Assembly: GCA_944331835.1 (NCBI GenBank)
Contig: CALVIU010000003.1
Coordinates: 1-46,577, forward strand
Length of the DNA: 46,577 nt
Direction of reading: 5' to 3'
Source of the DNA: an uncultured Bacilli bacterium
GTDB taxonomy: Bacteria; Bacillota_I; Bacilli_A; RF39; UBA660
Below are positions 1 to 46,577 of the stretch, in pieces. The notes below the pieces were generated by a model. That model saw only the letters and a program-made list of their open reading frames with translations, did not search any database and was not told the DNA's origin. A program made the translations under genes and the position numbers. Within the stretch, counting starts at the first letter, position 1. Every line of letters starts with the position of its first letter.

Positions 1-51
1 AGAGTCCAAAGGACTCAGTGAAGTAGAAATGTCTTGTAGTGATGCAAGGTC

Positions 52-80
52 AGTCAAATTTGTTTGACTTTTGTTCTTTT
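52..80 (+). terminator. Rho-independent terminator of the gene before the window
   Basis: A 7-bp stem (AGTCAAA 52-58 / TTTGACT 63-69) with a 4-nt loop is followed by a T-rich run to about 80. No coding region is seen in 1-134, so it probably ends a transcript entering from the left. A second small hairpin (GAGTCC/GGACTC, 3-16) lies upstream without a T-tract. Confidence 0.55.
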
Positions 81-94
81 GGTGATAATATGAT
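64..94 (+). promoter_or_regulatory. Possible polA promoter
   Basis: TTGACT (64-69) and TATGAT (89-94) are separated by 19 nt, a rather long spacer. The -35 hexamer lies in the right arm of the preceding terminator. TATAAT at 112-117 is an alternative -10 without a convincing -35. Confidence 0.35.
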
Positions 95-134
95 AAAATG
101 AATATGCAAGTTATAATTAGAATGGAGAAATTGT

Positions 135-2684
135 ATGAAAAAATTAATATTAGTTGATGGTAATAATTTAATGTTTCGAAGTTATTATGCTACTGCTTAT
201 AGTGGTAATATGATGAAAAATTCTAAAGGGTTACCTACCAATGCCTTATTTGGTTTTGTTTCAATGATTAATAAGATAATAGCTGAAGAAAATCCAACAT
301 ATATGGCTGTAGCTTTTGATATAGGGAAAAACTTTCGTAAAGAAAAGTATGACTTTTATAAAGAAGGAAGAATAGATACTCCAGAAGAGTTGAAAATTCA
401 AATGCCCATCGCTAGAGAAATATTAGATGCATGGGGGATCAAACACTTTGAATTAGCACCTTATGAAGCCGATGATATCATTGGTACAATTGCTAAAATG
501 ACTGAAGAAGATCCTGATTTTGTTTCTGTGATAGTTTCTAGTGATAAAGACTTATTACAGCTTATAAGTGATGAAACAGAAGTTAAATTATTAAAGCAAA
601 CTGGCTTTATTCGTTATAATCATGAAACGTTTTTAGAAGATTATAAAATTGAACCTATTAGAATAATCGATTTAAAAGCTTTGATGGGTGATGCTTCTGA
701 TAATATTCCTGGTGTCAAAGGTATTGGTGAAAAAACGGCTTTAAAACTCTTACAAGAATATGGTTCTCTTGATAATATCTATGCGAATTTAGACAACATC
801 AAAGGTAAAGTTCAAGAAAAACTTGCTGCTGATAAAGAAAATGCTTATATGAGTAGAGATATTGCAACCATTTATCGTGAGGTTCCTTTAAATATTACCT
901 TAGAAGATTTGAAATTTAGTTTAGAAGACGATTCAATTCTAAAAGAAAAATATCAGGAATTAGAATTCTTTTCTTTGCTTAAAACTAGTGTAGTTTCTAA
1001 AAAACAAGAAGAAATAAATTATAAAAATATTTCTTCTTTAGATGAATTTGTTTTAGAAGATAAAATAGCTCTTTATTTGGAACTAGATAATGAAAATTAT
1101 CATATGGCTAATATAATTGGTATGAGTATTACAGATGGAACTAATACTTATTATATTAACAACGATTTAGTAATTCCAGTTTTAGAAAAGATAAAGGATA
1201 AAGAAATAATTACGTATGATTTAAAAAAAGTTATTTGTGCTTCTCACATATTTATAAATGGTACATTTGATGCTATGATTGCAGCTTACATATTAGGTTA
1301 CAACCAAAAAGATGATATTGCTTATCTTTCTAATCAGTTCGATGAAAATATTGAATTTTACGATACCCTAAAGAAAAATAACTTTAATAATCCTACAGAA
1401 ATTGTAAAAAAGTGTTTATTTCTATTTAAAATAGCTCCTGACTTCATTAGTAAAATGGAAAGTGAAGGAGACTATGAATTATTTAAGTCTATTGAAATGC
1501 CTTTAGTGCATGTTCTAGCAGACATGGAAATGACGGGTATTAAAGTAGAAAAGAAAGTTTTAGATGACATGCAAGGTGAAATAGAAGTAAAGATCGAACT
1601 TATAGAACAAGAAATTTATAATCTAGCAGGTATAAAGTTTAATATCGGTAGTCCTAAACAATTAGGTGAAGTCTTGTTTGATAAATTAGGGTTAGCTAAG
1701 GGTAAGAAAAATAAAACAGGTTATAAGACTGATGTTAAAGTATTAGAAAAGTTGGCTAAGGATTATCCAATTGCTGAAAAAATATTAGACTATCGAGCTT
1801 TAACTAAACTAAATAGCACCTATATTGCAGGATTAAGCAATTATATCCTAAGTGATGGTAAAATCCATACTATTTATAAGCAAACCTTAACAAGAACAGG
1901 TCGTCTTTCATCAGTTGATCCAAATTTGCAAAATATCCCTGTTCGTGAAGAATTGGGTCGTAAGATTAGAAAAGCCTTTGTACCAGTTAATGATGTACTC
2001 TTAAGCGCCGACTATTCTCAAATTGAACTTCGTATCTTGGCCCATATATCTAAATCAGTTGGTTTAATTAAAGCCTTTCAAAATGATTTAGATATCCATA
2101 CTAAAGTTGCTAGTGATATCTATGGTATTCCAACTGAAGCTGTTACTAAAACTATGCGCCGTACTGCTAAAGCAGTTATATTTGGTATTGTCTATGGTAT
2201 CAGTGGCTTTGGCCTTGGTGAAAACCTACATATTTCGCGCAAGGAAGCTGATGATTTTATCCAAAAGTATTTTGAACTTTACCCAGAAGTAAAAAAATAT
2301 ACGGAAGATATAGTTAAATTTGCTCATGAAAATGGCTATGTTAAAACATTATTTGGTCGCAAGAGAGTAATTGATGAAATCAAAAATCCTAATTATATCA
2401 TCCGTAGTACGGGAGAAAGAATGGCCATGAATACTCCAATCCAAGGAACCAGTGCTGATATTATGAAAATGGCCATGATTAATGTCTACAATCGCTTTAT
2501 TAAAGAAGGTATAACTAGTAAAATACTCCTTCAAGTTCACGATGAAATCATCGTCGACGTCAAAAATAGTGAACTTGACTTAGTAAAAAAGATTATCAAA
2601 GAAGAAATGGAAAATGTTTACAAGTTGGATGTTCCTTTGAAAGTAGAAATTGATACTGGTATCAATTGGTATGAGGCAAAATGA
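135..2684 (+). CDS. polA: DNA polymerase I
   Basis: Repair and Okazaki-fragment processing polymerase. The 849 aa match the usual length. The N-terminal 5'-nuclease shows LVDGNNLMFRSYYA, YEADDIIGTIA, SSDKDLLQL and the helix-hairpin-helix stretch GVKGIGEKTALKLL. The middle (about 300-440) is the 3'-5' exonuclease-like domain; I do not see its usual acidic metal ligands, as in the inactive Bacillus domain. The C-terminal polymerase has TRTGRLSSVDPNLQNIP, motif A (LSADYSQIELRILAHIS), motif B (RRTAKAVIFGIVYGISGFG) and motif C (LQVHDEIIVDV). It heads an operon with the next two genes, overlapping the following start by ATGA. ATG start, preceded by a GGAG-like site. Confidence 0.97.
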   Translation: MKKLILVDGNNLMFRSYYATAYSGNMMKNSKGLPTNALFGFVSMINKIIAEENPTYMAVAFDIGKNFRKEKYDFYKEGRIDTPEELKIQMPIAREILDAWGIKHFELAPYEADDIIGTIAKMTEEDPDFVSVIVSSDKDLLQLISDETEVKLLKQTGFIRYNHETFLEDYKIEPIRIIDLKALMGDASDNIPGVKGIGEKTALKLLQEYGSLDNIYANLDNIKGKVQEKLAADKENAYMSRDIATIYREVPLNITLEDLKFSLEDDSILKEKYQELEFFSLLKTSVVSKKQEEINYKNISSLDEFVLEDKIALYLELDNENYHMANIIGMSITDGTNTYYINNDLVIPVLEKIKDKEIITYDLKKVICASHIFINGTFDAMIAAYILGYNQKDDIAYLSNQFDENIEFYDTLKKNNFNNPTEIVKKCLFLFKIAPDFISKMESEGDYELFKSIEMPLVHVLADMEMTGIKVEKKVLDDMQGEIEVKIELIEQEIYNLAGIKFNIGSPKQLGEVLFDKLGLAKGKKNKTGYKTDVKVLEKLAKDYPIAEKILDYRALTKLNSTYIAGLSNYILSDGKIHTIYKQTLTRTGRLSSVDPNLQNIPVREELGRKIRKAFVPVNDVLLSADYSQIELRILAHISKSVGLIKAFQNDLDIHTKVASDIYGIPTEAVTKTMRRTAKAVIFGIVYGISGFGLGENLHISRKEADDFIQKYFELYPEVKKYTEDIVKFAHENGYVKTLFGRKRVIDEIKNPNYIIRSTGERMAMNTPIQGTSADIMKMAMINVYNRFIKEGITSKILLQVHDEIIVDVKNSELDLVKKIIKEEMENVYKLDVPLKVEIDTGINWYEAK

Positions 2685-3553
2685 TAGAAAGTGTTATAGA
2701 AAAATATAATTATCCAGCTGATTTAGCCAATTTCTTGCGAGATTTATATCCTTGGTTAATCGAATATTTTGGTAGTGATAAAAAGGATATAATTGATGCT
2801 ATGTTTTTAGATACACCAATATTTACTAATACAAATAGTTATGAAATAGTGAAAAAATATGGGGACTTGGAAAACTTAGGGATAGTTAAAGAAGATGATT
2901 TTAAAAGAGCTAGCGGGGTATGTTCTTTTGATGTAGATGTAATTTGGGAAAATGGCGAATACAAAATAGACAAGTATAAAAGAGCGGTTAGTGTATCAGG
3001 AGACATTTCTGAAGATCGTGTTAAATCCGATCTTATTCATGAAATATGCCACGCTATTAAAACTTATTACAATGGTTTTGTCATTTGTGGCGACATATTA
3101 ATTGAACGAGATGGTTTAATTATTCGCAGAAGTAAATTAATTAATGAGAATAACAGAGTAAGAAAAGCATTAATAGAAGAACATAATGTAGCTTTTGAGG
3201 AAGGCCTTAATTCTTTAGCGGAAGAATGGCTAGCTAAAAAAGTAATTGATCCCGATTATGAAGTGAAAGGTTATGGTTTAATCACTCAAATGGCTAGAAA
3301 TGTAGTTCGTGGATTAGATTGTTTACCAGAATTAATAAATGCTCAAATTTATAAAACAGATGTTGATTTTATTCCCGAATATGAAAAATTAATGGCTATA
3401 TCTGATTTAATATATCAAAAGAATTTAGAATTATTTGAAGCTATATTTGATAAAGAAAAATTCAATAAAATAAATGCAGAACTTCAAAGTATAATAATTA
3501 ATGATTACAATCCATTAATAAAAGAGATTATAACAACTAAAGTAGAAAGGTGA
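2681..3553 (+). CDS. Putative zinc metallopeptidase (HExxH), unknown family
   Basis: I do not recognise the family. The visible signature is HEICH (H120, E121, H124) in a predicted helix, followed about 50 residues later by FEEGLNSLAEEW (E173/E174), the arrangement of gluzincin zinc peptidases, where a downstream Glu is the third ligand. There is no signal peptide or membrane segment, so it should act in the cytoplasm. The 290-aa ORF overlaps the polA stop by ATGA and ends just before mutM, so it is co-transcribed and translationally coupled to two DNA-repair genes. A repair-related role would be guilt by association only. Confidence 0.6.
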   Translation: MIESVIEKYNYPADLANFLRDLYPWLIEYFGSDKKDIIDAMFLDTPIFTNTNSYEIVKKYGDLENLGIVKEDDFKRASGVCSFDVDVIWENGEYKIDKYKRAVSVSGDISEDRVKSDLIHEICHAIKTYYNGFVICGDILIERDGLIIRRSKLINENNRVRKALIEEHNVAFEEGLNSLAEEWLAKKVIDPDYEVKGYGLITQMARNVVRGLDCLPELINAQIYKTDVDFIPEYEKLMAISDLIYQKNLELFEAIFDKEKFNKINAELQSIIINDYNPLIKEIITTKVER

Positions 3554-3558
3554 TGTTT

Positions 3559-4380
3559 ATGCCAGAGATAGCAGAAGTTGAAACAGTTAGAAATACTTTA
3601 AAAAATATGATATTAAATAAGAAAATAAAAAGTGTTAATGTAATATATCCCAAAATGCTTGAAAGCGGTGTAGAAGAATTTAAAAAATTACTTCCAGGAA
3701 GAAAATTTATTGATATTAAAAGAATTGGTAAATGGTTAATATTTGATTTGGGAGAATATTATTTGCTTAGTCATTTACGGATGGAAGGAAAATTTTTTGT
3801 TAAAAATAGTGATGAAGAAATAAATAAACACGAACATATAATTATTACATTTACTGATGGTATTGATTTAAGATATCACGATACTAGAAAGTTTGGTAGA
3901 ATGAATTTAATTAAAAAAGAAGATTTAAATAGTACTGAGGCAATAAAAAAGCAGGGTATTGAACCAATAAGTGATGAGTTAACTAAAGAGTACTTATATG
4001 ATAAAATTAGCAAAAAACATTTGCCAATGAAAACAATCCTCTTAGATCAAACAATCATTGCTGGTCTTGGTAATATCTATGCCGATGAAGTCTTATTTGC
4101 TTCCAAAATAAATCCTTTAAAAAAAGGTGTAGATGTAACAATGGATGAGTGTGAAAGAATAAGAAAGTCTTCTAAAAAAATAATCGAAGAGGCAATTAAG
4201 TATGGGGGAACAACTATAAAAAGTTATACTTCTTCTCTAGGTGTTACAGGAAGATTCCAACAATTCTTGCAAGTTCACAAAAGAGAAGGAGAACCTTGTA
4301 ATGTTTGTGGTACTCCCATTGAAAGAATAAAAGTTGGTGGCAGAAGTACATATTTTTGCCCAAAATGTCAAGAAATGTAA
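3559..4380 (+). CDS. mutM: Formamidopyrimidine-DNA glycosylase
   Basis: Removes 8-oxoguanine and formamidopyrimidines and nicks the abasic site. The ATG at 3559 was chosen over the upstream GTG/ATG (3550/3553) because the family needs Pro as residue 2, here MPEIAEVETVR, whose Pro becomes the catalytic N-terminus; AAAGG lies at 3546-3550. The H2TH region includes DQTIIAGLGNIYADEVLF, and the C-terminal zinc finger is CNVCGTPIERIKVGGRSTYF followed by CPKC. At 273 aa it is normal length. polA-mutM is a classic Firmicutes pair; here a putative metallopeptidase gene sits between them. Confidence 0.95.
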   Translation: MPEIAEVETVRNTLKNMILNKKIKSVNVIYPKMLESGVEEFKKLLPGRKFIDIKRIGKWLIFDLGEYYLLSHLRMEGKFFVKNSDEEINKHEHIIITFTDGIDLRYHDTRKFGRMNLIKKEDLNSTEAIKKQGIEPISDELTKEYLYDKISKKHLPMKTILLDQTIIAGLGNIYADEVLFASKINPLKKGVDVTMDECERIRKSSKKIIEEAIKYGGTTIKSYTSSLGVTGRFQQFLQVHKREGEPCNVCGTPIERIKVGGRSTYFCPKCQEM

Positions 4381-4393
4381 GTTTACATTCGTT

Positions 4394-4427
4394 CAACCCG
4401 TAGGGGTTGTTTTTTTTTTTTTTTTTT
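4394..4427 (+). terminator. Terminator after mutM
   Basis: CAACCC (4394-4399), loop GTAG, GGGTTG (4404-4409), then 18 uninterrupted T (4410-4427). It closes the polA-mutM operon 14 nt after the stop and separates it from the retroelement. Confidence 0.85.
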
Positions 4428-4435
4428 GGTATTAT
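4407..4435 (+). promoter_or_regulatory. Putative promoter of the DGR target gene
   Basis: TTGTTT (4407-4412) and TATTAT (4430-4435) are 17 nt apart. The -35 overlaps the terminator stem and the spacer is almost wholly the T-tract. The same TTGTTT-17-TATTAT arrangement recurs at 26718-26746. Confidence 0.4.
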
Positions 4436-4519
4436 AGGAAATATAGAGAGTATGTATGAAAAAATGAGGCAGTTTATTTGACGCCAATTTACAATATTCC
4501 TCAGAAAGGATTGGAGAAA

Positions 4520-5650
4520 ATGAAGAAGAAATATTTAATTATTAGTATAAGTGTTTTACTTGTATTATCTACTTGTTTATATGTATTTATAAGTGATACT
4601 ACAGAAAAAGTAGTTATAAGCAGTAATAAGGAAAGTAACAGAAGTGTAGTTAATACTAATGCATTAACGATGATGTATGAAACAGAAGCGGGTAGCGGAG
4701 AATATCAAGTTAGTAGTGATACTTCTTGGCCAACTGATGGATATACATTTAATGAAACTTTGTCAAAGTGTGAAAATGGAAGTGCTCTTACTTGGGACAA
4801 TGAAAATAAAAGAGTAGTTGTATCAACTTCAGTTTCTGATAAGTGTTATGTTTACTTTGATAAAGAACCAGATGTTATATATTTAGCAAGTTATATAACA
4901 AGTCAATATACAACAGATGGGGAAAATGGATTATATTATCACGATGCGGACTTAGCAAATGGAGCAGGGGATAATAGTTATCGTTTTAGTGGAGCAAATC
5001 CAAATAACTATGTGTGTTTTGGAACAGATGAAGTAAGTTGTCCAGAAGATAACTTGTATCGAATAATTGGAGTATTTAATGGACAAGTAAAACTAATAAA
5101 ATCAACAAGTTATGGAAATTATGTTTGGGATGATGGAAATAGTAATACTTGGGATGCGAGTACGAAACCAGATATATATACAACATTAAATACAACATAC
5201 TATAATACACTAGGAAGTGAATGGCAAAGTAAAATAGCCACACATAGTTGGAAAGTAGGGGGAATGGCAAGAGATACATCAGCAACAGCAAAAGATTATT
5301 ACGATACAGAAGTAGGTACAGGACAAAGTGGATACGAAGAAACGATGAAAATAGGACTAATGTATGTAAGTGATTATGGATATGGAGCAAGCGAGGAATA
5401 TTGGACAACAGAACTAAATAATTATGAACCAACAGTAGATTCAAATTGGATGTATTTAGGCGCTTATGAATGGTTAATTTCCCGCAATTCGGGCAATACG
5501 TACAGTGCGTTCAGTGTGGGCAGCGCAGGATATGTGGGCAGCCGCCGCGTGAACTATACGTATGCGGTGAGGCCGTCCTTCTATCTGGAGTCTGATGTAA
5601 CATATGCTAGCGGATCAGGCAGTATGACTGACCCGCTAAAGATAAACTAG
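4520..5650 (+). CDS. DGR target: membrane-anchored C-type-lectin-like variable protein
   Basis: The ATG at 4520 is preferred over TTG at 4478: it has AAAGGA/GGAG upstream and gives a proper N-terminus, MKKKYLIISISVLLVLSTCL, a single membrane anchor or uncleaved signal. The 376-aa product then has an extracytoplasmic region; the last half (from about YRIIGVFNGQVKLIKS) looks like the C-type-lectin/formylglycine-enzyme-like fold common in DGR targets, ending with WLISR...AVRPSFYL. Residues 325-348 fall in the variable repeat. Thirteen codons there differ from the template, mostly Asn in the template becoming Gly, Ser, Arg or Tyr. No LPxTG anchor is present. Likely role: surface display of a diversified binding site; the ligand is unknown. 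Confidence 0.85.
   Translation: MKKKYLIISISVLLVLSTCLYVFISDTTEKVVISSNKESNRSVVNTNALTMMYETEAGSGEYQVSSDTSWPTDGYTFNETLSKCENGSALTWDNENKRVVVSTSVSDKCYVYFDKEPDVIYLASYITSQYTTDGENGLYYHDADLANGAGDNSYRFSGANPNNYVCFGTDEVSCPEDNLYRIIGVFNGQVKLIKSTSYGNYVWDDGNSNTWDASTKPDIYTTLNTTYYNTLGSEWQSKIATHSWKVGGMARDTSATAKDYYDTEVGTGQSGYEETMKIGLMYVSDYGYGASEEYWTTELNNYEPTVDSNWMYLGAYEWLISRNSGNTYSAFSVGSAGYVGSRRVNYTYAVRPSFYLESDVTYASGSGSMTDPLKIN
5475..5575 (+). repeat. DGR variable repeat (VR)
   Basis: This 101-bp repeat matches the template at 5893-5993 without gaps. All 17 mismatches (5493, 5501, 5505, 5514, 5519, 5520, 5523, 5525, 5537, 5538, 5541, 5543, 5544, 5546, 5547, 5555, 5561) are adenines in the template: 12 have become G, 3 T and 2 C. 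The 3' end, 5562-5575 (TGCGGTGAGGCCG core), is identical and G+C rich, as expected where mutagenic homing initiates. Confidence 0.96.
5608..5638 (+). other. Inverted repeat just downstream of the VR
   Basis: TAGCGG (5608-5613) pairs with CCGCTA (5633-5638), with an inner CAGT/ACTG (5620-5623/5627-5630). It sits in the last codons of the target gene, 33 bp past the VR. In the Bordetella phage DGR a hairpin/cruciform just downstream of the VR promotes homing; the same function here is inference. Confidence 0.5.
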
Positions 5651-5652
5651 GG

Positions 5653-5674
5653 GCGAAGAAAGGCTCGTCTTCGC
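5653..5674 (+). other. Hairpin after the target stop codon
   Basis: GCGAAGA (5653-5659) and TCTTCGC (5668-5674) form a perfect 7-bp stem with an 8-nt loop, three bases after the stop. No long T-tract follows, so it is a weak terminator candidate or part of the DGR homing/RNA structure. Confidence 0.5.
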
Positions 5675-5758
5675 GCCTTTACGGTGCGAGGCGAGCGGGG
5701 TAAAAATTGGGCTACGAGAGAGTAAGGTTGAAGACAAACATTGATGAAAAATTGGACT

Positions 5759-5792
5759 CTGCCACATCTGCGTGTAAATGCAGGTGTGGCAG
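5759..5792 (+). ncRNA. Strong hairpin in the VR-TR spacer (candidate TR-RNA structure)
   Basis: A 13-bp stem (5759-5771/5780-5792) with one G-U pair and an 8-nt loop, unusually G+C rich for this genome. A second hairpin, ATTGCTAC 5801-5808 / GTGGCAAT 5821-5828, follows at once. Neither is in a credible reading frame. They are probably folded parts of the TR-containing RNA, or regulatory structures. Confidence 0.5.
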
Positions 5793-5832
5793 GCACGCAT
5801 ATTGCTACTTTGTGCAGTCAGTGGCAATGAAT

Positions 5833-5871
5833 AGTTATATTTAACATACCTTCTTTCATTTAAATATAACT
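5833..5871 (+). other. A+U hairpin upstream of the TR
   Basis: AGTTATATTTAA (5833-5844) pairs perfectly over 12 bp with 5860-5871, with a 15-nt pyrimidine-rich loop (CATACCTTCTTTCAT). A hairpin of the same design lies on the other side of the TR at 6190-6236. Confidence 0.55.
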
Positions 5872-5892
5872 TATTATTGGGTAATCTTATGA

Positions 5893-5993
5893 TAATTTCC
5901 CGCAATTCGGACAATACGAACAATGCGTTCAATGTGAACAACACAGGATATGTGAACAACAACAACGTGAACAATACGAATGCGGTGAGGCCG
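5893..5993 (+). repeat. DGR template repeat (TR)
   Basis: Invariant donor copy of the VR, 418 bp downstream on the same strand and upstream of the reverse transcriptase. Read in the VR frame it is dominated by AAC/AAT codons (14), the design that allows the widest amino-acid choice when A is mutated without creating stops. It has no start codon of its own and runs into stops just after the repeat (frame ...AVRPRPL*). Confidence 0.96.
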
Positions 5994-6031
5994 AGACCTT
6001 TATAGTTCTAGGATGATAAGATTAAGGTTTT

Positions 6032-6085
6032 ATGATGAATGAGATAAAGGACAAAGATTATCCTGAGCAATATGCTCGAATATGA
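6032..6085 (+). other. Possible micro-ORF sharing a peptide motif with 16919-16984
   Basis: ATGATG at 6032 opens 17 codons containing NEIKDKDYPE, with AAGG 4 nt upstream. The copy at 16919 encodes NEMKDKDYPE. The differences inside the motif (ATA/ATG, CCT/CCA, GAG/GAA) are all at third codon positions, which hints at coding constraint. It could instead be an RNA element. Confidence 0.3.
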
Positions 6086-6189
6086 AATATGCACGGAGGG
6101 TTATACGTAACCTTCCTATATGGCATATTGATAAATTTTGACGATGATTAATTAAATTTGAGGCTGGTTTCCTTTCCTGGCTTTACCGA

Positions 6190-6242
6190 GTGATAAAAAT
6201 TAAATGCTTTCTCCTTTCTTATTTAATTTTTATCACACTTTT
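6190..6242 (+). terminator. Perfect 16-bp hairpin with T-tract; possible attenuator before DGR accessory genes
   Basis: GTGATAAAAATTAAAT (6190-6205) pairs perfectly with 6221-6236, followed by six T (6239-6244). It could end the TR RNA. The 15-nt loop contains CTCCTTT (6211-6217), complementary to the AAAGGAG ribosome site (6262-6268) of the next gene and resembling the 16S anti-SD, so a loop-SD interaction is conceivable. Confidence 0.55.
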
Positions 6243-6273
6243 TTAATGAATATTTTGTAGTAAAGGAGTAGTA

Positions 6274-6654
6274 ATGAATAAAAATTATGTTTCCCTTTAT
6301 AAATCGGGAAAGTTTTACAATGCATTCGGGGACGATGGTTTGATATTACATCATTTAATTGGGTATAAATTTGTAGAGTACAAACAATCAGTTGGTTTTC
6401 CAGAAAGTGCTTTTGGAAAAGTTAAAAGTTTATTAGATGATGTAGATATATCTTATAAAGTTTATGATAAAGATATATTAATTGAAGAAAAGAAGGGTAA
6501 TAATAAAAAATATAACAAGGTATTAAGTGAAGCTTTAAAGAAATATGATTTAGAAAAAAGACTTATAAGAATTAAAGATAAAATTAATACCTTTAGTGCT
6601 GAAGATTTAGAAAAAATAATCGAGGGTATTGAAAGTGGAAAAGATAACGAATAA
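6274..6654 (+). CDS. DGR accessory protein, MutS domain-I-like
   Basis: 126 aa. The first 65 residues (YKSGKFYNAFGDDGLILHHL ... VGFPESAFGKVKSLLDD ... YKVYDKD) resemble the mismatch-recognition domain I of MutS, whose pattern is K-x-G-x-FY-x-x-F-x-x-DA. The rest is helical and charged. No ATPase or clamp domains exist, so this is not a mismatch-repair MutS. MutS-like small proteins are known beside some DGRs. It has a strong SD (AAAGGAG, 6262-6268) and overlaps the Avd gene by 26 bp. It might bind mismatched cDNA-target duplexes during homing; that role is inference. Confidence 0.7.
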   Translation: MNKNYVSLYKSGKFYNAFGDDGLILHHLIGYKFVEYKQSVGFPESAFGKVKSLLDDVDISYKVYDKDILIEEKKGNNKKYNKVLSEALKKYDLEKRLIRIKDKINTFSAEDLEKIIEGIESGKDNE

Positions 6655-6991
6655 TGAGAAATTTTTAATAATAAAAAATATTAAAAGTTTTATTTTAGGT
6701 TTAGAAAAAATACTGTTAACTTTTCCTAAGAAAGATTTAATTTCAAGAAGTTTAGTTTATAATGATTCTTTAGAGCTTTTAGAATTAGTTGTTAAGGCTA
6801 ATTATGAAAATAATATTGATCTTAAACATAATTATCAAATTGCAGCTTTAGCTAAAATAAATAAAATAGATTTTTATTTAGAAAGGGCATATAAACTTAA
6901 ATATATAAGTGAAAAACAATGTTTAAGTAAAACGGGACAATTACTTAAAATTAATAAAATGATTTATGTGTGGTGTCGTAATGAAAAATGA
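6629..6991 (+). CDS. avd: Avd-like accessory variability determinant
   Basis: 120 aa, all helical, basic, no signal or membrane segment. It fits the four-helix Avd family, which forms a barrel-shaped pentamer that binds the reverse transcriptase and TR RNA. Family-like features are the C-terminal run YISEKQCLSKTGQLLKINKM and the helix NYQIAALAKINKIDFYLERA. The start is TTG at 6629 with GAGGG at 6622-6626, inside the preceding gene; the next gene overlaps its end. The location immediately before the reverse transcriptase is the standard DGR order. The family call rests on context and pattern, not an alignment. Confidence 0.75.
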   Translation: MKVEKITNNEKFLIIKNIKSFILGLEKILLTFPKKDLISRSLVYNDSLELLELVVKANYENNIDLKHNYQIAALAKINKIDFYLERAYKLKYISEKQCLSKTGQLLKINKMIYVWCRNEK

Positions 6992-8060
6992 CCTTACAGT
7001 AAATAATTTATTAAAAATATATGAAACAGAAATATCTAAGAATGTTAAAAATAAAAAAAGTTTATATAATTTTGAAGTAAATAAAATGCAAAATATTACT
7101 AATATATTAAGTATGTTAAATAATGGTGATATTGGACATAAGAAATACAATATATTTTTAATTTATGAACCTAAATGTAGATTAGTAATGTCTTTAAGTG
7201 TTAGTGATAAAATTATTAATCATTTCGTAACTAGATATTCTTTAGAAAAGAATTTAACTAAATATTTGGATCCTAGAAATATTGCAACTAGAAAGAATAT
7301 GGGAACTGATTATGGAATTAAATTAGTTAGAAAATATTTAAATAAATTAAAAAAAGATAATGATATGTTTTATATACTAAAAATTGATATAAGTAAATAT
7401 TTTTATAGTATAGATCATAATGTATTAAAAAGTGAACTTAAGGATAAATTAGATGATTATGAATACGATATAATAAGTAAAATAATTGATACTACTAATG
7501 AAGAATATGTAAATAAAGAAATATTTCATAATATATCTAAACATAATCTTGATTTACCGCTATATTATTTTGGTAAAGGTCTTCCAATTGGCAATATGAC
7601 TAGTCAATTCCTTTCGATATTCTATTTACATAAATTAGATCATTTTATAGTTCATGATTTAAAATTAAAGTATTATGTTAGATATATGGATGATTTTATA
7701 ATAATGGATAAAGATCTTAATAAATTAAAACAAGCTAGAGAAATAATTATTGAAAAGTTAGAACAAGAATATAAATTAAAAGTAAATACGAAAAAAACTT
7801 TTATAGTAAATAGTAAAATAGGTTTTGCTTTTTTAGGATATGTGTTTAAAGTGTTAGATAATAAAACAATTATTAAAATTAAAAGATGTAATTTAGAAAA
7901 GATAAAGAAAAGAGTTAAAAAAGTAAATTATTTATTTAAAAATAAAAAGATAAGTCATTATAAAGCATTTTGTACAATTATGACTTATTCTAATTGTTAT
8001 AAATATAGTAATAATATAAGAGTATTAAAACTTATTGATAAATATTTTTATGAAAAATAA
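6981..8060 (+). CDS. DGR reverse transcriptase
   Basis: 359 aa from ATG 6981 (ATG 6966 also possible). Copies TR RNA into cDNA with errors at adenines. Motifs in order: YEPKCRLVMSLSVSDKIINH; motif A FYILKIDISKYFYSIDH; motif B GLPIGNMTSQFLSIFYLHKL, the I/LGNxTSQ form of DGR enzymes in place of the group II QGxxxSP; catalytic YVRYMDDF; and motif E region FAFLGYVFK. There is no maturase or endonuclease domain, and the length suits a DGR enzyme. It overlaps Avd upstream and a small ORF downstream. Confidence 0.93.
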   Translation: MKNDLTVNNLLKIYETEISKNVKNKKSLYNFEVNKMQNITNILSMLNNGDIGHKKYNIFLIYEPKCRLVMSLSVSDKIINHFVTRYSLEKNLTKYLDPRNIATRKNMGTDYGIKLVRKYLNKLKKDNDMFYILKIDISKYFYSIDHNVLKSELKDKLDDYEYDIISKIIDTTNEEYVNKEIFHNISKHNLDLPLYYFGKGLPIGNMTSQFLSIFYLHKLDHFIVHDLKLKYYVRYMDDFIIMDKDLNKLKQAREIIIEKLEQEYKLKVNTKKTFIVNSKIGFAFLGYVFKVLDNKTIIKIKRCNLEKIKKRVKKVNYLFKNKKISHYKAFCTIMTYSNCYKYSNNIRVLKLIDKYFYEK

Positions 8061-8292
8061 GTGTGAATTTTTTAAAAGAATATATAAAGATTATGTAATT
8101 ATATTTGATTATAATGGTGTAAAAAAAACAATGGGTTTTGATAAAATGTTACAAAAATATATAAGAAATGGTGATATAAATTATATTATTGTTTATAATG
8201 ATTTTACTATAGAAAAACATATATGTAAGAATAATAATTACTATAAGTATTTAATAATTGATTTTTTACAATATTTCGTTCGACAAAAGTAG
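8050..8292 (+). CDS. Small protein of unknown function after the reverse transcriptase
   Basis: 80 aa from ATG 8050 (TTG 8035 would add five residues). It overlaps the end of the reverse transcriptase by 11 bp, so it is translationally coupled and part of the DGR operon. The sequence is rich in Lys, Tyr, Ile and Asn, with KMLQKYIRNGDINYIIVYND near the middle; no membrane segment, signal or Cys pair. I do not recognise a family. Codon and base use match its neighbours. Confidence 0.55.
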   Translation: MKNKCEFFKRIYKDYVIIFDYNGVKKTMGFDKMLQKYIRNGDINYIIVYNDFTIEKHICKNNNYYKYLIIDFLQYFVRQK

Positions 8293-8299
8293 ACAGCAT

Positions 8300-8390
8300 C
8301 TCCTATGGACAATGGAGTATTTGTGTGTTAGCTTAGCTAATTAAGGAAGAAATGCTAATAGATCAAATACCTAGGGTTAGTAAATTCTTC
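8300..8390 (+). ncRNA. Candidate structured leader RNA upstream of the Rpn-like gene
   Basis: The 123-bp gap 8293-8415 has nested pairings: CTCC 8300-8303 / GGAG 8314-8317; GTATTTG 8317-8323 / CAAATAC 8364-8370; TTAGC 8328-8332 / GCTAA 8354-8358. In addition GAAGAA (8346-8351), in the apical loop, can pair with TTCTTC (8385-8390) as a pseudoknot, just before an AGAGGG ribosome site. It matches no riboswitch consensus I know. Confidence 0.4.
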
Positions 8391-8415
8391 TATTAAAGAA
8401 AGAGGGATTTGGTTA

Positions 8416-9270
8416 ATGAGTAAAAATAATAATACAGTAAAGGGATCAGATGATAATTGCTTTAAATCAATTGTTGCATCCCCTAAAGGAAAAGAAATAC
8501 TAGAAAGTATATTAAAACAAGTATTAAAAAGTGATGTAGAGATAATCGAATTTGTTAATACAGAATTAGGGAAATTTAATAAAAATGTAAAAAATAAAAG
8601 AACAGATATTATAGTAAAAATTGATGGAATAATAGCAAATGTAGAAGTAAATACGAATGATTATATATATTCTAAATTTTTTAGAAATTTTGTCTATCTA
8701 GTTTCACTATTTAGTAGGTATTGTGTGAAAGAAAATAAAAATAAGAAAAAGATATATGACACAATAACAAATATAATCCAAATAAATTTAAATTTTGGAG
8801 TTACTGATATAAAAACAGATAAACTAATATTAGAAAATAGATTTGGAAATGCAGAAGGACATATAATAAAGAATTTAGTATCATATGATGTTTTTGTAGA
8901 CAATATCAAGAAATTTTGCTATGATAATGATGAAATAGAGCAATATAAGTATTTGCTTATGTTAGATATGACATTGGATGAGTTAAGAAGCTTCTATCCA
9001 AGTGATGAAATAATAAAGGAATATGGTGATGCACTTATGAAATATAGTGAAGATACATTTATATATCCGTATAGTGAAGAAGAGGAAAAAGAGATGCTTC
9101 ATAATACAGAACTTGATATAGCGTATAATGATGGTGTTGAGAAAGGCATTGAGCAAAAAGAAATAGAAATGATAAAGAATTTCTATAAAATAGGTACACC
9201 AGTTGAAGATATAGCTAAAGCTAGTAATTTAAGTGTAGATGAAGTAAATAAAATATTAAAAGAAAAATAA
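8416..9270 (+). CDS. Rpn-like PD-(D/E)XK nuclease family protein
   Basis: 284 aa. The N-terminal part fits the PD-(D/E)XK family often annotated as transposase or Rpn: NCFKSIVASPKGKEILESIL, then KNKRTDIIVKIDGIIANVEV (D, then E-x-N in place of the usual E-x-Q). The C-terminus has the family's regulatory tail: acidic SEEEEKEM, DGVEKGIEQKEIEMIKNFYK, and a helix-turn-helix-like VEDIAKASNLSVDEVNKIL. Related proteins promote RecA-independent recombination or act as defence-like nucleases. No terminal inverted repeats or target duplication were seen. The start has AGAGGG upstream. It follows the DGR directly, so it may be part of the same accessory block. Confidence 0.75.
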   Translation: MSKNNNTVKGSDDNCFKSIVASPKGKEILESILKQVLKSDVEIIEFVNTELGKFNKNVKNKRTDIIVKIDGIIANVEVNTNDYIYSKFFRNFVYLVSLFSRYCVKENKNKKKIYDTITNIIQINLNFGVTDIKTDKLILENRFGNAEGHIIKNLVSYDVFVDNIKKFCYDNDEIEQYKYLLMLDMTLDELRSFYPSDEIIKEYGDALMKYSEDTFIYPYSEEEEKEMLHNTELDIAYNDGVEKGIEQKEIEMIKNFYKIGTPVEDIAKASNLSVDEVNKILKEK

Positions 9271-9306
9271 GGATTTTAAAAACATATAATTAATAAGGTG
9301 ATATGC

Positions 9307-9552
9307 GTGCATATGAAAGATAACCTTATTAATTTTTTATATGATAAAAAATATTTTATAAATATATATGATGAATATATTCATATATTTAATTATCAGG
9401 AGTTAGTTAGTTTATCCAGTAAGAAAATAGTGTTAAAAATGGAAACATTTAAAATAGAAGTAACTGGAGATAATTTATTTATAACTAGAATGTTGCCTAA
9501 TGAAATCCTCATTAAAGGTATTATAGGTAAGGTGGAATTTAGTTATGAATAA
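9307..9552 (+). CDS. yqfC: YabP/YqfC-family sporulation protein
   Basis: About 81 aa; all-beta protein with KIVLKMETFKIEVTGDNLFI and LIKGIIGKVEF, the YqfC/YabP pattern. Membership also follows from position: it overlaps yqfD by 8 bp, and the pair heads the ybeY-era-recO cluster as in Bacillus. YqfC is made in the mother cell under SigE in Bacillus; its molecular role is unknown. The start is uncertain: AAGG at 9295-9298 fits GTG 9307, with ATG 9313 next and GTG 9298 upstream. Confidence 0.75.
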   Translation: MHMKDNLINFLYDKKYFINIYDEYIHIFNYQELVSLSSKKIVLKMETFKIEVTGDNLFITRMLPNEILIKGIIGKVEFSYE

Positions 9553-10702
9553 AAAAATTATCTGGGTTAGAAGTAAATGTAAGGATTATTATAGATTTAT
9601 AAATAAAATTCAATATTTAAATATTGTAATATTGGATATAAAATATGAAAATGATTATGTATATTTAAAAATAGAAGATAAATATTTAGATAAATTAAAT
9701 AAGTATTTAGTTAGTTATAAATTTGAGATAGTTAATGTAATTGGGATTTATGAAGTAATAAGTAAATTGAAGAAAAATTATATTTTTGTTATATGTCTAG
9801 TGTTAGGTGTTTGTCTATTTTTAATTCTTAGTAATTTAGTTGTAAAAATTAATGTTATTCATGAAAATAAAGAAATAAGAGACATTATTCAAGATGAACT
9901 TGAAGAATATGGAATTACTGTTTTAAGTTTTAAAAAAAGTTATAATGAATTAGATAAAATAAGACAAGAAATCTTAGATAAATATCCTGACAAACTTGAT
10001 TGGATGGAATTTGATGTTGATGGTATGGTTATTAATGTTCGGGTGGAAGAACGTATTATTACCGATACTAGTAAAGAAGATAAAGTATGCGATTTGGTGG
10101 CTACTAAATCAGGAGTTATAAATGATATATTAGTTAGTGATGGAGAGGTTAAAGTAAACATTAATGATTATGTAAGAGAGGGAGATACATTAGTTAGTGG
10201 GGTTATTACTTATAATGAAGAAAATAAAAGATATACTTGTGCTAGCGGTAGAGTTTTTGCAACAACTTGGTATACGGCATCAGTTTCAATACCATTAGAA
10301 TATAAAGAATATGTTGAAACTGGTAAGAAAAAGTATAATATAGTATGGGAAGTAGATGATAATAAAAAAAATATTTTAAGAGATAGATTTACGACATTTA
10401 ATAGTTCTTTAAAAAATATTTTGCATGTATTTGATTTTAATTTATATATTGAGACCCAAAAAGAGACTGAAGAAATAATTAAAACATATAGTGAAAGTGA
10501 GGCTTTAGAAGTAGGTATCAATAAGGCTACAGAAAGTATAGAAGTAACACTTGGAGAATTTGATGAAATAATTGATAAAAAAGTTTTGAAAAAATCAGTA
10601 AATAATAGTACAATGGATATAGAAGTATTTATAATAGTGAAAGAATTAATAAGTACAGAAAAAGAAGTTATAATAGAAGAGAATGCTGAAGGGATGCGAT
10701 AA
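9545..10702 (+). CDS. yqfD: Sporulation protein YqfD
   Basis: 385 aa. The N-terminal domain resembles the YqfD N-terminus. One transmembrane helix (about 80-100, YIFVICLVLGVCLFLILSNL) separates it from an extracytoplasmic region with KYPDKLDWMEFDVDGMVINV and VEERI, and CDLVATKSGVINDILVSDGE, a conserved core of YqfD/SpoIV proteins. Bacillus YqfD is needed for efficient late sporulation. The 8-bp overlap with yqfC implies coupled translation. Confidence 0.85.
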   Translation: MNKKIIWVRSKCKDYYRFINKIQYLNIVILDIKYENDYVYLKIEDKYLDKLNKYLVSYKFEIVNVIGIYEVISKLKKNYIFVICLVLGVCLFLILSNLVVKINVIHENKEIRDIIQDELEEYGITVLSFKKSYNELDKIRQEILDKYPDKLDWMEFDVDGMVINVRVEERIITDTSKEDKVCDLVATKSGVINDILVSDGEVKVNINDYVREGDTLVSGVITYNEENKRYTCASGRVFATTWYTASVSIPLEYKEYVETGKKKYNIVWEVDDNKKNILRDRFTTFNSSLKNILHVFDFNLYIETQKETEEIIKTYSESEALEVGINKATESIEVTLGEFDEIIDKKVLKKSVNNSTMDIEVFIIVKELISTEKEVIIEENAEGMR

Positions 10703-10703
10703 T

Positions 10704-11321
10704 ATGTTTCTAAACACTATTGAATCAATTTTGAATGATAATTGGCCAATTTTAGTAATATTTGTCATAACCCTTGTTATAGTTAGATTTTTTTATTTAA
10801 GAACACATCGTGAAAAAATTAGTTTTTATCGCGAATTTTTAATGATTATCTCGATATGCTATATTTTCTTGTTATTTCAATTATTAACTAAGGTCGAAAT
10901 GAATTCTAATAGTGGATTTAACATTATTCCTTTTCAAGAAATATTTCGCTATGAAGTAGGTAGTAGACTCTTTATCTTTAATGTATTTGGTAATATTATG
11001 GCATTTGTTTTATTTGGTTTAATTGTTTCAAGTTATATTAAACCTAAGACAGTTGTACCACCGATTATTATTTCTCTTCTAGTTAGTGTGACAGTCGAAT
11101 TTGTACAACTTAATATTGGGAGAAGTTTTGATGTCGATGATATAATTTTAAATGTTGTCGGTGGTTTAATTGGTTTTTTACTTTATATTGGTTTAAGTGC
11201 TATAAAAGATCATCTACCAAGAATTTTTCAGCGTGATGGTATTTACAATTTAATTTGTTTTATTATAATATTGGTTATAATATTTTATATATTAAATGTA
11301 ACGGGGGTAATAAACTTATAA
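10704..11321 (+). CDS. VanZ-like membrane protein
   Basis: 205 aa from ATG 10704, which has AAGGG about 10 nt upstream; ATG 10683 would add seven residues inside yqfD. About five transmembrane helices. The region NIIPFQEIFRYEVGSRLFIF, NVFGNIMAFVLFGLI and VEFVQLNIGRSFDVDDIILN is characteristic of the VanZ-like family. VanZ confers low-level teicoplanin resistance in enterococci; most chromosomal homologues have no known substrate. It occupies the place of phoH between yqfD and ybeY in Bacillus. Its stop overlaps the ybeY start. Confidence 0.85.
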   Translation: MFLNTIESILNDNWPILVIFVITLVIVRFFYLRTHREKISFYREFLMIISICYIFLLFQLLTKVEMNSNSGFNIIPFQEIFRYEVGSRLFIFNVFGNIMAFVLFGLIVSSYIKPKTVVPPIIISLLVSVTVEFVQLNIGRSFDVDDIILNVVGGLIGFLLYIGLSAIKDHLPRIFQRDGIYNLICFIIILVIIFYILNVTGVINL

Positions 11322-11770
11322 TGAATGAATTTAAGATTGTTGATGAATATGGATGTAACTTTGATTATAGTTATTTAGATAAGATAATTAATAAGGCTTT
11401 GGAAATGGAGGGTGTTGACTCTTCGATATTTAGTATAGTATTTATTGATGATGAAAAAATGCATGAATTAAATAAAACATATCGGGGAATTGATAGAACT
11501 ACGGATGTTTTATCATTTGCATTTGAAGATAATAATAAACTTTGCTATAATATAAGGCAGCTTGGTGAGATTTTTGTCTCTATTCCTAGAATGCAACAAC
11601 AAGCTAAGGAATATGGTCATAGTGAAGTAAGAGAATTATCTTTCTTAGTTGTACATGGTTTACTTCATTTGCTAGGATATGACCACACTAAGGGTGAAAA
11701 AGAAGAAAAAGAAATGTTTTCGAAGCAGGAGTTGGTATTAGATGAATTCGAAGAAACAAAACGCTCATAA
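11321..11770 (+). CDS. ybeY: Endoribonuclease YbeY (16S rRNA maturation)
   Basis: 149 aa from ATG 11321, which overlaps the previous stop; longer readings have no ribosome site. GGGGG lies about 10 nt upstream. Zinc site: VVHGLLHLLGYDHTKGEKEE (HGxxHLxGYDH). Other family marks are YRGIDRTTDVLSFAF and LGEIFVSIPRM. The enzyme trims the 3' end of 16S rRNA and takes part in late 30S quality control. It overlaps dgkA by 29 bp. Confidence 0.95.
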   Translation: MNEFKIVDEYGCNFDYSYLDKIINKALEMEGVDSSIFSIVFIDDEKMHELNKTYRGIDRTTDVLSFAFEDNNKLCYNIRQLGEIFVSIPRMQQQAKEYGHSEVRELSFLVVHGLLHLLGYDHTKGEKEEKEMFSKQELVLDEFEETKRS

Positions 11771-12137
11771 GAAGATGAGTTTTAAAAGATTTTTAAATAG
11801 TATTAAGTATTCAGTGCAAGGACTCGCTCATGGATATCGTAATGAACAAAGTTTATGGCTTCATGGGGCTGGGACAATATTAGCAATTATATTGGGATTT
11901 GCATTAAAAATATCATTTAATCAATGGGCAATAATTATCATTGCTCTTGTAGTAGTATTAGCAGTAGAACTTTTAAATACTGCTATTGAAGCAACTGTCG
12001 ATTTAGTTACCAAAGAAATTCATCCACTAGCTAAAGTGGCTAAAGATTGTGCTTCAGCTGCAGCTTTTGTAAGTGCTTTAATGGCAACAATTATATGTTT
12101 ATTTATCTTTATTCCATACATCATCGATTTATTTTAG
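11742..12137 (+). CDS. dgkA: Diacylglycerol/undecaprenol kinase family
   Basis: 131 aa with three transmembrane helices, typical of the small integral-membrane DgkA family. Catalytic and metal residues lie in VELLNTAIEATVDLV, followed by AKDCASAAAFVSAL. In Gram-positive species the family member mainly phosphorylates undecaprenol for cell-wall lipid-carrier recycling. It starts inside ybeY (29-bp overlap) and precedes era, matching the Bacillus order ybeY-dgkA-era. ATG 11775 is an alternative start. Confidence 0.93.
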   Translation: MNSKKQNAHKKMSFKRFLNSIKYSVQGLAHGYRNEQSLWLHGAGTILAIILGFALKISFNQWAIIIIALVVVLAVELLNTAIEATVDLVTKEIHPLAKVAKDCASAAAFVSALMATIICLFIFIPYIIDLF

Positions 12138-12149
12138 GGAGGTGTTACC

Positions 12150-13034
12150 TTGAGGAGTGGTTTTGTCAGTATTATAGGACGTCCTAATGTTGGTAAAAGT
12201 ACACTTGTTAATGCTATTATTAATAAAAAAATTGCTATTACTAGTGATGTATCAGGGACAACTAGAAATATAATTCAAGGAATTTATAATGAACCAGGAT
12301 ACCAAATAGTATTTGTTGATACTCCAGGTATTCATAAACCAATAAATAGACTCGGAAAAGTATTGAATAAACAAGCATTGTCTCTAACTAAAGATGTCGA
12401 TTTAATTTTATTTGTTGTAGATGTTGCTGCAGGTATCGGTAGAGGGGATATGTTTATTTTAGAAATGTTAAAATCTAGTGATATTCCAGTTATATTAGTA
12501 CTTAATAAGATTGATCAAATAAATAATGCTAAATTACTTAAGATAATTGATGAATATAAAGACATTTATCCATTTGTTGAAATTGTCCCAACTAGTGGAC
12601 TTACTCATGACAATATAACTCATTTAATTGATGTAATAAAGAAATATTTGAAAGATGAGGTTCAATATTTTCCAGAAGATTATTACACTAGTAGTAGTTT
12701 AAAGTTTATGGTAAGTGAGATTGTTCGGGAAAAGTTATTACAAGTAACGGAAGAAGAAATACCTCATAGTATTACTTGCTATACTACTTTGTATGAAGAA
12801 CATAAAGATATTATAAATATAGTAGTTGATATTATTGTTGATAGAGATAGTATTAAAAAAATAATCATTGGTAAGAATGGTAGTAGATTAAAACAAGTGG
12901 GGACAATTGCCAGAATGGAAATTGAAGAATTAGTAGGTAAGAAAGTCTATTTGGAGTTATTTGTTAAAGCAATTAAGAATTGGAAAGAAAAAGAAAAGTA
13001 TTTAGTTGAATTAGGTTTTGTAGATAATGAATAA
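12150..13034 (+). CDS. era: GTPase Era
   Basis: 294 aa; TTG start with GGGAGGTG upstream. G1 GRPNVGKST, G2 region SGTTRN, G3 DTPGIHK, G4 NKID, and a C-terminal KH domain with IIGKNGSRLKQVGTIARMEI. Era binds the 3' end of 16S rRNA and checks 30S assembly; its partner YbeY is encoded just upstream. Confidence 0.97.
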   Translation: MRSGFVSIIGRPNVGKSTLVNAIINKKIAITSDVSGTTRNIIQGIYNEPGYQIVFVDTPGIHKPINRLGKVLNKQALSLTKDVDLILFVVDVAAGIGRGDMFILEMLKSSDIPVILVLNKIDQINNAKLLKIIDEYKDIYPFVEIVPTSGLTHDNITHLIDVIKKYLKDEVQYFPEDYYTSSSLKFMVSEIVREKLLQVTEEEIPHSITCYTTLYEEHKDIINIVVDIIVDRDSIKKIIIGKNGSRLKQVGTIARMEIEELVGKKVYLELFVKAIKNWKEKEKYLVELGFVDNE

Positions 13035-13078
13035 AATTTAAATTAATCACCCAATATATAATTAGGACGGTGATTAAA

Positions 13079-13168
13079 TTGAAAAAAGAAGAACTATGGA
13101 AGAAGTTTCAAAAAAGTGGTAAGGTTGAAGATTATTTAGAATATAAAAAGTGCGCAAAGAAGGGTTAA
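13079..13168 (+). CDS. yqzL: YqzL-like micro-protein
   Basis: 29 aa from TTG 13079, with GGACGGTG upstream. The peptide contains LWKKFQKSGKVEDYLEYKK, which matches the YqzL pattern (W-x-x-F-x-x-[ST]G-x-[IV]-x-x-Y-L-x-[FY]-K). In Bacillus yqzL lies in the same place between era and recO. The stop TAA overlaps the recO ATG. Function is unknown in any species. It is too short for usual gene calls. Confidence 0.7.
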   Translation: MKKEELWKKFQKSGKVEDYLEYKKCAKKG

Positions 13169-13896
13169 TGGTGTTAACAGAAGTTGAAGGTTTTATATTA
13201 AGTGAGACTCCTTATGGAGAAACTAGTAAAATAATTAATGTGTTTACTAAAGATTATGGAGTTATTGGTATAATGTGTAAGGGCGCTAAGAGTCTTAAGA
13301 GTAAAAATAGAGTTTCAACAATGCGACTTACATTTGCTAAATTTAACATTTACTTAAAACAAGGAAAACTTTCAACCCTCGTTAGTGCCGATATTATCAA
13401 TCCTTTAAAAAGAATAAAAGAGGATATAATTTTAATTAGTTATTTAAGTTATTTAACTGAACTTACACATCAAGTAATTAAACAAAGTAATAGCCCAAAA
13501 ATCTATGATGATTTTATTAATGCTGTATTAAAAATTGAAGAAGGACTAGACCCTTTAGTTATAACTAACATCATAGAAATAAAATATTTAGCGGAATTAG
13601 GGGTATTATTTAGCCTAGATGAATGTGTTATGTGTGGCAGTAAAACTGGTATTGCAACGATTGATGCCGATAAAGGGGGATTTATTTGTCTTAATTGTTT
13701 AACTAATGAAGTAATCGTCGATAAGAAAGTAATAAAGATGTTAAGGATGTATTATTACGTCAATATTAAAAGTATCAGTAATATAAAAATAGAAGATGAT
13801 ATAAAAAATGTAATTAATAAATTTTTAGATATGTATTACGAAAGATACACAGGACTTTACTTAAACAGTAAAAACTTTTTAAAAAATTTAACTTAA
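13168..13896 (+). CDS. recO: DNA repair protein RecO
   Basis: 242 aa. ATG 13168 overlaps the preceding stop (TAATG) and has AAGAAGGG upstream. The N-terminal OB fold includes EGFILSETPYGETSKIINVF and GVIGIMCKGAKSLKSK; the C-terminal half carries the zinc ligands CVMCG and CLNC. RecO with RecR loads RecA on SSB-coated gaps. Its place after era is conserved in Firmicutes. Confidence 0.95.
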   Translation: MVLTEVEGFILSETPYGETSKIINVFTKDYGVIGIMCKGAKSLKSKNRVSTMRLTFAKFNIYLKQGKLSTLVSADIINPLKRIKEDIILISYLSYLTELTHQVIKQSNSPKIYDDFINAVLKIEEGLDPLVITNIIEIKYLAELGVLFSLDECVMCGSKTGIATIDADKGGFICLNCLTNEVIVDKKVIKMLRMYYYVNIKSISNIKIEDDIKNVINKFLDMYYERYTGLYLNSKNFLKNLT

Positions 13897-13916
13897 AATG
13901 ATTTTACTGTTTTTTT
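13863..13916 (+). terminator. Terminator at the end of recO
   Basis: AAACAGTAAAA (13863-13873) pairs over 11 bp with TTTTACTGTTT (13902-13912), then more T. The left arm lies in the last recO codons; the loop is long (28 nt). Confidence 0.5.
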
Positions 13917-13946
13917 CATGTTATAATTTTGATGGTGAAGGGTATT

Positions 13947-14543
13947 ATGGCAAAGTTAACATTATATTATGGCACAATGGAAACTGGTAAAACAACTAAG
14001 TTAATTCAAGACCACTACAATTATTCTCGGTATTTATTAAAAGTTATTTTGATTAAGCCGAAAGTTGATACTAAAGGTGGAGATACAGTAATTACAAGAA
14101 TTGGAGAAAATATTAAATGTGATTTATTGCTTCCTAAAAGTGCCAGTTTACTAAGTAAGAAATATTTTAATAGATATAAATATATGCAATTTATTTTAGT
14201 AGATGAAGCTCAGTTTTTATCGAAAAAACAGATAAATGAGTTATGGTTTATTGCTCACAAGTATAATATTAATGTGGTGTGTTATGCTTTAAAAAGTAAT
14301 TTTAAAGGGTATTTATTCGAAGGGAGCATGCAGTTACTTGCTAGAAGTGATGAAAAGCATGAATTAACTGTTAATTGTTCTTGTGGTAAGACAGCGATGT
14401 TTAATGCTAGAAGAGTAAATGGTAAATATATTTATAGTGGTAAAGAAGTGGTAATTGATGGTGAACATGATAATGTGGAATATATTCCACTTTGTAGTGA
14501 TTGTTATTTAGATTATGTTTTAAATGGTAAAATGCCTAAATAG
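13947..14543 (+). CDS. tdk: Thymidine kinase (type II)
   Basis: 198 aa from ATG 13947 (GAAGGG 13937-13942); TTG/ATG starts 15-18 nt upstream are less likely because TATAAT sits at 13922-13927. Walker A is YGTMETGKTTKL, Walker B VDEAQFLS, the lasso region includes SGKEVVIDG, and zinc ligands are CSCGK and CSDC. It salvages thymidine to dTMP. The usual ATP-lid Phe/Tyr contacts were not checked. Confidence 0.92.
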   Translation: MAKLTLYYGTMETGKTTKLIQDHYNYSRYLLKVILIKPKVDTKGGDTVITRIGENIKCDLLLPKSASLLSKKYFNRYKYMQFILVDEAQFLSKKQINELWFIAHKYNINVVCYALKSNFKGYLFEGSMQLLARSDEKHELTVNCSCGKTAMFNARRVNGKYIYSGKEVVIDGEHDNVEYIPLCSDCYLDYVLNGKMPK

Positions 14544-14544
14544 A

Positions 14545-14553
14545 TGATATAAT
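14545..14553 (+). promoter_or_regulatory. Extended -10 promoter for glyS
   Basis: TGATATAAT, an extended -10 (TGnTATAAT), lies 23 nt before the glyS start; the -35 is poor. The same TGATATAATAC occurs at 37573-37583. Confidence 0.5.
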
Positions 14554-14575
14554 ACTTACATAAAGGAGAGATACT

Positions 14576-15949
14576 ATGAAAACTACTATGGAAGAATTAG
14601 TAAATTATGCTAAACAATATGGATTTATATTTCAAGGAAGTGAAATTTATAATGGACTTTCTAATACTTGGGATTATGGTCCAGTTGGGACAAATTTAAA
14701 AGAAAATATTAGATGGGCTTGGAAGAAAAAATTCATTCAAGAAAATCCTTATAATGTTGGTCTTGATGCGGCGATACTTATGAATCCTCAAGTGTGGGTA
14801 GCATCAGGTCATGTGGCTTCTTTTGCGGATCCATTAATTGATTGTAAAAAATGTAAAAGTCGTCATCGGGCTGATAAACTAATTGAAGATGCAACAAAAG
14901 GTGAGGTAACTGGTGATGGTTGGGATAATGAAAAATTAGAAAATTATATTGCGGAAAATAAAATTAAATGTCCAGTTTGTGGAGCAACTGATTTTACACC
15001 GATTAGAAAATTTAATTTGTTGTTTGAAACATCTATTGGGGTAACTGATGATGCTAAAAATACTGTTTATCTACGCGGAGAAACCGCTCAAGGAATATTT
15101 GTCAATTTTAAAAATGTTGAAAGAAGTATGAGACTTAAATTGCCATTTGGTATTGGTCAAACTGGTAAGGCATTTAGAAATGAAATAACTCCAGGAAACT
15201 TTATTTTTAGAACTAGAGAATTTGAACAAATGGAACTTGAATTTTTCTGTAAGCCTAATACTGATTTAGAATGGTTTGGTTATTGGAAAAATTTCTGTAT
15301 GGATTTTTTAAAAACTTTAGGATTAAATAAGGAAAACTTAAGATTTAGAGATCACGCTAAAGAAGAACTATCCTTTTATAGTAAAGCAACAACAGATATT
15401 GAATATTTATTCCCAATGGGTTGGGGAGAACTTTGGGGAATAGCAGATAGAACTGATTATGATTTGGGCGTTCATCAAACTCATAGTGGGTCTGATTTAC
15501 GTTATTTAGATCCAGAAACAAATGAAAAATATTTGCCATTTGTTATTGAACCATCTGTTGGGTTGGATCGTTTAGTGTTAGCAATTTTAGCTGATGCATA
15601 TACTAAAGAAAATGTTGAAGGAGAAGAAAGAATAGTTTTAAAAATTAATCCAGCTCTAGCTCCATTTAAAGTAACAATCCTTCCTTTAATAAAAAAAGTT
15701 CATGCTGATAAAGCTAATGATGTATATGCTCGTCTTTGTAAACATTTTGCTTGTTCTTATGATGAATCTGGGTCAATCGGTAAACGTTATAGAAGAAGTG
15801 ATGCTATTGGAACACCATTTGCAATTACAATTGATGATAATACATTAGAAAATGATACTGTAACTTTAAGAGATAGAGATACTATGGAACAAATAACTTT
15901 AAAAATCGATGAACTAGTAGATTATATAAATAAAAAAATAGAGTTTTAA
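14576..15949 (+). CDS. glyS: Glycyl-tRNA synthetase, homodimeric type
   Basis: 457 aa, the single-chain alpha2 form found in Bacilli-related low-GC bacteria, Mollicutes, archaea and eukaryotes rather than the GlyQ/GlyS two-subunit form. Class II motif 2 is [20 protein letters not shown], motif 3 [17 protein letters not shown]; an anticodon-binding domain fills about 350-457 ([20 protein letters not shown]). Zinc-like pairs CKKC and CPVC occur in the insertion. AAAGGAG precedes the ATG. Confidence 0.97.
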
Positions 15950-15952
15950 GTA

Positions 15953-15981
15953 TTGCTAAAAATATAAAAGTTTGATAAAAT
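15953..15981 (+). promoter_or_regulatory. Promoter of sepF-divIVA
   Basis: TTGCTA (15953-15958), 17-nt spacer, TAAAAT (15976-15981), 27 nt before the sepF ATG. Confidence 0.45.
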
Positions 15982-16008
15982 GAGATAGTAGACTAGGGAG
16001 GAATCACG

Positions 16009-16422
16009 ATGGGTCTTAACTTAAAGAAAATATTTACATATGATGGTGATGATGATAATTTAGTAGGTACAGAAGATGAATACTACAATATGAGTGAAGA
16101 AGAAGCTATCAAGGAAGCTGATAAATCTGGAAATAAAATGATTTTATTAGAACCGAGAGCTTATTCAGAATCACAACAAATTGCTGATCATTTGAAAAAT
16201 CGCAATAGTGTTGTAGTTAATTTAAAAAGAGTTACATCAGATCAAGCTAAAAGAATTATCGACTTTTTAAGTGGGGTTATTTATGCTATCGGTGGTTCTA
16301 TGCAAAAAATTGGAGTTGGTATTTATTTGTGTACTCCAAAGAATGTTAATGTTCAAGGTAAAATAAGTGATGAGTCAGAAAAAGTAAGTAAGAATAATAC
16401 TGATGAAGAATTAGATTGGTAA
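16009..16422 (+). CDS. sepF: Cell division protein SepF
   Basis: 137 aa. The core LLEPRAYSESQQIADHLKNR, VVVNLKRVTSDQAKRIIDFL and GGSMQKIGVGIYLCTP is the SepF fold. SepF polymerises into rings, bundles FtsZ and tethers it to the membrane. The N-terminal amphipathic anchor is present (MGLNLKKIF). GGGAGG lies upstream. It is followed by divIVA, the usual Firmicutes order without ylmG/ylmH between. Confidence 0.94.
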   Translation: MGLNLKKIFTYDGDDDNLVGTEDEYYNMSEEEAIKEADKSGNKMILLEPRAYSESQQIADHLKNRNSVVVNLKRVTSDQAKRIIDFLSGVIYAIGGSMQKIGVGIYLCTPKNVNVQGKISDESEKVSKNNTDEELDW

Positions 16423-16437
16423 TGTAGGGGTGGCCTT

Positions 16438-16866
16438 ATGGTAAATAAGTTTAGTACAAGTATTCAAGGCTATAAAAAAGAAGAAGTTAATGATTTTGTT
16501 AAAGAAGTTACTAGAGAATATGAAAATATGCTTAAGAAACTTAAGAATAGTTGTGAAGTTATTGAGTCTTTAAAAAGTGAGCTTAAACATTATAAAGATA
16601 TTGAGTCAACTCTCAATCGAGCAATTTTGGTAGCAGAAGAATCAACTTCTAATATTAAAAAGGCCGCATATGATGAGTCAAAGGTTATAGTTGAAGATGC
16701 CAAAAGAAATGCCACAAAGGTTATTAATAATGCTTTAGCGAAGGCTGAGAGAATAGAATCAGAGGCTGAAGCTTTAAGAAGAAAAGTTGCGGTATTTAAA
16801 AGAAGATTTAGAGATTTGGTTGAAGATCAATTAGATGAGCTTGAACAATTTGATGATAGAATTTAA
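16438..16866 (+). CDS. divIVA: DivIVA-domain protein
   Basis: 142 aa. The N-terminal FSTSIQGYKKEEVNDFVKEV is the DivIVA lipid-binding motif (F-x-x-x-x-x-GY-x-x-x-EV-D-x-FL). The rest is a long coiled coil (about 25-140). It marks poles or division sites and recruits partners such as MinJ or wall enzymes. It lies 15 nt after sepF, so co-transcribed. GGGTGG-like site upstream. Confidence 0.9.
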   Translation: MVNKFSTSIQGYKKEEVNDFVKEVTREYENMLKKLKNSCEVIESLKSELKHYKDIESTLNRAILVAEESTSNIKKAAYDESKVIVEDAKRNATKVINNALAKAERIESEAEALRRKVAVFKRRFRDLVEDQLDELEQFDDRI

Positions 16867-16893
16867 TTTCAGTTGAAAACTGAAATTTTTTTT
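16866..16893 (+). terminator. Terminator after divIVA
   Basis: AATTTCAGTT...AACTGAAATT around a 3-nt loop, followed by eight T. The stem starts at the stop codon. Confidence 0.85.
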
Positions 16894-16918
16894 GAAAATC
16901 TAAATAGTAATAATGTTG

Positions 16919-16984
16919 ATGGGGTTAAAGCGGCTAAATGAGATGAAGGACAAAGATTATCCAGAATTTAATCCAAACAAGTAA
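16919..16984 (+). other. Possible micro-ORF with NEMKDKDYPE motif
   Basis: ATG 16919 opens 21 codons ending TAA; the peptide contains RLNEMKDKDYPEFNPNK. The core is shared with 6032-6085 in the DGR spacer. No good ribosome site precedes it. The similarity continues 3' (ACCTT..TATATG.CA.ATT near 17004-17024), so the conserved unit may be RNA or DNA rather than a peptide. It lies just before the prepilin-like gene. Confidence 0.3.
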
Positions 16985-17029
16985 TATGAGTGAAATGTTA
17001 ACTACCTTTTTATATGCCACATTATTTTG

Positions 17030-17058
17030 TTGCTTATTTAGAAAAATTATGATAATAT
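17030..17058 (+). promoter_or_regulatory. Possible promoter of the prepilin/VWA gene
   Basis: TTGCTT (17030-17035), 17-nt spacer, TAATAT (17053-17058); GAGAGGA ribosome site follows before ATG 17076. Confidence 0.35.
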
Positions 17059-17075
17059 TTATGAGAGGATAGATT

Positions 17076-19007
17076 ATGAAAAATAGAGGTTTTACTTTAA
17101 CAGAACTTATTGCAGTAATTGCAATACTTGCTATATTAATTTTATTAGCAACGGGGATTTTTATTAATGTTCAGCGGAGTGTTTTGGAAGGGCAATTTAA
17201 TAATTTGGTTTTAGATATTCAGAATAAAGCAGAGGAATATGCAGCTGATTTAGGAACAACTGACGTTATATATATTAATGTCGATTATTTGATTTCTCAA
17301 GGTTATATTCAAGCTGATGATGGCAATAATTTGTATGATCCAAGAGATAATACAAAAATGAATTGTTATATGATTCATGTTATATTTGAAGATGGCGAGT
17401 ATAAGGCTGAGTTACAAGAAAAATCAGAAAATGAAGATGGAACTTGTGATATTTCCCAAATAGATACGGGTGTAGTCGATTTATTATGTAATGGGACAGC
17501 TTGTAATAACGGTTGGTATAATAAAGATGTAGTATTAAATATTAGTGGTTTATCTGATGATGTACTAAAAAATAGTACTGTTGAATGGACTAGTTTGTTA
17601 GGAACATATGAATTTCAAGAAGCTGGAAAAGATAAAACTTTGACAGTAAGCCCAAGCACGGTTTTAAATACTACATATAATGTAACAATTGTAACGGAAG
17701 ATGAAACGTATACTATTGCTAAAAATATACGAATAGATAAAGAAAATCCAGTGTTAATTTCTCAAGAGTTGGAAATTAATTATTCAGGTAATCAAGAGTT
17801 AAAGATAGATGCTAGTGATATGAGCGGTTCTGGTTTGGCTGGGTTTGCAATTACTAGTGGTAATTGTGATACTGCTAATTATATTAATGGTAGTGTACCA
17901 ATTAACCAAGCTGGTAATTTACATGTATGTATGAAGGATAATTCGGGTAATATAACTTCAGAAGATATTTATATAAATCAAGTAACTTTTAATTATAATA
18001 ATACATCTAGTGGTACAATTACGAAGGTGCCTGTTTATTTCTTGGATGAAAATGCAAATTATCCTTTGTTAGATCCAGAGAGAAATGGTTATACATTTGA
18101 TGAATGGGTAGATAGTAATGGTGATAGAGTTTATAGTTTCGAAGAATTAGAAGATGGTGATGAAGTAAACGCTACTTGGGATATTATAGATGTAGAAGTG
18201 CCAGTCGATAAGATTGATAAGGATTCTGTTGGTGTTTTAATTGAAAATAAAATAAATATGATATTAGTACTAGATGTTTCAGGAAGTATGAGTGGTAGCA
18301 ATTTGTCTAACTTAAAAGAAGTTTCAAACAATCTTATAAACAGTATGTCTTTTCAAGTAGGGTCTACTATTTCGATTGTAGAGTTTGAATCTAGTGCTAA
18401 CATATTATTAGAAGCTGGAACTAGCTCTGGTGAAGCAATACAAGCCATAAATGGTCTTAGTGCTAGTGGTGGAACTGATTTTGGAAATGCTTTAAGTAAA
18501 ACGGAAACTGTTCTTAATGGAAATACATTCAATAAAGATGAGACTTTTGTTATTTTTGTTAGTGATGGAGTAGATAGTGATTATAGTGGAGAGTATGCTT
18601 CTGAAGTAAAATCAATGGTTAATACTGTTTATGCAATTGGTATAGGTAGTGGGGCAAATGCTACAAAATTACAAATGATAGCATCAAGCGATTGTTACTT
18701 TAATTCTAGCGATGGACTTGATAGTTTGAAGGAAATATTTACAAAAATCCAAGAAGAAATAAGGGAAGAGGTAACTATCAAAAGTAATAACGGATTAATA
18801 GAGCTTCCAAATCTTTATGTAACAACTGAATATCCATTTATTTTAAATGTTGGTAATGGAGAAATGCAATTTCCTTCGATAAGTAGTATTTCTGATATAT
18901 TGACGATAGTTAATGGTACATATTATTTAGATTTAGTTAAGGTTGATAATAAATATAAATTAAATGGAAATGTTGATATAATTAATTTTACTTATTATTA
19001 TGGTTAG
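17076..19007 (+). CDS. Prepilin-like protein fused to a von Willebrand factor A domain
   Basis: 643 aa. The N-terminus MKNRGFTLTELIAVIAILAI is a type IV prepilin signal: cleavage after Gly5, mature Phe1 and Glu5, then the hydrophobic assembly helix. About 150-290 are beta-rich repeats with Cys pairs; about 305-365 resemble an InlB B-repeat (VYFLDENANYPLLDPERNGY, FDEWVDSNGDRV). A VWA domain follows with the MIDAS DxSxS (D400, S402, S404) and downstream GGTDFGNAL. The family combination suggests a surface pilus or pseudopilus with a metal-dependent adhesion tip. No prepilin peptidase or assembly ATPase lies in the window. The next gene is 8 bp downstream. Confidence 0.85.
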   Translation: MKNRGFTLTELIAVIAILAILILLATGIFINVQRSVLEGQFNNLVLDIQNKAEEYAADLGTTDVIYINVDYLISQGYIQADDGNNLYDPRDNTKMNCYMIHVIFEDGEYKAELQEKSENEDGTCDISQIDTGVVDLLCNGTACNNGWYNKDVVLNISGLSDDVLKNSTVEWTSLLGTYEFQEAGKDKTLTVSPSTVLNTTYNVTIVTEDETYTIAKNIRIDKENPVLISQELEINYSGNQELKIDASDMSGSGLAGFAITSGNCDTANYINGSVPINQAGNLHVCMKDNSGNITSEDIYINQVTFNYNNTSSGTITKVPVYFLDENANYPLLDPERNGYTFDEWVDSNGDRVYSFEELEDGDEVNATWDIIDVEVPVDKIDKDSVGVLIENKINMILVLDVSGSMSGSNLSNLKEVSNNLINSMSFQVGSTISIVEFESSANILLEAGTSSGEAIQAINGLSASGGTDFGNALSKTETVLNGNTFNKDETFVIFVSDGVDSDYSGEYASEVKSMVNTVYAIGIGSGANATKLQMIASSDCYFNSSDGLDSLKEIFTKIQEEIREEVTIKSNNGLIELPNLYVTTEYPFILNVGNGEMQFPSISSISDILTIVNGTYYLDLVKVDNKYKLNGNVDIINFTYYYG

Positions 19008-19015
19008 GAGGACAT

Positions 19016-19849
19016 ATGCAAGATATAAATAAGAAAATAGTCATATTTACTTTAATTGCAGTAATTTTGATTGGAACTATTACATTTGTTTTGATAAAGG
19101 GGATTAATGAAAGAAATAGTGAACCTTTAATTGGCATCGATGGTGTAAATTTTACATTAAACAATATTAAAGATAATTTTTTAAATAGTGAATATGCTCA
19201 AAATAATGATTGTACTGGAAGTGTTTCTGAAGATACAATATTAATTACATGTAATAGTAATAAATATAATTTTACTTTTAATAAGTTTGAATTGGAGTTA
19301 GATTCTTCTTATGAGGAAAGTAAAGAAGTTTTTAAATACATTGTAAATACAATAGAAGAGTTACATGGATATCAAGATGATGAATATTTAGAAACTATGG
19401 ATAAATTTTTTGCTGGAGAAGTTGCTATTACTGGGTTAGAATATATTAATAACAACGGTAATAGGCATTATTCAGTTTATGTCTTAGAACAATTAGATAA
19501 ATATGAAGCAAATAATATTGAGACTACTACAGTTATAAAAGATATAACAGATAATGATTATATTTTTCAAAGTCTTGGGTATACAATTAATAATATTGAA
19601 GTTATTAAAGATGATGATGAATATTTAGTTATTTTTTCTGGTGTCATTGGTGGGCAAGAAACTTATGATGTTGTGTTTACTGTAAATTATTATGATGATA
19701 ATAATAATTTAATTACTACTAAAAACATGGATTTAAGTACGCATGATGCATATGGAAATCCTTATTTGGGTTTTGTGGTTACTGAAAGATTAGAAAATCA
19801 AAATATTTATGATTCAATAACTAAGTATAGTATTAGTTTAGCAAATTAG
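19016..19849 (+). CDS. Membrane-anchored protein of unknown function
   Basis: 277 aa. A single N-terminal transmembrane helix (about 7-27, KIVIFTLIAVILIGTITFVL) is followed by an extracytoplasmic, acidic, Asn/Asp-rich domain with one Cys pair (NNDCTGSV ... ITCNSN). I recognise no family. It lies 8 bp after the prepilin/VWA gene with GGAGG upstream, so it is probably co-transcribed and may assist or anchor that protein. cdsA follows 11 bp later. Confidence 0.6.
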   Translation: MQDINKKIVIFTLIAVILIGTITFVLIKGINERNSEPLIGIDGVNFTLNNIKDNFLNSEYAQNNDCTGSVSEDTILITCNSNKYNFTFNKFELELDSSYEESKEVFKYIVNTIEELHGYQDDEYLETMDKFFAGEVAITGLEYINNNGNRHYSVYVLEQLDKYEANNIETTTVIKDITDNDYIFQSLGYTINNIEVIKDDDEYLVIFSGVIGGQETYDVVFTVNYYDDNNNLITTKNMDLSTHDAYGNPYLGFVVTERLENQNIYDSITKYSISLAN

Positions 19850-19860
19850 GGAGTGGTTAA

Positions 19861-20649
19861 ATGAAAGTTCGGGTAATTAGTGCAATAGTTGCAGCTGCTA
19901 TTTCTATTCCTTTAATAATTTTAGGAGGATATTTCTTTGCAATAGGTGTTTGTATTATAGCCGCACTGGCTTATAAAGAGATACTTGATTTGCGAAAATC
20001 TCATGGAGAATATCCAATGTTTGTAATATTTTTAGGATTTATAGCAATGATTATGTTTATCCTTTCTAATTATGCGGATGCTTCGATTTATAAAGGGATA
20101 ACTTATCAAACAATTACTTTTGTTTTATTAATTTTATTGTTGCCTACAATATTTTATAAAAACGATAAATATAGTACTAAAGATGCATTTTATTTAATTG
20201 GAGCAACATTGTTATTGGGAATAGTATTTAATGTGTTTATTGTTCTTAGAAATAGAGGCTTGTTCTTATTTTTGTATTTACTTATTGTTCCAATGGTTAC
20301 GGATATTTTTGCAATGCTTGGTGGTAAATATTTTGGTAAAAATAAAATGTGTCCAAACTTGAGTCCCCATAAAACTTGGGAAGGATCTTTATGTGGTTTA
20401 ATTGGTGGAGTATTAGTAGGTCTAATTTTTTATTCTACTTTAGTAGGATCTTTCAGTTTACATGCGGCGTTTATAACGATACTTTTATCTGTTGTAGGCC
20501 AAATGGGAGATTTGGTTATGAGTAAAATAAAAAGAGAAAATGAAATTAAAGATTTTTCAAATATTATGCCAGGACATGGCGGAATACTAGATCGTTTGGA
20601 TAGTGTAATATTTGTTTTCTTGACTTATATGTTTTTACTAATTATTTAA
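19861..20649 (+). CDS. cdsA: Phosphatidate cytidylyltransferase
   Basis: 262 aa with about seven transmembrane helices. It makes CDP-diacylglycerol from phosphatidic acid and CTP. The family signature is present: MVTDIFAMLGGKYFG, SPHKTWEGSLCGLIGG, and GQMGDLVMSKIKRENEIKDF followed by MPGHGGILDRLDS. It is followed by rseP, as in many Firmicutes (without dxr between). Confidence 0.95.
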   Translation: MKVRVISAIVAAAISIPLIILGGYFFAIGVCIIAALAYKEILDLRKSHGEYPMFVIFLGFIAMIMFILSNYADASIYKGITYQTITFVLLILLLPTIFYKNDKYSTKDAFYLIGATLLLGIVFNVFIVLRNRGLFLFLYLLIVPMVTDIFAMLGGKYFGKNKMCPNLSPHKTWEGSLCGLIGGVLVGLIFYSTLVGSFSLHAAFITILLSVVGQMGDLVMSKIKRENEIKDFSNIMPGHGGILDRLDSVIFVFLTYMFLLII

Positions 20650-20665
20650 TTAAGGAGGAATGGGT

Positions 20666-21718
20666 ATGTGGTTTATTTCGTTATTAGTTTTAATATTTAT
20701 ATTGGGAATTATAATTTTAGTTCATGAGTTTGGTCATTTTATTTGGGCAAAGATATTTAAAGTTCATATTTATGAATTTTCAATTGGGATGGGACCGATT
20801 ATTTTTACTCATAAGGGTAAAAAAGATAAGATAGATTATAATATTAGAGCCATTCCGATTGGTGGTTTTGTATCGATGGCTGGTGAAGTGTATGAAGATG
20901 ATGAAAAGATAGATAAAAAGTCATTCATGTGCAATAAGCCTTGGTGGCAAAGAATAATTGTTTTAGTAGCGGGAGTTGCTAATAACTTTATTTTGGCTTT
21001 GTTATTATTATTCTTTAGTTCTCTTATTTGGGGAGCAACTATTTCTTTACCAGAAGTACGTGAAGTTGTTGCTGATTCGCCGATGGCTGAGGCAGGTATT
21101 GTTGCTGATGATAAGATTTTAGCAATTAATGGTCGCAATGTATCTAATTGGGATACTGCTCAAATTTTACTTATTATGGAAAGTAAAGATAATACTTATA
21201 CATTTACAATTGAACATGAAAATGGCGATGTTGAAGATATCGATGTCATTCCTGAGGTAAGTAAAGGAGAGGATGGAATCGAAACTAAGACTTTTGGAGT
21301 TTATATTAAAACTGAAGAAGTTCATGGTTTCCTTGATTCTTTAAAATATGCCTTTAGTAAATTTGGGAGCATAGTTCATTCAATGGCTTTAACAATAGAA
21401 GGACTATTTACTGGAAAAATATCACTTCAAGCATTATCTGGTCCAGTTGGTATGTATGAGGTAGTCGATCAATCAATTGGTTATGGTATAAGTTATATGC
21501 TTTATTTAGTGGCATTCTTATCGATTAATGTTGGATTTATCAATATTTTACCATTCCCAGCATTTGATGGTGGTAGAGTATTATTCTTAATCATCGAAAA
21601 GATTAAAGGAAGTCCAGTTAATTCTAAAGTAGAAAATATTTGCCATATGATTGGATTTTTCTTGCTAATCTTGTTGATGATTTACATAACTATTCAGGAT
21701 ATATTCCGTTTCTTTTAA
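20666..21718 (+). CDS. rseP: Site-2 intramembrane metalloprotease RseP/RasP
   Basis: 350 aa. ATG 20666 lies 7 nt after AAGGAGG (20652-20658); ATG 20660 is too close. The zinc site is HEFGH (H20, E21, H24) in the first membrane helix and the third ligand is in NILPFPAFDGGR. A PDZ domain (about 115-190, SPMAEAGIVADDKILAINGR) lies between. It cleaves membrane-spanning anti-sigma factors or signal-peptide remnants. Confidence 0.95.
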   Translation: MWFISLLVLIFILGIIILVHEFGHFIWAKIFKVHIYEFSIGMGPIIFTHKGKKDKIDYNIRAIPIGGFVSMAGEVYEDDEKIDKKSFMCNKPWWQRIIVLVAGVANNFILALLLLFFSSLIWGATISLPEVREVVADSPMAEAGIVADDKILAINGRNVSNWDTAQILLIMESKDNTYTFTIEHENGDVEDIDVIPEVSKGEDGIETKTFGVYIKTEEVHGFLDSLKYAFSKFGSIVHSMALTIEGLFTGKISLQALSGPVGMYEVVDQSIGYGISYMLYLVAFLSINVGFINILPFPAFDGGRVLFLIIEKIKGSPVNSKVENICHMIGFFLLILLMIYITIQDIFRFF

Positions 21719-21742
21719 AGGAATGTTGAATTATCCTTTTTT
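21717..21742 (+). terminator. Weak terminator after rseP
   Basis: AAAGGA 21717-21722 / TCCTTT 21734-21739 with a T-run to 21742; overlaps the rseP stop. Confidence 0.45.
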
Positions 21743-21775
21743 CTTTGATAAAATTATTTTAAGGAGGTAGTGTTC

Positions 21776-22243
21776 ATGAGCAAATTTTGTTCGAATTGTG
21801 GTAATGAATTAGGAACAGATACTAATTTTTGTAGTAAGTGTGGTGCTAAAATAAATAATGATTTTGGGAATAGTCATGCGTCTTTAAATGACGATTATCC
21901 AAGAATACCTGAAAGAAATATTGTTACTTGCGTCATACTATCAATAATAACATGTGGTATATATGGAATATATTGGTTTATTTGTATGACTGATGAAGCT
22001 AATGCTATCAATCATGAAGATGGTCTAACTGGTGGTATGGCTTTCTTGTTTACAATTTTAACTTGTGGAATTTATGGAATATATTGGGCTTATCGCATGG
22101 GCCAAAAAATAAATGAAACCGGCAAATTACATAATAAACCGACTGGTGATAATGCTATTCTTTATCTTGTTTTATCTATCTTTGGATTAGGTTTAGTTAA
22201 TTATTGCTTAATGCAAAATGATTTGAATAGGTTTTCAAAATAA
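21776..22243 (+). CDS. Zinc-ribbon DUF4234 membrane protein
   Basis: 155 aa from ATG 21776 (AAGGAGG 21761-21767). An N-terminal zinc ribbon (CSNCGNELGTDTNFCSKCG) precedes a DUF4234-like part with repeated ITCGIYGIYW / LTCGIYGIYW motifs in two membrane helices and a third near the C-terminus. Function unknown; such proteins are common in Firmicutes membranes. The stop overlaps the next start by one base. Confidence 0.8.
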   Translation: MSKFCSNCGNELGTDTNFCSKCGAKINNDFGNSHASLNDDYPRIPERNIVTCVILSIITCGIYGIYWFICMTDEANAINHEDGLTGGMAFLFTILTCGIYGIYWAYRMGQKINETGKLHNKPTGDNAILYLVLSIFGLGLVNYCLMQNDLNRFSK

Positions 22244-22632
22244 TGATTAAGTATTCTAAGATGAAATTGATTTTAATATTAATTTCATTTTTAATTATCT
22301 ATTTTATTTTGAACGAATTATTAGATGTCGGTATTCCTTGTTTATTTTATGAAATTACTGGATATTATTGTCCGGGCTGCGGTATTACAAGATTATTGTT
22401 TTCCTTTCTTAAATTAGATTTTTATCAGGCATTTAGGTATAATCCCTTGATATTTATTTTAATTATAATTACAGGTATTTATTGGTTAGTCAAATTTATA
22501 TTAAAGAAATTTATGAATATTTCAATAGCAATCCCTAATTATGTTTATTATATTTTACTTGTAATAGTAATTATTTTTGGGATATTACGTAATATTCCGA
22601 TGTTTGACTTTTTAAGTCCCACAGAATTATAG
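22243..22632 (+). CDS. DUF2752 membrane protein
   Basis: 129 aa, about three to four membrane helices. The signature CPGCGITRLLFSFLKLDF followed by AFRYNPL is diagnostic of DUF2752, a small membrane family of unknown function. It is coupled to the zinc-ribbon gene through a TAATG overlap, suggesting that the two work together in the membrane. Confidence 0.85.
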   Translation: MIKYSKMKLILILISFLIIYFILNELLDVGIPCLFYEITGYYCPGCGITRLLFSFLKLDFYQAFRYNPLIFILIIITGIYWLVKFILKKFMNISIAIPNYVYYILLVIVIIFGILRNIPMFDFLSPTEL

Positions 22633-22634
22633 AT

Positions 22635-22668
22635 AGAGTTAAATTATAATTGGTTTAACTCTTTTTTC
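22635..22668 (+). terminator. Terminator after the DUF2752 gene
   Basis: AGAGTTAAA (22635-22643) / TTTAACTCT (22654-22662), then T5. Confidence 0.85.
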
Positions 22669-22690
22669 TTGGAATTTTGTTTAAAAATAC

Positions 22691-22719
22691 TTGTAAAATA
22701 GCATAATATTTGGTAGAAT
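22691..22719 (+). promoter_or_regulatory. rpsB promoter
   Basis: TTGTAA (22691-22696), 17-nt spacer, TAGAAT (22714-22719). Predicted leader of about 110 nt. Confidence 0.5.
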
Positions 22720-22760
22720 TTAAATTGCTGTAAATGCAAAAAAATAAACATCAATATGGA

Positions 22761-22795
22761 TTATTTTTACAAGTGCCTAATAGGTGTAAAAATAA
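22761..22795 (+). promoter_or_regulatory. Leader hairpin before rpsB
   Basis: TTATTTTTACA (22761-22771) pairs perfectly with TGTAAAAATAA (22785-22795); the loop can form a CCT/AGG extension. It lies in the 5' leader of rpsB without a T-tract, so it could be an autoregulatory ribosomal-protein leader. It matches no consensus I know. Confidence 0.4.
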
Positions 22796-22837
22796 GTTGA
22801 AGTATTGAGAAGTTAAAACGAAGGAGGGAATTTATTT

Positions 22838-23779
22838 ATGGCAGTAGTTTCTATGAGTTATTTATTAGAAGCTGGAGTTCATTTTGGTCATCAAACTAAA
22901 AGATGGAATCCTAAAATGAAAGAGTATATTTTTACTTCTAGAGATGATATTTATATTATCGACCTAGAAAAAACAAAAGCATGTCTTGAAGAAGCATATG
23001 CAGAAATTAAGACAATTGCTGAAAATGGAGGTAAGTTCTTATTTGTTGGAACTCGTAAACAAGCTCAAGAAGTTTGTGTTGAAGAAGCAACAAGAAGTAA
23101 TTCTTACTATGTAACTGAAAGATGGTTAGGAGGAACACTTACAAACTTCCGTACTATCAGAAGAAGAGTTAAGAGATTAGAAGAAATCGAAAAAATGGAA
23201 GCAGATGGTACATTCGAACTTCTACCTAAAAAGGAAGTTATTGGACTTAAGAAAGAATATGAAAAACTAAACCGTGTTTTATGTGGTATTAGAAATATGG
23301 AAAAACTTCCTCAAGCAATTATTGTTGTTGATCCTAAAAAAGAAATCAATGCAATTAAGGAAGCAAGAAAATTAAGAATCCCAGTATTTGGAATTGTTGA
23401 TACTAACTGTGATCCTGATGATGTTGACTTTGTTATTCCAGGTAATGATGATGCAGTAAGATCAATTAAAGTTATGCTTGGTGTACTTACAAATGCTATT
23501 TGTGAAGCAAATGGTCTTGAATTAGTTGATTATGTTTCTGAAGATGATAAGAAAGAAGATAAAGAAACTAAGAAAGAAAAAAAGGAAGTTAAGCAAGAAG
23601 AAAAAACAGAAGAAGTTAAAGTTGATGAAACTGTATTAGAAGAAATCAAAGAAATGGTGCATGTTGATGAACTTGAATCTAAAACTTTAAGTGAACTTAA
23701 AAAATTAGCTAAAGAAAATAAGATTAAAGGTTATTCAACAATGAAAAAAGACGAATTAATCGAAATGTTAAGTAAATAA
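22838..23779 (+). CDS. rpsB: 30S ribosomal protein S2 with C-terminal Rho_N/SAP-like extension
   Basis: 313 aa, longer than the usual 230-260. The S2 core is clear: [74 protein letters not shown]. After about residue 235 comes a charged Lys/Glu linker, then a helical module [28 protein letters not shown] (about 285-312) that looks like a Rho N-terminal/SAP-type nucleic-acid-binding motif. Strong SD AAGGAGGG. It is followed by tsf 11 bp later. Confidence 0.95.
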
Positions 23780-23790
23780 GGAGGAAATTT

Positions 23791-24669
23791 ATGGAAGTTA
23801 CTGCAAGTATGGTTAAAGACCTACGTGAACAAACTGGCGCAGGAATGATGGATTGTAAAAAGGCTTTAGCAGAAACTAATGGTAATATGGAAGAAGCTGT
23901 TAATTGGCTTCGTGAAAAAGGTATTGCTAAATCTGCAAAGAAAGAAAGCCGTATTGCTGCTGAAGGTCTTGCTAACATTTATGTAGATGGTAATAAAGCA
24001 GTTATATTAGAAGTTAATAGTGAAACAGACTTTGTTAGTAAAAATGAAGAATTTAGAGCAATGATTGACACTATTGGTAACACTTTACTTAAAAGCGATG
24101 TTAAATCTATTGATGAAGCAAAAGAACTAGCAACTGATGAAGGTACAATTGGAGAATTAATTGTTAATAAAACTGCTAAGATTGGTGAAAAACTTTCTTT
24201 TAGAAGATTTGAAATTGTTACTAAAAGTGATGATGAACATTTTGGTTCATACATTCATATGGGAGGTAAAATTGCATCTTTAACAGTTATTAAAGGTGCA
24301 AATGCTGAAGTTGCTAAAGATGTAGCAATGCAAGCAGCTGCAATGAAGCCTTTATATTGTTTTCCTAGTGAAGTTCCTGCAGATGTTTTAGACAATGAAA
24401 GAACTGTTCTAAAAGAACAAGCTATGAATGAAGGAAAACCAGCAGATATTGCTGAAAAGATGGTTGAAGGAAGAATTAAGAAATTCTATAAAGAAATTTG
24501 TCTTGCTGAACAACCATTTATTAAAGATGGTGATGTATCTGTGGAAAAATACGTAACTAACAATGGTGGAGAAATAAAAAGAATGATTCGTTATGAAGTT
24601 GGTGAAGGAATGGAAAAACGTAATGATAACTTTGCTGAAGAAGTAATGAATCAAGTGAAAGGTAACTAA
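23791..24669 (+). CDS. tsf: Elongation factor Ts
   Basis: 292 aa, normal length. The N-terminal UBA-like domain has TGAGMMDCKKALAETNGNME and AVNWLREKG; the core has EVNSETDFVSKNEEF and later HMGGKIASL. It regenerates EF-Tu-GTP. rpsB-tsf is a conserved pair; GGAGG precedes the ATG. Confidence 0.97.
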   Translation: MEVTASMVKDLREQTGAGMMDCKKALAETNGNMEEAVNWLREKGIAKSAKKESRIAAEGLANIYVDGNKAVILEVNSETDFVSKNEEFRAMIDTIGNTLLKSDVKSIDEAKELATDEGTIGELIVNKTAKIGEKLSFRRFEIVTKSDDEHFGSYIHMGGKIASLTVIKGANAEVAKDVAMQAAAMKPLYCFPSEVPADVLDNERTVLKEQAMNEGKPADIAEKMVEGRIKKFYKEICLAEQPFIKDGDVSVEKYVTNNGGEIKRMIRYEVGEGMEKRNDNFAEEVMNQVKGN

Positions 24670-24696
24670 GTCAACTTTAAAAGTTGACTTTTTTTT
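24669..24696 (+). terminator. Terminator after tsf
   Basis: AGTCAACTT (24669-24677) / AAGTTGACT (24681-24689) with a 3-nt loop and eight or more T. Confidence 0.9.
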
Positions 24697-24723
24697 GACA
24701 AAAAAATTGGATTTATCTTTAAT
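24695..24723 (+). promoter_or_regulatory. Promoter of the 24768-26708 operon
   Basis: TTGACA (24695-24700), 17-nt spacer, TTTAAT (24718-24723), beginning in the terminator T-tract. A second candidate is the extended -10 TGCTATAAT at 24739-24747. Confidence 0.5.
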
Positions 24724-24767
24724 AATAGACCTTTTTAATGCTATAATAAAAATGGTGAAGTAAAACC

Positions 24768-25376
24768 ATGGAAAAGATTTATATAAAAAATGAAAAGTTA
24801 TTTAAGAATAAATGGCAAATGGTAATTTATTTTATATTATTTGTAATTTTAATTGGAGCTTTTATTTATCTTGGAACACTTGATTATGATGAATCTTTAC
24901 CAGATAATGAGCAATTTGCGGAAGATTTTAGTCTTGTAAGTGAAGATAATGTTTTTAAGTATGTAAATGCTACAGATGCTTTAATGGTTGCTAATGGTAC
25001 AAAAGGAATTGTTTTATTTGGAACACATAATGAATGGGTAAATTATTATGCTAATATAGTTAATAAAGTGGCTAAAGAAGTTGGTATTGATACCATTTAT
25101 TATTATGATTTTGTAAGTAATAGACAAGATAATAATGGTACATATGAGACTATTGTGGAAAGATTGAGCGATTATGTAACATATAATGATTATGGAACAC
25201 CTGAAATTTATGCTCCGTCATTACTTGTTGTTAGTGGTGATGAAGTGTTGTTATTTGATACTGAAACGGCTTTTGTTCGTGGAGATATTGCTCCGAGTGA
25301 ATACTGGAATTCCTTTAATGAATCAGCCAAGATTCAGGAATTGCGAAATGTATTTACAGAATATCTAGAAAGTTGA
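24768..25376 (+). CDS. Membrane-anchored thioredoxin-fold-like protein without a CxxC
   Basis: 202 aa. One N-terminal membrane helix (about 18-40) and an extracytoplasmic domain. Residues about 80-120, TKGIVLFGTHNEWVNYYANI followed by GIDTIYYYDF, resemble the thioredoxin-like family of bacteriocin-transport accessory proteins, but where CxxC would be expected the sequence is GTHNEW and the protein has no Cys. A redox role is therefore unlikely. It lies between tsf and frr, where pyrH is normal in Firmicutes. Confidence 0.55.
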   Translation: MEKIYIKNEKLFKNKWQMVIYFILFVILIGAFIYLGTLDYDESLPDNEQFAEDFSLVSEDNVFKYVNATDALMVANGTKGIVLFGTHNEWVNYYANIVNKVAKEVGIDTIYYYDFVSNRQDNNGTYETIVERLSDYVTYNDYGTPEIYAPSLLVVSGDEVLLFDTETAFVRGDIAPSEYWNSFNESAKIQELRNVFTEYLES

Positions 25377-25383
25377 GGTGCAT

Positions 25384-26163
25384 ATGGATAATACTAAGAA
25401 TGTTGTTGGTTTAATATTTTTCATAATTATATTGTTGCTTTTTGCAGTTGGTGGTTATTTCTTCATGAATTATATGTTAGATGATTTTTCTAAAGAAAGT
25501 AATGATGATAATGGGATTACTGAGTTAAAAGAAATTAGAATTGATGCAACTAAGGATTATATTTATTATGAAAATAATGAGGATATTTTACATGAAGAAC
25601 ATATTGAAAAACAAGATGTAGTTATTAATATTAAAGGATTTGAAAATATTAATGAATCTTTGGCGCAGGAACTTGCTTCATATGATGAAGAAATGTTATC
25701 TATCGATGAGGCGACAATTCCTGAAGGTGAAGTTTGTACTAACGAAGCAAATCTTTATAGTTTTCCGTATCGGGAATATCAAGATACAGTTTTTGGAGAT
25801 TATATTAGTTTAGTAATAAATGATTTTACTTACAATTGTATAAATGGTAGTAGAATAGAAAATATTAAAGGTTATGTAATTGATAAAAATACTGGTGAAA
25901 TTATTACTGAAGAACATTTGCTTAGTGATTTTGGAATAACCGAAGAGGAAATTCTTACACAAATAAGAGAGAGATTAAATGATACCCAAGTTTTAGATGA
26001 AGGTACTCAAGTAATAGATATTGAAGGTACTATAAGTGATATTCAAAATGGAGAATATGGTACTGTTAAGTCACTAAGTATTAGTAAAACTGGTGAATTA
26101 GTTATTAATTTTATTGTAAAATCGAATGTAATAAATTATAATGATAGTATAGAATTAAATTAA
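25384..26163 (+). CDS. Single-pass membrane protein of unknown function
   Basis: 259 aa from ATG 25384 (GAGGTG upstream; GTG 25378 also possible). An N-terminal helix (VVGLIFFIIILLLFAVGGYF) anchors an acidic extracytoplasmic domain with two Cys (EVCTNEANL, FTYNCINGS), possibly a disulfide. I recognise no family. It sits 7 bp after the thioredoxin-like gene and 14 bp before frr, so all three are probably one transcript. Confidence 0.6.
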   Translation: MDNTKNVVGLIFFIIILLLFAVGGYFFMNYMLDDFSKESNDDNGITELKEIRIDATKDYIYYENNEDILHEEHIEKQDVVINIKGFENINESLAQELASYDEEMLSIDEATIPEGEVCTNEANLYSFPYREYQDTVFGDYISLVINDFTYNCINGSRIENIKGYVIDKNTGEIITEEHLLSDFGITEEEILTQIRERLNDTQVLDEGTQVIDIEGTISDIQNGEYGTVKSLSISKTGELVINFIVKSNVINYNDSIELN

Positions 26164-26177
26164 GAAGGAGAAATGTT

Positions 26178-26708
26178 ATGGACTCAGCAGAGAAGAAAAT
26201 GAGGCAAACAATTGAAAGTTTAAAAAGTAAGTTATTAAATATTAGAGCTGGTAGAGCTAATCCGGCGATGCTTAATGGGGTAATGGTTAGTTATTATGGG
26301 ACACCAACTCCAATTCAAAGTGTAGCTAATATCACTGTACCTGAGGCAAAGCAATTATTCATTAAACCATATGATCGGAGTACATTAAAAGATATTGAAA
26401 GAGCAATTAATGAAGCTAATTTAGGTATTGCTCCGACGAACAATGGAGAAATGATTATTCTTACTATTCCAGATTTAACGGAAGAAAGACGTAGAGAATA
26501 TGTTAAACAAGCCAAGGCTGTTGGTGAAGAAGCGAAAGTTGCTTTAAGAAATATTCGTCAAGATGCTAATAATGAAATTAAACGACAAGAATATCCAGAG
26601 GATGAAGAAAAAATGTATTTGGATGAAATTCAAGAACTTATTACTAAATATAATAAATTAGTTGATGACGAAATAAAAATAAAAGAACAAGAATTAATGC
26701 AAGTATAG
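26178..26708 (+). CDS. frr: Ribosome recycling factor
   Basis: 176 aa. Family marks: LKSKLLNIRAGRANPAMLNG, VSYYGTPTPIQSVANITVPE, IKPYDRSTLKDIERAI, PDLTEERRREYVKQAK and VALRNIRQDANNEIKR. With EF-G it splits post-termination ribosomes. AGAAGGAG precedes the ATG. pyrH, normally between tsf and frr, is absent here. Confidence 0.97.
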   Translation: MDSAEKKMRQTIESLKSKLLNIRAGRANPAMLNGVMVSYYGTPTPIQSVANITVPEAKQLFIKPYDRSTLKDIERAINEANLGIAPTNNGEMIILTIPDLTEERRREYVKQAKAVGEEAKVALRNIRQDANNEIKRQEYPEDEEKMYLDEIQELITKYNKLVDDEIKIKEQELMQV

Positions 26709-26725
26709 TGTTAATTCTTGTTTTT
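26688..26725 (+). terminator. Terminator at the end of frr
   Basis: CAAGAATTAA (26688-26697) / TTAATTCTTG (26711-26720), then T5. The left arm is in the last codons of frr. Confidence 0.75.
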
Positions 26726-26746
26726 AAATCATAAATATGGTATTAT
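26718..26746 (+). promoter_or_regulatory. Promoter of the transglutaminase-like gene
   Basis: TTGTTT (26718-26723), 17-nt spacer, TATTAT (26741-26746); the -35 overlaps the frr terminator. Confidence 0.5.
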
Positions 26747-26764
26747 AAAAGCCTAGGTGATTTT

Positions 26765-27613
26765 ATGCTAGAAGAAATAGAAAAAATTATATCTAATATT
26801 AATACCCATTGGAATAAAGATGAAATAATTCGTTTTCTGTATGTAAAAATTGCCCCTTTTTTTCGAAGAGATATTAATTATTTTTTGCAGGATGCAGAAG
26901 AACAACTGCGTCTTTATAATGCCGGTTTTAGTTTTAATGGTGCAGATATAGTATGTATTACTTTATGTGATTTTTATATTGAGCTTTTTAATAATTTAGG
27001 TATAAGAGCTATAAATGTTCCAGTAACAAATGCTAAAATTCCTTTACATGCGTTATTAGTTGAAGGAGAAAATGGCTGGTATTATATCGATCCTTTGAGT
27101 GATTTGTTTTATAATCAATATGGAATTAAACCAGTTCATTATGGTGTTATTCCCAAAAGAGCAAAAGAGATACTTGCTGATTCGTCATATCCGAAAGTTT
27201 CTATGTTGGATTTAGAATATTTATCAGCAATTGATGAGATGTTAGGCTTTGAGTATTTAGATGAGTATTTTAATGCTTTACATAATAAATTTAGTCAAAA
27301 AAATGTGGCTTGTGATTTTTTGAATGTAGACAAGCAAGATAGATTAACATTAATAGATAGAAAGTTGAGATTTGCTAATAGTAACCTAATTAATTTAGGG
27401 CAAGTTTATGGTATTTTAGAAAGAGTTAGAATGTATTTTTTTATAATCAGAAAAGTTTTTGATAAGACAGAAAAAAGGATGACAAAAATAGAATTGGATG
27501 GCGACTTAAATATAACTATAATAACTCATGATGTTAGTAATCCTAATCATGTTTTAGGAGAGTATGTTGAAGTAAAAAAAGATTCATGTTTTTCTTTAGT
27601 AAGAATAAAATAA
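26765..27613 (+). CDS. Transglutaminase-like (papain-fold) protein
   Basis: 282 aa, no signal or membrane helix. The Cys-His-Asp triad of the transglutaminase-like superfamily is visible: C64 in DIVCITLCDFYIELFNNLGI (Gly-Ile 15 residues after the Cys, as in the family), His in IPLHALLVEGENGWYYIDPL and the Asp of IDPL. The C-terminal 120 residues are not recognised. Members can be proteases, peptidoglycan-linked enzymes or inactive; substrate unknown. Single-gene transcript between a promoter and a terminator. Confidence 0.7.
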   Translation: MLEEIEKIISNINTHWNKDEIIRFLYVKIAPFFRRDINYFLQDAEEQLRLYNAGFSFNGADIVCITLCDFYIELFNNLGIRAINVPVTNAKIPLHALLVEGENGWYYIDPLSDLFYNQYGIKPVHYGVIPKRAKEILADSSYPKVSMLDLEYLSAIDEMLGFEYLDEYFNALHNKFSQKNVACDFLNVDKQDRLTLIDRKLRFANSNLINLGQVYGILERVRMYFFIIRKVFDKTEKRMTKIELDGDLNITIITHDVSNPNHVLGEYVEVKKDSCFSLVRIK

Positions 27614-27658
27614 TATTAGATAAAATTAGAAATTTTTGATACAATATTAATGAAACGA

Positions 27659-27705
27659 GTAGCTATAAAATATGGCGTAAGTCCAGTTTTATAGCTACTT
27701 TTTTT
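27659..27705 (+). terminator. Strong terminator before carD
   Basis: GTAGCTATAAAA (27659-27670) / TTTTATAGCTAC (27687-27698), then T7. TACAAT at 27640-27645 just upstream could start a short RNA that ends here, but it is more simply the terminator of the transglutaminase-like gene. Confidence 0.85.
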
Positions 27706-27718
27706 AGATGGAGGTCAC

Positions 27719-28183
27719 ATGAAAAGTGTTGGAGATTATATAGTTTGTCATAAAGAAACTTGTAAAATAGTAGAGATAAAAGATAATTATTATGTATTGG
27801 AACCAGTAAATGATCAAACTTTAAAAATGAAGGTACCTATTGACTCTAAAGTGTTGAGAGATTTAATAAAAAAAGAAGATATAGAAAGATTACTTAGAGA
27901 AATAAAGTCAATTGAAGTTATTAATAGTAATGATAGAATGATTGAAAATACTTATAAAGAGTTAATGCAGAGAGGAACTTATAAGGATTTGATAAAAATT
28001 ATTAAAACAACATATTTGAGAAATGAAATGCGGAAGAATAATAATAAAAAAATTAGTGATAAAGATGATTCGTATTTTACTCAAGCTGAAAAATATTTGT
28101 ATAGCGAATTTGCTATTGTTTTAGGTCTTAATTTTGCAGATACCAAACAGTATGTTATAGATGTAGTAAGTAAATATGATTGA
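27719..28183 (+). CDS. CarD-family transcription regulator
   Basis: 154 aa. The N-terminal Tudor-like RNA-polymerase-interacting domain has VGDYIVCHKETCKIVEIKDN and YVLEPVNDQTLKMKVPIDSK; the helical C-terminus (about 60-154) would contact promoter DNA. CarD/CdnL proteins stabilise open complexes at rRNA and other promoters. TGGAGG precedes the ATG. Confidence 0.8.
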   Translation: MKSVGDYIVCHKETCKIVEIKDNYYVLEPVNDQTLKMKVPIDSKVLRDLIKKEDIERLLREIKSIEVINSNDRMIENTYKELMQRGTYKDLIKIIKTTYLRNEMRKNNNKKISDKDDSYFTQAEKYLYSEFAIVLGLNFADTKQYVIDVVSKYD

Positions 28184-28228
28184 TTTATTGAAAGTATAAT
28201 GGTAGTATATTGCATGTGGTGAATTTTT

Positions 28229-29287
28229 ATGCGTGATAATATTAGTTTTAAGATGTCAGATGGATTAGTTATTAACGGAACTCTTATGGGCAATATTGAA
28301 GGTCCTAATTTGGTAGTAATGCTTCATAGTGGTGGTTATGATAGATTAGAATGGGGGGTTAAAGAAGTTTTAGAAACTGAACATGGTAGAGAAAAAGTTC
28401 ATTTTAATTCAAAAGGTAATTATGAATATTTGAGTAGTTATTTACAGGAAGATGCAGCAATACTTTTAATTGATCAAAGAAATCATGGACGAAGTGGTAA
28501 GAATATTGATGAAGATAAAATGATAGCTGCAATAAAAGAAATAGCCAATATATCGAATCGCGAAATTGAGTTGTTAAATCGTTATTTAAAGGAAAGAAAT
28601 AATGATATGTTAGAATATTTAGTTACTAACTTGGATATCAGTGATAGTGATAAAGATAAATTATGGAAACTACTAAAAAAACCAATTATAAAAGATATGT
28701 CTTTTTTACAAATGGCTAATGATTTAGAAGAAGTGCTTTATTTAATAAGAAGAGAATATAATTATTCAAATATTCATTTAGTAGGAACATGTATGGGAGC
28801 TTTAGTATCTGGTTTATATACTATAAAAAGACCGGAGGATATTAAATCATTGACTTTATTTTCGCCATTATATACTTTTGATCCTGTGTTTTTAAATCCT
28901 CAAAATGATTTCAATAAACGTAAGAGAGAAATAATAGATTCTAAAAAACAATATAGAATGGGAAATGCTGTTGAGGGTCTTAGCACGATAAAAGAAATTG
29001 AAGAAATACGTAGGACATTTTATGAGAAATTATTTCAAACAAATATTCCAATATTTTGTATTCAAGGTGTAGAAGATAAATTGGTGCCAGTGTCATATCA
29101 GAGTGTTATTTTTGAAACTATGAAAAAGTATCGAAATAAACATAATTTAGCTCCAGTTTATTATGCTGAAATAGAGCCAGGGGTTCATTGTCTTTATGAT
29201 GTGATATTTCCATCTTTAATGGAAGCAATTAATTTTATTGAAGGTAATTTGGAATATCCGAATTTAAATAAAAAGCCTAGTCTTTGA
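28229..29287 (+). CDS. Alpha/beta hydrolase with a Cys nucleophile
   Basis: 352 aa, cytoplasmic. VVMLHSGGYDR is the oxyanion region, AILLIDQRNHGRSG a conserved strand-turn, VGTCMGALV the nucleophile elbow with Cys188 where Ser is usual, QGVEDKLVPV holds the Asp and GVHCLYDV the His. A helical lid (about 90-175) is inserted. Cys nucleophiles occur in dienelactone hydrolases and PHA synthases; the substrate here is unknown. It ends convergently with tmcAL, overlapping by 11 bp. Confidence 0.8.
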   Translation: MRDNISFKMSDGLVINGTLMGNIEGPNLVVMLHSGGYDRLEWGVKEVLETEHGREKVHFNSKGNYEYLSSYLQEDAAILLIDQRNHGRSGKNIDEDKMIAAIKEIANISNREIELLNRYLKERNNDMLEYLVTNLDISDSDKDKLWKLLKKPIIKDMSFLQMANDLEEVLYLIRREYNYSNIHLVGTCMGALVSGLYTIKRPEDIKSLTLFSPLYTFDPVFLNPQNDFNKRKREIIDSKKQYRMGNAVEGLSTIKEIEEIRRTFYEKLFQTNIPIFCIQGVEDKLVPVSYQSVIFETMKKYRNKHNLAPVYYAEIEPGVHCLYDVIFPSLMEAINFIEGNLEYPNLNKKPSL

Positions 29288-29305
29288 TGACTGGCTTATT
29301 TTTTA
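29273..29305. terminator. Bidirectional terminator between hydrolase and tmcAL
   Basis: AAGCC-T-AGTC (29273-29282) / GACTGGCTT (29289-29297), flanked by A-rich sequence on the left and T-rich on the right, so it works on both strands. It overlaps the stops of both convergent genes. Confidence 0.7.
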
Positions 29306-30380
29306 GTTCAAATTGATAAGTGTTTGTATCATTAATTAAATCATAAATTATACTAGCTTTTAGTTCATTTTTGTATTGATTTGATTTCTTATTAATAATA
29401 ATTGGTATTTCTAAGTCTGTAAGTTTATTTAAATAATTTTGGCCTTTTTTATTAAAACCAAGGATTTTTATATATTCTAATTTTTTATGATTTTCTTTTC
29501 CTAATGATGTTAAAATATGAATAAACATTCTATTTAATTTGTTGTAAGTATATCTTTTGGTTTTGATTTTATTGATAAATTCATCTAAAGAAGTAGAATT
29601 GTTAATAAATTTTTGAAGACGATATTCTATACCTTCGTCGACATCTAAGTATTTGTCTAAGTATTTATCAGTATTTATTTTATATTTAAGTAATTTAAAA
29701 TAATTTTGGTAATTGATATTAATTATTTTGTCTTCAATATTTGCTGGTATATATTTTGTAATATCTTCTTTGGTTTTTAACTTTTCTCTGATATTAGATG
29801 CACTAACAATATTATCATTACTTGCTTTGTCATGATAACTGTTTGTTCTTTTAATAGTTTCTATAGTAATTGGATAATTATTTTTTATAATTGTTTTAGT
29901 GTAAGATATACCTAATAAGTCATTAGGAAGAAATTCAAAATCTATATTTAAAGCTTTAGCTAGGGCTGTTGGATAATTTAAGCCTTTATCCAAATGCATT
30001 TTTACGGTTTCATCATAGCTATTTGTTAATTGAAGTTCAGCTATCTGTTTTAATTTTTCAGGATCATTTGATTCACTGCCAAAAATTAATTTGGTTATAT
30101 GGAAATTGTTTAGAATTTTTAATGAAATATTAGCAAATGTATCAGCTGATTGGGTACCAAAGATAAAAGGTAGTTCTAAAACGATATCAATATTGTTATC
30201 TAAAGCTATTTTTGTTTTGTCTTCTTTGGTAAGAATTGATATTTCGCCGCGTTCTAGAAAATAACCATTTAAAATAAGGATGATAAGGGAGTCGGGATAC
30301 ATTTCTTTTATTTTATTTATGTGATGTAAGTGACCATTATGAAAAGGATTGTATTCGCAGATTATTCCTATTATTTCCAT
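29277..30380 (-). CDS. tmcAL: tRNA(Met) cytidine acetate ligase TmcAL (YlbM)
   Basis: 367 aa. Makes N4-acetylcytidine at the wobble base of elongator tRNA-Met using acetate and ATP. The N-terminal nucleotidyltransferase motif is GIICEYNPFHNGHLHHI (HxGH), followed by FLERGEISILTKEDKTKIAL, VLELPFIFGTQSADTFAN and FGSESND. Transcribed with the upstream thioesterase gene (7-bp gap). Confidence 0.93.
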   Translation of the reverse strand: MEIIGIICEYNPFHNGHLHHINKIKEMYPDSLIILILNGYFLERGEISILTKEDKTKIALDNNIDIVLELPFIFGTQSADTFANISLKILNNFHITKLIFGSESNDPEKLKQIAELQLTNSYDETVKMHLDKGLNYPTALAKALNIDFEFLPNDLLGISYTKTIIKNNYPITIETIKRTNSYHDKASNDNIVSASNIREKLKTKEDITKYIPANIEDKIININYQNYFKLLKYKINTDKYLDKYLDVDEGIEYRLQKFINNSTSLDEFINKIKTKRYTYNKLNRMFIHILTSLGKENHKKLEYIKILGFNKKGQNYLNKLTDLEIPIIINKKSNQYKNELKASIIYDLINDTNTYQFELKNKPVIKD

Positions 30381-30387
30381 AATTGCC

Positions 30388-30756
30388 TCAGTTTAAGAAG
30401 AAATATGTTGCATTCATAACTGCAATGAGTTCTTCTTTATCGTTATAAATATTGGCTTTTAAAACACAGGTTGTTTTGCCAGATTTTAATAGTTCACTTT
30501 TAGCAATTAGATATTTACCGGTTCCTTGATGCAAAAAATTAATATTGGCATCTAATGTAACCGCTTTTCGACCGGTGGCTCTACATGTTACTCCCATGAC
30601 AGTATCTCCCAGACTAAATATTAATCCCCCGTGAACGATATTGTATGGGTTGTAAGAATTTTGGGTTATAGTTAATTTGGCAATACTAGAATTAGTATTT
30701 CCTTCGATTATTTCGATATTATTATATTTTATAAATTTGTTATTTTCGTTTAACAT
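30388..30756 (-). CDS. PaaI-type hotdog thioesterase
   Basis: 122 aa single hotdog domain. NPYNIVHGGLIFSLGDTVMG contains the HGG and catalytic Asp of the PaaI family, and AVTLDANINFLHQGTGKYL the central strands. Hydrolyses acyl-CoA thioesters; substrate unknown. Divergent from miaA with about 76 bp between. A GGTGA site precedes the ATG on the minus strand. Confidence 0.88.
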   Translation of the reverse strand: MLNENNKFIKYNNIEIIEGNTNSSIAKLTITQNSYNPYNIVHGGLIFSLGDTVMGVTCRATGRKAVTLDANINFLHQGTGKYLIAKSELLKSGKTTCVLKANIYNDKEELIAVMNATYFFLN

Positions 30757-30832
30757 TTTTTCACCTCATAAATAATTATAACATGGATATTCAGCATAAG
30801 TAAAATATGGTATAATTGTTGCAGGTGGTTTT

Positions 30833-31693
30833 ATGATAATTGCAATAGTTGGTCCAACTGGAGTTGGTAAGACTAAGATGAGTGTTGAATTAGCAAAACA
30901 CTATGGAGCTTTTGTGGTAAATTCTGATGCGGTGCAAGTTTACAAAGAAATGGATATTGGAAGTGCTAAAGTTAAGGAAGAAGAAATGGATGGAGTAAAA
31001 CATTATCTGTTTGATATAAAAAATCCGGACGAGGAATATACTGTTAAAGATTATCAAAAAGATGCCCGAGATATATTAGATAAAAACAAAGATAAAAATA
31101 TAATATTTTGTGGAGGTACTGGCCTTTATTTGAGTGCAGCGTTAATGGATTATCGTTTTTATGAAGATGAGGCCGATGATTCGTATGATGATTTAACCAA
31201 TGAGGAATTGTATAAAATGGTTATGAAGAAAAATCCTAATTTGCAAGTTGATCCTCATAATAGGGTTCGTTTGATTAGAGCTTTAAATAGAAAGGACATG
31301 CCAGTAGTTGAACCAAAATTATTATATGAAAATGTAAATATTATTGGTCTTACTACCCAAAGAGATAAATTATATGATATAATTAATGCTAGGGTAGATG
31401 AAATGTTTGCAAGTGGTTTGGTTGATGAAGTAAGAGGTTTATTAAAAAAGTATCCTACTTCTCGTGTTTTAAATAGTGCAATAGGATATAAAGAAGTAAT
31501 AGGTTATTTAAATAATGCATATGATTTAGAGAGTGCTAAAGAACTCATTAAAAAAAATAGTAGGCACTATGCTAAGAGACAATATACATGGTTTAATAAT
31601 AAGATGAATGTTACTTGGTTTTCGGTTAATTATGATAATTTTAACGAAACTATTAAAGAAGTAATAGATTATATTGATGAAATAAAAAAATAA
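30833..31693 (+). CDS. miaA: tRNA dimethylallyltransferase
   Basis: 286 aa, slightly short. Adds a dimethylallyl group to A37 of tRNAs reading UNN codons. GPTGVGKTKMS is the P-loop, VNSDAVQVYKEMDIGSAK the substrate motif, FCGGTGLYLSA and NSAIGYKEVIGYL further signatures. TATAAT at 30810-30815 with a nearby AGGTGG site fits its own promoter. Confidence 0.95.
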   Translation: MIIAIVGPTGVGKTKMSVELAKHYGAFVVNSDAVQVYKEMDIGSAKVKEEEMDGVKHYLFDIKNPDEEYTVKDYQKDARDILDKNKDKNIIFCGGTGLYLSAALMDYRFYEDEADDSYDDLTNEELYKMVMKKNPNLQVDPHNRVRLIRALNRKDMPVVEPKLLYENVNIIGLTTQRDKLYDIINARVDEMFASGLVDEVRGLLKKYPTSRVLNSAIGYKEVIGYLNNAYDLESAKELIKKNSRHYAKRQYTWFNNKMNVTWFSVNYDNFNETIKEVIDYIDEIKK

Positions 31694-31708
31694 GTAAGTG
31701 GTGGTAAA

Positions 31709-32929
31709 ATGAATACAAAGAAAAAGGGGATTATTTTGTTATGGGTAAGTATTTTTGTGATATTTACTAGTTTAACTTTTTTTGTTATAGGTTGTAATTC
31801 TGATTATTTAGTGGGAAATATGGCTAAAAGATTTGCGTTAATGTTTTTAATACTGGCAATTATTCTTTTGGCATATAGTATATTTTTGATAATTAGATTT
31901 CGATTGTCAAATGCTTTTAAGAAAGGAAAAATGATAGCAATTTCAATAATTGTTGGAATTTATGCTTTAGGTTGCTCATCATTTTTGTTTATTTTGTATG
32001 GTCCAAATGATACTTTTAGGACTTGGCTTATAACTACGGCGATGACGACGATGAATCATCAATATTATTGCAAGTGGTTTTATTCTGATGAGATGATTAA
32101 TGAGGTTTTATCACAAAATTATGTGGTAGAAGGTGATGAGTCAACTGATACATCTTTGATAGATTTTGATGAGACGACGGTCTATGCTAATGAATATGAA
32201 AAAGAAATATTAGAACATGATGAAGATGATTTGTTTAAAATAATTGAATTTAAAGTCAATGGTTGTGATGCTTATTTGGCGGCGATATATGATCCTAGTA
32301 AAATAAGTGTTGGTGTGAGTAAATATATTGGTGTTGGGGGACAATATGTTTATGATATGGCTAAACAACAAGGTGCAGTTTTAGCTATCAATGGTGGAGG
32401 ATTTTATGATCCAAATTATAATAGCAATGGCGCAAATCCTTTGGGAGTAACTATTGCTGATGGAAAAATTATTACTGATGATGCTTATAGTTCAAATAAT
32501 GGTGGTATAATTGGCTTTGATGCAACTGACAAACTAGTATTGATGCGTGATGCTACAGCTAGTGAAGCAATTGATGCTGGTGTTCGTGATGCTGTTACCA
32601 TGGGACCATTTTTGATTGTAAATGGAAAGATGGCCGATATAAAGGGAAATGGCGGTTGGGGTTATGCTGCTAGAACTGCAATTGGTCAAAGAAAAGATGG
32701 TATAGTATTAATGCTTGTTGTTGATAGCAATGAATTTAGAACACAAGGGGCATCAATTAAAGATTTGGCGGAAATTATGGAACGTTATGGAGCTATCAAT
32801 GCCGCTAATCTGGATGGAGGAACATCGAGTGCAATGGTTTTAAATGGGGAACTTATCAATGATCCAATCGATTCAGCTTTAAGACATAAGACTAGAGGAA
32901 TTCCGACGATGTTTAAAGTGGTCGAATAG
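31709..32929 (+). CDS. Membrane-anchored phosphodiester glycosidase (NAGPA family)
   Basis: 406 aa. Three N-terminal membrane helices (about 8-30, 40-63, 75-95) precede an extracytoplasmic domain with AINGGGFYDPNYNSNGANPL, MGPFLIVNGKMADIKGNGGW, ARTAIGQRKDGIVLMLVVD and NAANLDGGTSSAMVLNG, signatures of the phosphodiester glycosidase / DUF2233 family. Such proteins trim phosphodiester-linked sugars on exopolysaccharide or wall polymers. It follows miaA by 15 bp. Confidence 0.88.
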   Translation: MNTKKKGIILLWVSIFVIFTSLTFFVIGCNSDYLVGNMAKRFALMFLILAIILLAYSIFLIIRFRLSNAFKKGKMIAISIIVGIYALGCSSFLFILYGPNDTFRTWLITTAMTTMNHQYYCKWFYSDEMINEVLSQNYVVEGDESTDTSLIDFDETTVYANEYEKEILEHDEDDLFKIIEFKVNGCDAYLAAIYDPSKISVGVSKYIGVGGQYVYDMAKQQGAVLAINGGGFYDPNYNSNGANPLGVTIADGKIITDDAYSSNNGGIIGFDATDKLVLMRDATASEAIDAGVRDAVTMGPFLIVNGKMADIKGNGGWGYAARTAIGQRKDGIVLMLVVDSNEFRTQGASIKDLAEIMERYGAINAANLDGGTSSAMVLNGELINDPIDSALRHKTRGIPTMFKVVE

Positions 32930-32937
32930 TAATATAT

Positions 32938-32965
32938 AAGGTATGTTTTAGACATATCTTTTTTT
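32938..32965 (+). terminator. Terminator after the phosphodiester glycosidase gene
   Basis: AAGGTATGT (32938-32946) / ACATATCTT (32952-32960), one G-U pair, loop TTTAG, then T-run. Confidence 0.8.
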
Positions 32966-33043
32966 GTGCAAAAAATTTCAAATAAAAAAAGGAAATAGAG
33001 AGTATTTGGGGTATATATATATATGAAGGGAGGTTTTGGACAG

Positions 33044-35092
33044 ATGAAGATTGTCCGACAACGAGATTTAAAAGATTGCGGAGTTTGCTCTTTAGCATCG
33101 ATAATTGAACATTATGATGGTTATGTTTCCTTAGAGAAACTACGACTTGATACTAAAGCATCTAATGATGGCACGACAGCTTTAAATATTATTGAAGCTA
33201 GTAAAAAGTACGGTTTTGATGCAGTAGGTATTAAAGTAGCTAATTTAAAAGATGAGAAAATTAAATTGCCAGCAATAGCACATATGGAATTAAAAAATGG
33301 AGTAAATCATTATGTAGTTATTTACAAAATTACCAATAATAAAGTAATATTAATGGATCCAGCTAGAGGTAAAGTTGTAAAAAATAAAGATGATTTTTAT
33401 GAAGAGTGGAGTCATGTCCTTTTGCTTTTTTCACCTAAAAGAAAGATAGCAATATTTAAGACTCCTAATAGTTTATTTAATATTTTTAAAAATATTGTTT
33501 GGCAAGAGAAGAAGTTGTTTGGATTAATTATTTTATGTAGTATATTTTTAATTATTTTTACAATAATTGGTAGCTACTATTTTCAGGTAATGGTCGATGG
33601 TATAACTAAAAATTATTATGTAACTTATTTAAAGATTTTAGCTTTATTTTTTGGAATAGTAGTAATATTAAAATTAATATTTGGACATCTTCGTAATTAT
33701 TTGGAAAATCATTTGAATAAAAATGTCGATGTGCTTTTAAATAGTAATTTTATCGAACATATTTTTAACCTTCCTTTAGAAGTTATCGAGAGTAGGTCTA
33801 ATGGCGAGATTATGACTAGAGTAAATGAACTTACTAATATTAAGAATTTATTTACAGATATTTTTATAACTTGTCTTTTAGATTTTTCACTCATGATACT
33901 TTCTTGCCCTTTGTTATATAGAATAAGTAATAAACTTTTTTGGACACTATTTCTTTGTTTATTACTTTATTTAGGGGTAGGAATTATTACTAGTAGGATT
34001 ATTTATAAAAAGGCATATCAAAATATTGAACTAGAAGCAAATTTTAATAATACGTTATTAGAAAATATTAATATGATTAATAGTATTAAAAATTTGAATA
34101 TTACTAGTAAGAGGCTTAAGAAAATTGAGAGTAGTTTAGTTAATCTTTTATATGATAATTATAAAGTAAATAGATTTATTAATAATGAGACTTTGCTAAA
34201 AAATACAATTAATGAGATAGGATTTTTTATTATAAATACATGGGGGTTTTATTTGATCTTTCATGGAGATTTGGAAATAACAGCTTTGATTACATTTAAT
34301 ACTTTATTGGGGTTATTTCTAGATCCAATTAAAAATTGTATTGATAGTTTGCCAAAATATAATTATGTGAAAGCAACGTTTAATAAAATTAATGACTTTT
34401 TAAGTTTAGATTTAGAGCATATGGGTAAGATAAAAAAGATTTATAATAATGGAATAACTTTTAAAAATATTACTTATTCATATGATGCATTAAACAATGT
34501 CTTTAGTAATTTTAATTTGCATATTGCAGCGGGAATGTGTGTTAGTTTGCAAGGCCCTAGTGGTTCAGGTAAATCTACTTTATGTAAAATGTTAGATAAA
34601 TATATAACTAATTATGAAGGAGAAATATTTATTGGAAATAGAAATATAAAAGATTTAAGTAAAGCAACAATAAGAGAAAATATTATCTATGTTAATCAAA
34701 ATGAGGCTTTAATATCTGGGAGTATAAAAGAAAATATTTTGTTGGATAGGAATGTAGATGATAATCGCTTTTATAAGATTTGTCATTTATGTTTAATAGA
34801 TGAAATAGTTTCCAAAAAAGTTTTACGGTACGAAACAGGTATTAGTGATGTTTCAAATAATATTTCTGGTGGCGAGAGGCAAAGAATTATTTTGGCTCGG
34901 GCTTTACTAAATGACTTTGAAATACTTATTTTGGATGAAGCATTGAGTGAAGTTGACTATAAAAAGGAAAGAATTATTATTAAAAATTTGAAGAAAATGT
35001 TTCAAGGTAAGACAATTATTTATATTACTCATAAAAAGCATAATCAATTATTTGATAAGATAATTGATTTGGGAGGTTCTAATGAATTATGA
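33044..35092 (+). CDS. Peptidase-containing ABC exporter (C39) for double-glycine peptides
   Basis: 682 aa. ATG 33044 is 10 nt after GGGAGG (33028-33033); ATG 33023 would contain that site. The N-terminal C39 peptidase has QRDLKDCGVCSLASI (C12), GVNHYVVIY (H89) and MDPARG (D105). Six membrane helices follow (about 150-400), then the nucleotide-binding domain with QGPSGSGKSTLC, VNQNEALISGSIKENIL, NISGGERQRIILARALL and ILDEALSEVD. It cuts Gly-Gly leaders and exports the peptide; two such peptides are encoded just downstream. Confidence 0.93.
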   Translation: MKIVRQRDLKDCGVCSLASIIEHYDGYVSLEKLRLDTKASNDGTTALNIIEASKKYGFDAVGIKVANLKDEKIKLPAIAHMELKNGVNHYVVIYKITNNKVILMDPARGKVVKNKDDFYEEWSHVLLLFSPKRKIAIFKTPNSLFNIFKNIVWQEKKLFGLIILCSIFLIIFTIIGSYYFQVMVDGITKNYYVTYLKILALFFGIVVILKLIFGHLRNYLENHLNKNVDVLLNSNFIEHIFNLPLEVIESRSNGEIMTRVNELTNIKNLFTDIFITCLLDFSLMILSCPLLYRISNKLFWTLFLCLLLYLGVGIITSRIIYKKAYQNIELEANFNNTLLENINMINSIKNLNITSKRLKKIESSLVNLLYDNYKVNRFINNETLLKNTINEIGFFIINTWGFYLIFHGDLEITALITFNTLLGLFLDPIKNCIDSLPKYNYVKATFNKINDFLSLDLEHMGKIKKIYNNGITFKNITYSYDALNNVFSNFNLHIAAGMCVSLQGPSGSGKSTLCKMLDKYITNYEGEIFIGNRNIKDLSKATIRENIIYVNQNEALISGSIKENILLDRNVDDNRFYKICHLCLIDEIVSKKVLRYETGISDVSNNISGGERQRIILARALLNDFEILILDEALSEVDYKKERIIIKNLKKMFQGKTIIYITHKKHNQLFDKIIDLGGSNEL

Positions 35093-35480
35093 AGAACTTT
35101 TAAATGTTCCCTATAAAACTGGAAAAATATTTATAATCATTACTATCTTTATAATAGTGGGTATTTTAGTAATTTTAAATGTTGAAATTTATGATGTTTA
35201 TAATACTTATGCTTATTATAGGGAAGGAAATATGGTTTTAAATATACCAATTAATTACTCTGATACAATTTTAAATGGGAAATATTTTAAAATAGATGAT
35301 GAAAAGGTTGATTTAGAAGTCTTATATGTGAGTGATATATTAATTAATACCGATACATTAGTTAATTATCAAGAGATTATTGTAGCTTCTAAGAATGATT
35401 ATCCGGAGAATTTAATAATCAATATTAGTATTTATTATAATAAAGAAAAAGTGCTTGATAAAATAAAGAAATTATTATAG
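35082..35480 (+). CDS. Small membrane protein of the peptide-export locus
   Basis: 132 aa from ATG 35082 (GGGAGG 35071-35076), overlapping the exporter by 11 bp. One membrane helix (about 15-38) and an extracytoplasmic beta-rich domain of about 90 residues. Position suggests a short stand-in for the HlyD-like accessory protein of such systems, or an immunity protein. No family recognised. Confidence 0.6.
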   Translation: MNYEELLNVPYKTGKIFIIITIFIIVGILVILNVEIYDVYNTYAYYREGNMVLNIPINYSDTILNGKYFKIDDEKVDLEVLYVSDILINTDTLVNYQEIIVASKNDYPENLIINISIYYNKEKVLDKIKKLL

Positions 35481-35491
35481 GGAGGTAGATA

Positions 35492-35545
35492 ATGTTTTTA
35501 AAGTATATCTTGAATTTGATAACTAAATTTATATATCCAATTTAA
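35492..35545 (+). CDS. 17-residue hydrophobic peptide
   Basis: MFLKYILNLITKFIYPI, preceded by GGGAGG 6 nt upstream. No double-glycine leader. It is amphipathic and could be a leaderless peptide, an immunity helper, or a leader ORF that couples translation to the next gene. Confidence 0.4.
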   Translation: MFLKYILNLITKFIYPI

Positions 35546-35555
35546 AGGAGGTATT

Positions 35556-35678
35556 ATGGATATTTTAAGTAAAGAAGAATTAGGAAATATAAACGGGGGA
35601 GGTAAGGCTGTGTGGTTCTTTTTGGGTGGCCTTGTATTATTTGCCCTTGGTGTATTTTGTGGATTTTTTGAAAAATAG
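35556..35678 (+). CDS. Double-glycine precursor peptide A
   Basis: 40 aa, preceded by AAAGGAGG 4 nt upstream. The leader MDILSKEELGNINGG is a classic double-glycine leader (LS-x-E-E-L-x-x-I-x-GG). Cleavage after Gly15 leaves 25 residues starting GKAVWFFLGGLV, very hydrophobic, with a GVFCG (GxxxG) motif and one Cys near the end. Bacteriocin-like or signalling peptide exported by the C39 transporter just upstream. Confidence 0.8.
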   Translation: MDILSKEELGNINGGGKAVWFFLGGLVLFALGVFCGFFEK

Positions 35679-35696
35679 TAATGGAGGTAATAATGT

Positions 35697-35843
35697 ATGA
35701 ATTTGGAAAATAAAGAGCTAGCAACTGTTGTAGGAGGAGCGATAACAGCATCTTTCTTGACGGCGGTTTTAAATATTGGCAAAACTATTTTTGATATAGG
35801 ATGTCAAATAGGAAAGAATATACGTAAGCTTGTTTTTGGCTAA
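35697..35843 (+). CDS. Double-glycine precursor peptide B
   Basis: 48 aa, GGAGG 9 nt upstream. The leader MNLENKELATVVGG ends in Gly-Gly; the mature part is 34 residues beginning AITASFLTAVLNIGKTIF, with GCQIG (GxxxG) and a cationic tail KNIRKLVFG. The pair of peptides, each with GxxxG, resembles the two-peptide class IIb bacteriocins. No separate immunity gene is evident. The ATG at 35693 gives only six codons. Confidence 0.8.
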   Translation: MNLENKELATVVGGAITASFLTAVLNIGKTIFDIGCQIGKNIRKLVFG

Positions 35844-35859
35844 AAGTTTGGAAAAAGTG

Positions 35860-35888
35860 TTGAAATGCTTAGTTCCTGATGTTATAAT
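35860..35888 (+). promoter_or_regulatory. rpsU promoter
   Basis: TTGAAA (35860-35865), 17-nt spacer, TATAAT (35883-35888): the best sigma-A promoter in the window, 33 nt before rpsU. Confidence 0.7.
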
Positions 35889-35920
35889 AATAACGAATTA
35901 ACAGAAGGGAGGGCTGGATA

Positions 35921-36106
35921 ATGACAAAAGTAGTGGTTCAAAATGGTAATATAGATTTAGCATTAAAAAAGTTCAAAGCAAAAGTTGCACGTAGTGGAGT
36001 CCCTTCTGAACTAAAGAAAAGAAAACACTATGAAAAACCTGGTGTTAGAAGAAGAAATGAAATTAAAGAAGGAATTAAAAATTCTCACAAAAAGAATCGG
36101 GGCTAA
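35921..36106 (+). CDS. rpsU: 30S ribosomal protein S21
   Basis: 61 aa, basic. VVVQNGNIDLALKKFKAKVA, then SGVPSELKKRKHYEKPGVRR, are the S21 signature. It sits near the anti-Shine-Dalgarno end of 16S rRNA. GGGAGGG precedes the ATG. rpsU-yqeY is a conserved Firmicutes pair. Confidence 0.96.
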   Translation: MTKVVVQNGNIDLALKKFKAKVARSGVPSELKKRKHYEKPGVRRRNEIKEGIKNSHKKNRG

Positions 36107-36108
36107 TA

Positions 36109-36555
36109 ATGAATAATAAAATTAATGAAGACTTAAAAAGTGCAATGAAAGAAAAAGATACTTTTAAACTATCAGTACTTCGGATGTTAAAAAGTGCTTT
36201 ACAAATGGAACAAATTGCAAAAAAGCACGAACTTAGCGATACTGAAGTTGCAAGTGTCATAAAAAAACAAGTAAAGGTAAGAAAAGATTCAGTTGAAGAA
36301 TATAAAAAGTATGGTAAAGATGATTCAGTTAAGGATTTAGAACAAGAAATAGCAATTTTGGAGGCATATTTACCAGAAGAAATGTCACAAGCTGAAATTG
36401 AAGAAGTAATTAATTCTGTATTTGAAACAGTTAAACCAACTAGTATGAAAGATATGGGATCAGTTATGAAAAATGTTAATGAATTACTTGCCGATAAAAA
36501 CGCTGATATGTCATTAGTTAGCAAGTTAGTTAAAGAAAAACTAAGCAATATGTAA
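36109..36555 (+). CDS. yqeY: GatB/YqeY-domain protein
   Basis: 148 aa, helical. KINEDLKSAMKEKDTFKLSV and LRMLKSALQ, then KQVKVRKDSVEEYKKYG, LEQEIAILEAYLPEEMS and MKDMGSVMKNV match YqeY, related to the tail domain of GatB. Function is not firmly known. It begins 2 nt after rpsU. Confidence 0.93.
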   Translation: MNNKINEDLKSAMKEKDTFKLSVLRMLKSALQMEQIAKKHELSDTEVASVIKKQVKVRKDSVEEYKKYGKDDSVKDLEQEIAILEAYLPEEMSQAEIEEVINSVFETVKPTSMKDMGSVMKNVNELLADKNADMSLVSKLVKEKLSNM

Positions 36556-36580
36556 TCTCAATCCTTGTGATTGAGATTTT
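36554..36580 (+). terminator. Terminator after yqeY
   Basis: AATCTCAATC (36554-36563) / GATTGAGATT (36569-36578) with a 5-nt loop and a short T-run. Only 20 nt separate it from the next gene, which shows no promoter of its own, so read-through is likely. Confidence 0.7.
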
Positions 36581-36599
36581 TAAATGAAGGAGGATTAGA

Positions 36600-37547
36600 T
36601 TGAAAAAGAAAATATTAATATTTTCCCATTTAAGTGATATTGATGGAATGGGAGGAGTAATACTTGCCAAACTGGCTTTTAGTAATGTCGATTTCGTTTT
36701 GTGCGAAACATTTAATTTGCTAGATAAAATTAAGGAAAAGATTGCTGATCAATCAATTTATGAATATGATCAAATTTTTATCACTGATATGTGGTTAGAA
36801 GATCCCGAAGTTATTTGGCAAGACTCTAAATTAAGAGATAAAATATTAGTATTTGATCATCATGAATCGGCTTTAGAAATGTATAATAATGCTTATGATT
36901 TTATTACGATAAGAATTAAAGATGAACTTGGTAGATGTTCGGGGACTTCTTTATTTTATCAATATTTAGTTAATAATAATTTATTACAACCGCATGCTAG
37001 TATAGATGCATTTGTTGAGCTAACAAGGCTTTATGATACTTGGGAGTGGGTAACAGTTAAAAATGAACCAATGGCTCGTGATTTAACAACACTTTTTAAT
37101 GTTGTGGGAGCAAACGCTTATATTGATTTAATGTATGATAAATTAGATAGTAGACCAAATGAATTTACTTTTAGTGATTTAGAGTTATCTTTAATTAATA
37201 ATAAAAATAAACAAATAAAAGATAAACTACAAAGTTATGCGAAGAATATTATTTATCGAAATGTTTTAGATTTAAAAGCAGGTATTGTATTTATTGATTA
37301 TGAATATCGCAATGATTTTGCACAATATTTGAGAGATAATCAATTTCCAATGGATTTTGTAATGATGATATCGCTAGATAATGGAACTATATCATATCGT
37401 TATGTTAATGCAGGAATAAAAGTTTTACCTATTGCTGAACATTTTGGGGGTAAAGGTCATGATTATGCCGCAAGTAGTCCAATTAGTCATGAAACAAAGG
37501 AAGATATAATAGATATTATTTGTAAACGTAAAAGAACTAAAAAATAG
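36600..37547 (+). CDS. DHH-family phosphoesterase
   Basis: 315 aa, TTG start after AAGGAGG. The DHH domain shows FSHLSDIDGMGG, IFITDMWLED and VFDHHESA (DHH); the C-terminal DHHA1 part has HFGGKGHDYAASS. It resembles the NrnB/NrnA oligoribonuclease group, which degrades nano-RNA or pAp. The exact substrate cannot be told. Confidence 0.8.
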   Translation: MKKKILIFSHLSDIDGMGGVILAKLAFSNVDFVLCETFNLLDKIKEKIADQSIYEYDQIFITDMWLEDPEVIWQDSKLRDKILVFDHHESALEMYNNAYDFITIRIKDELGRCSGTSLFYQYLVNNNLLQPHASIDAFVELTRLYDTWEWVTVKNEPMARDLTTLFNVVGANAYIDLMYDKLDSRPNEFTFSDLELSLINNKNKQIKDKLQSYAKNIIYRNVLDLKAGIVFIDYEYRNDFAQYLRDNQFPMDFVMMISLDNGTISYRYVNAGIKVLPIAEHFGGKGHDYAASSPISHETKEDIIDIICKRKRTKK

Positions 37548-37572
37548 AATAATAGTAAAAATGTAATTAAAG

Positions 37573-37603
37573 TGATATAATACTCTTCATTAAGGAGAGT
37601 ATT
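37573..37603 (+). promoter_or_regulatory. Extended -10 promoter overlapped by an inverted repeat
   Basis: TGATATAAT (37573-37581) precedes the gene at 37606. AATACTCT (37579-37586) and AGAGTATT (37596-37603) form an 8-bp inverted repeat with a 9-nt centre covering the -10 edge, start point and SD: possible operator. Confidence 0.4.
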
Positions 37604-37605
37604 TT

Positions 37606-38610
37606 ATGTTTGAAGAAGATATGACTATGCTTGTTAATGTAACTGATGCTATATATGATACTTATTTAGTTTTAATGAATTTAGAAATGTATGGTAATAA
37701 AAATAGTTTGGATTATAAAAATAATTTAGAAATATTAAAACATAATATAACTGTATTTGATAATATTTTAAATAGAATATCTTCTAACTATGAGATGGGG
37801 TTAAAAGCTTATGAGTATTTAATTTCTTTAGAAAGATTTAAATCATCTGCATTAGTAAGTAGAGATTTAAAATTCAGTTTTATAACAGCGTTTGATAAAA
37901 AAGATGAAATGGTTTTAGCTTATATAAAAAATCGGTTATATCAAAAATTATTGCATAATCCTGATTATGCTTTAGCCATGGCGAATATTCCTGAAGAAAT
38001 GCAAGATGATATTATACAAAGTGAAGTAAAGAGAACATTAGGGTTTATGACTGATTATCAATGTTCAATTATCAATGATATTTACATTTTATTTTTAACA
38101 ATACTCGATGAGTTAAAAAGTAAAACTATTAATAAAATTGTGTTAGATAAGTTTGCAAGAATAAAATATAGCTATGGCTTTGTTTTGCCAGCTGTAGAAG
38201 AATATCTAATTGATAGATGTTTTGATGTAGATAACAAACCTTATATTTTTCATCATACTTTGGCCAGTCTTTATCAATTATCTGAAAAAGATTTTTTGAA
38301 CAGTAAAAGGGAGATTATTTTAAATATTGTTGTAGGAAATTTGGAATTTGTGAAATCACTTAATGATGCTAATTTTGTCGATTATCAAAAGTTAACCTTA
38401 GCAATAGATATTGAGGCAATAGTTAGGGCGTGTATGGTTGCAGCAGATAAGGAAACGCGAAATATAATATTAAATTTACTTAATTCATTAATTTCTAGTT
38501 TGGATATGCAAGTTGGTTTTGAAACAATTTCATCCATATTAAAGAAGATACCAAGTAAGATGAATGATGATTTAGCAAAAGTACAAATTGTTAGTGTAGG
38601 GAGAATATAA
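37606..38610 (+). CDS. Helical cytoplasmic protein of unknown function
   Basis: 334 aa, predicted nearly all alpha-helical, with no signal, membrane segment or Cys pattern. Nothing resembles an active site. I recognise no family. AAGGAGAG precedes the ATG. It lies one base before the decayed Fic gene, so the two once formed an operon. Confidence 0.6.
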   Translation: MFEEDMTMLVNVTDAIYDTYLVLMNLEMYGNKNSLDYKNNLEILKHNITVFDNILNRISSNYEMGLKAYEYLISLERFKSSALVSRDLKFSFITAFDKKDEMVLAYIKNRLYQKLLHNPDYALAMANIPEEMQDDIIQSEVKRTLGFMTDYQCSIINDIYILFLTILDELKSKTINKIVLDKFARIKYSYGFVLPAVEEYLIDRCFDVDNKPYIFHHTLASLYQLSEKDFLNSKREIILNIVVGNLEFVKSLNDANFVDYQKLTLAIDIEAIVRACMVAADKETRNIILNLLNSLISSLDMQVGFETISSILKKIPSKMNDDLAKVQIVSVGRI

Positions 38611-38611
38611 A

Positions 38612-39741
38612 ATGCAAAAGAGAGAATATTTAAATTTGCCTTCGGAGTCAGGACCTAAATTTTATATGCGTAAAGAGCCATTGATTTCAATTTATGAAGA
38701 ATTAGAAGAATTTTTAGATTTTGATCATAATATGGATAATTTGCATTTTGCTAAGAAAATGTTATTTTCTCATGAAATAAAAGCTAATAATCAAGTGGAA
38801 GGATATGAAGTGTAATAAAGAAAAAAACTGATAGAATAAAAGATGAAGATGTACGTAAGAGAATATTAAATTGATATAGAGGATACCAATATATTTTAAA
38901 GCATCATAAAGTGGATGCTTATCATCTACGGGTTTTATATGATATTTTGAGTTTTAATCTTTTAGATGAAAGAGATCTTGCTAGAATGGGGACTTATTAT
39001 CGAGAAGCTCCAGTTTATATTTTAAAAAATGGTAGATTAGATATGGAACTTGAAGAGGGAGTATATTACTTAAAAATTGCTGAATTAATGGAATATTATT
39101 TTGCTTTTTTCAATGCTCCAACTTTTTCTCAAACTATGACAGATCAATAAGTTAAGTCTCAAATTTTACATTTCTATTTTGTTTATATTCATCCATATTT
39201 TGACGTTAATGGAAGAACTTCGCGAACTATGGCTTTATGGCATTTACTTAACTCTCAAGCCTATCCTTATATTATCTTTAATCGAGGAATCGGTTTTGCG
39301 GGAAGTAATTATGATAGAATTATTCGAGAAGCAAAATATTCTGGCGATTTAACTTACTTTTTGCGTTTTATGATGAAATCAGTAAAATTAGAATTAGAAA
39401 AAGAAAGTGTTATGCAAACCATTGCCTCTAATTCGAATTATAAACTTAGTGGAATAGATTACCAAACGATGTTATATTTGCTTACAATGAAAGGCACTAA
39501 AACAGTTGGAGATTTTATGCATTTTTATAATAGTCAAAATGATAAGAAAAAGAGTAAAGAAATTTTTGAAGAGATGCTTTTACCTTTAATTGAAGCCGAT
39601 ATTTTAAAAGTGGTAGGATATACTAAAAGAATGCTAGGAGATATGCCTAATATGTTTTTAGAATTTAATAAATGTTTAATTTCTGATGAAGAAGAAATGC
39701 ATTTAAAAAGATTGAAAAATTTTCAATCTTCTAAAAAGTAA
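38612..39741 (+). pseudogene. Fic-family protein, decayed
   Basis: Fic enzymes AMPylate proteins. Three pieces are visible. 38612-38815 has the N-terminal part ending NNQVEGYE; then a small deletion/frameshift near 38812 shifts reading by one; the frame continues (KKKTDRIKDEDVRKRILN) to an in-frame TGA at 38872-38874, resumes (YRGYQYILKHHKVDAYHLRV) to TAA at 39148-39150, and the last piece carries the Fic motif HPYFDVNGRTSR and a winged-helix-like C-terminus. Three lesions make a functional product unlikely; sequencing error cannot explain all of them easily. Confidence 0.85.
39708..39730. terminator. Palindrome at the Fic/vanY convergence
   Basis: AAGATTGAAAA / TTTTCAATCTT, 11 bp either side of a central A. 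The A-run on the left makes it a terminator for the minus-strand vanY gene. Confidence 0.5.
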
Positions 39742-40688
39742 GCATAGTATTCTTCAAAAGTTATATCATTTTCATAAATGTAGGTAGCAATATCTTCTCC
39801 GACATAACGGAAGTGCCATGATTCATAACTATAACCAGTTATATCAACTTTATCTTCCGGATACCTTAGAATAAAACCATATTTATAAGAGTTTTCTGCT
39901 AACCATTTTGCTTCAGCGCTTTCGGAAAATGTATTTTTATTAGTGTTGGTTCTACTAAATATATCAATAGCAAGTCCTGTTTGATGTTCGCTAGATCCGG
40001 GTCTTGCTGCAATGCTATCAGCGTAACGTTCACCACTGGAACTCTTATAACTATTATAAACTGCTTCTTGGTCTTCATAAGAACGATATGATGAATTAAT
40101 CATCAAATAATATCCTTCTTCATTGGCGGCATTCCACATGTCTAAAAAAGCATTGTAGGCAACTTCACGAACCTTTTGACTTCCGAGTTCCCCCCAAGAA
40201 TATGTTTGGGAAACATTGACTAAATCATCGGGAGCATAATCACTATTAAGTAAATAATATTTGTTAACAAGCATTGATGTATCTAGGGAAGTATTAGCAT
40301 CAAATGTTTCTTCATAAAAATCTTTATCTAAATGAATATTTATATTTCTAACAATGTCTTTTAATTCTAAATCAGGAAATTCATTCATATAATCGATATA
40401 TTCATAGAAGTTTTTGTCTAAGTAATATTTTTCATCAAGTAATTTTATAATATTACTATTTTTCTCGTTATTAAGTAAATAATCTAAGTCAGTATTATCT
40501 TTAAAATTATCTAATATTTTTGTTACTTCTTCATCATTATAACCATGTTCTAAAAGTTTATATTCATATGTTTGATGATACTTATATTCTTGATATTTAG
40601 AAACACCAAATACTATGGCGACGATTATTAATATTAATCCTCCGATAACAAAATATACTTGTTTTTTTAATTTTCTTCTGGTAGCCAT
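39723..40688 (-). CDS. VanY-type D-alanyl-D-alanine carboxypeptidase (M15)
   Basis: 321 aa. An N-terminal membrane helix (about 10-28) anchors an extracytoplasmic domain. The M15B zinc site is SSEHQTGLAIDIF (H and D ligands) with SWHFRYVG (E/W-H). MINSSYRSYEDQEAVYNSY is conserved in VanY/LdcB. It trims the terminal D-Ala or D-Ala-D-Ala from peptidoglycan stems. It converges on the Fic pseudogene. Confidence 0.92.
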   Translation of the reverse strand: MATRRKLKKQVYFVIGGLILIIVAIVFGVSKYQEYKYHQTYEYKLLEHGYNDEEVTKILDNFKDNTDLDYLLNNEKNSNIIKLLDEKYYLDKNFYEYIDYMNEFPDLELKDIVRNINIHLDKDFYEETFDANTSLDTSMLVNKYYLLNSDYAPDDLVNVSQTYSWGELGSQKVREVAYNAFLDMWNAANEEGYYLMINSSYRSYEDQEAVYNSYKSSSGERYADSIAARPGSSEHQTGLAIDIFSRTNTNKNTFSESAEAKWLAENSYKYGFILRYPEDKVDITGYSYESWHFRYVGEDIATYIYENDITFEEYYAYFLED

Positions 40689-40786
40689 ATTTTAATACCC
40701 TCCAATTATCACAATTATATCACTATTTTAGTATTTACAAAATACCTTATTTGTAGTAATATTTATTTAAGGTAGAAGGTGATGCT

Positions 40787-41146
40787 ATGGATAGAAACAA
40801 GCAAATATTAGAATTTTGTCCAAATTTTTATAAAATTCTAGAATTTACACCATATGAAGATGATAAAATAAGTGGTAAATTAATAAAGTTGTATCAAAAA
40901 TATATTTTTGAAATTGACGTCAATAATGAAGAAGATGTTGAATCTGTTAAACAACTTGATCATGTAATTAGTAAATATATTGATGATTATCTATTTAGAA
41001 AAGAAATGCAAAAACAAATAGTTAATATAAAGATAAGAAAAGATGCTAAGGATATTTTAAAAGAAATTATCAAATCGATACTTAAGATATTTGATAATTA
41101 TGAAGAATATACAACAAGAGTTATTTATATTTCACGGTGGATTTAG
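40787..41146 (+). CDS. Small protein of unknown function
   Basis: 119 aa, charged and helical, no membrane segment or motif; I recognise no family. AAGGTGATG-like site upstream; TAGTAATA region near 40757 could be a -10. Ends just before a terminator and the converging ger operon. Confidence 0.55.
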   Translation: MDRNKQILEFCPNFYKILEFTPYEDDKISGKLIKLYQKYIFEIDVNNEEDVESVKQLDHVISKYIDDYLFRKEMQKQIVNIKIRKDAKDILKEIIKSILKIFDNYEEYTTRVIYISRWI

Positions 41147-41170
41147 CAATACTGTTTAAGTATTGTTTTT
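41147..41170. terminator. Terminator between the 119-aa gene and gerAB
   Basis: CAATACT (41147-41153) / AGTATTG (41159-41165), loop GTTTA, then T5. It also covers the gerAB stop region. Confidence 0.7.
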
Positions 41171-42178
41171 ATCTGTCATTTTTTTAATTAGTAATAAGAC
41201 TAGTATACTAACCATAAGTATTCCTAAAATTATAGGGAATACCTTATAAATAGCCATAGAGTTATAGAAGTTATTAGCAATAAAGTCATTAACAATTACT
41301 AATAATATTAGGACAACTAGGAAAGGAATTATATTTTTTTTGACATTAATTAATTGTTTAAATTTTAAGGAACTAATAGATAAACATATAAATATATCAA
41401 AGAACCAGCCAGCAGAAACAAAGTTTTCTATGTTTTCAATAAAGTTAAATAGACTTATTTTTCTTAATACAGAATATTCTGGATAACTATAGATGTTAAC
41501 CATTTCTCCTAAAACGATAGTTATTGATAAAACAACTACAAATATTGTTAGCATACTTATTAGATAATATTTTATATTTTGTTTAAAAGTAATTTTTTTA
41601 TCAATAGTAGTTAGGAATGGGGAAGTAGAAAGCATTGCAAAAATAACTGCTGTTTTAAATATGTTTTGAGGTTTAGTACTAAATATTGGTAGTAGATTAC
41701 TAAAATCAAATTCATTAGTTAAAAGAAGTGTTTTAATAATTATCAATACTAAACTTAAAACAAATAATATTTGAGCAACATAAGTTATTTTATTTATATT
41801 TTTAGTGTTTAGGAATGTTGCTAAAAATACAAATGGAAGGCAAGAAATTAATGAAGGAGTAAAGGGAAGAAAATAAGAATAGAGGAATGTTGCTAAAATA
41901 ATTAGAGCAATAAATATTAAAAAGAGAAGATAAGCAATAAAAATTATGCGAATTAGGATATTTAGAAAACTGGCTTTTTTAATATATTCATGTAATGGAG
42001 AATCTATACTACTACTTACTTTAGAAATAATATAAACTATAGCAATACCTAATAAAGTACCTAAGATAATAGAAATATAGGCATCTTTACTACTATAGAG
42101 GAATAAAGTAGAAATACCACCACCTAGAAATAGACTACGGGATAAGAAATATGAAAGTATACCTTTATTAGTTTTCAT
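41156..42178 (-). CDS. gerAB: Spore germination permease GerAB
   Basis: 340 aa, ten predicted membrane helices, amino-acid-permease (APC) fold of the GerAB/YndE family. It is the germinant-sensing subunit of a GerA receptor. The start overlaps the end of gerAC by 11 bp. Last gene of a three-gene minus-strand operon. Confidence 0.85.
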   Translation of the reverse strand: MKTNKGILSYFLSRSLFLGGGISTLFLYSSKDAYISIILGTLLGIAIVYIISKVSSSIDSPLHEYIKKASFLNILIRIIFIAYLLFLIFIALIILATFLYSYFLPFTPSLISCLPFVFLATFLNTKNINKITYVAQILFVLSLVLIIIKTLLLTNEFDFSNLLPIFSTKPQNIFKTAVIFAMLSTSPFLTTIDKKITFKQNIKYYLISMLTIFVVVLSITIVLGEMVNIYSYPEYSVLRKISLFNFIENIENFVSAGWFFDIFICLSISSLKFKQLINVKKNIIPFLVVLILLVIVNDFIANNFYNSMAIYKVFPIILGILMVSILVLLLIKKMTDKNNT

Positions 42179-43241
42179 CTTGCACCTCGTAAATTAAGCC
42201 TTTTTTATTGATATAAAATGCAACGTCACTTTCTATATCTAAGTTTACCCAGAAATTTTCTTCTTTGATTCTTTTATCTTGATAATAACTTTCTGCTAAA
42301 AATAAAATGTCACTTTTATTTTCTTGTAAAATTCTGATAAATTCATCAAGTTTCTTATTGATTAATTTTTGAAAATCATTATTTAATTTTTCAAGAGTAT
42401 CTAAATTTCTGATAGTAAAATTTGGTTCATTATCCATTATTTTACCAGTCAAGTTTCCACTTAATGTTATTGTGTTAGTATCAACATCAATTTCTACTTT
42501 TCCTTCCCCGATAGCAATGGAAAAATATAAGTCACCATATTCTTTAGAAAATATAGGGCGATAGAAATTGCCACTTAAAATATTATAAATTGTAGCATAG
42601 TCATTATCTAATTTACTTTTAAATTCATATTTATCAAATATAGCCAAACCATCAATTTTAAATTGTTCATCATCTAAAGTAATATTAGAAAAACATGTTT
42701 CTTTACCAAAGGCTAGAGTTTCTTCAATTATTTGATCAAATGTTTTTAAAACCGAGTTATTACTTGAATAATTAAGACTTTCCAACATATTAATGATGGC
42801 TGTACTAGCAATAGGATTTTCATCTGTTGTATTTTCTAATATTTTTTTGGGTTCTGTATCTAATGAAGATAAGACATAGAAATTTTCTCGAAAATAAGTG
42901 CTCCGCATGAAATAATCAACTATGGTCTCAAACCTACCATCGACAATATTTTCTCCAAGGATCATGAGTTTTACATGACTATAATTGGCTTGGTCTGATA
43001 ATAGATCTGCAGTTTCTTCAAGGACTTTGGCTAAAGATTTATTGCTACTAGTTTTAGTGTAAGTTTTAATTTTGGAAGAATCTTTATCATTTTGATCATT
43101 TAATACTTCTAATGTTATTACGTATTCATCATCTTTATAATCAATACCAATTGCTGATATTATTGCTAAATCATTTATTTCTTTATAATCATAACAACCA
43201 GTTAGTAAAAATAAGAAAGATATTAGAATTATTTTTTTCAT
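42168..43241 (-). CDS. gerAC: Ger(x)C spore germination lipoprotein
   Basis: 357 aa. The lipobox MKKIILISFLFLLTGC gives a lipid-modified Cys16, followed by YDYKEINDLAIISAIGID, the Ger(x)C start. The C-terminal third (TLEKLNNDFQKLINKKLDEF) matches the family. It is the C subunit of the receptor, on the outer face of the inner spore membrane. Overlaps gerAA by 4 bp. Confidence 0.9.
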   Translation of the reverse strand: MKKIILISFLFLLTGCYDYKEINDLAIISAIGIDYKDDEYVITLEVLNDQNDKDSSKIKTYTKTSSNKSLAKVLEETADLLSDQANYSHVKLMILGENIVDGRFETIVDYFMRSTYFRENFYVLSSLDTEPKKILENTTDENPIASTAIINMLESLNYSSNNSVLKTFDQIIEETLAFGKETCFSNITLDDEQFKIDGLAIFDKYEFKSKLDNDYATIYNILSGNFYRPIFSKEYGDLYFSIAIGEGKVEIDVDTNTITLSGNLTGKIMDNEPNFTIRNLDTLEKLNNDFQKLINKKLDEFIRILQENKSDILFLAESYYQDKRIKEENFWVNLDIESDVAFYINKKGLIYEVQDEN

Positions 43242-44662
43242 GAGTCCTCCTTTTGTTTGTGCATGTTTTTATGAGTAAATAATGTACTTCTTTTAGTATC
43301 TTTATATAAAGGTGTTTTGCAAACAGTGTTATTAAAGTAAGTTTTATTAAATGGAGCAAGTGGGGCAAAGTATGGCTTATTGAAACTAGTAATATTAGTC
43401 GTATATACTAAGAAGAATATTATACCTAGTGTTATTCCATAAAGACCAAAAAAACCAGCAAGTAAGATAAAAATAAACCTAAAGAAACGAAGAGAATTAT
43501 TGATTTCAACGTTACTAAATGTAAGACTCGATATAAAAGTTATAGCAATAACTATAATCGTAATTGGAGAAGCAATACCTGCAGAAACTGATGCCTCACC
43601 TAGAACAATGGCACCGAGAATTGATATGGCTGATCCATAATTTGATGGAAACCTTAAGTCACTTTCACGTAATATTTCACAGACGCCGAGCATGATAAGA
43701 GTTTCAACAATTGTAGGAAATGGTACACCGTTTCGCTGGATTGCAAAATCGACGAGTAAATTAGTTGGAATAGTTTCTTGATTATAGTTCATGATGGCTA
43801 TATATAATGCCGGAGCAATCATCGATAAAAAGTAGGAAAATAGTCGGAGAATTTTTATGAAGTTAATATTTTTACTTTTGGAATAATTATCAATATTGGG
43901 ATTGATAAAATCGATAAAAAATGCGGGAATAATTAAAACATAGGGAGTAGTATCGATAACTATGGCCATTTTTCCTTCTAAAAGGGCAGTGGCAACCATA
44001 TCTGGTCGTTCCGTTTGTAAGAATGTTGGATATACATGATTAGCTTCGCCATCTATTAAAAAACCAACAGAACTTGAATCTATTATGCCATCAATATCAA
44101 TGCTTTCAATTTTTTTTATTACGTCTTGCACCATATCAGTATCAACAATATCTTCGAAATATAAAAGACCAACTTGAGTACTCGTCTTTCTACCAACAAC
44201 TCGATTTTCAATTTTTAAGTTATGGGATTTTAATCTTCTTTTGATTAATCCTAAATTTATTTGATAATTTTCCGTAAAAGAATCTTTTGGCCCATTAATT
44301 GATGTTTCAACATCAGTATTAGCAACACTACGATTAATATCTGCTCTGGTTTCCACCCCATAAATTACACTATTTAAAATGATAATTGTAAATCCACTGG
44401 TAATAAAATATTCTATTTCATCTGCATTTTTAATTTCTTTGGTATTTGGTCCCGCTAAAAAGGATTTTAAGTTATGTTTATTTATTTTATTTTTGCTAGC
44501 AATTAAATTTTTTAAGATGTAATCATTTACTTTATTACTACCACTAACAGTTTCTAAATATAAAATATAAACAGTATTAAAAAGATTAATGTTAATTTCT
44601 TTAATAATTAAATCCGGAGTTTTATTAAATTCTTTTTTTATTCTTTCAACTATTTTATTCAT
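43238..44662 (-). CDS. gerAA: Spore germination protein GerAA
   Basis: 474 aa. A soluble N-terminal part is followed by about five membrane helices with PYVLIIPAFFIDFINPNIDN, RNGVPFPTIVETLIMLGVCE, ILRESDLRFPSNYGSAISIL and GEASVSAGIASPI, all GerA-family marks. GerAA oligomerises into the ion channel of the receptor. GGTGAGG lies before the ATG. The order A-C-B is a known variant. Confidence 0.93.
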   Translation of the reverse strand: MNKIVERIKKEFNKTPDLIIKEININLFNTVYILYLETVSGSNKVNDYILKNLIASKNKINKHNLKSFLAGPNTKEIKNADEIEYFITSGFTIIILNSVIYGVETRADINRSVANTDVETSINGPKDSFTENYQINLGLIKRRLKSHNLKIENRVVGRKTSTQVGLLYFEDIVDTDMVQDVIKKIESIDIDGIIDSSSVGFLIDGEANHVYPTFLQTERPDMVATALLEGKMAIVIDTTPYVLIIPAFFIDFINPNIDNYSKSKNINFIKILRLFSYFLSMIAPALYIAIMNYNQETIPTNLLVDFAIQRNGVPFPTIVETLIMLGVCEILRESDLRFPSNYGSAISILGAIVLGEASVSAGIASPITIIVIAITFISSLTFSNVEINNSLRFFRFIFILLAGFFGLYGITLGIIFFLVYTTNITSFNKPYFAPLAPFNKTYFNNTVCKTPLYKDTKRSTLFTHKNMHKQKEDS

Positions 44663-44764
44663 GACCTCACCATTTATAATATTTGCTAATTTTTGGAAAT
44701 TATAACTGAAATGGCTTTATAAAATTTAATTTGTGTTTTATAATTAGCTTGTGGAGTAATGATT

Positions 44765-45289
44765 ATGTTCGACGAAGTATTTTATGAAAACAAGAAAACG
44801 CATAGAAAAGAATTAATAATAATAGTTGTAGCTTATTTAATAGTAATGCTATTAGTTCCTTATTTAATTTTACATTATAAAATTATTAGTATTAGTGCTA
44901 ATTCTGATTCTTGGATAGTTGAAGGTCAAATTGAACTTGCTTTTTTTATTATGTTTTTAGCAGAATTTTCTTTTGCCTTTTTAGTAGGTTTGATAACACA
45001 TAAAGGGGGAGTTTATAAAACTTTAATAATATGTAGTTTCTTAGTAAAATTGGTATTATATACTTTGTTTTCAGTATTTGCTTTTTGGTTTACAACAAGT
45101 AAGTTTAATACCGAAATTGAGTTTCTTTTTGTGCGTTTGATTGTAGCATTTTATGCATTTAAGGGAATCTTTTTTGCTAGTATACTTTGTTGTATACCAA
45201 CACTATTTGGAGTAGAAATGGGAAAATTATATAAGAATAAGAAAAATGAATATTTGATAAATCGGAGGATAGAAGAAAATGAATATTGA
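44765..45289 (+). CDS. Four-helix membrane protein of unknown function
   Basis: 174 aa from ATG 44765 (GGAG 9 nt upstream; ATG 44759 also possible). Four predicted membrane helices, short N-terminal and Lys/Glu-rich C-terminal tails inside the cell. No family recognised. Divergent from gerAA; TATAAT at 44739-44744 could be its -10. Overlaps the next gene by 11 bp. Confidence 0.6.
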   Translation: MFDEVFYENKKTHRKELIIIVVAYLIVMLLVPYLILHYKIISISANSDSWIVEGQIELAFFIMFLAEFSFAFLVGLITHKGGVYKTLIICSFLVKLVLYTLFSVFAFWFTTSKFNTEIEFLFVRLIVAFYAFKGIFFASILCCIPTLFGVEMGKLYKNKKNEYLINRRIEENEY

Positions 45290-46469
45290 AAGGCTTGATG
45301 ATTTAGGAAGAGGGATAGGTTATCTTGATGGTAAAATTACTTTTATACCTTGGACAATTCCGGGAGATGTTGTAGAAGTTATAGTAACAGAAAATCATAA
45401 AAAATATAATGTAGCCAAAGTAAAGCATTTTATAAAATATAGTGAGAAGAGAATACAACCACCGTGTCCTTATTTTACTAAGTGTGGGGGATGTACATTA
45501 CAAAATCTTGCATATAATGATACTTTGGAATATAAAGTTAAAAAGATAAAAAATATATTTAAAAAGAATAAAATAGATATTAATCTGGAGATAATTGCTA
45601 ATTCTAATCCTTATAATTATCGTAATAAAATAAGTTTAAAAGTAATACATGGAAAAATAGGCTTTTTTGAAAATAGTACTCATCAATTAGTGGAAATTGA
45701 TGGGTGTATAATCTCTAATCAGGCATTAAATAAGTGTATCCCTTTAATTGAAAAAATGAATATTATTAATGGAAGTATAACTATTAGATGCAATCAAAAT
45801 GAAGAAATATTAATAATTATTGAAAGTCAGGATAATTTGAAAATTGATATAGATAGTTTGAAAAAAGAAATAAAACTTGTTGGGATTATAATTAATGATA
45901 AGACATTTTATGGAGAAAATTATTTATTTGAAAGAATTAATAATGTTTTGTTTAAGATTTCATATGATTCATTTTTTCAAGTTAATTCAAGTGTTGCTAG
46001 TAAACTTTTTCAAATTGTAAAGGATAATATTTCACTTAATGATAAAGTTTTGGATTTATATTGCGGAGTTGGAACTCTTAGTTTAATGGCAGCAGCAAAT
46101 GCTAAAAGTGTAGTAGGTATTGAAATTGTTCCTAATGCTATTTTAAATGCCATATTTAATGCTAGTATTAATTCAGTGGATAATACTTGTTTTGTTTTAA
46201 ATGATGTAAGTGAAGCAGTTTCCAAAATTAGTTTGGATTTTAATAAAGTTATCGTTGATCCACCAAGGAGAGGACTTACTAAAGAAGCGATAGAAGTTCT
46301 TTTGAAAATAAGACCTGAAAAAATTATTTATGTATCGTGCAATCCTCAAACACTAGTAAGAGACTACAAACTTTTAAATGATATCTATGAAATAGAAAAA
46401 AGTTATATTTTAGACATGTTTAGTTATACTTATCACGTTGAAACTGTATTAATTTTAAAAAAGAGGTAA
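45279..46469 (+). CDS. rlmD: 23S rRNA (uracil-C5)-methyltransferase, RlmD/RumA type
   Basis: 396 aa. An N-terminal TRAM domain (about 1-55), iron-sulfur Cys in PPCPYFTKCGGCTLQ, SAM-binding DLYCGVGTLSLMAAAN, VDPPRRGLTKEA and the catalytic Cys of VSCNPQTLVRD. It methylates U1939 or U747 of 23S rRNA to m5U; paralogues cannot be told apart here. GGAGGA site precedes the ATG inside the upstream gene. Confidence 0.9.
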   Translation: MNIERLDDLGRGIGYLDGKITFIPWTIPGDVVEVIVTENHKKYNVAKVKHFIKYSEKRIQPPCPYFTKCGGCTLQNLAYNDTLEYKVKKIKNIFKKNKIDINLEIIANSNPYNYRNKISLKVIHGKIGFFENSTHQLVEIDGCIISNQALNKCIPLIEKMNIINGSITIRCNQNEEILIIIESQDNLKIDIDSLKKEIKLVGIIINDKTFYGENYLFERINNVLFKISYDSFFQVNSSVASKLFQIVKDNISLNDKVLDLYCGVGTLSLMAAANAKSVVGIEIVPNAILNAIFNASINSVDNTCFVLNDVSEAVSKISLDFNKVIVDPPRRGLTKEAIEVLLKIRPEKIIYVSCNPQTLVRDYKLLNDIYEIEKSYILDMFSYTYHVETVLILKKR

Positions 46470-46475
46470 TAAAAA

Positions 46476-46577
46476 ATGTCAAAGTTAAAGAAAATTTTAG
46501 ATACTGTAATTATATTTATAGTAGTAATGTTTATTATTTGCTTTATGTTCAGTTTATATAAAGCATTAGTAGGTGAT
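46476..46577 (+). CDS. Truncated gene at the window edge (membrane protein N-terminus)
   Basis: 34 codons from ATG 46476 (AGAGG upstream) run off the window. They give a short basic start, MSKLKKILD, then one membrane helix. A signal-peptidase-like or other anchored protein is possible; too little is present to decide. Confidence 0.55.
   Translation, partial: MSKLKKILDTVIIFIVVMFIICFMFSLYKALVGD

Follow-up and report, generated by a model that had tools for sequence, protein, structure and literature searches.

The DGR of the Bordetella phage BPP-1 combines a reverse transcriptase (RT), an Avd protein, a template repeat (TR) and a variable repeat (VR) that differ at adenines only, a structured RNA 3' of the TR and a hairpin downstream of the VR (PMC3240598, PMC12875486), the hairpin being required for retrohoming (PMC3240598). 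CLec targets dispersed in the genome, two to seven per isolate, together with VRs left from lost templates, have been described for the Treponema denticola DGR (TvpA) (PMC4891356), while several DGR loci, remote targets and duplicated or shuffled target domains are found in Thiohalocapsa PB-PSB1 and Trichodesmium, the reported counts being nine loci with 15 targets (PMC10907252) and 18 loci with TR/VR homology (PMC8867640). Molecular confirmation of cellular DGR diversification has been obtained only in Legionella (PMC10907252). PMC10053308, with reference to an earlier survey, lists a MutS domain I protein (MSL, PF01624) among the known DGR accessories and mentions one further suggested accessory that lacks a Pfam family.

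All the features shared by BPP-1, the dispersed CLec targets and orphan VRs of T. denticola, the multiple loci of Thiohalocapsa and Trichodesmium, and the MSL accessory were also found in the genome of the uncultured Bacilli bacterium analysed here. The window, that is the whole stretch of 46,577 nucleotides that we analysed (GCA_944331835.1 CALVIU010000003.1:1-46577), carries a complete chromosomal diversity-generating retroelement (Table 1).

Composition of the locus

Table 1. Features of the DGR locus, with positions counted from the first letter of the window
Feature	Position	Strand	Remarks
Target gene	4520..5650	+	membrane anchor at the N-terminus; CLec domain at the C-terminus (about residues 120-376)
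VR (variable repeat)	5475..5575	+	17 A-site differences to TR
Target hairpin, GC-rich, 3' of target stop codon	5663..5696	+	covarying stem of 14 pairs; probably serves in target recognition
Second strong hairpin, between VR and TR	5759..5792	+	one G-U pair is A-U in the C16 copy
TR (template repeat)	5893..5993	+	identical in L090
Conserved structured RNA tail of TR transcript	5993..6133	+
MSL, MutS domain I-like accessory	6274..6654	+	PF01624
Avd	6635..6991	+	GTG start; alternative TTG at 6629
Reverse transcriptase (RT)	6981..8060	+	YMDD and IGNMTSQ motifs intact
Small ORF, 80 aa (MSL-B)	8050..8292	+	putative second, cryptic MutS-domain-I-like protein
Rpn/PDDEXK-type gene	8416..9270	+	within exchanged tract; neighbour, not counted as DGR part

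An earlier note on this DNA had described a complete chromosomal DGR that looked intact, and the analysis supports this: target, VR, hairpin, TR, structured RNA, MSL, Avd, RT and small ORF are present. Points that go beyond the note are the likeness of the small ORF to MutS domain I, the conserved RNA and target hairpins, a second DGR class on another contig, a family of target-like genes across the genome and an apparent recent exchange of the core between species. Assignment to the DGRs is supported by the A-site TR/VR pair, the RT, the Avd, the hairpin downstream of the VR and the CLec target. A blind search returned as its top direct repeat 5475–5575 and 5893–5993 (101 nt, 83%), exactly the VR and TR proposed, and the count of mismatches was also as claimed, 17 of 101 positions and 17/17 at a TR adenine, with 38 A in the 101 nt of the TR (hypergeometric p = 3.6e-9 for the A-only pattern). 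The TR was said to be written in AAY codons, and 14 of its 33 codons are AAY in the target frame. The RT, Avd-like and MutS-like genes were all confirmed by family matches, the RT with PF00078 (5e-18) and phrog_1423 (2e-64), the Avd with phrog_3206 (4e-9; the NCBIfam Avd model gave 2e-6, below that model's cut-off) and MSL with PF01624 (24 bits, cut-off 20.6), and the claimed gene overlap is borne out by the ORF coordinates from MSL onward, each end among MSL, avd, RT and small ORF overlapping the next start. As for the CLec-type target, the fold check agreed with the claim: its predicted structure has a CLec domain that aligns best, at Z 17.5 over 197 residues, with the N-terminal domain of the IgA peptidase of T. 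ramosa, the next matches being Legionella Lcl and many C-type lectins. The sequence alone gave just a sub-threshold DUF6273 match.

The RT is an open frame, close to other DGR-type RTs, and has both the YxDD and the [ILV]GxxxSQ motif, the latter being a mark of DGR RTs; its best solved relative is 8ub7_A, which we take to be the BPP-1 DGR RT. A phage origin of the cassette was considered but found no support, given its housekeeping context and the lack of any phage RT above 32% identity among the matches listed. A second DGR is present in the same genome on contig C32, with an RT 49% identical and the order target - MSL - Avd - RT - TR - small ORF - target. Cassettes of the window type are here termed class I and those of the C32 type class II.

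The RNA tail, 140 nt 3' of the TR, folds in class I into 33 pairs, 17 of them with compensatory changes and 97.9% of cells paired, its covariation score of 0.417 comparing with 0.167 for shuffles, and none of the slid controls came close. It was found in 25 of the 30 genomes of the genus, and in class II cassettes it is picked up beside the TR, with E values of roughly 5e-9 to 5e-13, by a covariance model that had been built from class I sequences only. Searched against Rfam 15, 5993–6133 matched no family, the only hit being an adjoining, far sub-threshold snoRNA match. This RNA is likely the counterpart of the BPP-1 spacer RNA. A degenerate copy of it, probably the footprint of a lost DGR, lies at 16901–17027 (+) of the window between two unrelated genes, with no RT nearby (covariance model E 6e-6). 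In a related DGR (L097, 3973–5179) four templates stand in tandem, every one of them followed by an RNA tail. The VR of this DGR, near 2374, is a mosaic that matches template 4 towards its 5' end and template 3 towards its 3' end, which looks like the successive use of two templates.

In a window of 28% GC, a GC-rich hairpin without U-tract stands out 3' of the stop codon, as it does in each VR-type target. Its 14 pairs are kept among class I hairpins, with compensatory changes at five, a count restricted to class I because class II hairpins were aligned too poorly by MAFFT for pair counts. Where a family member has no close match to a TR, the hairpin is mostly missing and AT-rich sequence stands in its place. 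The hairpin marks likely targets and is probably the element by which they are recognised. In class II targets (L040, L045, L053, L054, L055, L056, L059, L171) the motif TTATCAACA / TTATCCACA, close to a DnaA box, was seen just 3' of the hairpin, at a nearly fixed distance though the flanks diverge. Contig-based surveys state that they miss targets and templates far from the RT (PMC8144416); hairpin and RNA model offer sequence tags for finding them.

Taken together, we hold it highly likely that the locus is an active chromosomal DGR with hairpin-guided VR rewriting and the MutS-like pair in its machine. The TR would be transcribed together with its structured tail (5993–6133), RT–Avd would copy the TR RNA with errors at adenines, and the mutated cDNA would replace, through retrohoming guided by the hairpin 3' of the stop codon, the VR of the membrane-anchored CLec protein, presumably displayed at the surface and capable of ligand binding. 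MSL and the 80-aa ORF would belong to the machine, binding the mismatched or hairpin DNA intermediate.

MSL and the small ORF

MSL (126 aa) and the small ORF (80 aa) were matched to MutS domain I alone, so that they resemble one domain of MutS without being MutS; the connector, clamp and ATPase domains of MutS are absent from both according to Pfam. The mismatch-reading F-x-E motif, aligned by eye, was not found in MSL, where the Phe is invariant but the Glu has given way to other residues, such as N, H, R or Y. The small ORF had no family match in Pfam, PHROGs or NCBIfam, and its predicted model reached a pLDDT of 93. MSL and MSL-B both occur in cassettes of class I and class II, and an ORF of the small-ORF family is also present in more distant cassettes. 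On sequence and model, the small ORF is probably a second MutS-domain-I-like protein, less securely placed than MSL.

We consider it unlikely that the small ORF encodes some unrelated protein of small size and that its alpha/beta likeness to MutS domain I arose by chance. Foldseek alone found nothing significant for the model, and the top Z score in VIA structural alignments, 5.4, is moderate; however, the six best of these alignments all pointed to MutS-family domain I, mostly MSH3 (Z 4.8–5.4), the next falling to Z 2.1, and the HMMs of the two families each find members of the other, their profile comparison giving an E of 3e-5 and a probability of 72%. The reading of the small ORF as a second MutS-I-like protein is preferred, and it may be the same protein as the further suggested accessory without Pfam family mentioned in PMC10053308.

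From fold and conservation, the two proteins may act in retrohoming by binding the intermediate, perhaps shielding it from host MutS. A bolder version, which we advance only tentatively and regard as doubtful, is that MSL and MSL-B jointly form a minimal heteroduplex reader without ATPase. Bound to the target hairpin or to the mismatch-rich cDNA:target duplex, the pair would keep host mismatch repair away from it and so allow even heavily mutated cDNA to be fixed, while hairpin-tagged VR cassettes would be swapped across genome-wide surface proteins, one machine serving many display genes. When the BPP-1 DGR was reconstructed in E. coli, an insertion reporter was repaired no differently in the absence of mutS (PMC12875486); since that insertion is not a MutS substrate, the result is no test of the shielding idea. 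The paired MutS-like proteins stand as a lead on how mutated cDNA might escape mismatch correction.

Change between near-identical copies in different species

Thirty genomes of the genus were compared, the relatives being metagenome assemblies in which chimeras at repeats are possible. RT matches at E 1e-30 or better were obtained in 23 of the 30, some of them broken genes, and the interrupted RT genes of several relatives indicate that the element is also lost or decaying. The cassette lies at the same site in two other species, G006 and G004 (polA - fpg - DGR - rpn), yqfD being next in the window and in G004.

The copy in G006 differs from window 5201–8796, VR left aside, at only 7 of 3,495 bp, and its TR at 0/101, whereas its VR differs at 24 of 101 positions, 24/24 at a TR adenine (Fisher p 7e-33). 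Outside the block the two species are divergent, with 268/1,600 differences in polA and 71/375 in the right flank (81-83% identity). In G004, 5922–9300 differs from the window at 9 of 3,379 positions and 9400–13900 at 768 of 4,495; its VR was not found in the G004 assembly, where contig breaks around target, VR and TR interrupt the cassette. The G006 copy thus provides a natural controlled comparison, a near-identical core in two species with VR change confined to TR adenines, and in this between-species form the test proposed in the earlier note, adenine-restricted diversity in the VR with an invariant TR, turned out positive. Likewise, the TR/VR pairs of many further cassettes have zero to two non-A mismatches per 55-nt segment. 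The simplest reading of these sequences is that a tract of ~5-6 kb was recently replaced between species by homologous recombination and was then subject to new adenine-directed rewriting, which would make the window DGR very probably active. Inside the near-identical block, a target patch of ~160 bp (window 5008–5167 against L090 of G006) is strongly different and is probably a recombination tract from a paralogue.

That patch, and the 793-bp 3' cassette that recurs unchanged in another gene (C16), would fit a DGR intact in appearance but now silent, in which case the VR differences between species would be old ones, passed from one paralogous target to another by recombination. We judge this very unlikely, as both VRs show 0 non-A mismatches to an identical TR within a block otherwise so little changed, while the VRs of C48, C14 and C28 in the window's genome, which look older and decayed, have 10-13 non-A mismatches to TR1 and no hairpin. 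Still less probable is that assembly or binning created the identical blocks of G000, G006 and G004 and that the species comparison is therefore invalid: all are metagenome bins and the G004 cassette is split, but the G006 contig spans 84 kb and diverges on both sides of the block, G004, a separately named assembly, repeats the pattern on the right side, and about 20 other cassettes show A-only change and covariation independently of these blocks. Ordinary diversifying selection on the protein can be practically dismissed, since the changed sites, although mostly first and second positions of AAY codons, follow the template and not the protein, with changes between the G006 and window VRs at 2/3 third-position A sites (one, GGA to GGC, synonymous), at 0/31 third-position non-A sites and at 0/63 non-A sites in either VR.

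Putative remote targets and comparison with known systems

CLec-domain matches number 22 in the window's genome and 11-41 per genome across the genus. Ten CLec genes of the window's genome have the hairpin: two are of TR1 type (C3, C16), three are nearest TR2 (two on C32 and one on C21, the latter with more non-A changes) and five have orphan VRs (C5, C9, C11, C19, C23). Action on these remote targets would be in trans. Among the five orphan VRs, 39 of 98 columns vary, 32 of them at an A of a template found only in a relative, G010 (37 A columns; p = 6e-14), most other differences from that template being shared. The five lie on five contigs. No such template was found in the window's assembly, and these genes either serve a DGR that the assembly lacks or have outlived one that was lost.

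The C16 gene carries window 4991–5783 unchanged on a different N-terminus. We rejected an independent TR1 retrohoming product because the 793 bp are identical to the window, VR included, which leaves a copied cassette or an assembly artefact; the identical copy could be an assembly error. The G006 orthologue of the C16 gene (84% N-terminus) has a VR and hairpin of class II type, and contig C63 of G004 has a near copy of window 5201–5394 in a third gene. These arrangements suggest that surface genes exchange cassettes made up of VR and hairpin.

The target N-termini on C5, C9, C16 and C23 (L055, L054, L039, L056) include SATYAYFQAQ and SFAYIVAQ, presumably resembling the SipW-type signals of biofilm matrix proteins; such TYAYF-like N-termini of remote targets had no Pfam or NCBIfam match and no known anchor domain. 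In our impression, uncounted, CLec-domain genes across the genus are often at contig ends, where one would expect them if assembly stops at repeats or at diverse VRs. At the same site in G011 (L190), a target-family gene stands alone between fpg and yqfD, with neither a hairpin nor a DGR core, so that the DGR core may have joined an older resident gene.

Compared with BPP-1, the window DGR is chromosomal, has the order target-TR-MSL-Avd-RT-MSL-B and includes two MutS-I-like accessories, the second by the weaker assignment given above. Its hairpin lies about 87 bp beyond the VR and consists of a bulged 14-bp stem closed by a loop of 5 nt, whereas those of phage DGRs have 7-10 bp and a 4-nt GRNA loop at 4-34 bp. 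The T. denticola DGR has an HRDC accessory in place of the MSL pair, and the present genome, of 1.25 Mb, differs further in its two classes of DGR and its family of about 22 members. Thiohalocapsa targets are putative conflict-system sensors, unlike the membrane-anchored CLec proteins found here, with a hairpin moving with the exchanged 3' cassette. With respect to DGRs with MSL, the window cassette adds a second, unrecognised ORF that is probably MutS-I-like. DGRs, MSL and remote targets are thus already known, and what is new is the pairing of MutS-like accessories and the genus-wide system; most surprising to us are this pairing and the cross-species comparison by which activity appears to be exposed.

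What the first reader, a model, noticed from the sequence alone, without database searches (positions are those of the whole stretch)
33044..35843. Unannotated two-peptide, double-glycine secretion locus
A C39 exporter is followed within 500 bp by two short genes with textbook Gly-Gly leaders and GxxxG motifs in both mature parts, the combination seen in class IIb bacteriocins (established). A third 17-aa peptide and a small membrane protein complete the unit. Each mature peptide has a single Cys, which could allow a disulfide between them. No dedicated immunity gene is apparent unless it is the 132-aa protein.
Basis: partly seen in the sequence, partly recalled or inferred. Interest (0 to 1): 0.75.

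Follow-up and report, generated by a model that had tools for sequence, protein, structure and literature searches.

The report
Competence-linked two-peptide toxin-like secretion locus
A whole family of uncultured, small-genome Bacilli carries one conserved gene cluster that makes and exports a matched pair of short membrane-active-looking peptides, and in the genus examined this cluster appears to be switched on together with the genes for taking up DNA from outside, which suggests that these bacteria puncture neighbours and salvage their DNA.

Summary
Window 33044-35843 holds a complete C39 peptidase/ABC exporter, a 132-aa membrane protein and two double-glycine peptides, A and B. It is a core locus. 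Peptide B is found in 270 of 288 genomes of the order (97 of 102 genera), A in 83 of 87 family genomes, and a C39 exporter in 86 of 88; other families of the class have no convincing copy. Across more than 65 loci the invariant or nearly invariant residues are the GG site and one GxxxG in each peptide, the class IIb hallmark. The 132-aa protein folds as a stripped-down HlyD-type adaptor, so it is an export accessory, not an obvious immunity protein. About 14 loci lack it: exporter-A-B is the minimal unit, and no immunity gene is universal. The 17-aa ORF is not conserved. Upstream lies a rare SigH-type promoter (AAAGGAAAT, 11 nt, -10) that also precedes comEA(-comEC); within each of 7 genomes the two promoters match each other better than those of other species (p about 0.0002). 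Best reading: a competence-linked two-peptide bacteriocin, like pneumococcal CibAB but order-wide and without a dedicated immunity gene. Antagonism itself is untested.

The parts
32986..33022 (+). SigH-type promoter-like element: AAAGGAAAT (-35), 11 nt, GGGGTAT (-10), shared with comEA
   Evidence: 1 match in window against 0.11 expected; closely matching sites on five other contigs of the genome, one before comEA-comEC; in 21 of 77 homologous upstream regions, reversed control 0
33044..35092 (+). C39 peptidase-containing ABC exporter (PCAT), 682 aa
   Evidence: Pfam PF03412, PF00664, PF00005 over cut-offs; catalytic residues invariant in 76 homologues
35082..35480 (+). 132-aa export accessory: one TM helix plus membrane-fusion-protein beta-barrel ('mini-HlyD')
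   Evidence: AlphaFold2 pLDDT 90.3; the 19 best structural matches are MacA, BesA, Spr0693, AcrA and other adaptors; homologues in 61 of 76 loci
35492..35545 (+). 17-aa ORF, probably not a functional part; possible remnant of a second peptide pair
   Evidence: not conserved in the genus; sister species carry an extra A'B' pair at this position
35556..35678 (+). peptide A precursor: leader MDILSKEELGNINGG (GG at residues 14-15, followed by a third G), mature hydrophobic helix of 24 or 25 aa
   Evidence: alignment A1, GG and GxxxG nearly invariant in 66 sequences; A in 83 of 87 family genomes
35697..35843 (+). peptide B precursor: leader MNLENKELATVVGG, mature amphipathic cationic helix of 34 aa
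   Evidence: alignment A2, GG and GxxxG invariant in 67 sequences; one long helix in the model; B in 270 of 288 genomes of the order

Best explanation
The locus makes a two-peptide, class IIb-type bacteriocin as part of a competence-like programme. A SigH-type sigma factor is thought to switch on the operon at the same time as comEA-comEC. The C39 domain of the exporter cuts both precursors after GG and the transporter pumps the mature peptides out, helped where present by the small adaptor. Outside, the hydrophobic peptide A (a membrane-spanning helix with GxxxG) and the amphipathic, cationic peptide B (a helix with GxxxG) pair through their glycine zippers in a target membrane and permeabilise it. 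The released DNA can then be taken up through ComEA/ComEC. Shown here: gene content, conservation, paired occurrence, the invariant GG and GxxxG, the adaptor fold (predicted), and the shared promoter sequence. Inferred: cleavage, helix pairing, membrane damage, the target, DNA salvage, and the identity of the sigma factor.
For: Exporter with an intact C39 site. A followed by B in all but a few of the complete loci. Invariant GG and GxxxG in both peptides, far above shuffles. A matches the lactobin A/cerein 7B class IIb model in 60 of 66 members, five of ten tested being over the curated cut-off. B is an amphipathic cationic helix. Adaptor fold. The promoter is shared with comEA or comEA-comEC in nine species of the genus, with the same 11-nt spacing as Listeria sigma-H promoters, including that of comEA (PMC4754846). 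Within-genome match 13.1 of 18 against 6.4 between genomes, p 0.00025. A SigH-like gene is present. Precedent: competence-controlled two-peptide bacteriocins CibAB and CabAB (PMC13059744).
Against: No immunity gene is common to all loci, although class IIb clusters are described as having one (PMC6957408). Near-universal presence in one family is unlike most bacteriocins. The producer has UppP, the target of some class IIb peptides, so it is not protected by lacking it. The window's A and B are each below the curated class IIb cut-offs. The SigH-like protein is well below the TIGR02859 cut-off, and the -10 differs from the classical GAAT. With the strict pattern the promoter was found upstream of the exporter in only 15 of 28 genus loci and in six other genera. 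No activity data.
Confidence: 0.6

Rival explanations
1. An ordinary class IIb bacteriocin with no special tie to competence: made and exported constitutively to inhibit competitors. The shared promoter is just a broad alternative-sigma promoter.
For: Same gene content and motifs as above; the promoter also precedes unrelated genes (PD-(D/E)XK/Rpn-type, RhuM, an ABC transporter, a surface protein).
Against: The exact element is rare (about six closely matching sites in 1.25 Mb), repeatedly marks comEA, and its spacer and -10 co-vary between comEA and this locus.
Confidence: 0.2
2. A core peptide pair with a non-antagonistic role on the producer's own surface or as a signal. This would explain the near-universal presence in the family and the lack of an immunity gene.
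For: Core to the family; no universal immunity gene.
Against: Two complementary membrane-type helices with invariant GxxxG are typical of two-peptide pores, not of signals (established knowledge of class IIb); no sensor kinase gene lies next to the locus. Eight HATPase_c genes exist elsewhere in the genome, so a remote sensor is not excluded.
Confidence: 0.17
3. Self-protection by mimicry: in genera that have it, the small membrane protein C downstream of B (a TM segment ending in a B-like LGxxxG helix without leader) is the immunity protein, lost or replaced elsewhere. This adds to the first or second reading rather than replacing it.
For: C found in 13 loci directly after B, detected by the B profile.
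Against: Absent from the window's genus and from most loci; detection rests on weak B-profile scores.
Confidence: 0.03

Closest known systems
CibAB (S. pneumoniae) and CabAB (S. mitis), competence-associated two-peptide bacteriocins (PMC13059744)
   Same: Two GG-leader peptides with GxxxG; C39-type exporter; control by a competence sigma factor; CibAB is universal in its species
   Different: Streptococci use ComAB for export, SigX boxes and a dedicated immunity gene (CibC, CabC). Here the exporter is in the operon, the promoter is SigH-type, no universal immunity gene exists, and the system is core to an entire family
Class IIb bacteriocins, lactobin A/cerein 7B family (NCBIfam TIGR03949) and lactococcin G/enterocin 1071 families
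   Same: Leader, GG cleavage site, short hydrophobic or amphipathic mature parts with GxxxG, adjacent genes, ABC exporter
   Different: Window peptides score below the curated cut-offs; no immunity gene; a 132-aa adaptor in place of the usual long accessory protein
HlyD/MacA-type membrane fusion proteins (for the 132-aa protein)
   Same: N-terminal TM helix and beta-barrel domain
   Different: The hairpin and lipoyl domains are missing; dispensable in about 14 loci
Sigma-H competence promoters (Listeria comEA, PMC4754846)
   Same: -35 AAAGGAWWT, 11-nt spacer, position before comEA
   Different: -10 is not GAAT and differs from species to species

Membership tests
Class IIb (two-peptide) bacteriocins | Two adjacent, co-occurring small precursor genes | tested here: met
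   A then B, a few to tens of nucleotides apart, in all but a few complete loci
Class IIb (two-peptide) bacteriocins | Double-glycine leaders and a C39 exporter | tested here: met
   GG invariant or nearly so; C39 site intact
Class IIb (two-peptide) bacteriocins | GxxxG motifs in both mature peptides | tested here: met
   70 of 74 A, 74 of 74 B; shuffles 33 and 18
Class IIb (two-peptide) bacteriocins | Dedicated immunity gene in the cluster | tested here: not met
   No gene besides exporter, A and B is common to all loci; the 132-aa protein is an adaptor fold
Class IIb (two-peptide) bacteriocins | Both peptides needed for membrane-permeabilising killing | not testable with these tools
   needs synthetic peptides
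TIGR03949 lactobin A/cerein 7B | Score over the curated cut-off (21.5 bits) | tested here: inconclusive
   Window A 15.4 bits, below; five of ten family homologues above, up to 32.8
TIGR01193 bacteriocin ABC exporter | Score over the curated cut-off (523.85 bits) | tested here: not met
   406 bits although nearly full length; the three Pfam domains are over their cut-offs
Competence-associated bacteriocins (CibAB/CabAB kind) | Promoter shared with late competence genes | tested here: met
   for the genus only, by sequence
Competence-associated bacteriocins (CibAB/CabAB kind) | Dedicated immunity gene (CibC/CabC kind) | tested here: not met
   none in the window operon
Competence-associated bacteriocins (CibAB/CabAB kind) | Induced with competence and aids DNA acquisition | not testable with these tools
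   needs expression and transformation data
HlyD-type membrane fusion protein (132-aa protein) | TM helix plus beta-barrel domain fold | tested here: met
   Z up to 8.3 to MacA over 92 residues; the 19 best rows are all adaptors
HlyD-type membrane fusion protein (132-aa protein) | Helical hairpin and lipoyl domains | tested here: not met
   absent from the 132-aa model

The most novel reading that the evidence does not exclude
An order-wide core 'kill and salvage' programme: auxotrophic, genome-reduced gut bacteria use one conserved two-peptide toxin without a dedicated immunity gene, expressed with the DNA-uptake channel, to puncture neighbours and take in their DNA as a nutrient.
Probability: 0.3. 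Interest if true: 0.85.

Novelty: new variant of a known kind. Interest (0 to 1): 0.66.

Why it matters
Bacteriocin clusters are usually thought of as patchy, fast-turning-over weapons with a matching immunity gene. Here a two-peptide system is as constant as a housekeeping gene in a large, uncultured group of small-genome Bacilli, has no universal immunity gene, and is tied by promoter sequence to DNA uptake. That gives a testable reason why nearly every member of this lineage keeps one C39 exporter despite strong genome reduction, and offers a peptide pair simple enough to synthesise and test.

Tried and rejected
132-aa protein as immunity protein: rejected as first choice because its model is a truncated adaptor; not strictly excluded. 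A-B disulfide in this clade: B's Cys is not kept in close relatives. 17-aa ORF as third peptide: not conserved. Immunity by absence of UppP: UppP is present. A second GG-peptide locus in the genome: the A, B and PF10439 profiles found only this locus. Whole genome as file for a six-frame GG scan: not available. Pairwise sequence identities: PCAT follows ribosomal S21 well (r 0.78) but the short peptides only weakly (r 0.33-0.39), so congruence of the peptides with the species tree is not shown. Prior description: paper searches found none for this group; only open-licence PMC papers were searched. Class II bacteriocin atlases such as IIBacFinder (previewed in PMC12648078) may list these peptides without comment.

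Full report
OBSERVATION. Reading on the + strand: C39/ABC exporter 33044-35092 (682 aa), 132-aa protein 35082-35480, 17-aa ORF 35492-35545, peptide A 35556-35678, peptide B 35697-35843, then rpsU at 35921 (ribosomal S21) with its own promoter-like site at 35860-35888. Upstream are a phosphodiester glycosidase-like protein and miaA. No mobile-element gene, sensor kinase or recognisable immunity gene stands next to the unit.

THE GENOME. The window is contig C3 of a 1.25-Mb, 58-contig draft, about 91% complete. One close relative is public as 'uncultured Bacilli bacterium'.

CORE, NOT SPORADIC. The exporter was found in 28 of 30 genomes of the genus and in nearly all other genera of the family. 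A C39 domain occurs in 86 of 88 family genomes spread over 87 genera, almost always once as a full exporter. I fetched about 80 loci. Almost all complete loci have A followed by B just after the exporter. Profiles of A and B find A in 83 of 87 and B in 84 of 87 family genomes, and nothing better than leader-type partial hits in 59 genomes of other families of the class. In a larger draw, B is in 270 of 288 genomes, 97 of 102 genera; most of these genomes were not used to build the profile. All genomes drawn for the order belong to the same family, so 'order' and 'family' cannot be separated here. The few negatives may reflect incomplete drafts; I did not test that one by one. S21 was found downstream of the exporter on the same strand in 43 of 81 loci, at varying distance, as expected of vertical inheritance in place. 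PCAT and S21 identities correlate (r 0.78), whereas those of the very short peptides do so weakly.

PEPTIDES. In 66 A and 67 B precursors the invariant or nearly invariant columns are the GG cleavage site and one GxxxG, plus one leader Leu in B. GxxxG is in 70 of 74 A and 74 of 74 B mature parts, against 33 and 18 in shuffles. A is a 21-37-residue hydrophobic helix with median charge +1. B is a 32-42-residue amphipathic helix (maximal moment about 0.7) with median charge +3, predicted as one long helix. A matches the class IIb lactobin A/cerein 7B model in 60 of 66 members; five of ten tested exceed the curated cut-off, the window's own does not. Some species of the genus have two tandem pairs, A'B'AB. 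The 17-aa ORF lies where A'B' would be and is different, degenerate or missing in the nearest species, so I read it as a remnant (inference).

ACCESSORY PROTEIN AND IMMUNITY. The 132-aa protein has homologues in 61 of 76 loci and is missing from about 14, in several of which A starts right at the end of the exporter gene. Its AlphaFold model (pLDDT 90) is one TM helix plus a beta-barrel; the 19 best structural matches are all membrane fusion proteins (MacA, BesA, ZneB, Spr0693, AcrA, MexA, CusB and the like), and HlyD from the HlyB/D complex aligns over 122 residues including the TM helix at lower Z. Foldseek alone gave only weak E-values, and Z near 8 is moderate, so the assignment rests on the consistency of the list. 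It is most likely a minimal export adaptor. Thus exporter-A-B is the minimal conserved unit and no immunity gene is universal, unlike described class IIb clusters (PMC6957408). A small protein C after B, with a TM segment and a B-like LGxxxG tail but no leader, occurs in 13 loci and is a candidate immunity protein there; the window has none. The producer has UppP, so lack of that target does not explain self-protection.

PROMOTER AND REGULON. Upstream of the exporter is AAAAGGAAAT-AGAGAGTATTT-GGGGTAT-ATA (window 32987 onward), once in the window against 0.11 expected. The strict -35 occurs in 21 of 77 homologous upstream regions (15 of 28 in the genus, six in other genera), reversed control 0. 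In the whole genome the relaxed pattern has a handful of hits; six places share nearly the same spacer and -10. One precedes comEA-comEC (Pfam HHH_3/SLBB and Competence). Others precede a thioester-domain/SpaA surface protein, an ABC transporter, a RhuM fragment and a 114-aa protein. In other species of the genus the same -35 is followed by a different spacer and -10 that are shared among the sites of that genome, again including comEA in G006, G018, G029 (comEC read, comEA not called by my gene filter), G011, G010 (one gene in between), G007, G013 and G023. Other recurrent members are PD-(D/E)XK/Rpn-type proteins in several copies (PF12784 for one tested, two others without a Pfam match). In seven genomes where both promoters were read, two-peptide and comEA sites share 13.1 of 18 positions after the -35, against 6.4 between genomes (permutation p 0.00025). 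These sites were collected by a pattern that fixes the -35 and a TATA, so only the positions after the -35 carry weight, and part of these overlaps the TATA; the sites were also picked by eye, and the G013 two-peptide site has one mismatch in the -35. The -35 and the 11-nt spacing equal those of Listeria sigma-H promoters, including that of comEA (PMC4754846). The genome has a SigH-like protein whose best match is SigH, well below the equivalog cut-off, besides SigE-, SigG- and SigK-like proteins and ECF factors. Which sigma factor reads the promoter is not shown.

INTERPRETATION. Two-peptide secretion unit: shown by sequence. Class IIb-like mechanism: strongly suggested. Competence coupling: well supported by promoter sharing for this genus, untested for the family at large. 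Antagonism and DNA salvage: inference, with the streptococcal CibAB/CabAB systems as working precedent (PMC13059744) and the reported auxotrophies of RF39 (PMC6784871), including loss of de novo nucleic-acid synthesis according to PMC13155120, as motive if the taxon inference is right. I did not test nucleotide synthesis in this genome.

VERDICT. New variant of a known kind: a core, family-wide, minimal (exporter plus two peptides) class IIb-like system with a competence-type promoter and no universal immunity gene. It works like a class IIb bacteriocin by anatomy; because the immunity-gene criterion is not met and activity is untested, I do not file it as a proven member.

Noticed in passing
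G000 sites and other genomes (loci L150-L154, L194-L233): Promoter class with constant -35 AAAGGAAAT but a spacer and -10 that are uniform within a genome and different between species; unexplained whether by a co-evolving sigma factor or by copying between promoters.
   Followed up: partly
L194, L196-L200, L202, L205-L208, L213, L214, L219: Multicopy proteins of about 280-310 aa (Rpn/PD-(D/E)XK-like, PF12784 for one tested) recurrently placed behind the same promoter as comEA.
   Followed up: partly
L077, L079-L081, L084, L087, L089, L090, L093, L096, L098, L100, L109, directly after peptide B: Leaderless small membrane protein C with a B-like LGxxxG tail; candidate immunity protein or mimic.
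   Followed up: partly
L044-L048, L051, L052: Tandem duplicated pairs A'B'AB in a subgroup of the genus; L060 has an extra A-like peptide between A and B.
   Followed up: partly
L128:5039-5431 (-), genome G089 of another family: 130-aa ORF with a GG-type leader near an ABC ATPase in a mycoplasma-like genome; leader-only resemblance to A and B.
   Followed up: no
G000 contigs C26 (L189, L190) and C1 (L192): Sporulation sigma factors SigE-, SigG- and SigK-like are present in this 1.25-Mb genome.
   Followed up: no
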